In this document: positions 1 to 41,176 of the stretch, in pieces
How positions within the stretch are numbered: the stretch's first letter is position 1
Layout of the letters: each line of letters opens with the position of its first letter
Assembly (NCBI GenBank): GCA_900540595.1
Contig: UQGL01000024.1
Coordinates: 1 to 41,176, forward strand
Length of the DNA: 41,176 nt
Direction: 5' to 3'
DNA from: an uncultured Oscillospiraceae bacterium
GTDB lineage: Bacteria > Bacillota > Clostridia > Oscillospirales > Ruminococcaceae
Position numbers and translations under genes: made by a program
The notes under the pieces: generated by a model
Told to the model about the DNA's origin: nothing
The model's database searches: none
Seen by the model: the letters and a program-made list of their open reading frames with translations, nothing else

Positions 1-52
1 AGCTGCCGCACCTCGCTCGCCGTATCGGCACTTAGAATTATGCGGTATTGCC
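1..52. repeat. Right-end fragment of MITE-like element (copy 1)
   Basis: These 52 bases align with the right end of the element at 9061-9232 (positions 9181-9232) with a single mismatch at position 2. The copy ends in the same terminal sequence, ATGCGGTATTGCC, followed by TTAG. The rest of the element lies outside the window. Confidence 0.85.
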
Positions 53-72
53 TTAGGACAGGGGGTGGTACG

Positions 73-1275
73 ATGCGATATATCCGGTATATCCTGCTGC
101 TGGCGGCGGTGTTTTTTCTGGCACCGCTCGCCGTGCTGCCGCGCAGGGCGGCCGGGGCGGACGAGCCTGCGGCCCCAACGCCCGCGGCCACGGCACAGCC
201 TGCAGCCGCCGCGCCCTACCGCGCGGTCTGGGTCAGCTATCTGGAATGGCAGCAGGTCGATTTCTCCACACAGGCAGCCTTTGCGGCAGATGTGGAGGCG
301 ATGCTGGATGACATCGCCGGGCTGGGTGCGACCGTTGTCCTTGCGCAGGTGCGCCCCTTCGGGGATGCGCTCTACCCCAGCGCGTATTTTCCGTTCAGCC
401 ATATCTGTACCGGCACGCAAGGGCAGGACCCCGGGTTTGACCCGCTTGCCGTAATGATTGCGGCGGCCCATGCGCGGGGGCTGCAGCTTGAGGCGTGGAT
501 CAACCCCTACCGCCTGCAGGCAGGGCAGGTCCCGGCGCTCTGTGCCGAAAGCCCTGCGCGCCTTCACCCCGAGTGGGTGCGCTATACCGACAGCGGCGCG
601 GTGCTTGACCCGTCCGGCGCGGCCGTGCGGCAGTATATTGCCGATGGGGTGGAGGAGCTGTGCCGCAGCTACCCGCTGGACGGCATCCATTTTGACGATT
701 ATTTCTACCCTGTGCAGGACCCCGATTTTGACGCTGCCGACTATGCGGCAAGCGGCACGGCGCTGCGTTTGGACGACTGGCGGCGGGAGAATGTCAACGC
801 ACTGATGGAGCTGTGCCACGCGGCGGCGCAGCGGTACGGCGTGCGGTTCGGCGCGGCCCCGGCGGGCGACCCCGAGCAGAACTACACCCTGCAGTACAGT
901 GACGCCGCCCGCTGGCTGCGGCAGGGGACGGTGGACTACCTGATGCCCCAGCTCTATTGGGGGCAGGCGTATGAGAAGGACGGCGATACCGCGCACAGCC
1001 TGCCCCGGCTGGCGGCCGCATGGGCGGCGCTGCCCCGGGCAGCGGGGGTGCAGCTGTATGCGGGGCTGGGGGCCTACCGCATCGGTGTGGGGGACGGCTC
1101 CGACAGCGGCAGCGAGTGGGTCAGCGGCCATGCGCTGGCCGACCAGCTGGCACTGCTGGCGCACAGCGGCATCACGGGCGTGGGGCTGTACCGCTACGCC
1201 AGCTTGTTTGACAACCCCGACTACCCCGCACTGGCCGAGAGCGAGGCCGCCGCCCTGCGCGCCGCGTGGAAATAA
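73..1275 (+). CDS. Secreted glycoside-hydrolase-like family 10 (GHL10/DUF187) protein
   Basis: 400 aa. The ATG at 73 is chosen over an in-frame ATG at 40 because it follows a GGGGGTGG ribosome site, opens an ideal signal or anchor peptide (MRYIRYILLLAAVFFLAPLAVL), and because ATG 40 lies inside a mobile repeat. After an Ala/Pro/Thr linker the catalytic-type domain starts near residue 55 with a YRAVWVSYLEW segment and shows the TIM-barrel landmarks of the YngK/GHL10 family: LAQVRPFGDALY, EAWINPYR, DGIHFDDYFYP and YLMPQLYWG. Members are secreted or lipid-anchored and thought to act on cell-wall or extracellular glycans; the substrate cannot be read from sequence. It lies about 130 bp upstream of the pilus operon on the same strand; whether it is co-transcribed is unclear. 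Confidence 0.85.
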   Translation: MRYIRYILLLAAVFFLAPLAVLPRRAAGADEPAAPTPAATAQPAAAAPYRAVWVSYLEWQQVDFSTQAAFAADVEAMLDDIAGLGATVVLAQVRPFGDALYPSAYFPFSHICTGTQGQDPGFDPLAVMIAAAHARGLQLEAWINPYRLQAGQVPALCAESPARLHPEWVRYTDSGAVLDPSGAAVRQYIADGVEELCRSYPLDGIHFDDYFYPVQDPDFDAADYAASGTALRLDDWRRENVNALMELCHAAAQRYGVRFGAAPAGDPEQNYTLQYSDAARWLRQGTVDYLMPQLYWGQAYEKDGDTAHSLPRLAAAWAALPRAAGVQLYAGLGAYRIGVGDGSDSGSEWVSGHALADQLALLAHSGITGVGLYRYASLFDNPDYPALAESEAAALRAAWK

Positions 1276-1320
1276 GGCGCGGCGCGTAAGGTTTTAGCGG
1301 ATTCCCGCTATCGACGCCTT

Positions 1321-1381
1321 CTGCGCGGGCGGGCCTGTATACTCCAAGACGATCCCTGCAATGGACAAGCCGCCCGCGCAG
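1321..1381. other. 12-bp perfect inverted repeat upstream of the pilus operon
   Basis: CTGCGCGGGCGG at 1321-1332 is repeated perfectly inverted at 1370-1381, around a 37-nt spacer that contains TATACT at 1338-1343. It lies just before the AAAGGAGG ribosome site of the first pilus gene. There is no T-run after the right arm and no good -35 for the TATACT, so it could be a terminator-like structure behind the upstream gene, a leader hairpin, or a very small invertible segment. A smaller hairpin (TAGCGG/CCGCTA) lies at 1295-1310. Confidence 0.5.
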
Positions 1382-1408
1382 GAATTTGTGCAAAGGAGGA
1401 ATACGCCT

Positions 1409-3739
1409 ATGAAAAAGCGTCTGTTGGCTGTGCTTTTGGCCTGCTGTATGGCGGCGGGCATGGCCAGCGCAGTCTTTGCGGAGGAGGAGCCGCCCCTGCC
1501 CGCAGCGGCGGCCGCCGAGGCCCCGCCTGACCCGGCACCGACCGAGGCCCCCGCCCCGGAGCCAACCCCGGAACCAACCCCGGAGCCGACCCCGGAGCCA
1601 ACACCGGAGACAACCCCGGAGCCGACCCCGGAGCCAACACCCGAGCCGACCGAACCCCCCGCGCCGACAGAGACCCCGGCACAGGAGCCGCCCCCCGCGC
1701 CAAGCGAGGCACCGACCCCAGCGCCGACCGAGACCCCGGTGCCCACCCCGGCACCGACCGCGACCCCGGCCCCCGCACCGCAGCAGACGGCCACACCCGA
1801 GACCGCCCGCGCCCCGGTGCTGCGTGCCCTGCCGGAGATGACCGCCCAGCCGGCCGCCGTGACCGGGGTGGTGCTCATCGACAGCATTGCCGCCGATGGC
1901 TGTCTGACCGCGCAGGTCAACGGCAGTGACGAAAAGCTGCCGGGGGCCGTCTACACATGGTATCGCAGCAGGGATGGGGCTGACTGGCAGACCGTGACCC
2001 CGCAGGTTTGCTCCGGCTCAGGCTGGAACATCGAGGCGGGCAGCGAGCAGCGGCTCAACGCGGCACTCGATTCCTGCGTGGCGGGCATCGGCGATGCGGA
2101 CAGGCTCTATTATAAAGTGGAGGTCACCGGCGCAGACGGCACCGCCTCGGCCGCCCAGACCCGGGTGGCCTACTACATCCAGCTGCAGAACGGCAGCTTT
2201 GAGGCCCCCGCCGTGGCCGGCAGCAGTGCGCTGTACTACCCCTTTACGGCCAAGCGGTCGCACTTTATCCAGACGGCGGACGCCGACACCAACCCTGCCA
2301 TTGTATGGCGAACGACCGGCGCGGCCCCCCACTGGAGCAGCCTTGTCAACGGCCATTACATAGAGCTTGTGGACGGCACAGGCAGCAGCTACACCGATCT
2401 GATCGATGGGGAGCTGCGCACTGACCCCAACGACCCGTCCGTCTGCTACCACACCCCCGGCGCCTATGACGGCAGCCAGTTTGCCGAGCTGAACTGCCAG
2501 GCCTACGGCGCACTGTATCAGGATGTGCTGACCGTGCCCGGCACCACGCTGCACTGGTCGCTGGCGCACCGGGGCCGCGCGGGCAGTGACTCAATGGCGC
2601 TGCTGATCGCGCCGGTCGCGGTGGCGCAGCAGATCACCGAGATCCTGACGCAGGCCTCGGCCGATACGACCGGCGGCAGCGTGCGCAGCGCACTGGACCG
2701 GACGGTGGACTACAACGGCCAGCCGGTCACGATCCGCAGCTTTATGGTCGGCGGGGAGATGACGGACGGCAACACCGCCTGGGTGACCCACCGGGGCGAC
2801 TACACGGTGGCGGCGGGGCAGTATCTGAGCCGGTTCTTCTTTCTCGCACTGTCCTGCGCAAGCGGGGACCGGCGGGAGGGCAATCTGCTCGACAAGGTCT
2901 GGTTCAGCACCGAGCCGGAGCCACCGGTCATGGGCAGCGGCAGCCTGCAGCTGACAAAGGCCGTGGAGCAGGACGCCTACCGCACCGAGGCCGCCGCCGT
3001 TACAAACACCTTTTCGATCGAGCTGCCTGCCGGCAGCTATACGCTGACCTATGCGGACGGCACGGCCGAGACGCGCACCCTTGCTGCGCCCGGCGCGCTG
3101 CGCTTCGGGCTGCGCGGGCTGCAGAGCGTCACGATCGGCAGCCTGCCCGCCGGCCGGTATACCGTGACCGAGACCGACCACCCCGATCTGGACAGCGCCT
3201 ACTGCACGACAACGGCCGCCGAGGCGCAGACGGAGGTGGAGGTGATGACCGGCGCCACGGCACAGGCCGTCATCACAAACCGGTACGCGCCGTGGCGCAG
3301 CCTGACGATCACCAAGCAGGTGACGGGCGGCTACGGCGATACCCGCCGCGCCTTTGCCTTTACGGCGGCTGTGGACGGCGTGCCGGTGACAGCCGACCGC
3401 GCGGCCGTGACCGCTGCGGGCGGTGCGGCGCTGACGGCGGCGGGCTTCACGATCCCCCACCGGGGCAGCGTGACGATCGGGCATCTCAAGCCCGGGCAGA
3501 CCCTGACCGTCAGCGAGGAGGCGCTGGCGGATTATGAGACAAGCTTTGCCGACGGCACCGCCGTGACGCAGGGCGGCCAATGGACCGGCGCGGTGGGGCA
3601 GAGCGACACGGCGCTGACCTGCCGCAACAACAAGGACGGCGTACCGCCCACCGGGCTGCGCCGGGACGCTGCGCCCGCGCTGGCGGCAGTGGCGGCGGCG
3701 CTGGTCTGTGCGCTGCTCCGCCGCCGAAGGGGGGTGTGA
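1409..3739 (+). CDS. Pilus tip adhesin, sortase-anchored (VPPTG motif)
   Basis: 776 aa; ATG 1409 follows AAAGGAGG at 1392-1399. Residues 1-24 are a signal peptide. A Pro/Thr/Glu stalk of PTPEPTPE-type repeats follows (about 25-125), then a long unique region (about 140-500) with NGSFEAP, QFAELN and LYQDV motifs typical of beta-sandwich modules in large clostridial surface proteins. Two Cna-B/FctA-like domains come next, starting LQLTKAV and LTITKQV and ending in TNRY and CRNN; the Lys and Asn are the residues expected to form intramolecular isopeptide bonds. The C terminus has VPPTG (about 745-749), a hydrophobic segment and RRRR. Being the largest protein and first in the operon fits the position of Cpa-type tip adhesins. 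The ligand is unknown. The proline-rich repeats make the opposite strand look open, but that is a shadow. Confidence 0.88.
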   Translation: MKKRLLAVLLACCMAAGMASAVFAEEEPPLPAAAAAEAPPDPAPTEAPAPEPTPEPTPEPTPEPTPETTPEPTPEPTPEPTEPPAPTETPAQEPPPAPSEAPTPAPTETPVPTPAPTATPAPAPQQTATPETARAPVLRALPEMTAQPAAVTGVVLIDSIAADGCLTAQVNGSDEKLPGAVYTWYRSRDGADWQTVTPQVCSGSGWNIEAGSEQRLNAALDSCVAGIGDADRLYYKVEVTGADGTASAAQTRVAYYIQLQNGSFEAPAVAGSSALYYPFTAKRSHFIQTADADTNPAIVWRTTGAAPHWSSLVNGHYIELVDGTGSSYTDLIDGELRTDPNDPSVCYHTPGAYDGSQFAELNCQAYGALYQDVLTVPGTTLHWSLAHRGRAGSDSMALLIAPVAVAQQITEILTQASADTTGGSVRSALDRTVDYNGQPVTIRSFMVGGEMTDGNTAWVTHRGDYTVAAGQYLSRFFFLALSCASGDRREGNLLDKVWFSTEPEPPVMGSGSLQLTKAVEQDAYRTEAAAVTNTFSIELPAGSYTLTYADGTAETRTLAAPGALRFGLRGLQSVTIGSLPAGRYTVTETDHPDLDSAYCTTTAAEAQTEVEVMTGATAQAVITNRYAPWRSLTITKQVTGGYGDTRRAFAFTAAVDGVPVTADRAAVTAAGGAALTAAGFTIPHRGSVTIGHLKPGQTLTVSEEALADYETSFADGTAVTQGGQWTGAVGQSDTALTCRNNKDGVPPTGLRRDAAPALAAVAAALVCALLRRRRGV

Positions 3740-4258
3740 GTGCTGGAAACACAGGAGGACCGCCGCGCCGCATGGGCGGAGATACGGGAGTTTCTGGTGC
3801 GGGCGGGTGCGCTGGCGGCGCTGCTGGCGGTGCTGTTCGGGGTGGTGTTCGGGCTGGCTATCCAGCCGGACGACACGATGCACCCCCATATCAAGCCCGG
3901 CGACCTGCTTTTGTACTACCGCCTGCCGCAGCGTTATACGGCGGGGGAGACGGTCGTCTTTGAGAAGGACGGCACCCGCTATACCGGCAGGGTGGCCGCC
4001 CGCGGCGGCGATACGGTGGAGGTCACCGACACGGCGCTGCTGCTCATCAACGGCAGCGTGGTGGCGGAGCCGGACATCTACGAGCCGACGCCCCGCTATG
4101 ACAACGGCGTACAATACCCCCTGACGCTGGCGGACGGCGAATATTTTATCCTTTGCGATGCCCGCGCGGGTGCGCGCGACAGCCGATGGTTCGGCCCGGT
4201 CCGCACCGGCGAGATACGCGGCCGCGTCATCGCCCTGCTGCGCCGCAGCGGGATATGA
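3740..4258 (+). CDS. SipA-like signal-peptidase homologue lacking the Ser-Lys dyad (pilus assembly factor)
   Basis: 172 aa from a GTG start directly after the adhesin stop codon; AAGGGGG precedes it. One membrane segment (about 22-42) is followed by a type I signal peptidase fold of S26 family. The catalytic serine box reads QPDDTMHPHIKPGD, so Thr46 stands where SxMxP has Ser, and the lysine box reads YTGRVAARGGD, so Gly83 stands where VKRV has Lys. Both catalytic residues are thus replaced. The same double loss is known in Streptococcus pyogenes SipA, a peptidase-like protein needed for pilus polymerisation, which sits at the same place between tip adhesin and major pilin. I infer a non-proteolytic chaperone-like role in pilus assembly. 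An unusual Thr-based protease is less likely because the general base is missing. Confidence 0.85.
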   Translation: MLETQEDRRAAWAEIREFLVRAGALAALLAVLFGVVFGLAIQPDDTMHPHIKPGDLLLYYRLPQRYTAGETVVFEKDGTRYTGRVAARGGDTVEVTDTALLLINGSVVAEPDIYEPTPRYDNGVQYPLTLADGEYFILCDARAGARDSRWFGPVRTGEIRGRVIALLRRSGI

Positions 4259-4295
4259 CCCGACCCCCACACATATTGGAGAGGAGACCTTACTT

Positions 4296-5372
4296 ATGAA
4301 CGCAAAGAAGCTTTCTGCAGTTCTCACGGCGGCCCTGCTGGCAGGGGCGCTGTCCACCACGGCGCTTGCTGCTGACCGGCTGCCCACCGGCGATGCCAGC
4401 GTCACCTTTAAAAAGGCCATTGATATGACCGATGCCGCCGGTGCGGGCGGTGTGCTGGGCACGATGACCTTCGATGTGACCGGTGCGCAGGAAGGCGACC
4501 TGCCCGGCCAGCCCGAGGAGGGCGCGGCGCTCGGCAGCACCGATCAGCTTGCCAGCCCCACCGTCACAGCGGTCTTTGCCCGGGGGGCTGACGGCAGCCT
4601 TGCCGCCGAGAGCGATGTCACCGTGCAGTTCGATATGACACAGTTTACCGAGCCCGGCGTCTACTACTACCGCCTGACCGAGCGTGACCCCGGCATTGCG
4701 GGGCTGACCGCCGCCCCCGCCTACCTGCTGAAGGCCCGTGTCGTCAATGCGGATGCCGCCGACCCCAACGGGACGAGCTTTAAGATCGACTATGCCGCGC
4801 TGGCACCGCTGGCGGGCGGGGACAAGGTGGATTTTATCGCAAACAGCTACACAACCTACGCGCTCTCGCTGACCAAAAGGCTGGCCGGTGATTTTGCCGA
4901 CTACGGCGACAGCTTTGACTTTACCCTGACGCTGCAGGACCCCGATGCCGAAAAGCACATGGCGTCCGTGACGGTCCGCACCGGCGAGGCCGGGGGCGCG
5001 CTGACCGGGGAGGGCACGGTGCTGAGCTTTGATGCGAACGGCAAGGCAACCATCACCGAGACGATCCGCGCGGATCAGAAAATCGAGGTCACCGGCCTGC
5101 CGGAGGGCGCCCTCTACACGATCGCGGAGGGAGGCGATGATGCCGCCAAGTACACGACCGACTGGGCCACACCCACCGGCACGGTGGAGGATACCCGCAC
5201 GCTGGCGCAGCGCGCCATGACGGCTGCGGATGCCGACATCACCGTGACGAACACCCGCGAGGCAGCGGCCCCCACCGGCCTGCTGCTGGATGCTGCGCCC
5301 TACGGTGCCATGCTGGCGCTGGCCGCAGGCAGCGGCGCGGTATTCTTCCGCAAGCGCCGCCGCGGCCGCTGA
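4296..5372 (+). CDS. Major pilin, FctA/Spy0128-like (APTG sorting motif)
   Basis: 358 aa; ATG 4296 follows GGAGAGGAG. A signal peptide ending in TTALAA is followed by two beta domains of the streptococcal pilin isopeptide-linkage type. Domain 1 (about 30-190) starts VTFKKAI, holds YRLTERDPG and ends FIANSY. Domain 2 (about 195-320) starts LSLTKRLAG, holds YTIAEGG and ends VTNTRE. The Lys, Glu and Asn in these segments are the expected isopeptide-forming residues. The tail is AAPTGLLLDAAPYGAM, then a membrane segment and RKRRRGR, closely like the EVPTG...APY tail of S. pyogenes Spy0128. The class B sortase next door should polymerise it. Which lysine makes the intermolecular bond cannot be fixed here. 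The last base of the stop codon is the first of the sortase ATG. Confidence 0.9.
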   Translation: MNAKKLSAVLTAALLAGALSTTALAADRLPTGDASVTFKKAIDMTDAAGAGGVLGTMTFDVTGAQEGDLPGQPEEGAALGSTDQLASPTVTAVFARGADGSLAAESDVTVQFDMTQFTEPGVYYYRLTERDPGIAGLTAAPAYLLKARVVNADAADPNGTSFKIDYAALAPLAGGDKVDFIANSYTTYALSLTKRLAGDFADYGDSFDFTLTLQDPDAEKHMASVTVRTGEAGGALTGEGTVLSFDANGKATITETIRADQKIEVTGLPEGALYTIAEGGDDAAKYTTDWATPTGTVEDTRTLAQRAMTAADADITVTNTREAAAPTGLLLDAAPYGAMLALAAGSGAVFFRKRRRGR

Positions 5373-6133
5373 TGCTGCGGGCGGCGGCCCGGCTGGCCCG
5401 CGCGGGCAGCGCGGCCGTCAGCGCGGCGGCGGGGCTGCTTATGCTGGCGCTGCTCGCCTTCGGCGGGTTTGCCTTCTGGCAGGACGCTGCCGTCAGCCGC
5501 GGGGCCTTTGCGGGGGCGGAGCTGCTGCACTACAAGCCCGCCGTGCTGGCGGCGGACAACCCCACTCTGGCCGAGCTGCAGGCCCACAACCCCGATGTCT
5601 GCGGCTGGCTGACCATTGACGGCACGAATATCGACTACCCCTTTGTGCAGGGGGCTACGAATATGGATTACATCAACCGCGATGTCACGGGGGCGTTTTC
5701 GCTGTCCGGCTCGGTCTTTCTCGACAGCCGCTGCGCCGCCGGGCTGACCGACCCCTACACGCTTATGTACGGCCACCATATGGAGAACGGCGCAATGTTC
5801 GGCGATGTGGCCGCCTTTGCGCAGGCGGATTTCTTTGCCGCCCACACGACCGGCAGCGTAAGCCTGCCCGATGCGGCCTACACCGTGGAGCTGTTCGCCT
5901 GCCTGTGTACCGATGCCTACGACAGCGCCGTCTATGACCCCGCGCGGTACCAGACCGGCGTGCAGCCGCTGCTGGACTATCTGGCGGCCAACGCCGTGCA
6001 GCAGCGCCCCTGCAGCGCCGATGCACAGGCGGGCATCCTTGCGCTGTCCACCTGCGCCGGGGCCGAGACAAACGGCCGGGTGGTGGTGTTCGGGTGGCTG
6101 CACCCTATTGAAAAAGGAGATGAAATGCAATGA
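5372..6133 (+). CDS. srtB: Class B sortase, pilus polymerase
   Basis: 253 aa. The start ATG overlaps the pilin TGA by one base, so translation is probably coupled. An N-terminal membrane anchor (about 12-36) precedes the sortase beta-barrel. Catalytic residues are visible: His135 in LMYGHHM, Cys228 in LALSTCAG and Arg236 in TNGRVVVFG. Class B features include the long N-terminal helix region (NPTLAELQAHNPDVCGWL) and the segment IDYPFVQ. In FCT-3-type pilus loci the polymerising sortase is likewise class B-like and follows the major pilin. Its substrates are presumably the VPPTG and APTG proteins of this operon; the LPQTG base pilin may need the housekeeping class A sortase for wall attachment. 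Confidence 0.93.
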   Translation: MLRAAARLARAGSAAVSAAAGLLMLALLAFGGFAFWQDAAVSRGAFAGAELLHYKPAVLAADNPTLAELQAHNPDVCGWLTIDGTNIDYPFVQGATNMDYINRDVTGAFSLSGSVFLDSRCAAGLTDPYTLMYGHHMENGAMFGDVAAFAQADFFAAHTTGSVSLPDAAYTVELFACLCTDAYDSAVYDPARYQTGVQPLLDYLAANAVQQRPCSADAQAGILALSTCAGAETNGRVVVFGWLHPIEKGDEMQ

Positions 6134-6774
6134 GGTATGCCACAACGGCCCTGCGGTGCTGGCTGACGGCAGCGGCCCTGCTGCTGGCGCTGTGCTGCCC
6201 GCTGCCGGTTTTTGCGGCGCGCGCGGGGGCGGTGCTGCCCGTGACGGTGTACACCGAGGGCGCGGCCACCGATGCCGCCTGCGTGGTGAGCATCACGCCG
6301 CTGGACGCTGCGCCCGCCCCGGCGCAGGCATCGCTGACGATACAGGGCAGCGGCACGGCGTATTTTACCGGCTTTGCCTTTGATGCGCCGGGGGACTACC
6401 GCTACACCGTCACGCAGGCGGGCAGCACAGCGGCGCATACGGTGTACGACACCCACAGCTACACCGTGACCGTCCGCGTGACGGGCCGTCCCGACGGAGG
6501 CCTGAATACGGAATTGTGGGCGGTGCGCAGCGGCGAAACCGCCAAGGCGGATAGCGTGAAGTTTACCAACCGCTATGACCCGCCCGCAGACGAGGCGAAA
6601 ACCACCGCGGCGCGGCCCGCCAAGAACACCGCCGCCCCGGCGGCACGCACGGCCAAGGGCAGCGCCGCACCCGCCCTGCCCCAGACCGGCGATGCCTTCC
6701 CCGTGGAGGCGCTGGCCGCCGCGCTCTGCGCCGGGCTTGTTGGCTTTGCCACAGCCTGGTCAAAGCACCGGTAA
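6130..6774 (+). CDS. Base/minor pilin, FctB-like, with LPQTG anchor
   Basis: 214 aa; the ATG overlaps the sortase stop by 4 bp and is served by AAGGAG. It has a signal peptide (about 1-29, cleavage near VFAA), one FctA/Spy0128-like beta domain (about 30-150, with YRYTVTQAG and ending VKFTNRY), a flexible Ala/Pro/Lys/Thr linker (about 153-180), LPQTG at 183-187, a hydrophobic segment and a short KHR tail. A single pilin domain, last gene position and a canonical LPxTG motif differing from the other two pilins fit a basal pilin like FctB, handed to the housekeeping sortase to fix the fibre to peptidoglycan. A strong terminator follows, ending the operon. Confidence 0.87.
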   Translation: MRYATTALRCWLTAAALLLALCCPLPVFAARAGAVLPVTVYTEGAATDAACVVSITPLDAAPAPAQASLTIQGSGTAYFTGFAFDAPGDYRYTVTQAGSTAAHTVYDTHSYTVTVRVTGRPDGGLNTELWAVRSGETAKADSVKFTNRYDPPADEAKTTAARPAKNTAAPAARTAKGSAAPALPQTGDAFPVEALAAALCAGLVGFATAWSKHR

Positions 6775-6818
6775 GCCTGCCCCGGCGGTCACAGATTGGT
6801 CATAATCTTTACAATTCG

Positions 6819-6855
6819 TCCCGTTTGATAAAATTCTTATCAAACGGGATTTTTT
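6819..6855 (+). terminator. Intrinsic terminator of the pilus operon
   Basis: A perfect 13-bp stem (TCCCGTTTGATAA, 6819-6831, with its complement at 6837-6849), a 5-nt loop and six Ts at 6850-6855. It lies 45 bp after the base-pilin stop codon. Confidence 0.95.
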
Positions 6856-6860
6856 GCTGA

Positions 6861-6889
6861 TTGTAACCGGGTCGCGGCGTGGGTATACT
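6861..6889 (+). promoter_or_regulatory. Promoter of the oleate hydratase gene
   Basis: TTGTAA (6861-6866), 17-bp spacer, TATACT (6884-6889). It starts only 5 bp after the pilus terminator, so the two transcription units are cleanly separated. Confidence 0.75.
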
Positions 6890-6985
6890 AAAGCCATACC
6901 AAACAAACGGCGGCGGGCCGATGCAGGCAGCAAGCCCCATGTCCATCCCGCACCGCCGCATACCCATGACACAGGAGGTAGCGTT

Positions 6986-8761
6986 ATGTATTATTCCAGC
7001 GGTAACTATGAAGCCTTTGCAACGCCCAAAAAGCCGGACGGCGTGGACGGTAAGTCCGCGTATCTGGTCGGCTCCGGCCTGGCAGCGCTGTCTGCGGCCT
7101 GCTATCTGGTCCGCGATGCCCAGATGAAGGGCGAACATGTCCATATTCTCGAGAAGGACCCCATCCCCGGCGGTGCCTGCGATGGCTACAAATATCAGGA
7201 CATCGGCTATGTCATGCGCGGCGGCCGTGAGATGGACAACCACTTTGAGTGCATGTGGGATCTGTTCCGCTCCATCCCCTCCATCGAGGACGAGAACCAC
7301 ACCGTTCTGGATGAGTACTACTGGCTGAACAAGGCCGACCCCAACTACAGCCTCTGCCGCGCCACCCGCAACCGCGGCGAGGATGCCCACACCGACGGCA
7401 AGTTCGGTCTGTCCGACAAGGCCGCCATGGAGATCATGAACCTGTTCATGTCCCCCGATGAGAAGCTGTACGACAAGAAGATCACCGACTTCTTTGACGA
7501 TGAGGTGCTGAACTCCAACTTCTGGATGTACTGGCGCACGATGTTCGCCTTTGAGAACTGGCACAGCGCGCTGGAGATGAAGCGCTATCTGCAGCGCTAC
7601 ATCCACCACATCGGCGGTCTGCCCGACTTTACGGCGCTGCGCTTTACCCGCTACAACCAGTATGAGTCGATGATCCTGCCCATGGTCAAGTACCTCGAGG
7701 GCTTCGGTGTCCAGTTCCACTACGACACCAAGGTCACGAACATCGCCTTCGACTGTGCCGGCGGCAAGAAGCAGGCCACCCGCATTGACATCCTCCACAA
7801 CGGGCAGGAAGAGTCCATCGACCTGACCGAGAACGACCTCGTCTTTATCACGAACGGCGGCTGTGTCGAGAACTCGACCATCGGCAGCCAGAACACCCCC
7901 GCCGAGTTCAAGCCCGAGCTGAAGGAGGGCGGCGGCTGGGACCTGTGGCGCAAGATCGCCGCGCAGGACCCGAGCTTCGGCCATCCCGACAAGTTCTGCT
8001 ATGACCCCGAGCTGTCCAACTGGATGAGCGCCACCATCACAACGCTGGACCAGCGCATTGTGCCCTATATCAAGAAGATCTGCAAGCGTGACCCGTTCAG
8101 CGGCAAAGTCGTCACCGGCGGCATCGTCACAGTCACCGATTCCAACTGGCTGCTCAGCTGGACGCTGAACCGCCAGCAGCAGTTCCGCGACCAGCCCAAG
8201 GATCAGCTCTGCGTCTGGGTCTACGGCCTGTTCACCGACAAGCCCGGCGACTATATCAAGAAGCCGATGCGCGACTGCACCGGCAAGGAGATCTGCATGG
8301 AGTGGCTGTACCACATCGGTGTGCCCGAGGATCAGATCGAGGATATGGCGACCAACAGCGCCAACACCGTGCCCTGCATGATGCCGTATATTGACGCGTT
8401 CTTTATGCCGCGCGCCGCCGGCGACCGCCCCGACATCGTACCCGAGGGTGCTGTGAACTTTGCGTTCCTCGGCCAGTTTGCCGAGACCGCGCGCGACACG
8501 ATCTTCACGACCGAGTACTCCATCCGCACCGGCATGGAGGCTGTCTACACCCTGCTCAATGTGGACCGCGGCGTGCCCGAGGTCTGGGGCAGCGTCTATG
8601 ACATCCGCTGCCTGCTGGACGCCACCGTCAAGCTGCGCGACGGCCGCAAGATCACCGACATGGAGATGCCGCTGGTCGGCAAGCTCGCCATGAAGGAGGC
8701 CCTCAAGAAGATCGAGGGCACCGAGGTCGAGAAGCTGCTGAAGGAATACAATGTGATTTAA
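6986..8761 (+). CDS. ohyA: Oleate hydratase (FAD-dependent fatty acid double-bond hydratase)
   Basis: 591 aa, the normal size for the family. ATG 6986 follows CAGGAGG; in-frame codons upstream lie within the promoter and leader. The N terminus has a dinucleotide-binding fold (YLVGSGLAALSAACYLV), then HILEKDPIPGGACDG and the conserved active-site loop RGGREMDNHFECMWDL, whose acidic residue activates water. Later signatures include RLTRYNQYESMILP-like TRYNQYES, FITNGG, DSNWLLSWT and FLGQF. It adds water to the cis-9 bond of oleic or linoleic acid to give 10-hydroxy acids, a common way for gut Firmicutes to disarm unsaturated fatty acids. It is transcribed alone. The convergent TetR gene downstream is a possible but unproven regulator. 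Confidence 0.95.
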   Translation: MYYSSGNYEAFATPKKPDGVDGKSAYLVGSGLAALSAACYLVRDAQMKGEHVHILEKDPIPGGACDGYKYQDIGYVMRGGREMDNHFECMWDLFRSIPSIEDENHTVLDEYYWLNKADPNYSLCRATRNRGEDAHTDGKFGLSDKAAMEIMNLFMSPDEKLYDKKITDFFDDEVLNSNFWMYWRTMFAFENWHSALEMKRYLQRYIHHIGGLPDFTALRFTRYNQYESMILPMVKYLEGFGVQFHYDTKVTNIAFDCAGGKKQATRIDILHNGQEESIDLTENDLVFITNGGCVENSTIGSQNTPAEFKPELKEGGGWDLWRKIAAQDPSFGHPDKFCYDPELSNWMSATITTLDQRIVPYIKKICKRDPFSGKVVTGGIVTVTDSNWLLSWTLNRQQQFRDQPKDQLCVWVYGLFTDKPGDYIKKPMRDCTGKEICMEWLYHIGVPEDQIEDMATNSANTVPCMMPYIDAFFMPRAAGDRPDIVPEGAVNFAFLGQFAETARDTIFTTEYSIRTGMEAVYTLLNVDRGVPEVWGSVYDIRCLLDATVKLRDGRKITDMEMPLVGKLAMKEALKKIEGTEVEKLLKEYNVI

Positions 8762-8776
8762 GCAACAGAACACAAT

Positions 8777-8807
8777 GCGGGGGCTGTCCGATTGGGACAG
8801 CCCCCGC
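8777..8807 (+). terminator. Terminator-like hairpin after oleate hydratase
   Basis: A 13-bp GC-rich stem (GCGGGGGCTGTCC at 8777-8789, complement at 8795-8807) with a 5-nt loop, 15 bp past the stop codon. The T-tract is poor, so release may be inefficient. Confidence 0.7.
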
Positions 8808-8909
8808 GCTTGTGTCAAGCCCCCCCGCAGAGGGAATAGGGGACCGGTGTTTCCCGGGGAAACGGCACTGCGGCGTAATTTACAAAATGTTCATACGAAA
8901 AACATAGTT

Positions 8910-9044
8910 TTTTAGCAGTTGCCCTGTACTATATAAGCACAGGGTCACGGAGCCGCAACCGTGATTCTGGAACATGATTCCTCCTCACACAAACCGATAC
9001 CCCAAGCCCCCATCCGGAGCCGCAACCGGATGGGGGCGATTTTT
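8910..9044 (+). ncRNA. Candidate small RNA with repeated hairpin loop
   Basis: Between the ohyA terminator and the MITE lies a plausible promoter, TTTACA (8879-8884), 18 bp, CATAGT (8903-8908). It is followed by three hairpins: 8922-8944 (CCCTGT/ACAGGG), 8945-8964 (TCACGG/CCGTGA) and 8... to the end, an 11-bp stem at 9007-9036 closed by T5 at 9040-9044. The second and third hairpins have the identical loop AGCCGCAA inside GG/CC closing pairs. No open reading frame with a ribosome site is present. I do not recognise a known family. The 5' end is approximate. Confidence 0.45.
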
Positions 9045-9060
9045 GTCTGCGTATATTTAT

Positions 9061-9232
9061 GGCAACACCGCACAATTCCCGCCTAACGGCTTAAGCACCG
9101 CTCCGGCGGCTGCGGCACGGCATCTGCGTTGCCAAAATGCTCGATAAGACATCCAGTATTATCTGCGCTTTTGGCTTAGCATCTGCCGCACCTCGCTCGC
9201 CGTATCGGCACTTAGAATTATGCGGTATTGCC
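9061..9232. mobile_element. MITE-like element, 172 bp, with terminal inverted repeats (copy 2)
   Basis: The left end GGCAACACCGCACAATTC and the inverse of the right end, GGCAATACCGCATAATTC, match at 16 of 18 positions. The element is flanked on both sides by TTAT (9057-9060 and 9233-9236), a possible 4-bp target duplication. It encodes nothing. A second, partial copy sits at 1-52. The insertion lies exactly at the 3' end of the tetR gene; the right TTAT supplies the TAA stop, and removing the element would restore the same stop, so the gene was not altered. Confidence 0.75.
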
Positions 9233-9793
9233 TTATTTGTCGATGCGGCAGGCGTTCAGGGATTTGGTGATGTCCCCATGGATCAGGGTCGATACGCGCT
9301 CCACAAGGGCGGCGGGGTCCTCCTTCATGCCGGTGCGCACCCATTCCAGCGTCAGGCCGACAAAGGCGTACTTGTAAAAATCGGCGATGAACTCCTTGTC
9401 CTCCTCGCGCACCGTCATGCCGGCAGCCTTCTCCTCCACCACGCCGATCATCAGATCGTAGGTCACGCGGTAGAGGTAGCTCTCGATATGCTCGCGGCTG
9501 ATCGAGTGGTAGACATTCGTAAAAAACACCTTGTCCCGCTGCACGGCCTGCAAAATCTGCAAAAAGCCCTGCTGCCAGGTGTCGTAGGTCTTTTGCCCGG
9601 CCAGCGCGCGGGTGGCATTCTCGATGCAGGCCCATTCGACCAGATCGTAGATGTCCTTGAAATGGTAGTAGAAGGTCATGCGGTTCACGCCGCAGTGCTC
9701 GGTCAGGTCGGTCACGGTGATCTTGTCCAGCGGCTTTTCAGCCAGCAGCTCTTTCAGCGATGCGACCAGCGCGCGTTTTGTCATTTGAGACAT
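9233..9793 (-). CDS. TetR/AcrR family transcriptional regulator
   Basis: 186 aa. The start at 9793 (MSQMTKRALV) is chosen because AAGGAG lies 9 nt upstream; an in-frame ATG at 9859 has no ribosome site. Residues about 5-55 form the TetR DNA-binding domain, with the helix-turn-helix in ITVTDLTEHCGVNRMTFYYHFKDIYDLV-type sequence (positions about 24-50). The C-terminal ligand domain (about 70-185) resembles the DhaS-like subgroup. It is convergent with ohyA and divergent from the Nudix gene, with one dispersed hairpin repeat (9861-9887) in the shared upstream region. Ligand and targets are unknown. Confidence 0.88.
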   Translation of the reverse strand: MSQMTKRALVASLKELLAEKPLDKITVTDLTEHCGVNRMTFYYHFKDIYDLVEWACIENATRALAGQKTYDTWQQGFLQILQAVQRDKVFFTNVYHSISREHIESYLYRVTYDLMIGVVEEKAAGMTVREEDKEFIADFYKYAFVGLTLEWVRTGMKEDPAALVERVSTLIHGDITKSLNACRIDK

Positions 9794-9860
9794 GGGTGCG
9801 TTCTCCTTGTTATAAGCGTTACGGCGGATGCGGGGCGTCGGGGACGCCGCCCCCTGCAAC

Positions 9861-9887
9861 CGTAGGGGCGGATTCCATATCCGCCCG
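9861..9887. repeat. Single GTAGGGGC hairpin module (family A core)
   Basis: A lone copy of the 27-bp module that starts CGTAGGGGCGGATTCC and folds back through ATATCCGCCCG. The same module forms the core of the arg operon elements. It lies between the divergent tetR and Nudix genes. Confidence 0.85.
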
Positions 9888-9995
9888 TGGCCGTTTGCGG
9901 CAATATCACTATTATAAAAGAAGATTATGAATTTTTAAACCCCCGCACCCGCTCCCATAGCGTCACGACCCGCTTGCGGGCCATGCAAGAAAAAA

Positions 9996-10024
9996 TTGCG
10001 GAAAGGGAGAAACTGTGGTATAAA
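9996..10024 (+). promoter_or_regulatory. Promoter of the Nudix gene
   Basis: TTGCGG (9996-10001), 17-bp spacer, TATAAA (10019-10024), about 35 bp ahead of the chosen start codon. Confidence 0.6.
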
Positions 10025-10057
10025 AAGGATAATAAATCTGTTAAGGAAGTGTTCCCC

Positions 10058-10618
10058 ATGCCTGAAATGCTGGATATTGTCGATGAAAACGGCGTCCCCA
10101 CCGGTCAGAGCGTGCCGCGCACTGTGGCCCACGCCGAGGGGCTGCGCCACCGCACCAGCCATGTCTGGATCGTGCGGAAAAGGAACGGCGCGGTGCAGGT
10201 GCTTTTGCAGATGCGCTGCGCAGCCAAGGATTCCTACCCCGGCTGCTATGATATTTCCTCGGCCGGGCATATCCCGGCGGGGGATGAGTTTGTCGGCTCG
10301 GCCCTGCGGGAGCTGAAGGAGGAGCTGGGCGTGACCGCCGCGCCGCAGGACCTGCATGTCTGCGGGCTGCGCCGCTTCCGCTTTGAAAGCGTCTTTCACG
10401 GCAAGCCGTTTAAGGACAATCAGGTCAGCAAGGTGTTCTGCCTCTGGCTGGACAAAGAGGCCGAGGACTTCACTGTGCAGCGGTCAGAGATCGACTATGT
10501 GAAATGGTTTGATCTGGACGAGGCGATCCGCGCCGTGGACGAGGGGACGATACCGAACTGCATCTTCCCGGAGGAGCTGGGGATGGTGAAGAAGTTTGTG
10601 GCGGGGGCGAAGGGGTAA
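10058..10618 (+). CDS. Nudix hydrolase, isopentenyl-diphosphate-isomerase-like subgroup
   Basis: 186 aa from ATG 10058 (AAGGAAG upstream, promoter just before); longer in-frame starts would lie in front of the promoter. The Nudix box spans residues 70-92: GHIPAGDEF then RELKEELGV, with Asp in place of the first Glu, a conservative change. The opening LDIVDENGVPTGQ and the HRTSHVWIV segment match Nudix proteins annotated as YfcD/IDI-like. They hydrolyse nucleoside-diphosphate-linked compounds with Mg2+; the substrate cannot be deduced. True IDI activity is unlikely to be proven from sequence. A family B repeat follows at once. Confidence 0.88.
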   Translation: MPEMLDIVDENGVPTGQSVPRTVAHAEGLRHRTSHVWIVRKRNGAVQVLLQMRCAAKDSYPGCYDISSAGHIPAGDEFVGSALRELKEELGVTAAPQDLHVCGLRRFRFESVFHGKPFKDNQVSKVFCLWLDKEAEDFTVQRSEIDYVKWFDLDEAIRAVDEGTIPNCIFPEELGMVKKFVAGAKG

Positions 10619-10750
10619 AGCCCCTCCGGTCATCGCTTCGCTCGACCACCTCCCCACTTGCGTGAGGAGGCTTTCACGCGGGCGAAGCCCGCGCAAAAAA
10701 GGCTCCCCCTCCGGGGGAGCTGGCCGAGCCTGCGAGGCCTGAGGGGCTTT
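10617..10750. repeat. Family B dispersed palindromic repeat (B1, divergent copy)
   Basis: GC-rich sequence with nested hairpins (for example GCGGGCGAAGCCCGC and GCTCCCCCTCCGGGGGAGC) ending in a CCTGAGGGGC motif. It shares the architecture of copies at 16651, 32267 and 40647 but is clearly diverged from them. It fills the gap between the Nudix stop and the argG promoter region. Confidence 0.65.
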
Positions 10751-10799
10751 GCCGCTTTGCCGCTGGCACCACTCGTGTTGCGAAAACTGCAATTTTGTG

Positions 10800-10828
10800 T
10801 TGCTCATTGCGAAAAACCGTGCTATAAT
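10800..10828 (+). promoter_or_regulatory. Upstream argG promoter (P1)
   Basis: TTGCTC (10800-10805), 17-bp spacer, TATAAT (10823-10828). The leader between P1 and P2 holds an 8-bp inverted repeat, AACCTGCC (10908-10915) with its complement at 10946-10953. Confidence 0.6.
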
Positions 10829-10960
10829 ACCCGTATCGGTGCTGTGTATACATACATGTCTGTATATTTTTGCAGGCATCCGCTGCATAAACGCATAACT
10901 ATTCAGCAACCTGCCTAAAACAAACCGGAATGTAGAAAATCCTTTGGCAGGTTTGCCCTC

Positions 10961-10988
10961 TTGCAAAATGTATAAAAGAGTGTATAAT
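10961..10988 (+). promoter_or_regulatory. Proximal argG promoter (P2)
   Basis: TTGCAA (10961-10966), 16-bp spacer, TATAAT (10983-10988). The predicted start lies just before the ARG box at 11000-11017, so an arginine repressor bound there would block P2 and act as a roadblock to P1. Confidence 0.75.
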
Positions 10989-10999
10989 ATGCAGCAATG

Positions 11000-11017
11000 A
11001 ATGAATAAATATTCAAG
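11000..11017. promoter_or_regulatory. ARG box, operator for ArgR/AhrC
   Basis: AATGAATAAATATTCAAG matches the ArgR/AhrC consensus TGAATwwwwATTCA in all 14 core positions (11002-11015). It lies about 12 bp downstream of the P2 -10 element. This predicts repression of the operon when arginine is plentiful. The argR gene is not in the window. Confidence 0.85.
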
Positions 11018-11077
11018 GCACACAGCAAGCAGCAACACCCTGCGGGTCTTGATAAATACAGAGAGGGGAATTTTATC

Positions 11078-12316
<1,239 letters not shown>

Positions 12317-12344
12317 TTTATAAGCGAACGAACGCCGAATAAGC

Positions 12345-12377
12345 AACCGCCAAGGGGCGCGGCAACCCTTTGGCGGT
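12345..12377 (+). terminator. Hairpin after argG, possible partial terminator
   Basis: AACCGCCAAGGG pairs with CCCTTTGGCGGTT around a short GC-rich loop (one bulge), followed by TTGG rather than a clean T-run. It may cut transcription between argG and argH and so lower distal expression. Confidence 0.5.
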
Positions 12378-12394
12378 TTTGGCGTTACTAAAAA

Positions 12395-12612
12395 AGATAA
12401 AAGATAATAGATAAAAGATAATAAAAAATGTGGAGTTTTGGCCCGGGGCCAAAACAAAAAAACGTAGGGGCGGATTCCATATCCGCCCGTCAACAGGCAG
12501 ACGACCTGCGGGCGCATATAGAATGCGCCCCTACGGAGGCAGAAAAATTTGAGCGGTGCGCCAGCACCGCGATCCACCAATTTTATTATCTATTATCTTT
12601 TATCTATTATCT
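12395..12612. repeat. Family A palindromic element, copy A1 (argG-argH gap)
   Basis: 218 bp. Left arm: four 7-bp units GATAAAA/GATAATA in tandem. Right arm: the same heptamers inverted (TATTATC/TTTTATC). Inside are a TTTTGGCC/GGCCAAAA hairpin, two facing GTAGGGGC hairpin modules (12463-12489 and 12509-12535) and a GCGGTGC/GCACCGC hairpin. The arms are AT-rich in a GC-rich genome. It ends 19 bp before the argH start, leaving the GGAGG ribosome site outside. Confidence 0.9.
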
Positions 12613-12631
12613 AAAAAACGGAGGTTTCACT

Positions 12632-14005
12632 ATGCCCCAACTTTGGCAGGGCCGGGCCAGCAAGGCCGTTGACAGCCGCGTAAACGATTTTAACTCCTCC
12701 ATCCGCTTTGACGCGCGGATGATCGAGCAGGATATTCAGGGCAGCCTCGTCCACTCGGCCATGCTGGGCAGACAGGGCATCATCTCCCAACAGGATGTGG
12801 ACGATATTCACAAAGGTCTGCACTCTATTTTGGACGATCTGCACAGCGGCGCGCTGGAGATCGACCCCAATGCCGAGGATGTACACACCTTTGTGGAGCA
12901 GACGCTGACCGCCCGCGTCGGTGACGCCGGCAAGCGGCTGCACACCGGGCGCAGCCGCAACGATCAGGTCGCGCTCGACATCCGGCTTAACCTGCGCGCC
13001 GCAAGCGAGCATATTCAGGGGCAGATAAAAGAACTGATCACCGTGCTGTGCGATCAGGCCGAGAAGGGCGCGGGCTATGTCATGCCCGGCTACACCCATC
13101 TGCAGCGCGCCCAGCCGGTCACCTTCGGCCATCAGCTGATGGCCTACGCATGGATGCTGCTGCGCGATCTGGGCCGTTTGCAGGACGCCACCCGCCGCAT
13201 GGACGCCGAGTGCCCGCTGGGCAGCGGCGCACTGGCCGGCACGACCTACCCGCTTGACCGCTTCTATACGGCCGAACAGCTCGGCTTTGCCGCCCCCTGC
13301 GGCAACTCGATCGACGGCGTGTCCGACCGTGATTTCTGCATTGAGCTGTGCAGCGCCATGGCCACCTGCATGATGCACCTCTCCCGCCTGAGCGAGGAGA
13401 TCATCCTGTGGTGCAGCTGGGAGTTCAAGTTCATTGAGCTGGACGATGCGTTTACGACCGGCTCGTCCATTATGCCGCAGAAGAAAAACCCCGATGTGAC
13501 CGAGCTGATCCGCGGCAAGACGGGGCGCGTCTACGGCGATCTGAACACGCTGCTCGTCATGATGAAGGGCATCCCGCTCGCCTACGACAAGGACATGCAG
13601 GAGGACAAGGAGGCCATTTTTGACGCGGTGGATACGCTGGAGCTTTGCCTGCGCACCGTCACGCCGATGCTGGCCACCATGACCCCGCTGCCCGCCAATA
13701 TGCGCCGCGCCGCCGCCAAGGGCTTTATCAACGCGACCGACTGCGCCGACTACCTGACCAAGAAGGGCATGCCCTTCCGCGATGCCTACAAATGCACCGG
13801 CACGATGGTGGCAGCCTGCATCCGCGAGGGCAAGACGCTGGAGGAGCTGACGCTGGACGAGTTTAAGCAGTACAGCGACCTGTTTGCGGAGGATGTGTAT
13901 ACCGCCATCGACCTGACCACCTGCTGCGAGGGCCGCACCAGCTACGGCGGCCCGACGAAGGCAAGCGTGATGAAGCAGGTTGCGCTGGTGAAGGGGAAGT
14001 TGTAA
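12632..14005 (+). CDS. argH: Argininosuccinate lyase
   Basis: 457 aa. ATG 12632 follows CGGAGG; the open frame runs further up only through the repeat element. It splits argininosuccinate into arginine and fumarate, the last step of the pathway. The fumarase/aspartase superfamily signature GSSIMPQKKNPD holds the catalytic serine loop, and HTGRSRNDQVALD and YTHLQRAQPVT carry substrate-binding residues. The stop codon is 2 bp from the next palindromic element. Confidence 0.98.
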   Translation: MPQLWQGRASKAVDSRVNDFNSSIRFDARMIEQDIQGSLVHSAMLGRQGIISQQDVDDIHKGLHSILDDLHSGALEIDPNAEDVHTFVEQTLTARVGDAGKRLHTGRSRNDQVALDIRLNLRAASEHIQGQIKELITVLCDQAEKGAGYVMPGYTHLQRAQPVTFGHQLMAYAWMLLRDLGRLQDATRRMDAECPLGSGALAGTTYPLDRFYTAEQLGFAAPCGNSIDGVSDRDFCIELCSAMATCMMHLSRLSEEIILWCSWEFKFIELDDAFTTGSSIMPQKKNPDVTELIRGKTGRVYGDLNTLLVMMKGIPLAYDKDMQEDKEAIFDAVDTLELCLRTVTPMLATMTPLPANMRRAAAKGFINATDCADYLTKKGMPFRDAYKCTGTMVAACIREGKTLEELTLDEFKQYSDLFAEDVYTAIDLTTCCEGRTSYGGPTKASVMKQVALVKGKL

Positions 14006-14007
14006 AA

Positions 14008-14230
14008 AGATAAAAGATAATAGATAAAAGATAATAAAAAATGTGGAGTTTTGGCCGAAGGCCAAAACAAAAAACATACCGTAGGGGCGGATTCCATATC
14101 CGCCCGCGGCACCTGCCGTAAGCTGCACGGGCGCATATAGAATGCGCCCCTACGGAGGCAGAAAATTTTGAGCGGTGCGCAGCGCCGCGAACCACCAATT
14201 TTATTATCTATTATCTTTTATCTATTATCT
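14008..14230. repeat. Family A palindromic element, copy A2 (argH-argC gap)
   Basis: 223 bp with four heptamer units in the left arm, the inverted heptamers in the right arm, and the same order of internal hairpins as A1. Its inner spacer is the same as in A3. It begins 2 bp after the argH stop and ends 19 bp before the argC ATG. Confidence 0.92.
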
Positions 14231-14249
14231 AATAATCAGGGGTGCAAGT

Positions 14250-15191
14250 ATGGGAAAGTACAAAATCTTCGTGGATGGAAGTTCCGGCACTACCGGGCTG
14301 CGGATCGCGGATCGGCTGGCAGAGCGGGATGAATTTGAAATTCTGAAAATTTCCGAGGCAGACCGCAAGGATGTCCGCGCCCGGGCGGCGGTCATCAATG
14401 AGAGCGACCTCTCCTTCCTCTGCCTGCCCGATGACGCCGCGCGCGAGGTCATGCCGCTGGTGCGCGAGGATGTGCGGATTCTCGACACCAGCACGGCGCA
14501 CCGCACAGCGCCCGGCTGGGTCTACGGCCTGCCGGAGCTGCACGGCACCCGCGCGGCGCTGCCTGCCGCCGCCCGCGTGGCGGTGCCCGGCTGCCATGCC
14601 ACCGGCTTTATCGCACCTGTTGCGCCGCTGGTGGAGCGGGGGCTTATCCCCAAGGCTGCGCACCTCACGGTCACAAGCCTGACCGGCTACAGCGGCGGCG
14701 GCAAAAAGATGATCGCCGAGTACGAGGGCGAGCGCGTCAACACGGCGCTGAATGCCCCGCGCCCCTATGGGCTGGCGCTGCACCACAAGCATCTGCCGGA
14801 GATGACCGCCGTCACAGGGCTGGACACCGCGCCCAACTTTGTGCCGATCGTGGCCGACTACTACGCCGGTATGGAGACGATGATCCCGCTGGATCTGGCG
14901 GCGCTCGGCATCACGGCGCAGGCGGTGGCCGATACGCTGGCCGATTACTACGCCGGGCAGGCGATGATACGGGTGCATCCGCTCGGCGAAGGAACGGACG
15001 GAGGCTTTCTGGCCGCCAACAAGCTTGCAGGCAAGGACACGCTGGAGATCTTCTGCCTGCCCAACCCGGACGGCACCCAGCTGCAGCTGATCAGCCTGTT
15101 TGATAACCTGGGAAAAGGCAGCTCCGGCGCCGCCGTGCAGTGCATGAACCTGATGCTGGGGCTGGAGGAAACCAAGGGGTTAGAAAGATAA
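14250..15191 (+). CDS. argC: N-acetyl-gamma-glutamyl-phosphate reductase, short (type 2) form
   Basis: 313 aa, the short AGPR type. ATG 14250 follows AGGGGTG. It reduces N-acetylglutamyl phosphate to the semialdehyde with NADPH. The Rossmann opening is KIFVDGSSGTTGLRI, the catalytic Cys lies in VAVPGCHATGF, and TGYSGGGKKM and HHKHLPEM follow. Oddly, the last two codons and the TAA stop fall in the beginning of the next palindromic element (first heptamer at 15187), so the repeat provides the stop and the protein C terminus (GLER) may have been altered by the insertion. Confidence 0.96.
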   Translation: MGKYKIFVDGSSGTTGLRIADRLAERDEFEILKISEADRKDVRARAAVINESDLSFLCLPDDAAREVMPLVREDVRILDTSTAHRTAPGWVYGLPELHGTRAALPAAARVAVPGCHATGFIAPVAPLVERGLIPKAAHLTVTSLTGYSGGGKKMIAEYEGERVNTALNAPRPYGLALHHKHLPEMTAVTGLDTAPNFVPIVADYYAGMETMIPLDLAALGITAQAVADTLADYYAGQAMIRVHPLGEGTDGGFLAANKLAGKDTLEIFCLPNPDGTQLQLISLFDNLGKGSSGAAVQCMNLMLGLEETKGLER

Positions 15192-15395
15192 AAGATAAAA
15201 GATAATAAAAAGTGTGGAGTTTTGGCCCGGGGGCCAAAACAAAACCGTAGGGGCGGATTCCATATCCGCCCGCGGCACCTGCCGTAAGCTGCACGGGCGC
15301 ATATAGAATGCGCCCCTACGGCGGCAGAAATTTTTGAGCGGCCGTAAGGCCGCGATCCACCAAATTTATTATCTATTATCTTTTATCTATTATCT
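15186..15395. repeat. Family A palindromic element, copy A3 (argC-argJ gap)
   Basis: 210 bp with three heptamers in the left arm and the full inverted right arm. Internal hairpins are as in A2; the last hairpin is GCGGCC/GGCCGC. It overlaps the argC stop codon and ends 21 bp before the argJ ATG. Confidence 0.92.
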
Positions 15396-15416
15396 AAAAA
15401 AAGAGGGGTACATACA

Positions 15417-16643
15417 ATGAGCAACTTCAAATCTATTCCCGGCGGTATCTGTGCGCCGCAGGGCTTTTATGCAGCGGGTGTGCATTGCGGCATCCGCCAC
15501 AACCACGCCAAAAAGGATCTGGCACTCATCAAGGCATCGGTGCGCTGCGCGGGCGCGGGCTGCTATACCACCAACAAGGTCTACGGCGCACCCATCACGG
15601 TGGACCGTGAGCATCTAGCGGACGGCTACGCGCAGGCCATCGTTGTGAACAGCGGCAACGCCAACACCTGCGCGCCGAACGGCCTGCAGCTTGCGCGGGA
15701 TACCTGCGGCCTTGTGGCCGAGGCACTCGGCATCCGCGCCGAGGATGTGCTGCCCTCCTCCACCGGTGTCATCGGGCAGGAGATGAGCATCGAGCCGTTT
15801 GCCCGCGGCATCCCCGAGGCTGCCGCCAAGCTGGCCGCCGATGAGGCAGGCAGCCATGACGCCGCCACTGCCATCATGACCACCGACACCCACCCCAAGG
15901 AGCTTGCGCTGGAGTTCACGGTGGGCGGCAAGCCGGTGCGCATCGGCGCTATCGCCAAGGGTTCCGGCATGATCCACCCGAACATGGCCACGATGCTCCT
16001 CTTTATGACGACCGATGCCAAGGTTGAGCCGGCCACCCTGCAGAAGGCGCTCTCCACCGTTGTGCCCGCGACCTTCAACCAGATCTCGGTGGACGGCGAT
16101 ACCTCCACCAACGACACGGTGCTGCTGCTGGCGTCCGGCCTGTCGGGTGCAGAAATCGTTGACGGTACGCCCGATTATGATACCTTCGTTGCCGCGCTGA
16201 CCGAGGCCGCCGAGCAGCTCAGCCGTGAGCTGGCCGGGGACGGCGAGGGCGCGACCAAGCTGTTGGAATGCACCGTCACCGGCGCACCCGACCTGCTGAC
16301 CGCCCGCGCGGTGTCCAAGAGCGTCATTCACTCGACCCTGTTCAAGGCGGCCATGTTCGGTGCGGACGCAAACTGGGGCCGCGTGCTCTGCGCCATCGGC
16401 TACACGCCGGGGGACTTTGACATCAGCCGGACCTCGGTGCGGCTCAAGAGCAAGGCGGGCGAGGTCTTTGTCTGCGAGAACGCCGCCTACCACCCCTACA
16501 GCGAGGACGAGGCCGCCAAGGTGCTCAAGGAGAATGAGATCGACATCCTTGTAGACCTTGGCAGCGGCAGCGCTACCGCCAAGGCCTGGGGCTGCGATTT
16601 GACCTATGACTATGTGAAGATCAACGGGGATTATCGCACCTAA
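15417..16643 (+). CDS. argJ: Bifunctional ornithine acetyltransferase / N-acetylglutamate synthase
   Basis: 408 aa, full length. ATG 15417 follows AGAGGGG. It transfers acetyl from N-acetylornithine to glutamate, recycling the acetyl group, and in many bacteria also makes N-acetylglutamate from acetyl-CoA. No argA or argE is seen here, which fits a cyclic pathway. The proenzyme cleaves itself at the Ala-Thr bond in KGSGMIHPNMATMLLF, making alpha and beta chains; this motif is intact. NSGNAN and DGDTSTNDT are further family signatures. Confidence 0.97.
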   Translation: MSNFKSIPGGICAPQGFYAAGVHCGIRHNHAKKDLALIKASVRCAGAGCYTTNKVYGAPITVDREHLADGYAQAIVVNSGNANTCAPNGLQLARDTCGLVAEALGIRAEDVLPSSTGVIGQEMSIEPFARGIPEAAAKLAADEAGSHDAATAIMTTDTHPKELALEFTVGGKPVRIGAIAKGSGMIHPNMATMLLFMTTDAKVEPATLQKALSTVVPATFNQISVDGDTSTNDTVLLLASGLSGAEIVDGTPDYDTFVAALTEAAEQLSRELAGDGEGATKLLECTVTGAPDLLTARAVSKSVIHSTLFKAAMFGADANWGRVLCAIGYTPGDFDISRTSVRLKSKAGEVFVCENAAYHPYSEDEAAKVLKENEIDILVDLGSGSATAKAWGCDLTYDYVKINGDYRT

Positions 16644-16650
16644 CGCAAAA

Positions 16651-16873
16651 GGCTTCCCCCGAGGGGCTGCGCCCGCAGGCGCGTGTCGGAGCGCAACCGC
16701 CGAAGGCGGCTCTTAGCGCGTAGACTGAAGCTGTCGGCGAAGCCGACTGATGAGGGGGAAAGCTGCCCGGAACCGGCCCGCTTCCGGGCAACAACCCGGC
16801 AAAGGACGGTTGCGGCAAAGTTGCCCCTCATCCGGCGCTGCGCGCCACCTTCCCCCGCAGGGGAAGGCAAGGG
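16651..16873. repeat. Family B palindromic repeat, copy B2 (argJ-argB gap)
   Basis: About 223 bp. It starts GGCTTCCCCC, contains a CTGATGAGGG motif near 16747-16757 and the inverse CCCTCATCCGG near 16826, then ACCTTCCCC and GGGGAAGGC. The centre holds extra hairpins (CCGCCGAAGGCGG, GGCGAAGCC). It is the only gap in the operon not filled by family A. The argB ribosome site lies just past its end. Confidence 0.85.
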
Positions 16874-16893
16874 TGTGGGATGTGGAGGAAAAT

Positions 16894-17748
16894 ATGAAAA
16901 ACGAACAAATGGCCCTGCTTTTCAGCGAGGCTACGCCTTATATTCAAAAATACCACGGCAAGACGCTGGTGATCAAGTACGGCGGCAATGCCATGGTCAA
17001 CGATGAACTCAAGCTTGCGGTCATGAACGACCTTGTCACGCTGACGCTGCTGGGCGTGCGCGTGGTGCTGGTACACGGCGGCGGGCCGGCCATCAACGAT
17101 ATGCTCAAAAAGGTCGGCAAGGAATCCCGCTTCGTCAACGGTCTGCGCTATACCGATGCCGAAACGATGGGCATTGTGCAGCAGGTGCTGGCCGGGCAGG
17201 TCAACAAGGATCTTGTTGCGCTGCTCAAGGGACGCGGTGTCGGCCTTTGCGGCATGGACGGCCACATGATCATGTGCCGGCGCAAAACCGATGCCGACCT
17301 CGGCTTTGTGGGCGAGATCGAGCGGGTCAACACAACGCTGATTGACCACCTGCTGGCGGACAGCTTTATCCCGGTCATCGCCACGGTCGGCATGGATAAG
17401 AACGGCGTGCCCTACAACATCAACGCCGACACGGCGGCGGCTGAAATTGCGATTGCGCTGCACGCGGAAAAGCTCGTCAGCATGACGGATATTGTCGGCC
17501 TGCTCCGCGACAAAAACGATGAATCAACGCTGATCCCCGAGGTCGAGCTTTCCGAGATCGAGGGCTACAAGGCAGAGGGCGTCATCGCGGGCGGTATGCT
17601 GCCCAAGATCGAGGGCATGGCGGACGCTATCCGTCAGGGCGTGCATGAGGCGGTCATCATTGACGGCCGGATGCCGCACTCGATCCTGCTGGAAATGTTC
17701 AGCGACAGAGGCGCCGGCACGATGTTTTACCAGAGAGAAAACGGATAA
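16894..17748 (+). CDS. argB: Acetylglutamate kinase
   Basis: 284 aa. ATG 16894 follows GGAGGAAA; upstream in-frame codons lie in the repeat. It phosphorylates N-acetylglutamate with ATP, the controlling step. Amino acid kinase motifs: VIKYGGNAM, VLVHGGGPAIN and INADTAAAEIA. The protein has the extra N-terminal helix (about residues 1-16, MALLFSEATPYI) that in other bacteria links dimers into arginine-inhibited hexamers, so I infer feedback inhibition by arginine in addition to ArgR control. The stop codon lies next to the following element. Confidence 0.97.
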   Translation: MKNEQMALLFSEATPYIQKYHGKTLVIKYGGNAMVNDELKLAVMNDLVTLTLLGVRVVLVHGGGPAINDMLKKVGKESRFVNGLRYTDAETMGIVQQVLAGQVNKDLVALLKGRGVGLCGMDGHMIMCRRKTDADLGFVGEIERVNTTLIDHLLADSFIPVIATVGMDKNGVPYNINADTAAAEIAIALHAEKLVSMTDIVGLLRDKNDESTLIPEVELSEIEGYKAEGVIAGGMLPKIEGMADAIRQGVHEAVIIDGRMPHSILLEMFSDRGAGTMFYQRENG

Positions 17749-17750
17749 AA

Positions 17751-17943
17751 AGATAAAAGATAATACAAAATGCGGCGTTTTGGTCTGGGACCAAAACAAA
17801 GCGTAGGGGCGCATTCCATATGCGCCCGTCAGTCGGCAGGCAGTTTGCGGGCGGATATGGAATCCGCCCCTACGGAGATTTTGAGCGGAGCGCAGCGATG
17901 CGATCCACCAAATTTATTATCTATTATCTTTTATCTATTATCT
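17751..17943. repeat. Family A palindromic element, copy A4 (argB-argD gap), interior inverted
   Basis: 193 bp. Left arm with two heptamers (three counting GATAAAA at the argB stop); right arm complete. The two GTAGGGGC modules are present in swapped order: the GCGCATTCC...ATGCGC form comes first and GCGGATATGG...CCGC second, the reverse of A1-A3. It ends 20 bp before the argD ATG. Confidence 0.9.
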
Positions 17944-17963
17944 AAACAAAGGGGGCTACCCAA

Positions 17964-19148
17964 ATGAATACAGAGGAAACAATCAAGCGGGACAATGCGT
18001 ATGTCCTGCACACCTACGCCCGCAGCCCGGTCGCGCTGGTGGCGGGCGAGGGCATGGTCGCGCGGGACGCCGAGGGCAGGCAGTACCTTGACTTTACCTC
18101 CGGCATCGGCGTTAATTCGCTGGGGTACTGCCACCCCGCATGGGTGCGCGCCGTGGCCGGGCAGGCGGCTGCCCTGCAGCACACCTCCAACCTGTATTAT
18201 ACCGAGCCGTGCGGTGCGCTTGCGCAGGCGCTCTGCGCCCGCACCGGTCTGGATGCCGTTTTCTTCGGCAATTCGGGTGCCGAGGCCAACGAGGGTGCCA
18301 TCAAGTGCGCCCGCAAATACAGCGTGGACACCTACGGCCCCGCCCGCAATAAGGTCATCACCCTCGTCAATTCGTTCCACGGCCGCACGCTGGCCACCCT
18401 GACCGCCACCGGGCAGGATGTGTTCCACCACGACTTCGGACCGTTCCCCGCAAACTTCGGCTATGTGCCCGCAGGTGACTTTGCCGCGCTGGAAAAGGCC
18501 ACGGATGCCGACACCTGCGCCGTCATGCTGGAGCTGGTGCAGGGCGAGGGCGGCGTTGTCGCGCTCGATGCGGATTATGTTGCCAAGGTCGCGGCGTTCT
18601 GCCGGGAAAAGGACATTCTCCTCATTGTGGACGAGGTGCAGACCGGCGTTGGGCGCACCGGGCGGTTTCTGGCGTGTGAGCATTTCGGCTTGAAGCCCGA
18701 CATCGTCACGCTGGCCAAGGGGCTGGGCGGCGGTCTGCCGATCGGTGCGGTCGTGATGAACCAAAAGGTGGCGGCCCATATGGGCCCCGGCTCCCACGGC
18801 TCGACCTTCGGCGGCAACCCGGTATGCTGTGCCGGTGCGCTGGCCGTGCTGGACACGATGGACGAGGCGTTTCTCGCGCAGGTCAGGGAGCGCGCCGCCC
18901 AGCTGCGCGCCGGGCTGGCCGCGCTGCCGCATGTGCAGCAGGTCAGCGGCCTCGGCCTGATGGTTGGCATCGAGCTTGCGGACGGCATCAAGGCCGCCGA
19001 GGTCCGCGCCGCCTGTGAGCGTGAGGGTCTGCTGGTGCTGACCGCCAAGACCCGCCTGCGGCTGCTGCCGCCGCTGATCCTGACCGCCGACGATGTCGCG
19101 GCGGCTCTTGCCACCCTGCGCCGGGTGCTGGAAAACACCCGCAGCTGA
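17964..19148 (+). CDS. argD: Acetylornithine aminotransferase
   Basis: 394 aa. ATG 17964 follows AGGGGG. This class III PLP aminotransferase converts N-acetylglutamate semialdehyde and glutamate to N-acetylornithine. Seen: NSGAEANEGAIK, FHGRTLATLTATGQ, IVDEVQTGVGRTG with the PLP-binding Asp, and TLAKGLGGGLPIGAV with the Schiff-base Lys. It may also serve in lysine synthesis as in other bacteria. It is the last gene of the arg operon; argF is elsewhere in the window. Confidence 0.97.
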   Translation: MNTEETIKRDNAYVLHTYARSPVALVAGEGMVARDAEGRQYLDFTSGIGVNSLGYCHPAWVRAVAGQAAALQHTSNLYYTEPCGALAQALCARTGLDAVFFGNSGAEANEGAIKCARKYSVDTYGPARNKVITLVNSFHGRTLATLTATGQDVFHHDFGPFPANFGYVPAGDFAALEKATDADTCAVMLELVQGEGGVVALDADYVAKVAAFCREKDILLIVDEVQTGVGRTGRFLACEHFGLKPDIVTLAKGLGGGLPIGAVVMNQKVAAHMGPGSHGSTFGGNPVCCAGALAVLDTMDEAFLAQVRERAAQLRAGLAALPHVQQVSGLGLMVGIELADGIKAAEVRAACEREGLLVLTAKTRLRLLPPLILTADDVAAALATLRRVLENTRS

Positions 19149-19160
19149 GGCCGCCCCCCC

Positions 19161-19190
19161 TTGACAGCCGTGGTATACTGGTTGTATTAC
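19161..19190 (+). promoter_or_regulatory. Possible promoter of the YitT gene
   Basis: TTGACA at 19161-19166 with TATTAC at 19185-19190 (18-bp spacer). A TATACT at 19174-19179 is too close to this -35 to be its partner. Confidence 0.4.
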
Positions 19191-19206
19191 TGCCAAGGGG
19201 GAGAAA

Positions 19207-19857
19207 ATGGCAAAAGAAACGCTGCAACAAAAAATAAAGCGGGTGCTGGGGCGGTTCACACCGGGGCGCATCGCCATTATCATGCTGGGCACGGCGATCC
19301 TGTCCTTCGGCATCCACAACATTCACCAGCGCACCGCCATCACCGAGGGTGGCATCATCGGGCTGGTGCTGCTCATCAACCATTGGCTGGGGGTGCCGGC
19401 CTCGATTGCCTCGCCCCTGCTGGATGCAGCCAGCTACGCGCTGGCGTTCAAGTTTCTGGGGTGGGACTTTCTGCTCTCGGCGGGCATTGCCAGCGTCAGT
19501 CTGGCCGGGTTTTACCGCCTCTGGGAGTGTCTGCCCCCGATGCTGCCCGACCTGACGCCCTACCCGCTGGCGGCGGCGCTGCTGGGCGGCGCGTTTGTCG
19601 GCATCGGCGTCGGGCTGATCGTGCGGCAGGGCGGCTCCAGCGGCGGTGATGATGCGCTGGCGCTCGTCATCCACAAGCTGACCGGGTGGAAGCTATCCCG
19701 CGCGTACCTTTTTACCGATCTGACGGTGCTGCTTGCATCGCTGTCCTACATTCCGGTGCGCCGCATCGCGTTTTCGCTCGTCACGGTCACGGTGTCGTCC
19801 CTCCTCATCGACTGGGTGAAGGAGTACACCCCCAAAAACGGCAAAACAAATGTGTAA
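19207..19857 (+). CDS. YitT family integral membrane protein
   Basis: 216 aa; ATG 19207 follows AAGGGGGAG. There are about five to six hydrophobic segments and the family signature TAITEGGIIGLVLL and RQGGSSGGDDALALVI. It corresponds to the membrane part of the YitT/DUF161 family and lacks the soluble DUF2179 domain found in longer relatives. The function is not established; some relatives have been linked to transport. The GGSSGGDD segment is the most conserved feature. It directly follows argD with its own weak promoter. Confidence 0.85.
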   Translation: MAKETLQQKIKRVLGRFTPGRIAIIMLGTAILSFGIHNIHQRTAITEGGIIGLVLLINHWLGVPASIASPLLDAASYALAFKFLGWDFLLSAGIASVSLAGFYRLWECLPPMLPDLTPYPLAAALLGGAFVGIGVGLIVRQGGSSGGDDALALVIHKLTGWKLSRAYLFTDLTVLLASLSYIPVRRIAFSLVTVTVSSLLIDWVKEYTPKNGKTNV

Positions 19858-19872
19858 AAACGGCGGGAACGC

Positions 19873-19901
19873 TTGTACATGGGCCGGAATTGCGGTATAA
19901 T
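19873..19901 (+). promoter_or_regulatory. Promoter of the lipoprotein gene, within an imperfect palindrome
   Basis: TTGTAC (19873-19878), 17-bp spacer, TATAAT (19896-19901). The -10 lies in an imperfect inverted repeat, CCGGAATTGCGGTA at 19884-19897 and TACCGCATAATTCCGG ending near 19924, which resembles the termini of the MITE at 9061-9232. Confidence 0.8.
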
Positions 19902-20019
19902 AAAACCATTACCGCATAATTCCGGGTGCGGGTGCGGCGCAGCCTTGGCGTGCGCCCTGCCGCTGCCTGCGGGATTGCTGCGGAGATTTTCTGCAAAGCA
20001 CCCAATGGAGGTTCACGAT

Positions 20020-20643
20020 ATGAAACTTACCCGCAAGCTTACAGCGCTGGCAATGGCGGTGCTGCTGGCCTTCACCCTGACTGCCTGCTCCCCCAAGGCG
20101 TGGGCGCAGGACACCGTTGTCAAGCTGGTCAAGGCGATGGGTCTGGTCGAGGAGTCCGAGGATGACGACACCGACACCACCACCAAAGCGGCTGCCGGCG
20201 GCAGCGTGGAATTTCCCGAGGGGATGGACACCAGCGCGGCCCGCGTTGTGACCTACCCGCAGGACAACACGCTGTATGTCTCCTTCAACAGCATTGCCAA
20301 CCGCTCCACCGAGTATTTTGTGGCGGGCGGCGACAGCATGACGGTGACCGGCTGCGCCACGACCGAGGCCAGCAGCGAGAAATATATGTACTTTAAGATC
20401 GCGTTCTGGGAGCTGAGCGACGACAAGACCAGCACCAGCTATGTGCAGGGCTCAACGATCTACTACTGTGCGGACGGCAGCGCCTACCAGTACAATGTCA
20501 CCGGCCTGACCCCAGGCAAGCAGTACAAGATCACGATCAGCTACGATAACGGCAACAAGTACTATGTCACCGGCGGCCTCAAGGTCGAGGGGCTGGGCAG
20601 CGAAGAGCTGAACACCTACGGCGAGGAAAGCACAAACAGCTGA
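20020..20643 (+). CDS. Predicted lipoprotein of unknown function
   Basis: 207 aa; ATG 20020 follows AATGGAGG. Residues 1-23 are a lipoprotein signal ending in the lipobox LTAC, so it is probably anchored to the outer face of the membrane. An acidic Asp/Thr linker (about 44-56) leads to a beta-rich domain whose end, VTGLTPGKQYKITISYDNG, looks like a fibronectin type III strand pair. I do not recognise a named family. It has its own promoter and terminator, so it is a single-gene unit. Confidence 0.75.
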   Translation: MKLTRKLTALAMAVLLAFTLTACSPKAWAQDTVVKLVKAMGLVEESEDDDTDTTTKAAAGGSVEFPEGMDTSAARVVTYPQDNTLYVSFNSIANRSTEYFVAGGDSMTVTGCATTEASSEKYMYFKIAFWELSDDKTSTSYVQGSTIYYCADGSAYQYNVTGLTPGKQYKITISYDNGNKYYVTGGLKVEGLGSEELNTYGEESTNS

Positions 20644-20649
20644 TAACAC

Positions 20650-20687
20650 ATACCGCCCGCGCCGCAGATGGCCGGGCGGTATTTTTT
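20650..20687 (+). terminator. Intrinsic terminator after the lipoprotein gene
   Basis: ATACCGCCCG (20650-20659) pairs with its complement at 20673-20682, followed by a run of six Ts from 20682. Confidence 0.92.
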
Positions 20688-20772
20688 GAAGCAGAGGGAA
20701 AGTATATACAAAGAGGACGGACAGGGGACAGCCCTGCCCGGCAGGTTGTACAACGAGAGAGGATTTTACACT

Positions 20773-21675
20773 ATGGATAAAAAACAGCTGCGCAACACAC
20801 TGCTGCTGATCTGCGCCGCCTTCATCTGGGGCACGGCCTTTGTGGCGCAAAGCATCGGCAGCGGCTACATGGGCGCATACACCTTTTTGGCCAGCCGCAG
20901 CTGGCTGGCCTGCATCTTTCTGCTGGGGATGCTGTTTGTGCGCCGCGCCGGGCAGAAAAAGCGCGGCAGCGGCCTGCCCTTCTGGATCCACGGCAAAACG
21001 CTGGTGCTGGGCGGTATCTGCTGCGGCACGGCGCTGTTTGCGGCATCGGCGGCCCAGCAGATGGGCATCGGCACGACCAGCACGGCCAAGGCCGGCTTTA
21101 TGACGGCACTGTATGTGGTGCTGGTGCCGGTTGCGGGGGTCTTTCTGGGCAGCCGCCCCGGCATCAAGCTGTGGTGCTGCGTGGCGGTCAGCGTTGTGGG
21201 GCTGTATCTGCTCTGCCTTGCGGGGCGCGATACGCTCAGCCTGACCGGCGGCGAGTGGCAGCTGCTGCTCTGCGCGCTGCTGTTCACACTGCAGATCCTC
21301 GTGGTAAACCACTTCAGCCCCAAGCTGGACGGCATCCAGCTCAGCTTCGCCCAATTTTTGATGGTCGCAGTGCTGTCCACGATCTTTATGTTTGTCTTTG
21401 AAGCGCCGACAATCGACCAGTTCCGGAGTGCGGCGGTCTCCATCGCCTACTGCGGCATTATGTCCAGCGGCGTGGCCTTCACGCTGCAGATCGTTGCCCA
21501 GCGGGACCTTGACCCGACGATCGCCAGCCTTGCCATGTGTCTGGAAAGCGTATTCAGCGCCCTCGCGGGCTGGCTTATCCTCGGTGAGACGCTCTCTGCG
21601 ACCGAGCTTTGCGGCTGTGCACTGATGTTCGGCGCGATCGTGGCCAGCCAGCTGCCCGAGAAAAAGCGCGCCTGA
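20773..21675 (+). CDS. EamA/DMT superfamily transporter
   Basis: 300 aa; ATG 20773 after GAGAGAGGA. It has about ten membrane segments arranged as two EamA halves: the first opens ICAAFIWGTAFVAQ, the second spans the part starting LLLCALLFTLQILV and includes ASLAMCLESVFSALAGWLILGE, the usual C-terminal EamA signature. Such proteins export amino acids or other metabolites; the substrate is not evident. It is a monocistronic gene between two terminators. Confidence 0.9.
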   Translation: MDKKQLRNTLLLICAAFIWGTAFVAQSIGSGYMGAYTFLASRSWLACIFLLGMLFVRRAGQKKRGSGLPFWIHGKTLVLGGICCGTALFAASAAQQMGIGTTSTAKAGFMTALYVVLVPVAGVFLGSRPGIKLWCCVAVSVVGLYLLCLAGRDTLSLTGGEWQLLLCALLFTLQILVVNHFSPKLDGIQLSFAQFLMVAVLSTIFMFVFEAPTIDQFRSAAVSIAYCGIMSSGVAFTLQIVAQRDLDPTIASLAMCLESVFSALAGWLILGETLSATELCGCALMFGAIVASQLPEKKRA

Positions 21676-21746
21676 CCCCCTGCGGCGAGACTGCCATAAA
21701 CGGCCTTGTGTGCACTATACACGGACAAAGTTACAAAAACACCGCA

Positions 21747-21793
21747 AAAATCCGTGACAGACTTTATTTAATAAAGCTGTGCCGCGGATTTTG
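21747..21793 (+). terminator. Terminator-like structure after the DMT gene
   Basis: AAAATCCG near 21746-21753 pairs with CGGATTTT at 21785-21792, enclosing an inner ACTTTATT/AATAAAG hairpin. It sits about 70 bp past the stop and partly abuts the next promoter. Confidence 0.6.
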
Positions 21794-21795
21794 TA

Positions 21796-21823
21796 TTGAC
21801 TTTTTCAGCCAGTGTGCTATAAT
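21796..21823 (+). promoter_or_regulatory. Promoter of the amino-acid ABC operon
   Basis: TTGACT (21796-21801), 16-bp spacer, TATAAT (21818-21823), a strong match to the vegetative consensus. Confidence 0.85.
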
Positions 21824-21851
21824 AAGAAGCAGGATCAGGCAGGATGATCCG

Positions 21852-21891
21852 GGACGATAGCACAGGAACCACGGCGCTATTGTCCTTTTTT
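21852..21891 (+). promoter_or_regulatory. Leader terminator (attenuator candidate) of the amino-acid ABC operon
   Basis: Starting about 22 nt after the expected transcript start, GGACGATAGC (21852-21861) pairs with GCTATTGTCC (21876-21885), directly followed by six Ts (21886-21891). A small GGATCA/TGATCC hairpin at about 21832-21849 precedes it. The structure stands between the promoter and the first gene, so it should stop most transcripts unless it is relieved. It is too short for a T-box, and I recognise no known riboswitch. Confidence 0.65.
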
Positions 21892-21964
21892 GTTATTCTG
21901 CCCGATGTCTGCTTTCCGCCGCGCGGCGGCGGGAAAATCTGTGGAGTGGAAAGGAAAGTGTCTC

Positions 21965-22771
21965 ATGAAAAAACTGTTTGCACTCGGTATGGCCTCCGTC
22001 ATGGCCCTCTCTCTCGCCGCCTGCGGCGGCTCCGCCTCCTCCGCGGCCTCCGGCGCTGCGGACACCTCCTCTGCGGCAACCGCCGAGGCCACCGGCAAAA
22101 AGTGGGTCGTGGCTACTGACACGGTCTTTAAGCCCTTTGAGTACACCGATGCTTCCGGCAACTTTGTCGGCATTGATGTGGATATCCTCGCCGCCATCGC
22201 CGAGGATCAGGGCTTTGAGTATGAGCTGAAGAGCCTTGGCTGGGACGCCGCCATCGCGGCCTGCCAGTCCGGTCAGGCGGACGCCATGATCGCCGGTGCC
22301 TCCATCACCGACGAGCGCAAGGCGAGCGGCTGGATGTTCTCCGACGGCTATTATGATTCCAACCAGACGCTGACCGTGCCCGAGGACTCCGACATTGCCG
22401 GCTTTGCCGACCTGTCCGGCAAGAATGTTGCCGTCAAGACCGGCACGCAGGGCGCGTCCTACGCCGAGAGCCTCAAGGACGAGTACGGCTTTACCATTAC
22501 CTACTTTGAGGATTCCCCCACGATGTATCAGGCCGTTCTGGGCGGTCAGTGTGTCGGCTGCTTTGAGGATACCCCCATCATGAAGGCCTCCATCAAGGAC
22601 GGCGCTCTGGCCCTGAAGGTGCTGGAGGATACCGCCAGCGACCCCGCGCCCTACGGCTTTGCCATCTTCAGCGAGGACAGCCAGGAGCTGCTGGACATGT
22701 TCAACAAGGGCCTGGCCGACATCAAGGCCAACGGCAAGTATGACGAGATTCTGGCAAAGTACCTCGGCTAA
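21965..22771 (+). CDS. Polar amino-acid ABC transporter, substrate-binding lipoprotein
   Basis: 268 aa; ATG 21965 follows GGAAAGG. Lipobox LAAC near residue 20, a Ser/Ala linker, then a family 3 solute-binding domain: VFKPFEYTDASGNFVGIDVDI, AGASITDERKA, and GKNVAVKTGTQG. The TDERK segment carries the Arg-type ligand contact region of the GlnH/HisJ fold. It should capture a polar amino acid (glutamine-like) for the permease and ATPase behind it. A hairpin between this gene and the permease may raise its expression over the others. Confidence 0.93.
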   Translation: MKKLFALGMASVMALSLAACGGSASSAASGAADTSSAATAEATGKKWVVATDTVFKPFEYTDASGNFVGIDVDILAAIAEDQGFEYELKSLGWDAAIAACQSGQADAMIAGASITDERKASGWMFSDGYYDSNQTLTVPEDSDIAGFADLSGKNVAVKTGTQGASYAESLKDEYGFTITYFEDSPTMYQAVLGGQCVGCFEDTPIMKASIKDGALALKVLEDTASDPAPYGFAIFSEDSQELLDMFNKGLADIKANGKYDEILAKYLG

Positions 22772-22785
22772 ACCATGAAAAATAC

Positions 22786-22821
22786 GCGGGGACGCCTGTT
22801 TTTGCGGGCGGCCCCGCTTTT
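22786..22821 (+). terminator. Intercistronic hairpin after the binding-protein gene
   Basis: GCGGGGACGCC (22786-22796) pairs with GGCGGCCCCGC (22807-22817) with one mismatch, followed by TTTT. It is probably a partial terminator that lets the binding protein outnumber the membrane components. Confidence 0.65.
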
Positions 22822-22898
22822 GCGACCCCGGGATCCCTCTTGGCCCCTGCGCGGAGAGCGGCTCTTGCAAATCCAACCCCCGAAAGGAGTTCTGCGCC

Positions 22899-23591
22899 TT
22901 GATTTTTAAGATTCTTGCCAACTACGGCCCGCTGCTGCTGGCCGCCATGGGCCAAACGCTGCTGCTGGCCCTGTGGAGCCTTTTCTTCGCCTGTCTGATC
23001 GGCCTGTTTGTGGGCATCCTCAGCGTTTTGAAAAGCCGCGTCTGCAACATCATAGCCACGATCTTTGTCGATATTATCCGCGGCGTGCCGATGATCGTTC
23101 TGGCGTTCTTCGTCTATTTCGGCGTGCCGATGCTGATGAACGACAACCTGAACTGGGCAGCCATGACTGGCAGCAAATTCACCTTTACGGCGCTGCAGGC
23201 CGGCATCATCTGCCTGTCGCTGAACTGCGGCGCCTATATGGCCGAGATCATCCGCGCTGGTATCGAGAGCGTGGACAAGGGCCAGATGGAGGCCGCCCGC
23301 AGCCTTGGCCTGCCGTACTGGAAGGCGATGTACAAGGTCGTGCTGCCGCAGGCCATCCGCACAATGATCCCCTCGATCATCAACCAGTTCATCATCACCC
23401 TCAAGGATACCTCGATCCTGTCGGTCATCGGCTTCCCCGAGCTGGTCAACACCGCCAAGAATGTGAACGCCAACATAATGCGCTCGCTTGAGGTGTGGTT
23501 CATCGTCGGCGTCATGTACCTGATCGTCATCACGCTGCTGTCCCGCTTTGCCAAGCGGATGGAAAGGAGGCTCAACCGTGGCCGTCAATAA
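22899..23591 (+). CDS. Polar amino-acid ABC transporter permease
   Basis: 230 aa from a TTG start at 22899, chosen because CGAAAGGAG lies about 9 nt upstream and no ATG fits. It has five to six membrane helices and the EAA loop [22 protein letters not shown], which contacts the ATPase. It belongs to the His/Glu/Gln/Arg permease family. Its end overlaps the ATPase start by 14 bp, indicating coupled translation. Confidence 0.93.
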
Positions 23592-24324
23592 GAACAATGT
23601 AAAAATTCATGTTGAGCATCTGAAGAAGAACTTCGGCAATCTGGAGGTTCTGCGCGATGTATCGGCTGATATTTATGAGGGCGAGGTCGTTGTCGTGCTG
23701 GGCCCCTCGGGCAGCGGCAAGTCCACCTTCCTGCGCTGCCTTAACCGGCTGGAGGAGATCACCGGCGGCACGGTCATCGTGGACGGCCACGACCTGACCG
23801 ATAAAAAGACCGACCTGAACAAGGTGCGCGAGAATGTCGGTATGGTGTTCCAGCACTTCAACCTGTTCAACAACCTCAATGTCATGGGCAACATGACGCT
23901 GGCACCGGTCGAGCTGAAAAAGGCCACCCGCCCCGAGGCTAAGGAGAAGGCGCTGCAGCTGCTGGACCGCGTGGGCCTGTCCGATAAGGCCGATGCCTAC
24001 CCGGCGCAGCTGTCCGGCGGGCAGAAGCAGCGTGTGGCCATTGCGCGCGCGCTGGCCATGGACCCGGACATCATGCTGTTTGACGAGCCGACCTCGGCGC
24101 TGGACCCCGAGATGGTCGGCGAGGTGCTGCAGGTCATGAAGCGCCTTGCCGCCGAGGGCATGACGATGGTCGTGGTCACCCATGAGATCGGCTTTGCCCG
24201 CGAGGTCGCAAGCCGCGTCATCTTTATGGAGGGCGGCTACATCGTGGAGGAAGGTACCCCCGATGAGGTCATCAACCACCCGAAGCAGCCCCGCACGGTG
24301 GACTTCCTGAGCAAGGTGCTGTAA
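23578..24324 (+). CDS. glnQ: Polar amino-acid ABC transporter ATP-binding protein
   Basis: 248 aa from GTG 23578, preceded by GGAAAGGAGG within the permease gene. Walker [11 protein letters not shown]-loop VFQHFNLF, signature LSGGQKQR, Walker [13 protein letters not shown] and the His switch VVVTHE are all intact. It drives uptake by the permease and binding lipoprotein upstream. GlnQ-type by sequence; whether glutamine is the substrate is not shown. Confidence 0.95.
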
Positions 24325-24344
24325 CACAGCAAAATACGCCAAAG

Positions 24345-24373
24345 CGCCCCGCACCCACCGGTGCGGGGCGTTT
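24345..24373 (+). terminator. Terminator of the amino-acid ABC operon
   Basis: CGCCCCGCAC (24345-24354) pairs with GTGCGGGGCG (24361-24370) and is followed by TTT. Confidence 0.8.
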
Positions 24374-24434
24374 CGCGTGGAAAGACGCATTTCCCCGGTG
24401 TACAGAATACGGGCGGGACTTTACCGCTGCCGTA

Positions 24435-24463
24435 TTGCACCCGGGGCGCGGGTTTGCTACAAT
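24435..24463 (+). promoter_or_regulatory. Promoter of the aldo/keto reductase gene
   Basis: TTGCAC (24435-24440), 17-bp spacer, TACAAT (24458-24463), about 27 bp before the start codon. Confidence 0.75.
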
Positions 24464-24490
24464 AAGGATAAGCGAAAGGAGCGTTTGCCA

Positions 24491-25597
24491 ATGGAAAAAA
24501 TCAAAAGGAATTTCGGCTTCGGCTGTATGCGGCTGCCCATGCAGGGCGAGGAGGTCGATCTTGCCCAGACAAAGCAGATGGTCGATGAATTTTTGGCGCA
24601 GGGCTTCAACTATTTTGACACCGCGCATGGCTACATCGGCGGCAGAAGCGAAACGGCGCTCAGAACCTGCCTGACCAGCCGTTACCCGCGCGAAAGCTAT
24701 GTCCTGACTGATAAGCTGTCCGGAGGCTTTTTTGAAACCGAGGCCGACATCCGCCCGTTCTTTGCGCGCCAGCTTGCGGCCTGCGGTGTGGATTATTTTG
24801 ACTTTTACCTCATGCACTCCCAAAATGCCGAGAATTTTCAGCAATTCAAGGCGTGCCGCGCGTATGAGACGGCGTTCGACCTCAAGGCCGAGGGCAAGAT
24901 CCGCCATGTCGGTCTCTCCTTCCACGACCGCGCCGAGGTGCTGGACCGGATACTGACCGAGTACCCGCAGATCGAGGTCGTGCAGATCCAGTTCAACTAT
25001 CTGGACTATGATGACATTGCCGTGCAGAGCCGCAAATGCTATGAGGTCTGCCGCCGGCACGATAAGCCGGTGCTTGTTATGGAGCCGGTCAAGGGCGGCA
25101 ATCTGGTCAACCTGCCCAAGGACGCCGCCGCGGTGCTGGAATCGCTGCACGGTGGCAGCCCGGCCAGCTATGCCATCCGGTTTGCGGCGGGCTTCCCCGG
25201 CATCATGATGGTGCTGTCCGGCATGAGCAATATGCAGCAGATGCAGGATAACCTCAGCTTTATGCGGGACTTTCAGCCGCTGAACGACACCGAGCGCGCG
25301 GCCGTGTCCAAGGTGGTGGAGATCTTCCGCAAGCAGAACCTGATCCCCTGCACAGCCTGCCGCTACTGTGTAGACGGCTGCCCGCAGCAGATCGCCATCC
25401 CCGACCTGTTCGCCATCATGAACACCAAGAACATCCACCACGACTGGAACGCCGATTATTATTACGAGGATGTCCACACCCGCCCCGGCACCCGCGCATC
25501 GGACTGCATCCGCTGCGGCAGATGCGAGCAGATCTGCCCCCAGCACCTGCCCATCCGCAAGCTGCTGCAGGATGTGGCAAAGGAGTTTGAAAAGTAA
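24491..25597 (+). CDS. Aldo/keto reductase with C-terminal 4Fe-4S ferredoxin domain
   Basis: 368 aa; ATG 24491 after GAAAGGAG. Residues 1-270 form an aldo/keto reductase barrel with the catalytic set visible as FDTAHGY (Asp and Tyr), TDKLSG (Lys) and LMHSQN (His). The last 100 residues carry two cysteine clusters, CTACRYCVDGCP and CIRCGRCEQICP, each able to bind a 4Fe-4S cluster. This fusion is common in anaerobic clostridia and suggests electron exchange with ferredoxin as well as NAD(P)H; the substrate is unknown. It is monocistronic. Confidence 0.93.
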   Translation: MEKIKRNFGFGCMRLPMQGEEVDLAQTKQMVDEFLAQGFNYFDTAHGYIGGRSETALRTCLTSRYPRESYVLTDKLSGGFFETEADIRPFFARQLAACGVDYFDFYLMHSQNAENFQQFKACRAYETAFDLKAEGKIRHVGLSFHDRAEVLDRILTEYPQIEVVQIQFNYLDYDDIAVQSRKCYEVCRRHDKPVLVMEPVKGGNLVNLPKDAAAVLESLHGGSPASYAIRFAAGFPGIMMVLSGMSNMQQMQDNLSFMRDFQPLNDTERAAVSKVVEIFRKQNLIPCTACRYCVDGCPQQIAIPDLFAIMNTKNIHHDWNADYYYEDVHTRPGTRASDCIRCGRCEQICPQHLPIRKLLQDVAKEFEK

Positions 25598-25610
25598 GCA
25601 CCGTACACAA

Positions 25611-25656
25611 CACCCCCGCCCGCCTTCCTTATATAAATGGAAGGCAAGCGGGGGTG
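25611..25656 (+). terminator. Hairpin after the aldo/keto reductase gene
   Basis: CACCCCCGC and GCCTTCC pair with GGAAGGC and GCGGGGGTG around an AT-rich loop (TTATATAAAT). There is no T-run, so strength is uncertain. Confidence 0.55.
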
Positions 25657-25689
25657 CTGTGTGTAATGCGGAATGTCGGACAGTCCGAA

Positions 25690-25727
25690 CAAAACAAAAA
25701 AGGTCACTTACTTTCGTAAGTGACCTT
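25690..25727 (-). terminator. Terminator of the tRNA-Arg gene
   Basis: On the minus strand a perfect 12-bp stem (25700-25711 with 25716-25727, loop of 4) is followed by TTTTTGTTTT. It begins at the first base of the CCA end. Confidence 0.9.
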
Positions 25728-25803
25728 GGTGCGCCGGAAGGGACTCGAACCCCCGACCTTCTGATTCGTAGTCAGACACTCTATCCAGCTGAGCTACCGG
25801 CGC
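25727..25803 (-). tRNA. tRNA-Arg (anticodon ACG)
   Basis: 77 nt on the minus strand including an encoded CCA. The acceptor stem is GCGCCGG/CCGGCGC, the D arm contains AGCTCAGCTGGATAGAG, and the T arm has GGTTCGAGTCC. The anticodon stem TCTGA/TCAGA closes the loop CTACGAA, giving ACG at positions 34-36 (read as ICG after deamination), which decodes CGU/CGC/CGA arginine codons. Confidence 0.97.
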
Positions 25804-25839
25804 ATATTCTCTTGTGCGTTCCGCTCGAGAACGTGTTCT

Positions 25840-25868
25840 ATTATAGCGTCATCCGGGGAGAAAGTCAA
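25840..25868 (-). promoter_or_regulatory. Promoter of tRNA-Arg
   Basis: Minus strand: TTGACT (25868-25863), 17-bp spacer, TATAAT (25845-25840), near-consensus as expected for a stable RNA gene. Confidence 0.88.
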
Positions 25869-25869
25869 C

Positions 25870-25899
25870 CCTTTTTTTCAAAAAACTTTGAAAAAAAGG
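25870..25899. repeat. AT-rich perfect inverted repeat next to the tRNA promoter
   Basis: CCTTTTTTTCAAA (25870-25882) is repeated inverted at 25887-25899 around a 4-nt loop. It abuts the -35 element of tRNA-Arg, where an UP element would lie. No T-run follows on either strand, so it is not a normal terminator. A similar perfect repeat precedes the rRNA promoter at 41026-41053. Confidence 0.7.
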
Positions 25900-25981
25900 C
25901 AAATGGGCAACTTGCCCTAAATTTTGCGGGGCAGGGGAGAGCATTTCGGCCATTTGTCGTTGATTGTTGGGGTGCAGAGAA

Positions 25982-26010
25982 TTGACAAATACTTTGCAAC
26001 ATTTTATAAT
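25982..26010 (+). promoter_or_regulatory. Consensus promoter of the opp operon
   Basis: TTGACA (25982-25987), 17-bp spacer, TATAAT (26005-26010): a full match to the vegetative consensus. Confidence 0.9.
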
Positions 26011-26032
26011 AAAATAAATTCTTGGATATTGG

Positions 26033-26071
26033 CGATGGCGTTTGCGGGCCGCAGCCGCCATCGACTTTTTT
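26033..26071 (+). promoter_or_regulatory. Leader terminator (attenuator candidate) of the opp operon
   Basis: CGATGGCG (26033-26040) pairs with CGCCATCG (26056-26063), with inner GCGG/CCGC pairing, and is followed by ACTTTTTT (T-run 26066-26071). It lies only about 20 nt downstream of the predicted start, 120 bp ahead of oppB. The rest of the leader to 26190 holds a small Arg-rich frame but no other clear element. Confidence 0.6.
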
Positions 26072-26190
26072 ATTCTTCAATGTGTGCGCCGTACACGAAC
26101 AAGCGTGTGCGTACAGCGCGGGATAGGGAAGGATTGACCCGGAATTGACCCCAATTTGTATTCCAATAAGAAACGGAGTGGCACTAAACC

Positions 26191-27108
26191 ATGGCGAAGT
26201 ACATCGTCAAGCGCGTGGCAATGGGCATTTTCAGTGTGTTCATCGTTGCGACCCTTACCTTTTTCATCATGAACCTGGTCCCCGGCGGTCCGTTCGTGGC
26301 TGAAAAGTCCATCAGCAAGGCAGCCCAGCAGGCTCTGGCCGAGAAATACGGTCTGGACAAGCCCCTGGGGGTGCAGTACCTTAACTATATGAATAGCCTG
26401 ATCCACGGCGACATGGGCCTGAGCTTAAAGCAGCGCGGCCGTACCGTCAACCAGATCATCTTCTCCAAGCTGCCGGTCTCTGCCCGCACCGCCGGTCTGG
26501 CCGTGCTGGTAGCGCTCTGCGTCGGCATCCCGCTGGGCTGTCTGTCTGCGTATAACCGAGGGAAATGGGCGGACAACCTGATTATCGTCTTTGCCACCTG
26601 CGGCATCGCCATCCCGAGCTTTATCTCAAGCGTTGTGCTTTTGTACACCTTCGGCATGAACCTGAAGCTCCTGCCCACCGTCGGCCTGAACGAGCCTGCG
26701 GCCTACATCATGCCGGTCACGGCGCTGGCAATCTATCCCACCGCCTACATCACCCGCCTGATGCGCTCGAGCCTGCTCGATGTCATGGGGCAGGACTACA
26801 TGCGCACCGCCCGCGCCAAGGGCGTTTCCAGCGTGAAGATCCTCTTTAAGCATGCGCTGCGCAACGCCATTCTGCCCGTTGTCACCTACGTTGGCCCGAT
26901 GCTGGCCGGCCTGATGACCGGCTCCTTCGTGGTCGAGAAGATCTTCTCGATCCCGGGTCTGGGCCGCGACTTTGTGTCCGCCATCACCAACCGTGACTAC
27001 ACAATGATCATGGGCACCACCATTCTGCTGGCCGCCCTCGTCATTGTGGCCAATGTGGTCGTTGATATTCTGTACAAGATCATCGACCCGCGCATCAAGC
27101 TGAAGTAA
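26191..27108 (+). CDS. oppB: Oligopeptide ABC transporter permease OppB
   Basis: 305 aa; ATG 26191 follows ACGGAG. It has six membrane segments in the DppB/OppB pattern, with the opening YIVKRVAMGIFSVFIVA and NLVPGGPF, and the ATPase-contact loop YMRTARAKGVSSVKILFKHA. It forms the peptide channel with OppC. A 15-bp gap with AAGGAGG separates it from oppC. It is the first gene after the leader terminator. Confidence 0.96.
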   Translation: MAKYIVKRVAMGIFSVFIVATLTFFIMNLVPGGPFVAEKSISKAAQQALAEKYGLDKPLGVQYLNYMNSLIHGDMGLSLKQRGRTVNQIIFSKLPVSARTAGLAVLVALCVGIPLGCLSAYNRGKWADNLIIVFATCGIAIPSFISSVVLLYTFGMNLKLLPTVGLNEPAAYIMPVTALAIYPTAYITRLMRSSLLDVMGQDYMRTARAKGVSSVKILFKHALRNAILPVVTYVGPMLAGLMTGSFVVEKIFSIPGLGRDFVSAITNRDYTMIMGTTILLAALVIVANVVVDILYKIIDPRIKLK

Positions 27109-27123
27109 GGAGGAGCAGACAAA

Positions 27124-28173
27124 ATGGAAAATCTGAAAAAGAATCCGTTGAGCCTGCAACTCAACGTGGAGGATTTCGCCCCCGCATCCAACGAGGAGAA
27201 AAAGAGCCTTGTCATCATGCGCGAGAGCGTCAACTTCTGGAAGGACGGCATGCGCCGTCTGCGCAAAAACAAGATCGCCATGGTCAGCCTGGTCGTCATC
27301 CTGCTCATCGCGTTTATGGCCTATGTTCTGCCGTCCCTGTGGCCCTACAGCTATGAGCTGCAGATCAAGGGCAGCAACAACCTTGCTCCGTTTGAGTATT
27401 CTGCCGCCGAGCAGAAGCTCATCGACGCGGGCGAGAAGGTCTTTCCGCATATTCTCGGCACCGACCGTATGGGCCGTGACTTTGCCGTGCGTGTCATGAT
27501 GGGCACCCGCGTTTCCCTGTCCGTTGGCCTGCTGGCCTCTGTGCTGGTCCTGCTCATCGGCGCGACCTACGGCGCCATCTCCGCATTTGCGGGCGGCTGG
27601 ATCGATAACATCATGATGCGCATCACCGATATTCTCTACACCATCCCCGACATCCTGCTCATCATCCTGCTGGCCATGGCCATCAAGGAACCGCTGGAGG
27701 GTCTGGCCACCAAGCCCGGCTTCGGCTGGATGCAGAAGCTCGGCCCCAACATGGTGTCGATCTTCATCATCTTCGCGCTGCTGTACTGGGTCGGCATGGC
27801 GCGTATCGTCCGCTCTCAGGTCCTGACGCTGAAGGAGAGCGAGTATGTCACCGCAGCCCGCGCGCTTGGCGCGTCCGGCGGCCGCATCATCAAGAAGCAT
27901 CTGCTGACGAACTGCATGGGCACCCTGATCGTCACCACCACCCTGCAGATCCCGTCCTCCATCTTTACCGAGAGCTACCTGAGCTTCCTCGGTCTGGGCG
28001 TTGCGGCGCCCATGCCGTCTTTGGGCTCGCTTGCAACCGATGCCGTCAAGGGCATGAACACCTACCCCATGCTGCTGATCGCGCCCGCGCTGATGATCAG
28101 CATCATGATCCTTGTGTTCAACCTGTTCGGCGATGGTCTGCGCGATGCCTTTGACCCGAAACTGAAGAGCTAA
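27124..28173 (+). CDS. oppC: Oligopeptide ABC transporter permease OppC
   Basis: 349 aa; ATG 27124 after AAGGAGGAG. An N-terminal cytoplasmic part with FWKDGMRRLRKNKIAMVSL leads into the first helix; HILGTDRMGRDFAVRVMMG is the typical OppC signature; the EAA loop is YVTAARALGASGGRIIKKHL. Six helices. Works with OppB in the membrane. Confidence 0.96.
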   Translation: MENLKKNPLSLQLNVEDFAPASNEEKKSLVIMRESVNFWKDGMRRLRKNKIAMVSLVVILLIAFMAYVLPSLWPYSYELQIKGSNNLAPFEYSAAEQKLIDAGEKVFPHILGTDRMGRDFAVRVMMGTRVSLSVGLLASVLVLLIGATYGAISAFAGGWIDNIMMRITDILYTIPDILLIILLAMAIKEPLEGLATKPGFGWMQKLGPNMVSIFIIFALLYWVGMARIVRSQVLTLKESEYVTAARALGASGGRIIKKHLLTNCMGTLIVTTTLQIPSSIFTESYLSFLGLGVAAPMPSLGSLATDAVKGMNTYPMLLIAPALMISIMILVFNLFGDGLRDAFDPKLKS

Positions 28174-28191
28174 AGGAAGGGAGGAAGAATC

Positions 28192-29193
28192 ATGAGCGAA
28201 AAAATTCTTGAGATCAAGGACGAACGCCTGTCCTTCTTCACCCCTGCCGGTGAGGTCAAGGCGCTGAACGGCGTTTCCTTCAGCATGAATCAGGGCGATG
28301 TGCTGGGCATTGTCGGCGAGTCCGGCTCCGGCAAATCTGTCACGGCCTACTCCATTATGGGCCTGACCGCCTACCCCGGCCGTCTGGTCGGCGGTACGGT
28401 GTGGTTCAACGGCCACCAGATCGACAAGATGACCGAGAAGGAATTCCGCAAGATTCGCGGCAATGAGGTTTCGATCATCTTTCAGGACCCGATGACGAGC
28501 CTGAACCCGGTGTACACCATCGGCAACCAGATCGTTGAGGTCATCCTGCTGCACACCAAAAAAACCAAGGAGGAGGCGTGGGCCCGCGCCAAGGAGCTGC
28601 TGGAGCTGGTCGGCATCAACGAGCCGGAGCGCCGCCTGAAGCAGTACCCGCATGAGCTGTCCGGCGGTATGCGCCAGCGCGTGATGATCGCCATTGCACT
28701 GGCCTGCGAGCCGAAGCTGCTCATCGCTGACGAGCCGACCACCGCGCTGGATGTGACCATTCAGGCGCAGATCCTTGAGCTGATGAACGACCTGCGCCAC
28801 AAGCTGGGCATGTCGATCATCATGATCACCCATGACCTCGGTGTTGTTGCCCAGATGTGCGAGAAGATCGCCGTCATGTACGCAGGCCACATCGTTGAGT
28901 ACGGCACGACCGATGAGATCTTCTATAACCCGCAGCATGAGTACACCAAGGGTCTGATCAACTCGATCCCCAAGCTGAACGCCGAGGAAAAGGAGCGTCT
29001 GGTGCCCATTGAGGGCCAGCCCGTTGACCTGCTGAACCCGCCGGCCGGCTGCCCCTTCGCGCCGCGCTGCAAGAGCTGCATGAAGGTCTGCCTGAACAAG
29101 ATGCCGCCCAAGACCGAGTTGAGCGACACCCACTACACCTATTGCTGGCTGCGCCAGAAGGAAGAATTTGAGAAAGGAGGCAAGGCCGAATGA
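28192..29193 (+). CDS. oppD: Oligopeptide ABC transporter ATPase OppD
   Basis: 333 aa; ATG 28192 after GGGAGGAAG. Walker [10 protein letters not shown]-loop [13 protein letters not shown], signature LSGGMRQR, Walker [13 protein letters not shown]. The C-terminal oligopeptide-transporter domain holds [15 protein letters not shown] and a later Cys, the cysteine pattern of this subfamily. It pairs with OppF. The end overlaps oppF by 4 bp. Confidence 0.96.
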
Positions 29194-30185
29194 GTGAGCA
29201 GAAGAATCTGGTCGAGGTACAGCACCTGCAGCAGTATTTCCCTGCCGGCGGCGTGGGCAAGAACAAGCAGTATGTGCAGGCTGTCGATGATGTAAGCTTT
29301 GCCATCCGCAAGGGCGAGACCCTGGGTCTGGTCGGCGAGTCCGGCTGCGGCAAGACCACCACCGGCCGCACCCTGCTGCGTTTGTATGAGCCGACGGACG
29401 GCACCATCATCTATGACGGCAAGGTGCTGTTTGACAAGAAAAAGAAGATCGCGGTGGACATGCTGCCCTACCGCCGCCGTATGCAGATCGTCTTTCAGGA
29501 CCCCTACGCGAGCCTTGACCCCCGCATGACGATCGGCGACATTGTGGGCGAGGGCATCGACATCCACCACCTGTGCGCCAACGCCAAGGAGCGCCACGAC
29601 AAGATCATCTCCCTGCTGGAGCGTGTCGGCCTGAACAGTGAGCATGCCAACCGCTACCCGCACGAGTTCTCGGGCGGTCAGCGTCAGCGTGTCGGCATCG
29701 CCCGTGCGCTGGCTGTGGACCCGGAGTTCATCGTCTGCGATGAGCCGGTCTCCGCGCTGGATGTCTCGATTCAGGCGCAGGTCGTCAATATGTTTGAGGA
29801 TCTGCAGCAGGAGATGGGGCTGACCTACCTCTTTATCGCGCATGACCTGAGCGTTGTCAAGCATATCTCCAACCGCATCGGTGTTATGTATCTGGGCAAG
29901 CTGGTCGAGCTGGCCGACAGCTTTGAGCTGATCGCCCACAGCGTCCACCCCTACACCCGCAGCCTGATCTCGGCCATTCCGGTGGCTGACCCTGTGACGG
30001 CCCGCCAGAGCCACCGCATTGTGCTGCAGGGCGATGTGCCCAGCCCGCTGAACCCGCCGAGCGGCTGCCGTTTCCGCACCCGCTGCCCCTACGCCGATGA
30101 GCGCTGCGCTGCCGAAGTGCCCGAGTTCAAGGAGGTCAGCAGCGGCCACTGGGCGGCCTGCCACCATCTGGATAAGGTAAAGTAA
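29190..30185 (+). CDS. oppF: Oligopeptide ABC transporter ATPase OppF
   Basis: 331 aa; ATG overlaps the oppD stop, with AAAGGAGG upstream. Walker [11 protein letters not shown]-loop [12 protein letters not shown], signature FSGGQRQR, Walker [13 protein letters not shown], and the C-terminal [15 protein letters not shown] cysteine motif. After it a 299-bp gap carries a GC-rich GCGGC...GCCGC hairpin near 30238-30258, the oppA promoter and a GGGGGCCACGCCCCC hairpin at 30423-30437. Confidence 0.96.
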
Positions 30186-30375
30186 GAATCTGTCCGCCGA
30201 CTGACTTCACTTGGCCTGAGACTTATACTTATACAGGGCGGCTCACCGCGGCCGCCGTGTGTTTTCAACAAAAGTGTGCGCAGCGGAGAAACATTCATTT
30301 GTGTGCCACAGAATTGTGCGCGAGTGGAACACAAACGGATTTTCTATCAAAACAGTTACAAAAGTTACAGAACAC

Positions 30376-30415
30376 TTGCAAATGCCGCTTTAGGGTGGTA
30401 AAGTATAAATATTCA
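30376..30415 (+). promoter_or_regulatory. oppA promoter with ARG-box-like site
   Basis: TTGCAA (30376-30381), 17-bp spacer, TAAAGT (30399-30404). Overlapping and following the -10, AGTATAAATATTCA (30402-30415) matches the core ARG box of this window at 12 of 14 positions. It suggests that oppA has its own transcript and may answer to arginine. Confidence 0.55.
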
Positions 30416-30484
30416 CTCCGTTGGGGGCCACGCCCCCGAGGGGGATTGGGTATAAAAGTATAATGAATTTGGAGGGTATTCCAC

Positions 30485-32212
30485 ATGAAGATGAAGAACA
30501 TTGCTGCCGTGGCTATGGCCGGCTGCATGGCTGCTTCTCTCGCTGCCTGCGGCGGCTCTGCAAGCTCCGCAGCCTCCACCGAGACCAGCACCGCTGCATC
30601 CACCGAGGCTGCCACCGGCGAAGAGAGCACTGGCACTGCCAACGGTTTCACTGTCGAGTACGGACCTAACCCCGAGACTCTGGACCCCGCGCTGAACAAC
30701 GCAATCGACGGTGCCAACACGCTGATCACTGTCTTTGAGCCGCTGCTGCTCATCGATCAGAACAACGAGGTCATCCCCGGTCAGGCTGAGAGCTACACTG
30801 TCAGCGATGACGGCTTGGTCTGGACCTTCACGATGCGTGACGGCCTGAAGTGGAGCGATGGCTCCGACCTGACCGCGAAGGACTTTGAGTACTCCTTCAA
30901 GCGTCTGGCCGCGCCCGACACCGCTGCCCCCTATGCTGAGACCGTTGTCGGCATGATCGACGGCTATGAGGATGCCGTCGGCAACCCCGATGCAGACGGC
31001 AACATGACCACCGAGCCTGACTTCGACGCCCTGAATGTCGTTGCCAGCGAGGACGGCAAGACCCTGACCGTCACCCTGAGCTACCCCTGCGCTTATTTTG
31101 ACAAGCTGGCTGCCTTTGCCGCCATGAGCCCTGTGCAGCAGGCCACTGTTGAGGCCAACGGCGATGCATGGTGCACGCAGCCCGACACCTACGTCTGCAA
31201 CGGCCCCTACATGATCACCGATTGGGTCCCCTCCGAGCGTATTGTTCTGTCCAAGAACCCGAACTATGTCGGCGGCTGGGATTCCTCCAAGATCGTTTCC
31301 GACACCATCACCCTGCTCCTGCTTGAGGATTCCAGTGCCGCCTACGCCGCTTACAACAGCGGTGAGGCACAGCTCATCAAGGATGTTCCCACCGATGAGA
31401 TCCCCAGCCTGACCAAGGCTGAGGACGGCGGCGACTTCTACGTTGACACCATCCTGGGCACCTACTACCTCTCCCTGAACGACCAGAAGGAGCCGTTCAC
31501 GGATCCCAATGTCCGTAAAGCTCTGAGCCTCGCCATCGACCGTGACTATGTTGCCAACACCATCATGCAGGGCACCTACACCCCCGCTTACAATCTGGTC
31601 GGCCCCGGCATCGTCGATGAGAACGGCATGTTCTACGACAACGCCAATGGCGGCAAGACCTACATCAGCGAAGACTACGAGGCCAACCTCGAGGCTGCCA
31701 AGCAGGCTCTGGCCGATGCCGGCTACCCCAACGGCGAAGGCTTCCCCGTCATCGAGTACAGCACCAACGATGCCGGTTACCACACCCCCGTTGCTGAGTA
31801 TCTGCAGCAGGCCTGGGGCGAGCTGGGCATCACCGTGAACATCAACAAGGTCGAGTGGGCCAGCTTCACCCCGCTGCGCCGCGCCGGCGACTATGACGCT
31901 TCCCGTAACGGCTGGGTCATGGACTACAACGATCCTTCCAACATGCTCGAGCTGTTCACCACCGGCAACGGCAACAACGATGGTAAGTACTCCAGCGCTG
32001 ACTTTGATGCCGCAATCGAGGCTTCCAAGGTTGCTGACAAGAGCGTCCACTTCCAGAAGCTGCATGAGGCTGAGGACATCTTGATGAATGATTACGCCTG
32101 CATCCCGGTGGCCTACTACAACGACTTCTGGCTGCAGAGCCCCTCTCTGAAGGGCACCTGGCACAGCCCCTACGGCTACTGGTACCTGCAGTACGGCTAT
32201 GTTGAGGAGTAA
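30485..32212 (+). CDS. oppA: Oligopeptide-binding lipoprotein OppA
   Basis: 575 aa; ATG 30485 follows TTGGAGG. Lipobox LAAC around residue 21, a Ser/Thr/Ala linker, then a family 5 solute-binding domain with PNPETLDPALNNAIDG, WTFTMRDGLKWSDG and PFTDPNVRKALSLAIDR signatures. It delivers peptides to OppBCDF. Having it last, after a long gap with its own promoter and a strong terminator, permits much higher expression than the permease genes. Confidence 0.96.
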   Translation: MKMKNIAAVAMAGCMAASLAACGGSASSAASTETSTAASTEAATGEESTGTANGFTVEYGPNPETLDPALNNAIDGANTLITVFEPLLLIDQNNEVIPGQAESYTVSDDGLVWTFTMRDGLKWSDGSDLTAKDFEYSFKRLAAPDTAAPYAETVVGMIDGYEDAVGNPDADGNMTTEPDFDALNVVASEDGKTLTVTLSYPCAYFDKLAAFAAMSPVQQATVEANGDAWCTQPDTYVCNGPYMITDWVPSERIVLSKNPNYVGGWDSSKIVSDTITLLLLEDSSAAYAAYNSGEAQLIKDVPTDEIPSLTKAEDGGDFYVDTILGTYYLSLNDQKEPFTDPNVRKALSLAIDRDYVANTIMQGTYTPAYNLVGPGIVDENGMFYDNANGGKTYISEDYEANLEAAKQALADAGYPNGEGFPVIEYSTNDAGYHTPVAEYLQQAWGELGITVNINKVEWASFTPLRRAGDYDASRNGWVMDYNDPSNMLELFTTGNGNNDGKYSSADFDAAIEASKVADKSVHFQKLHEAEDILMNDYACIPVAYYNDFWLQSPSLKGTWHSPYGYWYLQYGYVEE

Positions 32213-32225
32213 TTCCTTATAAAGA

Positions 32226-32258
32226 AAAGGCACATCCCGCGCTGGGATGTGCCTTTTT
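32226..32258 (+). terminator. Terminator of oppA
   Basis: AAGGCACATCCC pairs with GGGATGTGCCTT around a short GCGCT loop, followed by a T-run. It lies about 15 bp after the stop codon. Confidence 0.93.
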
Positions 32259-32266
32259 CTGTGTCT

Positions 32267-32418
32267 GGCTTCCCCCTTGGGGGAAGCTGTCAGCGGCCCC
32301 GTCCGCTGACTGATGAGGGAAAACCTTACCATTGTCGCCCGCAAGCGGGTTGCCACGGCAAACTTTGCCCCTCATCCGGCCCTGCGGGGCCACCTTCCCC
32401 CACAGGGGAAGGCAAGGA
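32267..32418. repeat. Family B palindromic repeat, copy B3
   Basis: About 152 bp between the converging oppA and argF genes. It opens GGCTTCCCCC with GGGGGAAGC, continues to GACTGATGAGGG, and ends CCCTCATCCGGCCC, ACCTTCCCCC and GGGGAAGGCAAGG. The CCCTCATC and GATGAGGG motifs face each other. Close to B2 and B4 in the right half. Confidence 0.9.
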
Positions 32419-32420
32419 AG

Positions 32421-33407
32421 TTACGCGCCTAATGTTGCCGCCATGACAGCCTTGATCGTGTGCATACGGTTCTCGGCCTCCTGAAAAACGATGGACTGGC
32501 GGCCGGTGAACACCTCGTCCGTTACCTCCATTTCGGCGCGGCCGAACCGCTCGCCCATTTCCCGGCCAATGGCGGTCTTGTGGTCGTGGTAGGCCGGCAG
32601 GCAGTGCATAAAGACGGCGGTGCGCTTGGCCTTGGCCATCAGCGCAGCGTTGACCTGATAGGGGGCCAGCGCGTTGATGCGCTCCTCCCATACGGCGGTC
32701 GGCTCGCCCATGCTGACCCACACATCGGTGTAGACGGCATCGGCCCCGGCTACGGCATCGGTGTCCTCGGTCAGGGTGACGCTGCCGCCGCTCAGGCGGG
32801 CAAACTCCTCACAGCGGGCAACAAGCTCGGGGTTCGGCCAGTAGGCCTTCGGCGCGCAGGCCACAAAATGCAGGCCCATCTTGGCGCAGCCGATCATCAG
32901 GCTGTTGCCCATGTTGTAGCGGGCGTCACCCATGTAGACAAGCTTTAGCCCCTGCAGGCTGCCGAAGCGCTCGCGCAGGGTCAAAAGGTCGGCCAGGATC
33001 TGGGTGGGGTGGTACTCGTTGGTCAGGCCGTTCCACACCGGCACGCGGGCGTGCAGCGCCAGCTCCTCGACGATCGACTGGCCGTAGCCGCGGTACTCGA
33101 TGCCGTCAAACATGCCGGAAAGCACCTCGGCTGTGTCGGCGATGGATTCCTTTTTGCCGATCTGGCTGCCGGTGGGGTCCAGATAGGTCGTGCCCATGCC
33201 CAGATCGTGGGCGGCTACCTCAAACGCGCAGCGGGTGCGGGTGGAGGTCTTTTCAAAAATCAGCGCAACATTTTTGCCGCGCAGCGTGTCATGGGGGATG
33301 CCGGCCTTCTTTTTAGCCTTCAGCTCGGCTGCCAGCTCCAGCAGGCCGCCGATCTCTGCGGGGGTAAAGTCCAGCAATGTCAAAAAATCATGCCCTACGA
33401 GGTCCAT
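32421..33407 (-). CDS. argF: Ornithine carbamoyltransferase
   Basis: 328 aa. The start at 33407 (MDLVGHDF) is chosen over an ATG two codons earlier because AAAAGGAG lies 7-8 nt upstream of it; the frame stays open for 480 further codons but that is antisense to dinB. It makes citrulline from ornithine and carbamoyl phosphate. Motifs: FEKTSTRTR (carbamoyl phosphate), [12 protein letters not shown], and MHCLPAYHD (ornithine-binding). It completes the arginine set together with argGHCJBD but is a separate unit with its own ARG-like operator. Confidence 0.97.
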
Positions 33408-33438
33408 ATTCATTCTCCTTTTAAAAATTCGTTTATAG

Positions 33439-33484
33439 TGTATAAATATACATACATTATAGCACATTTTCCGCGGATATGCAA
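33439..33484 (-). promoter_or_regulatory. argF promoter with ARG-box-like palindrome
   Basis: Minus strand: TTGCAT (33484-33479), 17-bp spacer, TATAAT (33461-33456). Just downstream, TGTATAAATATACA (33439-33452) is a near-perfect palindrome differing from the argG ARG box at two symmetric positions. An arginine repressor there would cover the start site. Confidence 0.75.
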
Positions 33485-33500
33485 GCGCAGCTTTTTGTGA

Positions 33501-33506
33501 TATAAT
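33501..33506 (+). promoter_or_regulatory. -10 element of the dinB-like gene
   Basis: TATAAT at 33501-33506. The only -35 at the correct distance is the weak TATGCA (33478-33483), which overlaps the argF -35 on the other strand, so the two promoters stand back to back. Confidence 0.5.
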
Positions 33507-33548
33507 GATACCATGCAAAAAACAGCGCCCGGCAAGGAGGAAAGCGGT

Positions 33549-34793
33549 ATGGCAAAAATCTACTTTCATGTCGATGTAAACTCGGCATTTCTTTCCTGGT
33601 CGGCGCTCAAGGCGCTGCGGGACGGCGGCACCGTGGACCTGCGCACGATCCCGGCGGTGGTCGGCGGCGATGAAACCAAGCGCCACGGCGTTGTGTTGGC
33701 CAAGAGCGGCCCCGCCAAGCAGTACGGCATCAAAACGGGGGAGAGCCTGTTCGCGGCCCGCACCAAATGCCCGGGGCTGACGGTCGTGCCGCCGGATTTT
33801 GACTGGTATGTGCAGAACAGCAAGGCGCTGATCCAAATCCTGAACGACTATACGCCCGATGTTGAGCAGTACAGCATTGACGAAGCGTTTCTGGACATGA
33901 CCGGGACCGAGGCGCTGTTCGGCCCGCCGCTGACGGCGGCGCACACGATCCGCCGCCGCGTGCGCCGCGAGCTGGGCTTTACGGTCAATGTGGGCATCGC
34001 CCCCAACCGCCTGCTTGCCAAGATGGCCTCGGACTTTCAAAAGCCGGACAAAGTCCACACCCTCTATCTGTACGAGGTGGAAAAAAAGATGTGGCCGCTG
34101 CCGGTGGGGGAGCTGTTCGGGGTCGGCCCCAGCGCGGCCAAAAAGCTGAACAGCTGCGGCATTTATACAATAGGGAATCTGGCCGCACAGGACCGGGCCA
34201 CGGTGGTTTCGCTGTTCGGGGCGCGCGGCGATACGCTGTGGAACTACGCCAACGGCCGCGAGGCCGACCCCGTGACCAAGCAGGGCAGCCGCGACAACAG
34301 CTACGGCAACAGCGTGACAATGCCCCGCGACCTGCCCCGCCCCGAGGAGGCGGACGCCACGATGCTGGCGCTCTGCGATTCGGTCGGTCGGCGGCTGCGG
34401 GCGGACGGCAAGACCGCCCGGGTCGTGACGGTGCAGCTGGTGGACAATGCGTTCCGCCGCACCAGCCACCAGACGACCCTGCCCAACCCGACCAACTCCA
34501 CCGACCGGCTCTACCGTGTGGCGGTCGAGCTGATGCGCCAGATGTGGCCGGCCCGGCCCGTGCGGCTGGTGGGCGTCAGCGCCGAAAAGACCGGCGAGGA
34601 TAATTTTGAGCAGATGGACCTTTTTACCGATGCCGCGCGGATCGACAAGCAGGAAAAGCTCGACCGCGCCGCCGATGCGCTGCGCCGCAGGTTCGGCGGT
34701 GCTGCCGTGACCCGCGCCACGCTGCTGACCCCCGACACCCGCAAGCCCGAGGCACTGAGCGCCGCCAAGGAACGCGATAAGGATAAAAAGTGA
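33549..34793 (+). CDS. dinB: Y-family DNA polymerase (DinB/Pol IV type)
   Basis: 414 aa; ATG 33549 after AAGGAGG. Translesion DNA polymerase. The palm shows [12 protein letters not shown] with the first metal-binding Asp and [12 protein letters not shown] with the catalytic Asp-Glu pair. [19 protein letters not shown] and the HhH segment [12 protein letters not shown] follow, then the little-finger domain. A beta-clamp-binding motif, EQMDLF, is visible near residue 360. The Lys-rich end (KERDKDKK) is basic. I see no LexA box in the short upstream region. Confidence 0.93.
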
Positions 34794-34849
34794 CGGGTGC
34801 GGGCGGCCCGAACCACAAGCAGCGCGCGGACAAAGTATGGCTGCACCTA

Positions 34850-34884
34850 TTGACAAGCAAGTGTATTATGCATATAATACACTT
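34850..34884 (+). promoter_or_regulatory. Promoter and operator O1 of the GntR/ABC operon
   Basis: TTGACA (34850-34855), 17-bp spacer, TATAAT (34873-34878), full consensus. The -10 lies inside a perfect palindrome, AAGTGTATTAT (34859-34869), 4 bp, ATAATACACTT (34874-34884). This resembles AGTGTA...TACACT operators of YtrA repressors, so autorepression is likely. Confidence 0.85.
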
Positions 34885-34921
34885 AAAGCACAATATAAAA
34901 CCGGGAAAGGAGGCGGAACAC

Positions 34922-35302
34922 TTGGTAAATTTCAGCGGGCTGCAATTTCATGACGGCGCGCCGGTCTACCAGCAGATTGCGGAATACCTCAAACGGCAGA
35001 TCCTGACGGGCGCGGTGCAGGACGGCGATCCGATGCCCAGCCGGCGGGAGCTGGCCGCGCAGACCGGCATCAACCCCAACACGGCCCAAAAGGCCTACCG
35101 CCTGATGACCGAGGAGGGCTATGTCGTCACGGACGGCAACAGCGGCAGCTATCTGCGGCTGACCCCCGCCCTGCGGGAGAAAATTGATGAGGAGCTGACC
35201 CGCGGCCTTGTGGAGGATTTTGTGGCCCGGGCCAAGGCGAACCGACTGAGCTACAAAAAGGTCATTGCGCTGGTCAGCGAGCTTTGGGACGACGAGGCGT
35301 AG
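34922..35302 (+). CDS. GntR family regulator, YtrA subfamily
   Basis: 126 aa from TTG 34922, chosen because AGGAGG lies 8 nt upstream and earlier codons run through the promoter. Residues 1-75 are a winged helix-turn-helix: PVYQQIAEYLKRQIL, then MPSRRELAAQTGINPNTAQKAYRLM, and EGYVVT. The short C-terminal part (about 80-126) is the helical dimerisation region of YtrA proteins rather than a ligand domain. It precedes an ABC system and probably represses it through O1 and the second operator at 35328-35353. Confidence 0.92.
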   Translation: MVNFSGLQFHDGAPVYQQIAEYLKRQILTGAVQDGDPMPSRRELAAQTGINPNTAQKAYRLMTEEGYVVTDGNSGSYLRLTPALREKIDEELTRGLVEDFVARAKANRLSYKKVIALVSELWDDEA

Positions 35303-35327
35303 GACGAGGCTTTCGTTTTTTTAAGTT

Positions 35328-35353
35328 AAGCGTACTATACTTATAATACACAA
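35328..35353. promoter_or_regulatory. Operator O2 and TATAAT upstream of the ABC genes
   Basis: AAGCGTACTAT (35328-35338), 4 bp, ATAATACACAA (35343-35353): same half-site length and spacing as O1, with the left half 9/11 and the right half 9/11 identical. TATAAT (35342-35347) lies in it; the -35 region is poor. It suggests a second regulated start for the ABC genes. Confidence 0.7.
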
Positions 35354-35365
35354 GGAGGAATCCAG

Positions 35366-36136
35366 ATGCAGCATACCTTCACCCTTGCCGCGTGGAATTT
35401 CCGTCTGGCGCGGCGCAGTCTGCTGGCACTGTGGGGCTTTTTTGCCGCCCAGCAGGCAGCAGTCATCCTGTGGCGGGCCGCGCAGCCGGGGGCGGCCGGG
35501 CTGGGGCTGGCGTCCCATTATTACGCTACAATGCAGATTTTTGCCTACCTCGGGTTCTACCTGCTCACCGCGCTGGAAGCGGGGTTGGCCACCCACAACA
35601 GCCGCCGCGCCCGCAGCGGCTATACATGGGCCACGCTGCCCGGCACGCCGGGGCAGAAGCTTGCGGCCAAGGCCATCACGATCGCCGCTGCCGAGCTGGT
35701 CTTTGCCGCGTGGCAGCTTGTGTGGTACATCGTGGAGTTTTACCCCGTCACAGCGCTGGAAGGCTGGTACCGCAGCCGGCTGTATGGCGCGGTGCTGCCC
35801 GACGCCAACCTGTATGAGCAGGTCGTTACCAACAACCTGTTCGCCCGGCTTTTGCCGCGCCGCCCGGCACAGCTTGTGATCCTGCTGGGGATCCTTGCTC
35901 TGTCCGCCGTGATGTTGGCCGCGCTGGACACGGTGCGCGGCTGGCGCAAGCTGCCCGTCTTTGCCAGCGGCCTGTTTTGCGCTTGGGTGTGCTTCGGCAT
36001 CGTGGGCATCGAGCGGCATCTTGAATGGCTGCTTGACGAGCCGCGCTATGCCTTCCGTATCGCTGCGGCCGCTGTGCTGGCTGTGCTGACCGTCTGGTGG
36101 GCGGTGCGCAGCATCCGCCGCGGCGAGGCAGCCTGA
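35366..36136 (+). CDS. Membrane protein, putative ABC permease of a YtrA-controlled system
   Basis: 256 aa; ATG 35366 after AAGGAGG. About six membrane segments (around 18-36, 55-75, 100-122, 165-188, 195-215 and 230-250). No strong family signature is visible. The context (GntR regulator in front, ABC ATPase behind) suggests that it is the membrane part of an export or lipid/antibiotic-response ABC system like those under YtrA regulators. Confidence 0.75.
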   Translation: MQHTFTLAAWNFRLARRSLLALWGFFAAQQAAVILWRAAQPGAAGLGLASHYYATMQIFAYLGFYLLTALEAGLATHNSRRARSGYTWATLPGTPGQKLAAKAITIAAAELVFAAWQLVWYIVEFYPVTALEGWYRSRLYGAVLPDANLYEQVVTNNLFARLLPRRPAQLVILLGILALSAVMLAALDTVRGWRKLPVFASGLFCAWVCFGIVGIERHLEWLLDEPRYAFRIAAAAVLAVLTVWWAVRSIRRGEAA

Positions 36137-36153
36137 AAGGGGAGTGACCAGAC

Positions 36154-37569
36154 ATGAAAACGAAAAAATCAACATCTCTGCGGAATTTTGTGACAGCAAT
36201 CGTTCTGGCCACCGCCCTGCTGGCCGCAGGCGCGCTTTGGGTGCTGCTGGGCTGGCGCGGTGCGCTGGATGTTACCCTCACTGATCTGGCGGGTGACCCC
36301 GCCGCGCTGCGCGGCTTTACGATGCGCGGCCAGAGCAGGCTGGACAGTGCCCACACCTACTGGGAGCTGCACGATGGGTATCTGGACACCGCCTTTGCGC
36401 TCGACCCTGATGGGGACGAGGAGCAGTATCGCTACGGTGCACCGGGTGTTACCATGCGGACAATCTACGCGCTGACGCCGGAAAGCCGCGCCGCCGTTGA
36501 CGCTGCTGCCCGCCGTGTGCATACCTACGCAGACAGCTGGCAGCTGGAGAGCACTGCATCCGCCTTCCGCGTAATGGCCGAAATTTATATGGCCGACGGC
36601 GTGCTGCGCGTAGCGCTGCGGGATGCAGCGGCGGACGAGCCTGCTGCGGTAACCACCTACGCGGAGGCGCCAAGTTATCTGGCACGCACCGGCTCCCAGT
36701 ACGACTATGAGGCCGACAGCCCCGAGCAGCTGCAGAACATAGAAACGGACTACGATTTTATTGCCGGGCAGCTGTTCGGCTTGGGAGGCGGACAGGGCCT
36801 TGTCTGGAAGCGCACCATCGGCAGCCGCAGGGCGGGTCTGTACAGGGCAACGCCGGTCAGCTACGAGGCGCTTGAGGCGCTGCCCGCCGATGGCAAGGCC
36901 GGTGACCGCGAGGTACTGTGTGCGACCACCGAGGTTGGCACGCTGGAGCCGTTCTATTGCCCCGAGGATGCCCGGCTGGTTGCCTGCGGCCTGCCGATGG
37001 CTGACGGCCTGACGCTGTGCGTCTATTTAAATAAGGAAGAAAAGGCCTGCGCTGACCTTGTCAATGCGGCCGGTGTGCGGGTCGATCATGTGGAGTTGGC
37101 AGAGTTCGCCGGACAATCGGACTTTTCCGCCGTGGCCCGCCCGCGCAGCACCGACCGCGATGCCGTGCTGCATATCTACGGCGATGACTACAGCGGCTAC
37201 CTGACTGCGCTGCGCGTGGAGAATGGCAGCTTTGCCCTGCACCAATGCCTGCCGGTGGGGGAAAGCGTTTACCTGCGCAACGCCGAGGCAGCCGTGCTGA
37301 ACACAGCCGGTGATGCACTGCTTATTGCCACGCCCGAATACACCACGGTGGGCGAGGGCGGCACAGACAATGCCTACAACATATACCAGACCGGCACGCT
37401 GCTGCTGGTCTGCCCGCTGGACGGCAGCGGCACGCGCTACCGGGGCCGCCTGAACACCGGGGCCGAGCGCGACTGGGGCGCGCAGCTGGGCGAGGACTGG
37501 CGCAGGGTCTCTCTGCGCCGCTACATGAGCTACGAGCTTTACGAAAAGGACAGGGGGAGACAGCTATGA
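36154..37569 (+). CDS. Unknown membrane-anchored extracytoplasmic protein in the ABC operon
   Basis: 471 aa; ATG 36154 after GGGGAG. A single N-terminal membrane anchor (about 12-34) is followed by about 435 residues predicted outside, rich in beta-type segments, with only a few Cys (such as in FYCPEDARLVACG). I do not recognise a family. It sits 17 bp after the permease gene and overlaps the ATPase start by 4 bp (ATGA), so it is co-expressed. It could be a sensor, a periplasm-facing partner or an accessory of the transporter; none is proven. Confidence 0.72.
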   Translation: MKTKKSTSLRNFVTAIVLATALLAAGALWVLLGWRGALDVTLTDLAGDPAALRGFTMRGQSRLDSAHTYWELHDGYLDTAFALDPDGDEEQYRYGAPGVTMRTIYALTPESRAAVDAAARRVHTYADSWQLESTASAFRVMAEIYMADGVLRVALRDAAADEPAAVTTYAEAPSYLARTGSQYDYEADSPEQLQNIETDYDFIAGQLFGLGGGQGLVWKRTIGSRRAGLYRATPVSYEALEALPADGKAGDREVLCATTEVGTLEPFYCPEDARLVACGLPMADGLTLCVYLNKEEKACADLVNAAGVRVDHVELAEFAGQSDFSAVARPRSTDRDAVLHIYGDDYSGYLTALRVENGSFALHQCLPVGESVYLRNAEAAVLNTAGDALLIATPEYTTVGEGGTDNAYNIYQTGTLLLVCPLDGSGTRYRGRLNTGAERDWGAQLGEDWRRVSLRRYMSYELYEKDRGRQL

Positions 37570-38285
37570 TCGAGGTGCGAAGCCTGCAGAAAACCTACCG
37601 CAGCCACGGCGCGGCTGTGGGCCTGCTGGGTGCGGATTTCCTTGTGCCGGATGGGCAGATCGTGGGCATCCTGGGCGAGAATGGTGCCGGTAAAACCACG
37701 ATGCTTCGCTGCATTGCGGGGCTTTTGCCGCACAAGGGCACAGCGCTGCTGGACGGCCGGCCTGCCGGGGTGCAGTACGAGCGCATCAGCTATATCACCG
37801 GCGAGGGCAGCTATTACCCGGCGCTGACGGTGGCAGCCTACGGTCAGCTGCTGACCGACCTGCACCCCGCGTTTGACCCTGCGCGGTACGAAAAATTTCT
37901 GGAATTTTTCGCCCTGCACGGCACGGATACAATCGGGCGGCTTTCCACCGGGCAGCGCGCACGGGTGGAGCTGGCTGCCGGCTTTGCCAAGCGGGTGCCG
38001 TATTACCTGATGGATGAGCCATTTTTGGGTAAGGACCCCTTCACCCGGCGGGATTTCATCAAGCTGATGAGCGCCACGCTGACCGGCGGGGAAACGCTGC
38101 TGCTCTCGACCCATTATATTGAGGATGTGGAGCATTTTTTGGACCGCGCACTGATCCTGCATGACGGCCGCATTGCGGAGGACCTGCAGCTGGACACGCT
38201 GGCACCCGGCGACAGCCTGCTGGCCCACATGGCATCGGCCTGCCATTGGGACCCGCAGCGGTATCTGGCGTTTGAGGAAGAATAA
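37566..38285 (+). CDS. ABC transporter ATP-binding protein (YtrB-like)
   Basis: 239 aa; ATG 37566 overlaps the previous stop, with AGGGGGAGA upstream. Walker A GENGAGKTT, signature LSTGQRARVEL (LSTGQ in place of LSGGQ), Walker B YYLMDEPFLGKD and His switch LLLSTHYIED. The Q-loop region reads YITGEGSYY, with Glu where Gln is usual. It belongs to the exporter/antibiotic-resistance-type group typical after YtrA regulators. It is the last gene of the unit. Confidence 0.9.
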   Translation: MIEVRSLQKTYRSHGAAVGLLGADFLVPDGQIVGILGENGAGKTTMLRCIAGLLPHKGTALLDGRPAGVQYERISYITGEGSYYPALTVAAYGQLLTDLHPAFDPARYEKFLEFFALHGTDTIGRLSTGQRARVELAAGFAKRVPYYLMDEPFLGKDPFTRRDFIKLMSATLTGGETLLLSTHYIEDVEHFLDRALILHDGRIAEDLQLDTLAPGDSLLAHMASACHWDPQRYLAFEEE

Positions 38286-38326
38286 AAAGTGACCCATGAG
38301 CGGGCAGGCTCATGGGTCACTTTTTT
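38284..38326. terminator. Bidirectional terminator between the ABC and sigma operons
   Basis: AAAAAGTGACCCATGAG pairs with CTCATGGGTCACTTTTTT around an 8-nt loop. T-runs on both strands serve the converging units; it overlaps the end of the anti-sigma-like gene. Confidence 0.92.
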
Positions 38327-38915
38327 AATTCGCGGTAAACTGCCAATATTCTCCGTCGATTTCCACGATGACGGCTTTTTCGCTGCTTATCCAGTAGGAA
38401 TATCCCGTGCCGAAGTTGGAACACCCGTCCGTCTCCGGAAAGGTATCGCGCGCCACACTGTCCGCAATCACGCCGTCAGGGTCGCGGTCGGCGATAAAGT
38501 CAACCGGGGCGGGTGACTCAAAATACCGCACACCGTCCAGCTGCACGCACCGCGCCACGCCCAGTGCTATGGACGATTCGGCGGTGTCCTGCGTGCTTTG
38601 GGCGGCTGCCCCCTCGTTGGCTTCTGCATCGCCCGCGGTCTGCGGGGCGGCGGTGTCGGCCATCGCCTCATCGGGGGCTGCCTCGGCTGCCGCAGCCTCG
38701 GGCGGCTGGGCGCTCAGCATCACGGCATCGCGGGGGATGGCACTGCGCTGCCAAACCGTTATGCCGCCTAAAAAGATGCAGGCGCAGGCGGCTGCGGCGG
38801 CAAGGCTGCGCCAGTACACCGGCGGCCTGCGGCGCTTTTTCACCGGCGCGTCGGCGGCCAAAATCAGGTCATCGTCCAGATGGCCGATGGCCTCAAACAA
38901 TTCGCGCTCTGTCAA
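38325..38915 (-). CDS. Membrane-anchored anti-sigma-like protein
   Basis: 196 aa on the minus strand, overlapping the sigma gene by 4 bp. An N-terminal cytoplasmic stretch of 30 residues (MTERELFEAIGHLDDDLI, then KKRRR) is followed by a membrane helix (about 37-55), an Ala/Glu-rich linker (70-115) and a small extracytoplasmic domain ending EIDGEYWQFTAN. No zinc-binding anti-sigma motif is visible, so the role as anti-sigma factor rests on gene order and topology. The extracellular part could sense an envelope signal. Confidence 0.7.
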   Translation of the reverse strand: MTERELFEAIGHLDDDLILAADAPVKKRRRPPVYWRSLAAAAACACIFLGGITVWQRSAIPRDAVMLSAQPPEAAAAEAAPDEAMADTAAPQTAGDAEANEGAAAQSTQDTAESSIALGVARCVQLDGVRYFESPAPVDFIADRDPDGVIADSVARDTFPETDGCSNFGTGYSYWISSEKAVIVEIDGEYWQFTAN

Positions 38916-39472
38916 AGTGCAGCACCCCTTTCCTGTAAGTATGCGGCCAGCTTGCCGCGCGTACGGTGCAGCGTCACCCGCACCTTGCTCTCGGTCAGGC
39001 TGTACCGCGCGGCAATGTCGGCGGTGGCATCGCAGTACCAGTACCGCCGCAAAAATATGTTGCGGGTCTCCTCGGGCAGCGTGCGCAGAAACGCGCTGAT
39101 CAGCCGCCCGGTCTCGGCGGCGTTAAAGCTTTCCTCCACGCTGCCCGGCGCGGCTACACATTCGGCAAGCTCGTCCAGCGGGGCAAAGCTCTGGCCGCAG
39201 CCGCGCTTCTGCGCTGTTGCTTTGTCAAAGCGGTCAAGCGCAAGATTCCGCGTGATGCGCCCCAAATAGGGCGCCAGCCTTGCGGGGTGGTTGTCGGGCA
39301 TGCTGTTCCAGGCGGCCAGCCAGGTGTCGTTTTCACACTCCTCGGCATCGTGGGCGCTGTGGAGTATGTTGTCGGCAATTTTGCGGCAGTAGGCGCCGAA
39401 TTTGGCGGCGGTCTCACTCAGGGCCTGCTCGTCCCGCGCCCAGTAGAGCGCTACGATGGCGGCATCCTCCAT
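38912..39472 (-). CDS. ECF-type RNA polymerase sigma factor
   Basis: 186 aa; start 39472 after AAAGGAGG on the minus strand. Region 2 (about 20-90) contains DAEECENDTWLAAW and YLGRITRNLALDRF; region 4 (about 125-180) contains LPEETRNIFLRRYWY and LTESKVRVTLHRTRGKL with the helix-turn-helix. Upstream, TATACT on the minus strand (39498-39493) is a possible -10 and TGTAAC lies about 20 bp before it, a motif like the ECF -35 of B. subtilis SigX, so autoregulation is possible but weakly supported. The anti-sigma-like gene follows with a 4-bp overlap. Confidence 0.92.
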   Translation of the reverse strand: MEDAAIVALYWARDEQALSETAAKFGAYCRKIADNILHSAHDAEECENDTWLAAWNSMPDNHPARLAPYLGRITRNLALDRFDKATAQKRGCGQSFAPLDELAECVAAPGSVEESFNAAETGRLISAFLRTLPEETRNIFLRRYWYCDATADIAARYSLTESKVRVTLHRTRGKLAAYLQERGAAL

Positions 39473-39576
39473 GATATTGGCCTCCTTTTAATAGTATAGT
39501 AGGAAAAGAATCGAAAATGTTACAGAAAAAACCTGCCGGTGGGGGCAGACTTTTGAAATCGTGCTTGCAGCGGCGC

Positions 39577-40518
39577 TTACAGCATATGCTTTTTATGCAG
39601 CACCCATGCCGCAAACACGCACAAAGCCAGCGTCAGCGCCAGCACGATGGCAAACCCGGCGGTGGTGTTGGCAAACGGCATACCATCGGACTGGACATTC
39701 ATGCCGTACAAACCGCTGATGACGGTGGGCACGGCCATCAGCAGGGTGATGCTGGTCAGGTATTTCATCGCATTGTTCAGGCGGTTGTCCAAAATCGAGC
39801 TGAACAGCTCCCGCGTGCCCTTGATGTCATCGCGGTAGATGCTGGTCATCTCAATGGCCTGCCGGATCTCAACGATCACATCGTCCAGCAGCTCACGGTC
39901 ATCGGGGTACTGCTCCAACCGCTTGTAGCGGGTCAGGCGGTCCAGCACGGTAGCATTGGAGCGCAGACTTGTCGCAAAGTAGACCAGCGTGGATTCCAGC
40001 GCGTGCAGTTCCATCAGGTCGCTGTCCTTCAACTCGCCGGACAGATTTTTCTCAATGGCCTGACGGCGGCGGTCGATCAGGCGCAGCTCCTGCTGGTACA
40101 TCGTGGCCGCACGGTAGAGCAGCTGGTAGACGAACCGCATCTTCTTCCGGGTGGAGAACCCCTTGACCCGGCAGGCGGCAAAATCCCCGATAACGGCGGT
40201 ATCGGCCGAGCAGACCGTGACGATCAGCTCCTGCGTCAGCAGAATGCCAAGAGGGATCGTGGAGTAGACGCCCTCGCCGGCACCCTCGACCTTGATGGGG
40301 ATGTCAACGATGATGACGGTGTAGCCGTCCTCCAGACTGATGCGCGCTGACTCCTCCGGGTCGGTCGCAGCCACGATGTCGGCTGTCTCGATGTCCAGCG
40401 TAGCCGCCACCCGGCGCACCTCATCGTCCGTGGGGCTGGTCAGACAGATCCAGGCCCCCTCGCTCATATCATCGACCCGCGTCAGCTGCTTATCCTGTGT
40501 GCGGTAAATCTTCATCAT
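39577..40518 (-). CDS. corA: CorA family Mg2+/divalent metal transporter
   Basis: 313 aa from ATG 40518 (MMKIYRT), with GGTGG 8 nt upstream; a GTG at 40530 is an alternative. A long cytoplasmic N domain with coiled-coil stretches (YQQELRLIDRRRQAIEKNL) leads to two C-terminal helices, the first ending in the signature YGMN (SGLYGMNV) that forms the pore mouth. A basic KKHML tail closes it. It probably imports Mg2+. Single-gene unit with its own promoter. Confidence 0.95.
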   Translation of the reverse strand: MMKIYRTQDKQLTRVDDMSEGAWICLTSPTDDEVRRVAATLDIETADIVAATDPEESARISLEDGYTVIIVDIPIKVEGAGEGVYSTIPLGILLTQELIVTVCSADTAVIGDFAACRVKGFSTRKKMRFVYQLLYRAATMYQQELRLIDRRRQAIEKNLSGELKDSDLMELHALESTLVYFATSLRSNATVLDRLTRYKRLEQYPDDRELLDDVIVEIRQAIEMTSIYRDDIKGTRELFSSILDNRLNNAMKYLTSITLLMAVPTVISGLYGMNVQSDGMPFANTTAGFAIVLALTLALCVFAAWVLHKKHML

Positions 40519-40550
40519 GGCTCGTTCCACCCATACATTATTATAATATC

Positions 40551-40579
40551 AGTATAAAGCTTTTCCGCACATTGCGCAA
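40551..40579 (-). promoter_or_regulatory. Promoter of corA
   Basis: Minus strand: TTGCGC (40579-40574), 17-bp spacer, TATACT (40556-40551). Confidence 0.7.
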
Positions 40580-40646
40580 GCAGATATTTTCCCCGGCCGT
40601 AACCCTTGCGGTAGCCACCCACCCAACGGCCCACCCGCCCCCAAGT

Positions 40647-40693
40647 CTTCCCCTGCGGGGGAAGGTGGCCCCGCAGGGCCGGATGAGGGGCAA
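40647..40693. repeat. Family B half element (B4)
   Basis: CTTCCCCTGCGGGGGAAG, GGTGGCCCCGCAGGGCC, then GGATGAGGGG. It is the inverse of the right half of B3. The left half of the element is missing. Confidence 0.85.
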
Positions 40694-40743
40694 CCTTGCG
40701 GATAACGCCCTTTATCGGGCAATCTTTCCGTCCCCGCCCGCCT

Positions 40744-40831
40744 GTAGGGAGGGGGCTTGCCCCCTCCGCCGCTTCCAATTAAATGTCATTCCCCATTTGC
40801 CACCCTGTAGGGGCCGGGCATGCCCGGCCCG
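40744..40831. repeat. Two GTAGGG hairpin modules
   Basis: GTAGGGAGGGGGCTTGCC... at 40744-40768 and GTAGGGGCCGGGCATGCC... at 40807-40831. Each starts GTAGGG and folds on itself, like the family A core modules but with different stem bases. The rest of 40531-40937 shows no gene. Confidence 0.8.
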
Positions 40832-40937
40832 CAACCTACCCGATACTACAGCTTGTGGCCATCGCACAACAAATCCCCAACATGCACCTTGCCCAAAAAT
40901 CCCTCTCGAAATTTGTCAAAAAAACCGAAAAACCCCA

Positions 40938-40966
40938 TTGACAAAAGTATGACCACTTGCTATAAT
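40938..40966 (+). promoter_or_regulatory. rRNA operon promoter P1
   Basis: TTGACA (40938-40943), 17-bp spacer, TATAAT (40961-40966), full consensus, preceded by A-rich sequence GAAAAACCCCA. AAGCTGTC begins 4 bp after the -10. A CGCGGCG/CGCCGCG hairpin follows at about 40979-40996. Confidence 0.9.
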
Positions 40967-41025
40967 AGTCAAGCTGTCTCGCGGCGGACACGCCGCGAAA
41001 AGCGCTTCATAACAGCTTGTATATG

Positions 41026-41053
41026 TTTTTTGAAGAAGAAATTCTTCAAAAAA
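41026..41053. repeat. AT-rich perfect inverted repeat upstream of rRNA P2
   Basis: TTTTTTGAAGAA (41026-41037) and its complement (41042-41053) enclose GAAA. It ends 15 bp before the P2 -35 element. It could act as an UP-like element or a terminator for P1 transcripts, but there is no T-run after it. Confidence 0.75.
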
Positions 41054-41068
41054 CTTTCAGAAAACCCC

Positions 41069-41097
41069 TTGACAATCAAGTGATTCTGATATATAAT
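41069..41097 (+). promoter_or_regulatory. rRNA operon promoter P2
   Basis: TTGACA (41069-41074), 17-bp spacer, TATAAT (41092-41097), full consensus, preceded by GAAAACCCC as in P1. AAGCTGTC again begins 4 bp after the -10. Confidence 0.92.
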
Positions 41098-41176
41098 ATA
41101 CAAGCTGTCACGGAGACGCGACAGCACAGCAGGACCTTGAAAATTGAACAAAACTGAAACTTGTGGAACCTTGATC
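41098..41176 (+). other. rRNA operon leader, running toward 16S rRNA
   Basis: After P2 the leader contains a GCTGTC/GACAGC hairpin (about 41104-41127) and the segment CCTTGAAAATTGAACAAA, a typical Firmicutes motif just ahead of 16S rRNA. The last bases, TTGATC, could already be the first bases of the 16S gene (usual start region TTTGATCCTGG), but the window ends there, so this cannot be settled. Confidence 0.75.

Follow-up and report, generated by a model that had tools for sequence, protein, structure and literature searches.

The window analysed here is a stretch of 41,176 nucleotides (contig UQGL01000024.1 of assembly GCA_900540595.1), and its host is Gemmiger-like. It contains an arginine operon on the forward strand, consisting of argG (argininosuccinate synthase, 11078..12316, PF00764/PF20979), argH (argininosuccinate lyase, 12632..14005, Pfam), argC (N-acetyl-gamma-glutamyl-phosphate reductase, 14250..15191, Pfam), argJ (15417..16643, PF01960), argB (amino acid (acetylglutamate) kinase family, 16894..17748, PF00696) and argD (class III aminotransferase, 17964..19148, Pfam). 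Ahead of argG, a promoter scan places a promoter-like site at 10961-10988. Just downstream, on the same strand, lies TGAATAAATATTCA (11002..11015), which resembles an ArgR operator (ARG box); the same box precedes argG in two sister species (G020 and G014). Together, the two sites suggest a single regulated promoter ahead of argG. A terminator-like hairpin follows argG on the forward strand (12347..12376), and a similar hairpin is seen by eye 3' of argG in relatives with and without the elements described below. In an Rfam scan of the window, a tRNA was the sole match at gathering score; between 10400 and 19400, six weak matches were obtained, every one far under its gathering score.

All five gaps between the arg genes are occupied by palindromic elements. 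As the initial annotation had described, family A lies in four of them on the forward strand, namely argG-argH (element 1, 12395..12612, 218 bp), argH-argC (element 2, 14008..14230, 223 bp), argC-argJ (element 3, 15186..15395, 210 bp) and argB-argD (element 4, 17751..17943, 193 bp), and family B occupies argJ-argB (16647..16869, forward strand, by profile match). The A sizes, 193-223 bp, refer to ends defined by the first and last base of 7-bp arrays, with the left end of element 4, where the array is shorter than on the right, read from the sequence. The spacing given in that annotation also agrees with our coordinates. Elements 2 and 4 start 2 bp past the argH and argB stop codons, respectively, element 3 overlaps the argC stop, and 19, 19, 21 and 20 bases remain between the array ends of elements 1-4 and the next ATG (18, 18, 20 and 19 by profile match). 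Element 1 starts 78 bp past the argG stop, with the terminator-like hairpin intervening. The TAA stop of argC (15189-15191) sits within the first 7-mer of element 3. Displacement of this stop by the element was considered and rejected, the codon position being identical in three sister species. Elements 2 and 3 share 95% identity over 106 nt around the core, and element 3 was therefore probably copied from element 2.

Family A has a nested structure. Its shell, about 133 bp in length, comprises inverted 7-bp arrays together with two small hairpins and encloses an inverted, REPIN-like pair of GTAG-tagged REPs. The core of each of the four window copies consists of GTAGGGGC with its stem, paired with an inverted counterpart that ends in CTAC (12463-12535, 14080-14154, 15246-15320 and 17802-17874 in elements 1-4). 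As is typical of GTAG REPs, the tag forms one end of a palindrome of 20-40 bp, and the arms and the fold indicate that the inverted pair forms a longer hairpin, as in REPINs. The folding energy of one A copy is -109.6 kcal/mol, versus -53.3 +/- 4.2 in shuffles (z -13.5). The pattern GTAGGGGCGGATTCNATATCCGCCC is present in 42/243 fetched loci, with overlapping loci counted. Core-less shells that can be aligned with the window copies also occur. The inverted 7-mer arrays give the shell the terminal inverted repeats of a MITE. They also carry a stop in each of the three frames, so that an insertion over the last codons still ends the upstream gene cleanly; in 6/23 A/C copies the overlap with the gene called upstream amounts to at least 4 bases. 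Family B is a separate palindrome, and a short hairpin form of it is found at the same sites too. In G020, each arm of the argG-argH element has lost 14 bp, which was at one point read as compensatory change. This reading was dropped because arm lengths do not covary over 24 copies (r = -0.33).

Across the window and the sister species G014, G020 and G021, 16/20 arg gaps contain full elements, and the other four contain short B-type hairpins recognized by eye. The family present at a given gap often differs between species. The argG-argH gap has orthologous A copies in G020 and G021 and family B in G014, while argH-argC has an orthologous A copy in G020, family B in G014 and a short b hairpin in G021. 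A short b hairpin takes the place of element 3 in G020. The argJ-argB gap holds an orthologous full B in G020, a short b hairpin in G014 and family C in G021, and argB-argD holds an A variant in G014, B in G020 and C in G021. Six other relatives have no elements in the four downstream arg gaps, and these gaps measure only 14-39 bp (24/24). The initial annotation called for a comparison with sister strains lacking the elements; such empty gaps exist, and the same gaps elsewhere carry different families rather than one.

Outside arg, 103 orthologous gap pairs were compared, of which 26 were filled in both genomes, 26 in one and 51 in none. With family labels assigned by crude regular expressions, the label differed in 20/26 filled pairs outside arg and in 18/24 within it. 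The proposal that gaps are kept filled across species beyond chance was rejected. P is 5e-5 for G014 and G020, but once both gaps are required to be at least 25 bp no significant association is left (P 0.06, 1.0 and 1.0), so that cross-species filling mostly reflects tight gaps staying tight. By eye, three A sites and two B sites outside arg correspond to gaps of about 6-20 bp in G030; for one A site (G014c67a 7832), the corresponding gap is long in both G030 and G038.

The placement of full-length copies was examined with profiles seeded with A, B and C copies taken from arg, so that 10/24 A/C and 6/35 B copies come from arg itself. The sample included ten 20-kb stretches (six from G014, three from G021, one from G020) picked for A hits and not by gap type. 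A/C copies lie between co-directional genes in 23/24 cases (13/14 outside arg) and B copies in 28/35 (22/29 outside arg). Divergent gaps hold 0/24 A/C and 3/35 B copies. The initial annotation had proposed a check of the distances of copies to stop and start codons, and for the A/C copies outside arg the median distance is 10 bp from the stop and 28 bp to the start that follows; gene calls in relatives came from a simple script, and some starts are wrong (one C copy lies 5 bp from a start). Given the room in the gap, the closeness to the stop shows no excess (14 observed, 13.5 expected). It is what chance would give, and the data do not show that A targets the stop codon as such.

Gap size was assessed after subtraction of the element. 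The element-free remainder is at most 60 bp for 16/23 co-directional A/C copies and for 9/13 outside arg. The 23 copies include five orthologous copies of two arg insertions, and with duplicates removed the figure is 15/20. Such gaps supply only 4-11% of the permissible co-directional gap bases, the share expected per base, whereas counted per gap the A/C placement is as expected, since 64-65% of gaps are at most 60 bp. A/C copies are confined to small gaps more than B copies at a limit of 100 bp (22/23 versus 16/28, P 0.003); at 60 bp the counts are 16/23 and 12/28 (P 0.09). Orientation also distinguishes the arg copies. All ten A/C copies in arg face the same way, whereas elsewhere three do so and ten are opposite (P 0.0004, or 0.003 when seven separate arg insertions are counted). 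An earlier reading of orientation as simply mixed (13:10 overall) was discarded, because the total hides this split. The one-way facing in arg and the mostly opposite facing elsewhere are unexplained.

If the hairpins were selected as RNA, mismatches in sense-strand stems should favor G-U over A-C pairs. The G-U:A-C counts are 50:81 for A/C (31:53 outside arg, 19:28 inside) and 73:68 for B (52:49 outside, 21:19 inside), versus 56:20 for terminator-like controls, which comprise 123 hairpins from 30-400 bp gaps in six genomes, element-bearing gaps included. This absence of a G-U excess speaks against selection on RNA hairpins. The A-C surplus in A/C stems (P 0.009, a value that is indicative since the copies are related) is unexplained. 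Recent origin or close kinship of the copies may keep the mismatch test from being decisive.

A possible source of mobility is found in two relatives, G037 and G020, each of which has a RAYT gene adjacent to GTAG REPs. The G037 gene matches NF047646 with 82.9 bits (cut-off 80); just upstream of it is a REP one base different from that of the window, and another REP is inside the frame. The G020 gene scores 77.4 bits, under the cut-off, and is flanked by two GTAG REPs of another stem. Among six RAYT-like loci inspected in G014, G020, G021 and G037, GTAGGGGC palindromes lie beside or in the gene at just two; neither G014 locus has an adjoining one, though the G014 genome is rich in family A. A narrow pattern search of G014, G020 and G021 for a transposase with 7-mer ends found none, and returned mainly short arrays in pairs, along with a few that were single. 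Target-site duplication is not clear among the 23/24 usable copies, which have A-rich flanks (mean 1.3 bp versus 0.9 in shuffled flanks, P 0.03). Comparison of sequences suggests that the elements have moved, and the core may have been moved by a RAYT.

We consider it likely that the arg junctions acquired mobile palindromes by insertion, and were not designed for gene-by-gene control. Small non-autonomous palindromes would have entered an ancestral, tightly packed operon, family A being a composite whose shell carries an inverted GTAG-tagged REP pair of the kind moved by RAYT transposases. Insertions would pile up between the stop codon and the Shine-Dalgarno sequence of the next gene, and the steady ATG spacing would be a remnant of the old short gap; a constant distance needs no selection, because the element-free gap is 14-39 bp in relatives. 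The likely effect would be to break the close stop-start spacing, with each gene keeping its own ribosome site. The initial annotation had offered site preference or selection as the cause of the regularity. The former is supported by the co-directional placement outside arg and the over-use of tight gaps, and is not confined to arg. The latter, as selection for hairpins that would set expression gene by gene, is not supported, as families often differ by species, six relatives lack elements at four junctions and no G-U excess is seen; our tests give no sign of one-by-one tuning of the arg genes. Selection for mRNA stability or translation with family identity irrelevant would nonetheless explain why none of the 20 arg gaps in four species lacks an element or short hairpin although the families differ, why one A copy folds strongly and why 10/10 arg A/C copies share one orientation. 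It could also explain the six consecutive co-directional gaps filled in the window (10619-17963, comprising the five arg gaps and the one preceding argG, by clade repeat count), a run with P = 0.0016 when flags are shuffled among its 33 co-directional gaps. However, the longest runs elsewhere are not unusual (G020, five, outside arg, P 0.14; G021, three, P 0.28; G014, six, P 0.40, with occupancy overestimated because its stretches were picked for A hits). Together with the mismatch counts and the empty junctions, this makes the selective reading improbable.

Two further readings are both somewhat less probable than not, to a similar degree. Random insertion might be followed by a filter that tolerates copies only between a stop and the next Shine-Dalgarno sequence, with those in coding, promoter or leader regions being lost. 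The paucity of copies in divergent gaps, the per-gap use of tight junctions and the stop proximity all fit such a filter; the over-use of tight junctions per base does not, nor does the A/C-B difference in gap size under the same filter (clear at 100 bp, weaker at 60 bp). Alternatively, local copying or gene conversion could have spread one element from gap to gap. This agrees with the near-identity of elements 2 and 3, with the state of G020, where element 2 is present but the element-3 gap has just a short b hairpin, and with the 10:0 orientation in arg, but leaves the B, C and A-variant elements of sister-species gaps, and the copies elsewhere, unaccounted for. Within the preferred reading of mobile insertion, we infer for family A a preference for operon junctions during insertion, on top of tolerance there. 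A stronger version seems unlikely: family A would have a real target preference for operon junctions from stop codon to Shine-Dalgarno, perhaps via single-stranded DNA or a transcript-linked step, turning tight operons into strings of separately translated cistrons whose junctions would be occupied repeatedly by unrelated families in the course of time.

The elements belong to the already known REP/MITE-like kind of palindrome, of which the shell plus REP pair is a variant. MITE-like palindromes such as ERIC/IRU, RUP and Correia are non-coding, 100-220 bp long, intergenic and present in many copies with inverted ends. Family A shares the size range, inverted ends, copy number and intergenic sites; it differs in having no clear target-site duplication, no parent transposon found and ends made of tandem 7-mers of variable number. 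Enterobacterial REP/BIME sequences likewise form hairpins between cistrons near stop codons, but the present element is much larger, has its own shell and, with family B, fills five of five junctions of one operon. The closest likeness is to GTAG REPs and REP dimers with their RAYT (PMC3733652, PMC2817692), which share the GTAG tag, palindrome and inverted pair of the family-A core. According to the examined text of Di Nocera et al. 2013 (PMC3733652), REPs lie mostly between unidirectional and convergent genes, near the upstream 3' end, and often supply the stop codon. The gene-junction placement found here is much alike, as is the RAYT beside GTAG REPs in G037 and G020. Unlike in that account, full-length family A lies in a convergent gap in just 1/24 cases, and the REP pair is inside a larger shell with 7-bp arrays, which also occurs without the pair. 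Firmicutes and Clostrid- terms are unmentioned in the examined text of Di Nocera et al. 2013 and of Nunvar et al. 2010 (PMC2817692), and no paper returned by our open-access literature searches describes the repeats of Gemmiger and related bacteria. For this group, a shell with a REP pair inside it is now documented, together with RAYT-linked GTAG REPs. With its empty and differently filled sister sites, the operon offers a natural case for how mobile palindromes reach operon junctions, and for the effect of 200-bp intercistronic hairpins on coupling, polarity and mRNA decay.

In the window, argG-argH-argC-argJ-argB-argD all run in one strand direction. The four family-A palindromic elements that the initial annotation placed between these genes are present at 12395-12612, 14008-14230, 15186-15395 and 17751-17943, and the fifth gap, argJ-argB, holds a family-B element (16647-16869), as it had also claimed. 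The host is Gemmiger-like, because the closest relatives found for its ArgJ come from an uncultured Gemmiger, at 86% identity, and from Candidatus Gemmiger excrementigallinarum, at 85%. Ahead of argG, beside a promoter-like site, lies an operator resembling the ARG box (TGAATAAATATTCA, 11002-11015); it is retained in the sister species G020 and G014.

Family A ends in inverted arrays of 7-mers (AGATAAT, AGATAAA; AAATAAT and AAATAAG in variants), whose length differs among copies and between the two arms. Toward the centre, the arrays give way to GTGGAG and CCACC boxes together with a pair of small hairpins. These hairpins enclose the core, which is made up of two palindromes in inverted orientation, each with GTAG on its outer side. 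When the four copies in the window are aligned with three copies from the sister species G021 that lack the core and with one G014 copy, the core stands out as a separable block; by its form it is a pair of REPs, the short GTAG-tagged palindromes. Folded as RNA, one A copy was far stronger than its shuffles (z −13.5). No Rfam family matches the elements. The end 7-mer of family A also occurs in head-to-tail tracts in another genome, G033 (C14:5512-5608 and C6:15672-15775).

The same operon was compared in the three sister species, the nearest genomes compared, whose arg-gene DNA is 87–88% identical to the window. Judged by eye, 16 of the 20 gaps carry full elements and four carry short hairpins, two of them under the automatic repeat threshold. 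In argG-argH, the window, G020 and G021 have A and G014 has B; in argH-argC, the window and G020 have A, G014 B, and G021 a short B-type hairpin. The argC-argJ gap holds A in the window, B in G014, and the short hairpin in G020 and G021. In argJ-argB, the window and G020 carry B, G014 the short hairpin, and G021 an element of a third family, C; in argB-argD, the window has A, G014 an A variant, G020 B and G021 C. Full B and the short hairpin can occupy one same site: window 32267-32414 is a full B, and G014 has the short form there.

The initial annotation had also proposed a comparison with sister strains lacking the elements. In six other relatives (G001, G002, G016, G029, G030, G038), the four gaps downstream of argH measure 14–39 bp in 24 of 24 cases, leaving no room for an element. 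Their argG-argH gap is 90–91 bp with a hairpin in four; in G016 it lies beyond coverage, and in G001 it contains an extra gene. This gene, membrane acyltransferase-like by eye, follows the hairpin (L001, 1240-bp gap) where other species carry elements. Given these gap contents, the elements in arg are of recent origin; at most of the gaps, one family can occupy a position that in a sister holds another. Further out in the genus, gap lengths in 16 genomes show 8 of 60 downstream arg gaps above 100 bp (G028, G026, G017, G027, G022, G019). Faecalibacterium (L005–L007) has other palindromes in 7 of 12 arg gaps by eye, the overlapping argH-argC being omitted; these are large, and argB-argD holds one in all three loci.

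Filled gaps, defined by repeat count over the clade, make up 9 of 33 co-directional gaps in the window, 48 of 159 in G020, 30 of 204 in G021 and 105 of 229 in the enriched G014 sample. The longest filled run spans six gaps in both the window (P 0.0016) and G014 (P 0.40), each comprising one gap before argG and the arg gaps; it spans five in G020, at a place other than arg (P 0.14), and three in G021, within arg (P 0.28). For G030 and G038, repeats counted within each genome fill 1 of the 95 co-directional gaps in the stretches sampled, smaller samples detecting fewer repeats. The arg operon is therefore a strong example of the general state of these genomes.

Placement was analyzed across the window and stretches of the three sisters, 16 regions in all, where three profiles matched 102 places. 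Full-length A/C copies (n = 24) lie in 23 co-directional, one convergent and no divergent gaps, and full-length B copies (n = 35) in 28, four and three; with arg copies removed, the counts are 13, 1, 0 and 22, 4, 3. Median distances from upstream stop and next start are 10 and 23 bp for co-directional A/C (10 and 28 without arg) and 7 and 42 bp for B (10.5 and 66). What distinguishes A/C is gap size, with a bias to tight gaps. Once the element is subtracted, the remainder is at most 60 bp for 16 of 23 copies (without arg 9 of 13, P 1e-6 at the higher expectation); such gaps offer 4–11% of permissible bases, yet constitute 64–65% of gaps. Nearness to the stop does not stand as a preference of A/C, the 14 cases observed being what room permits (13.5 expected). 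B copies lie near the stop more often than expected (17 versus 11.0, P 0.001). The families differ at a remainder of at most 100 bp (A/C 22 of 23, B 16 of 28, P 0.003), with P 0.09 at 60 bp.

Most likely, mobile palindromes inserted into a packed operon. The copies sit in the few bases where an insertion leaves the protein before it and the ribosome site after it intact. By eye, G030 has a gap of about 6–20 bp at each of five sites (three A, two B) beyond the arg operon; at site 7832 of the G014 stretch G014c67a, its gap is long. The 7-mer array has a stop codon in every frame, and in 6 of 23 cases the copy runs at least 4 bases into the called end of the upstream gene; in examples from G020 (70533), G021 (G021c116a 6039) and G014 (G014c67a 6355), the stop differs in G030 or G038. 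The argC stop of the window lies inside the array, yet its codon position is that of the sisters. Targeting and a filter that lets only such copies survive may each account for the placement, the A–B difference speaking for some targeting. The arg cistrons would thereby lose their close stop-start spacing.

Local copying may contribute as well. The argC-argJ element was probably copied from the argH-argC element, since G020 carries the latter and not the former; the two are 95% identical over 106 nt. Over all co-directional copies, same and opposite orientations number 13:10 for A/C and 17:11 for B. In arg all 10 A/C copies have one orientation relative to the genes; outside it 3 share that orientation and 10 have the reverse (P 0.0004; P 0.003 with arg counted as seven separate insertions). 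Part of this split may come from copying inside the operon.

The suggestion that the hairpins were selected for a role in the transcript was not supported. Selection on RNA should tolerate G-U above A-C on the transcribed strand, and palindromes made or maintained as DNA need show no such bias. In stems obtained by aligning each element to its reverse complement, without taking G-U pairing into account, the G-U:A-C ratio was 50:81 for A/C and 73:68 for B (31:53 and 52:49 without arg copies). The control, 123 terminator-like hairpins found by a rule also treating every mismatch equally, with elements left in, gave 56:20 (P 8e-7 for A/C, P 0.002 for B). The difference also persists when the count is limited to pair-flanked mismatches (18:33 and 33:34). 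Because the copies are related and perhaps young, this is evidence against RNA-level selection, short of proof.

Y1-transposase matches are present in 7 of 8 genomes searched. At two of six such loci inspected (G014, G020, G021, G037), GTAGGGGC palindromes lie within the gene or next to it; the two loci of G014 are without them. The G037 protein matches the NCBIfam REP-associated tyrosine transposase (RAYT) at 82.9 bits (cut-off 80), and the window's REP, with one base changed, lies directly upstream of its gene and again within the frame. The GTAG REP within the frame (L231 1552-1576) would be translated too. The G020 protein scores 77.4 bits, below the cut-off, and its gene is flanked on both sides by GTAG REPs of another stem. 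RAYT-like genes adjoin gyrB in G020, G014 and G030 (L230 1459-1920, L235 1279-1776, L243 1285-1770), those of L235 and L243 also preceding gyrA (gyr genes named by eye); this RAYT looks vertically retained at a single location, also in genomes without family A.

The placement principle itself is known, because GTAG REPs have already been described between unidirectional and convergent genes near the upstream 3′ end, often supplying the stop codon (Di Nocera et al. 2013, PMC3733652). Within the literature searched, three features are new: the composite of a shell (family A without its core) and a REP pair, the occupation of all junctions in a single operon, with families turning over from one sister species to another, and the skew of full-length family A copies toward tight junctions.

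Elsewhere in the window, a single GTAG REP lies at 9858-9891 in a divergent gap (9794-10057); it is also in G014 and is missing from the same place in G020 and G021. An exact 53-base repeat (3-55 and 9183-9235) has its first copy right where the window begins and may reflect either an artefact of the contig end or a true duplication. A reading frame at 1409-3739 contains a 12-bp repeat encoding a proline-rich stretch (1532-1795).
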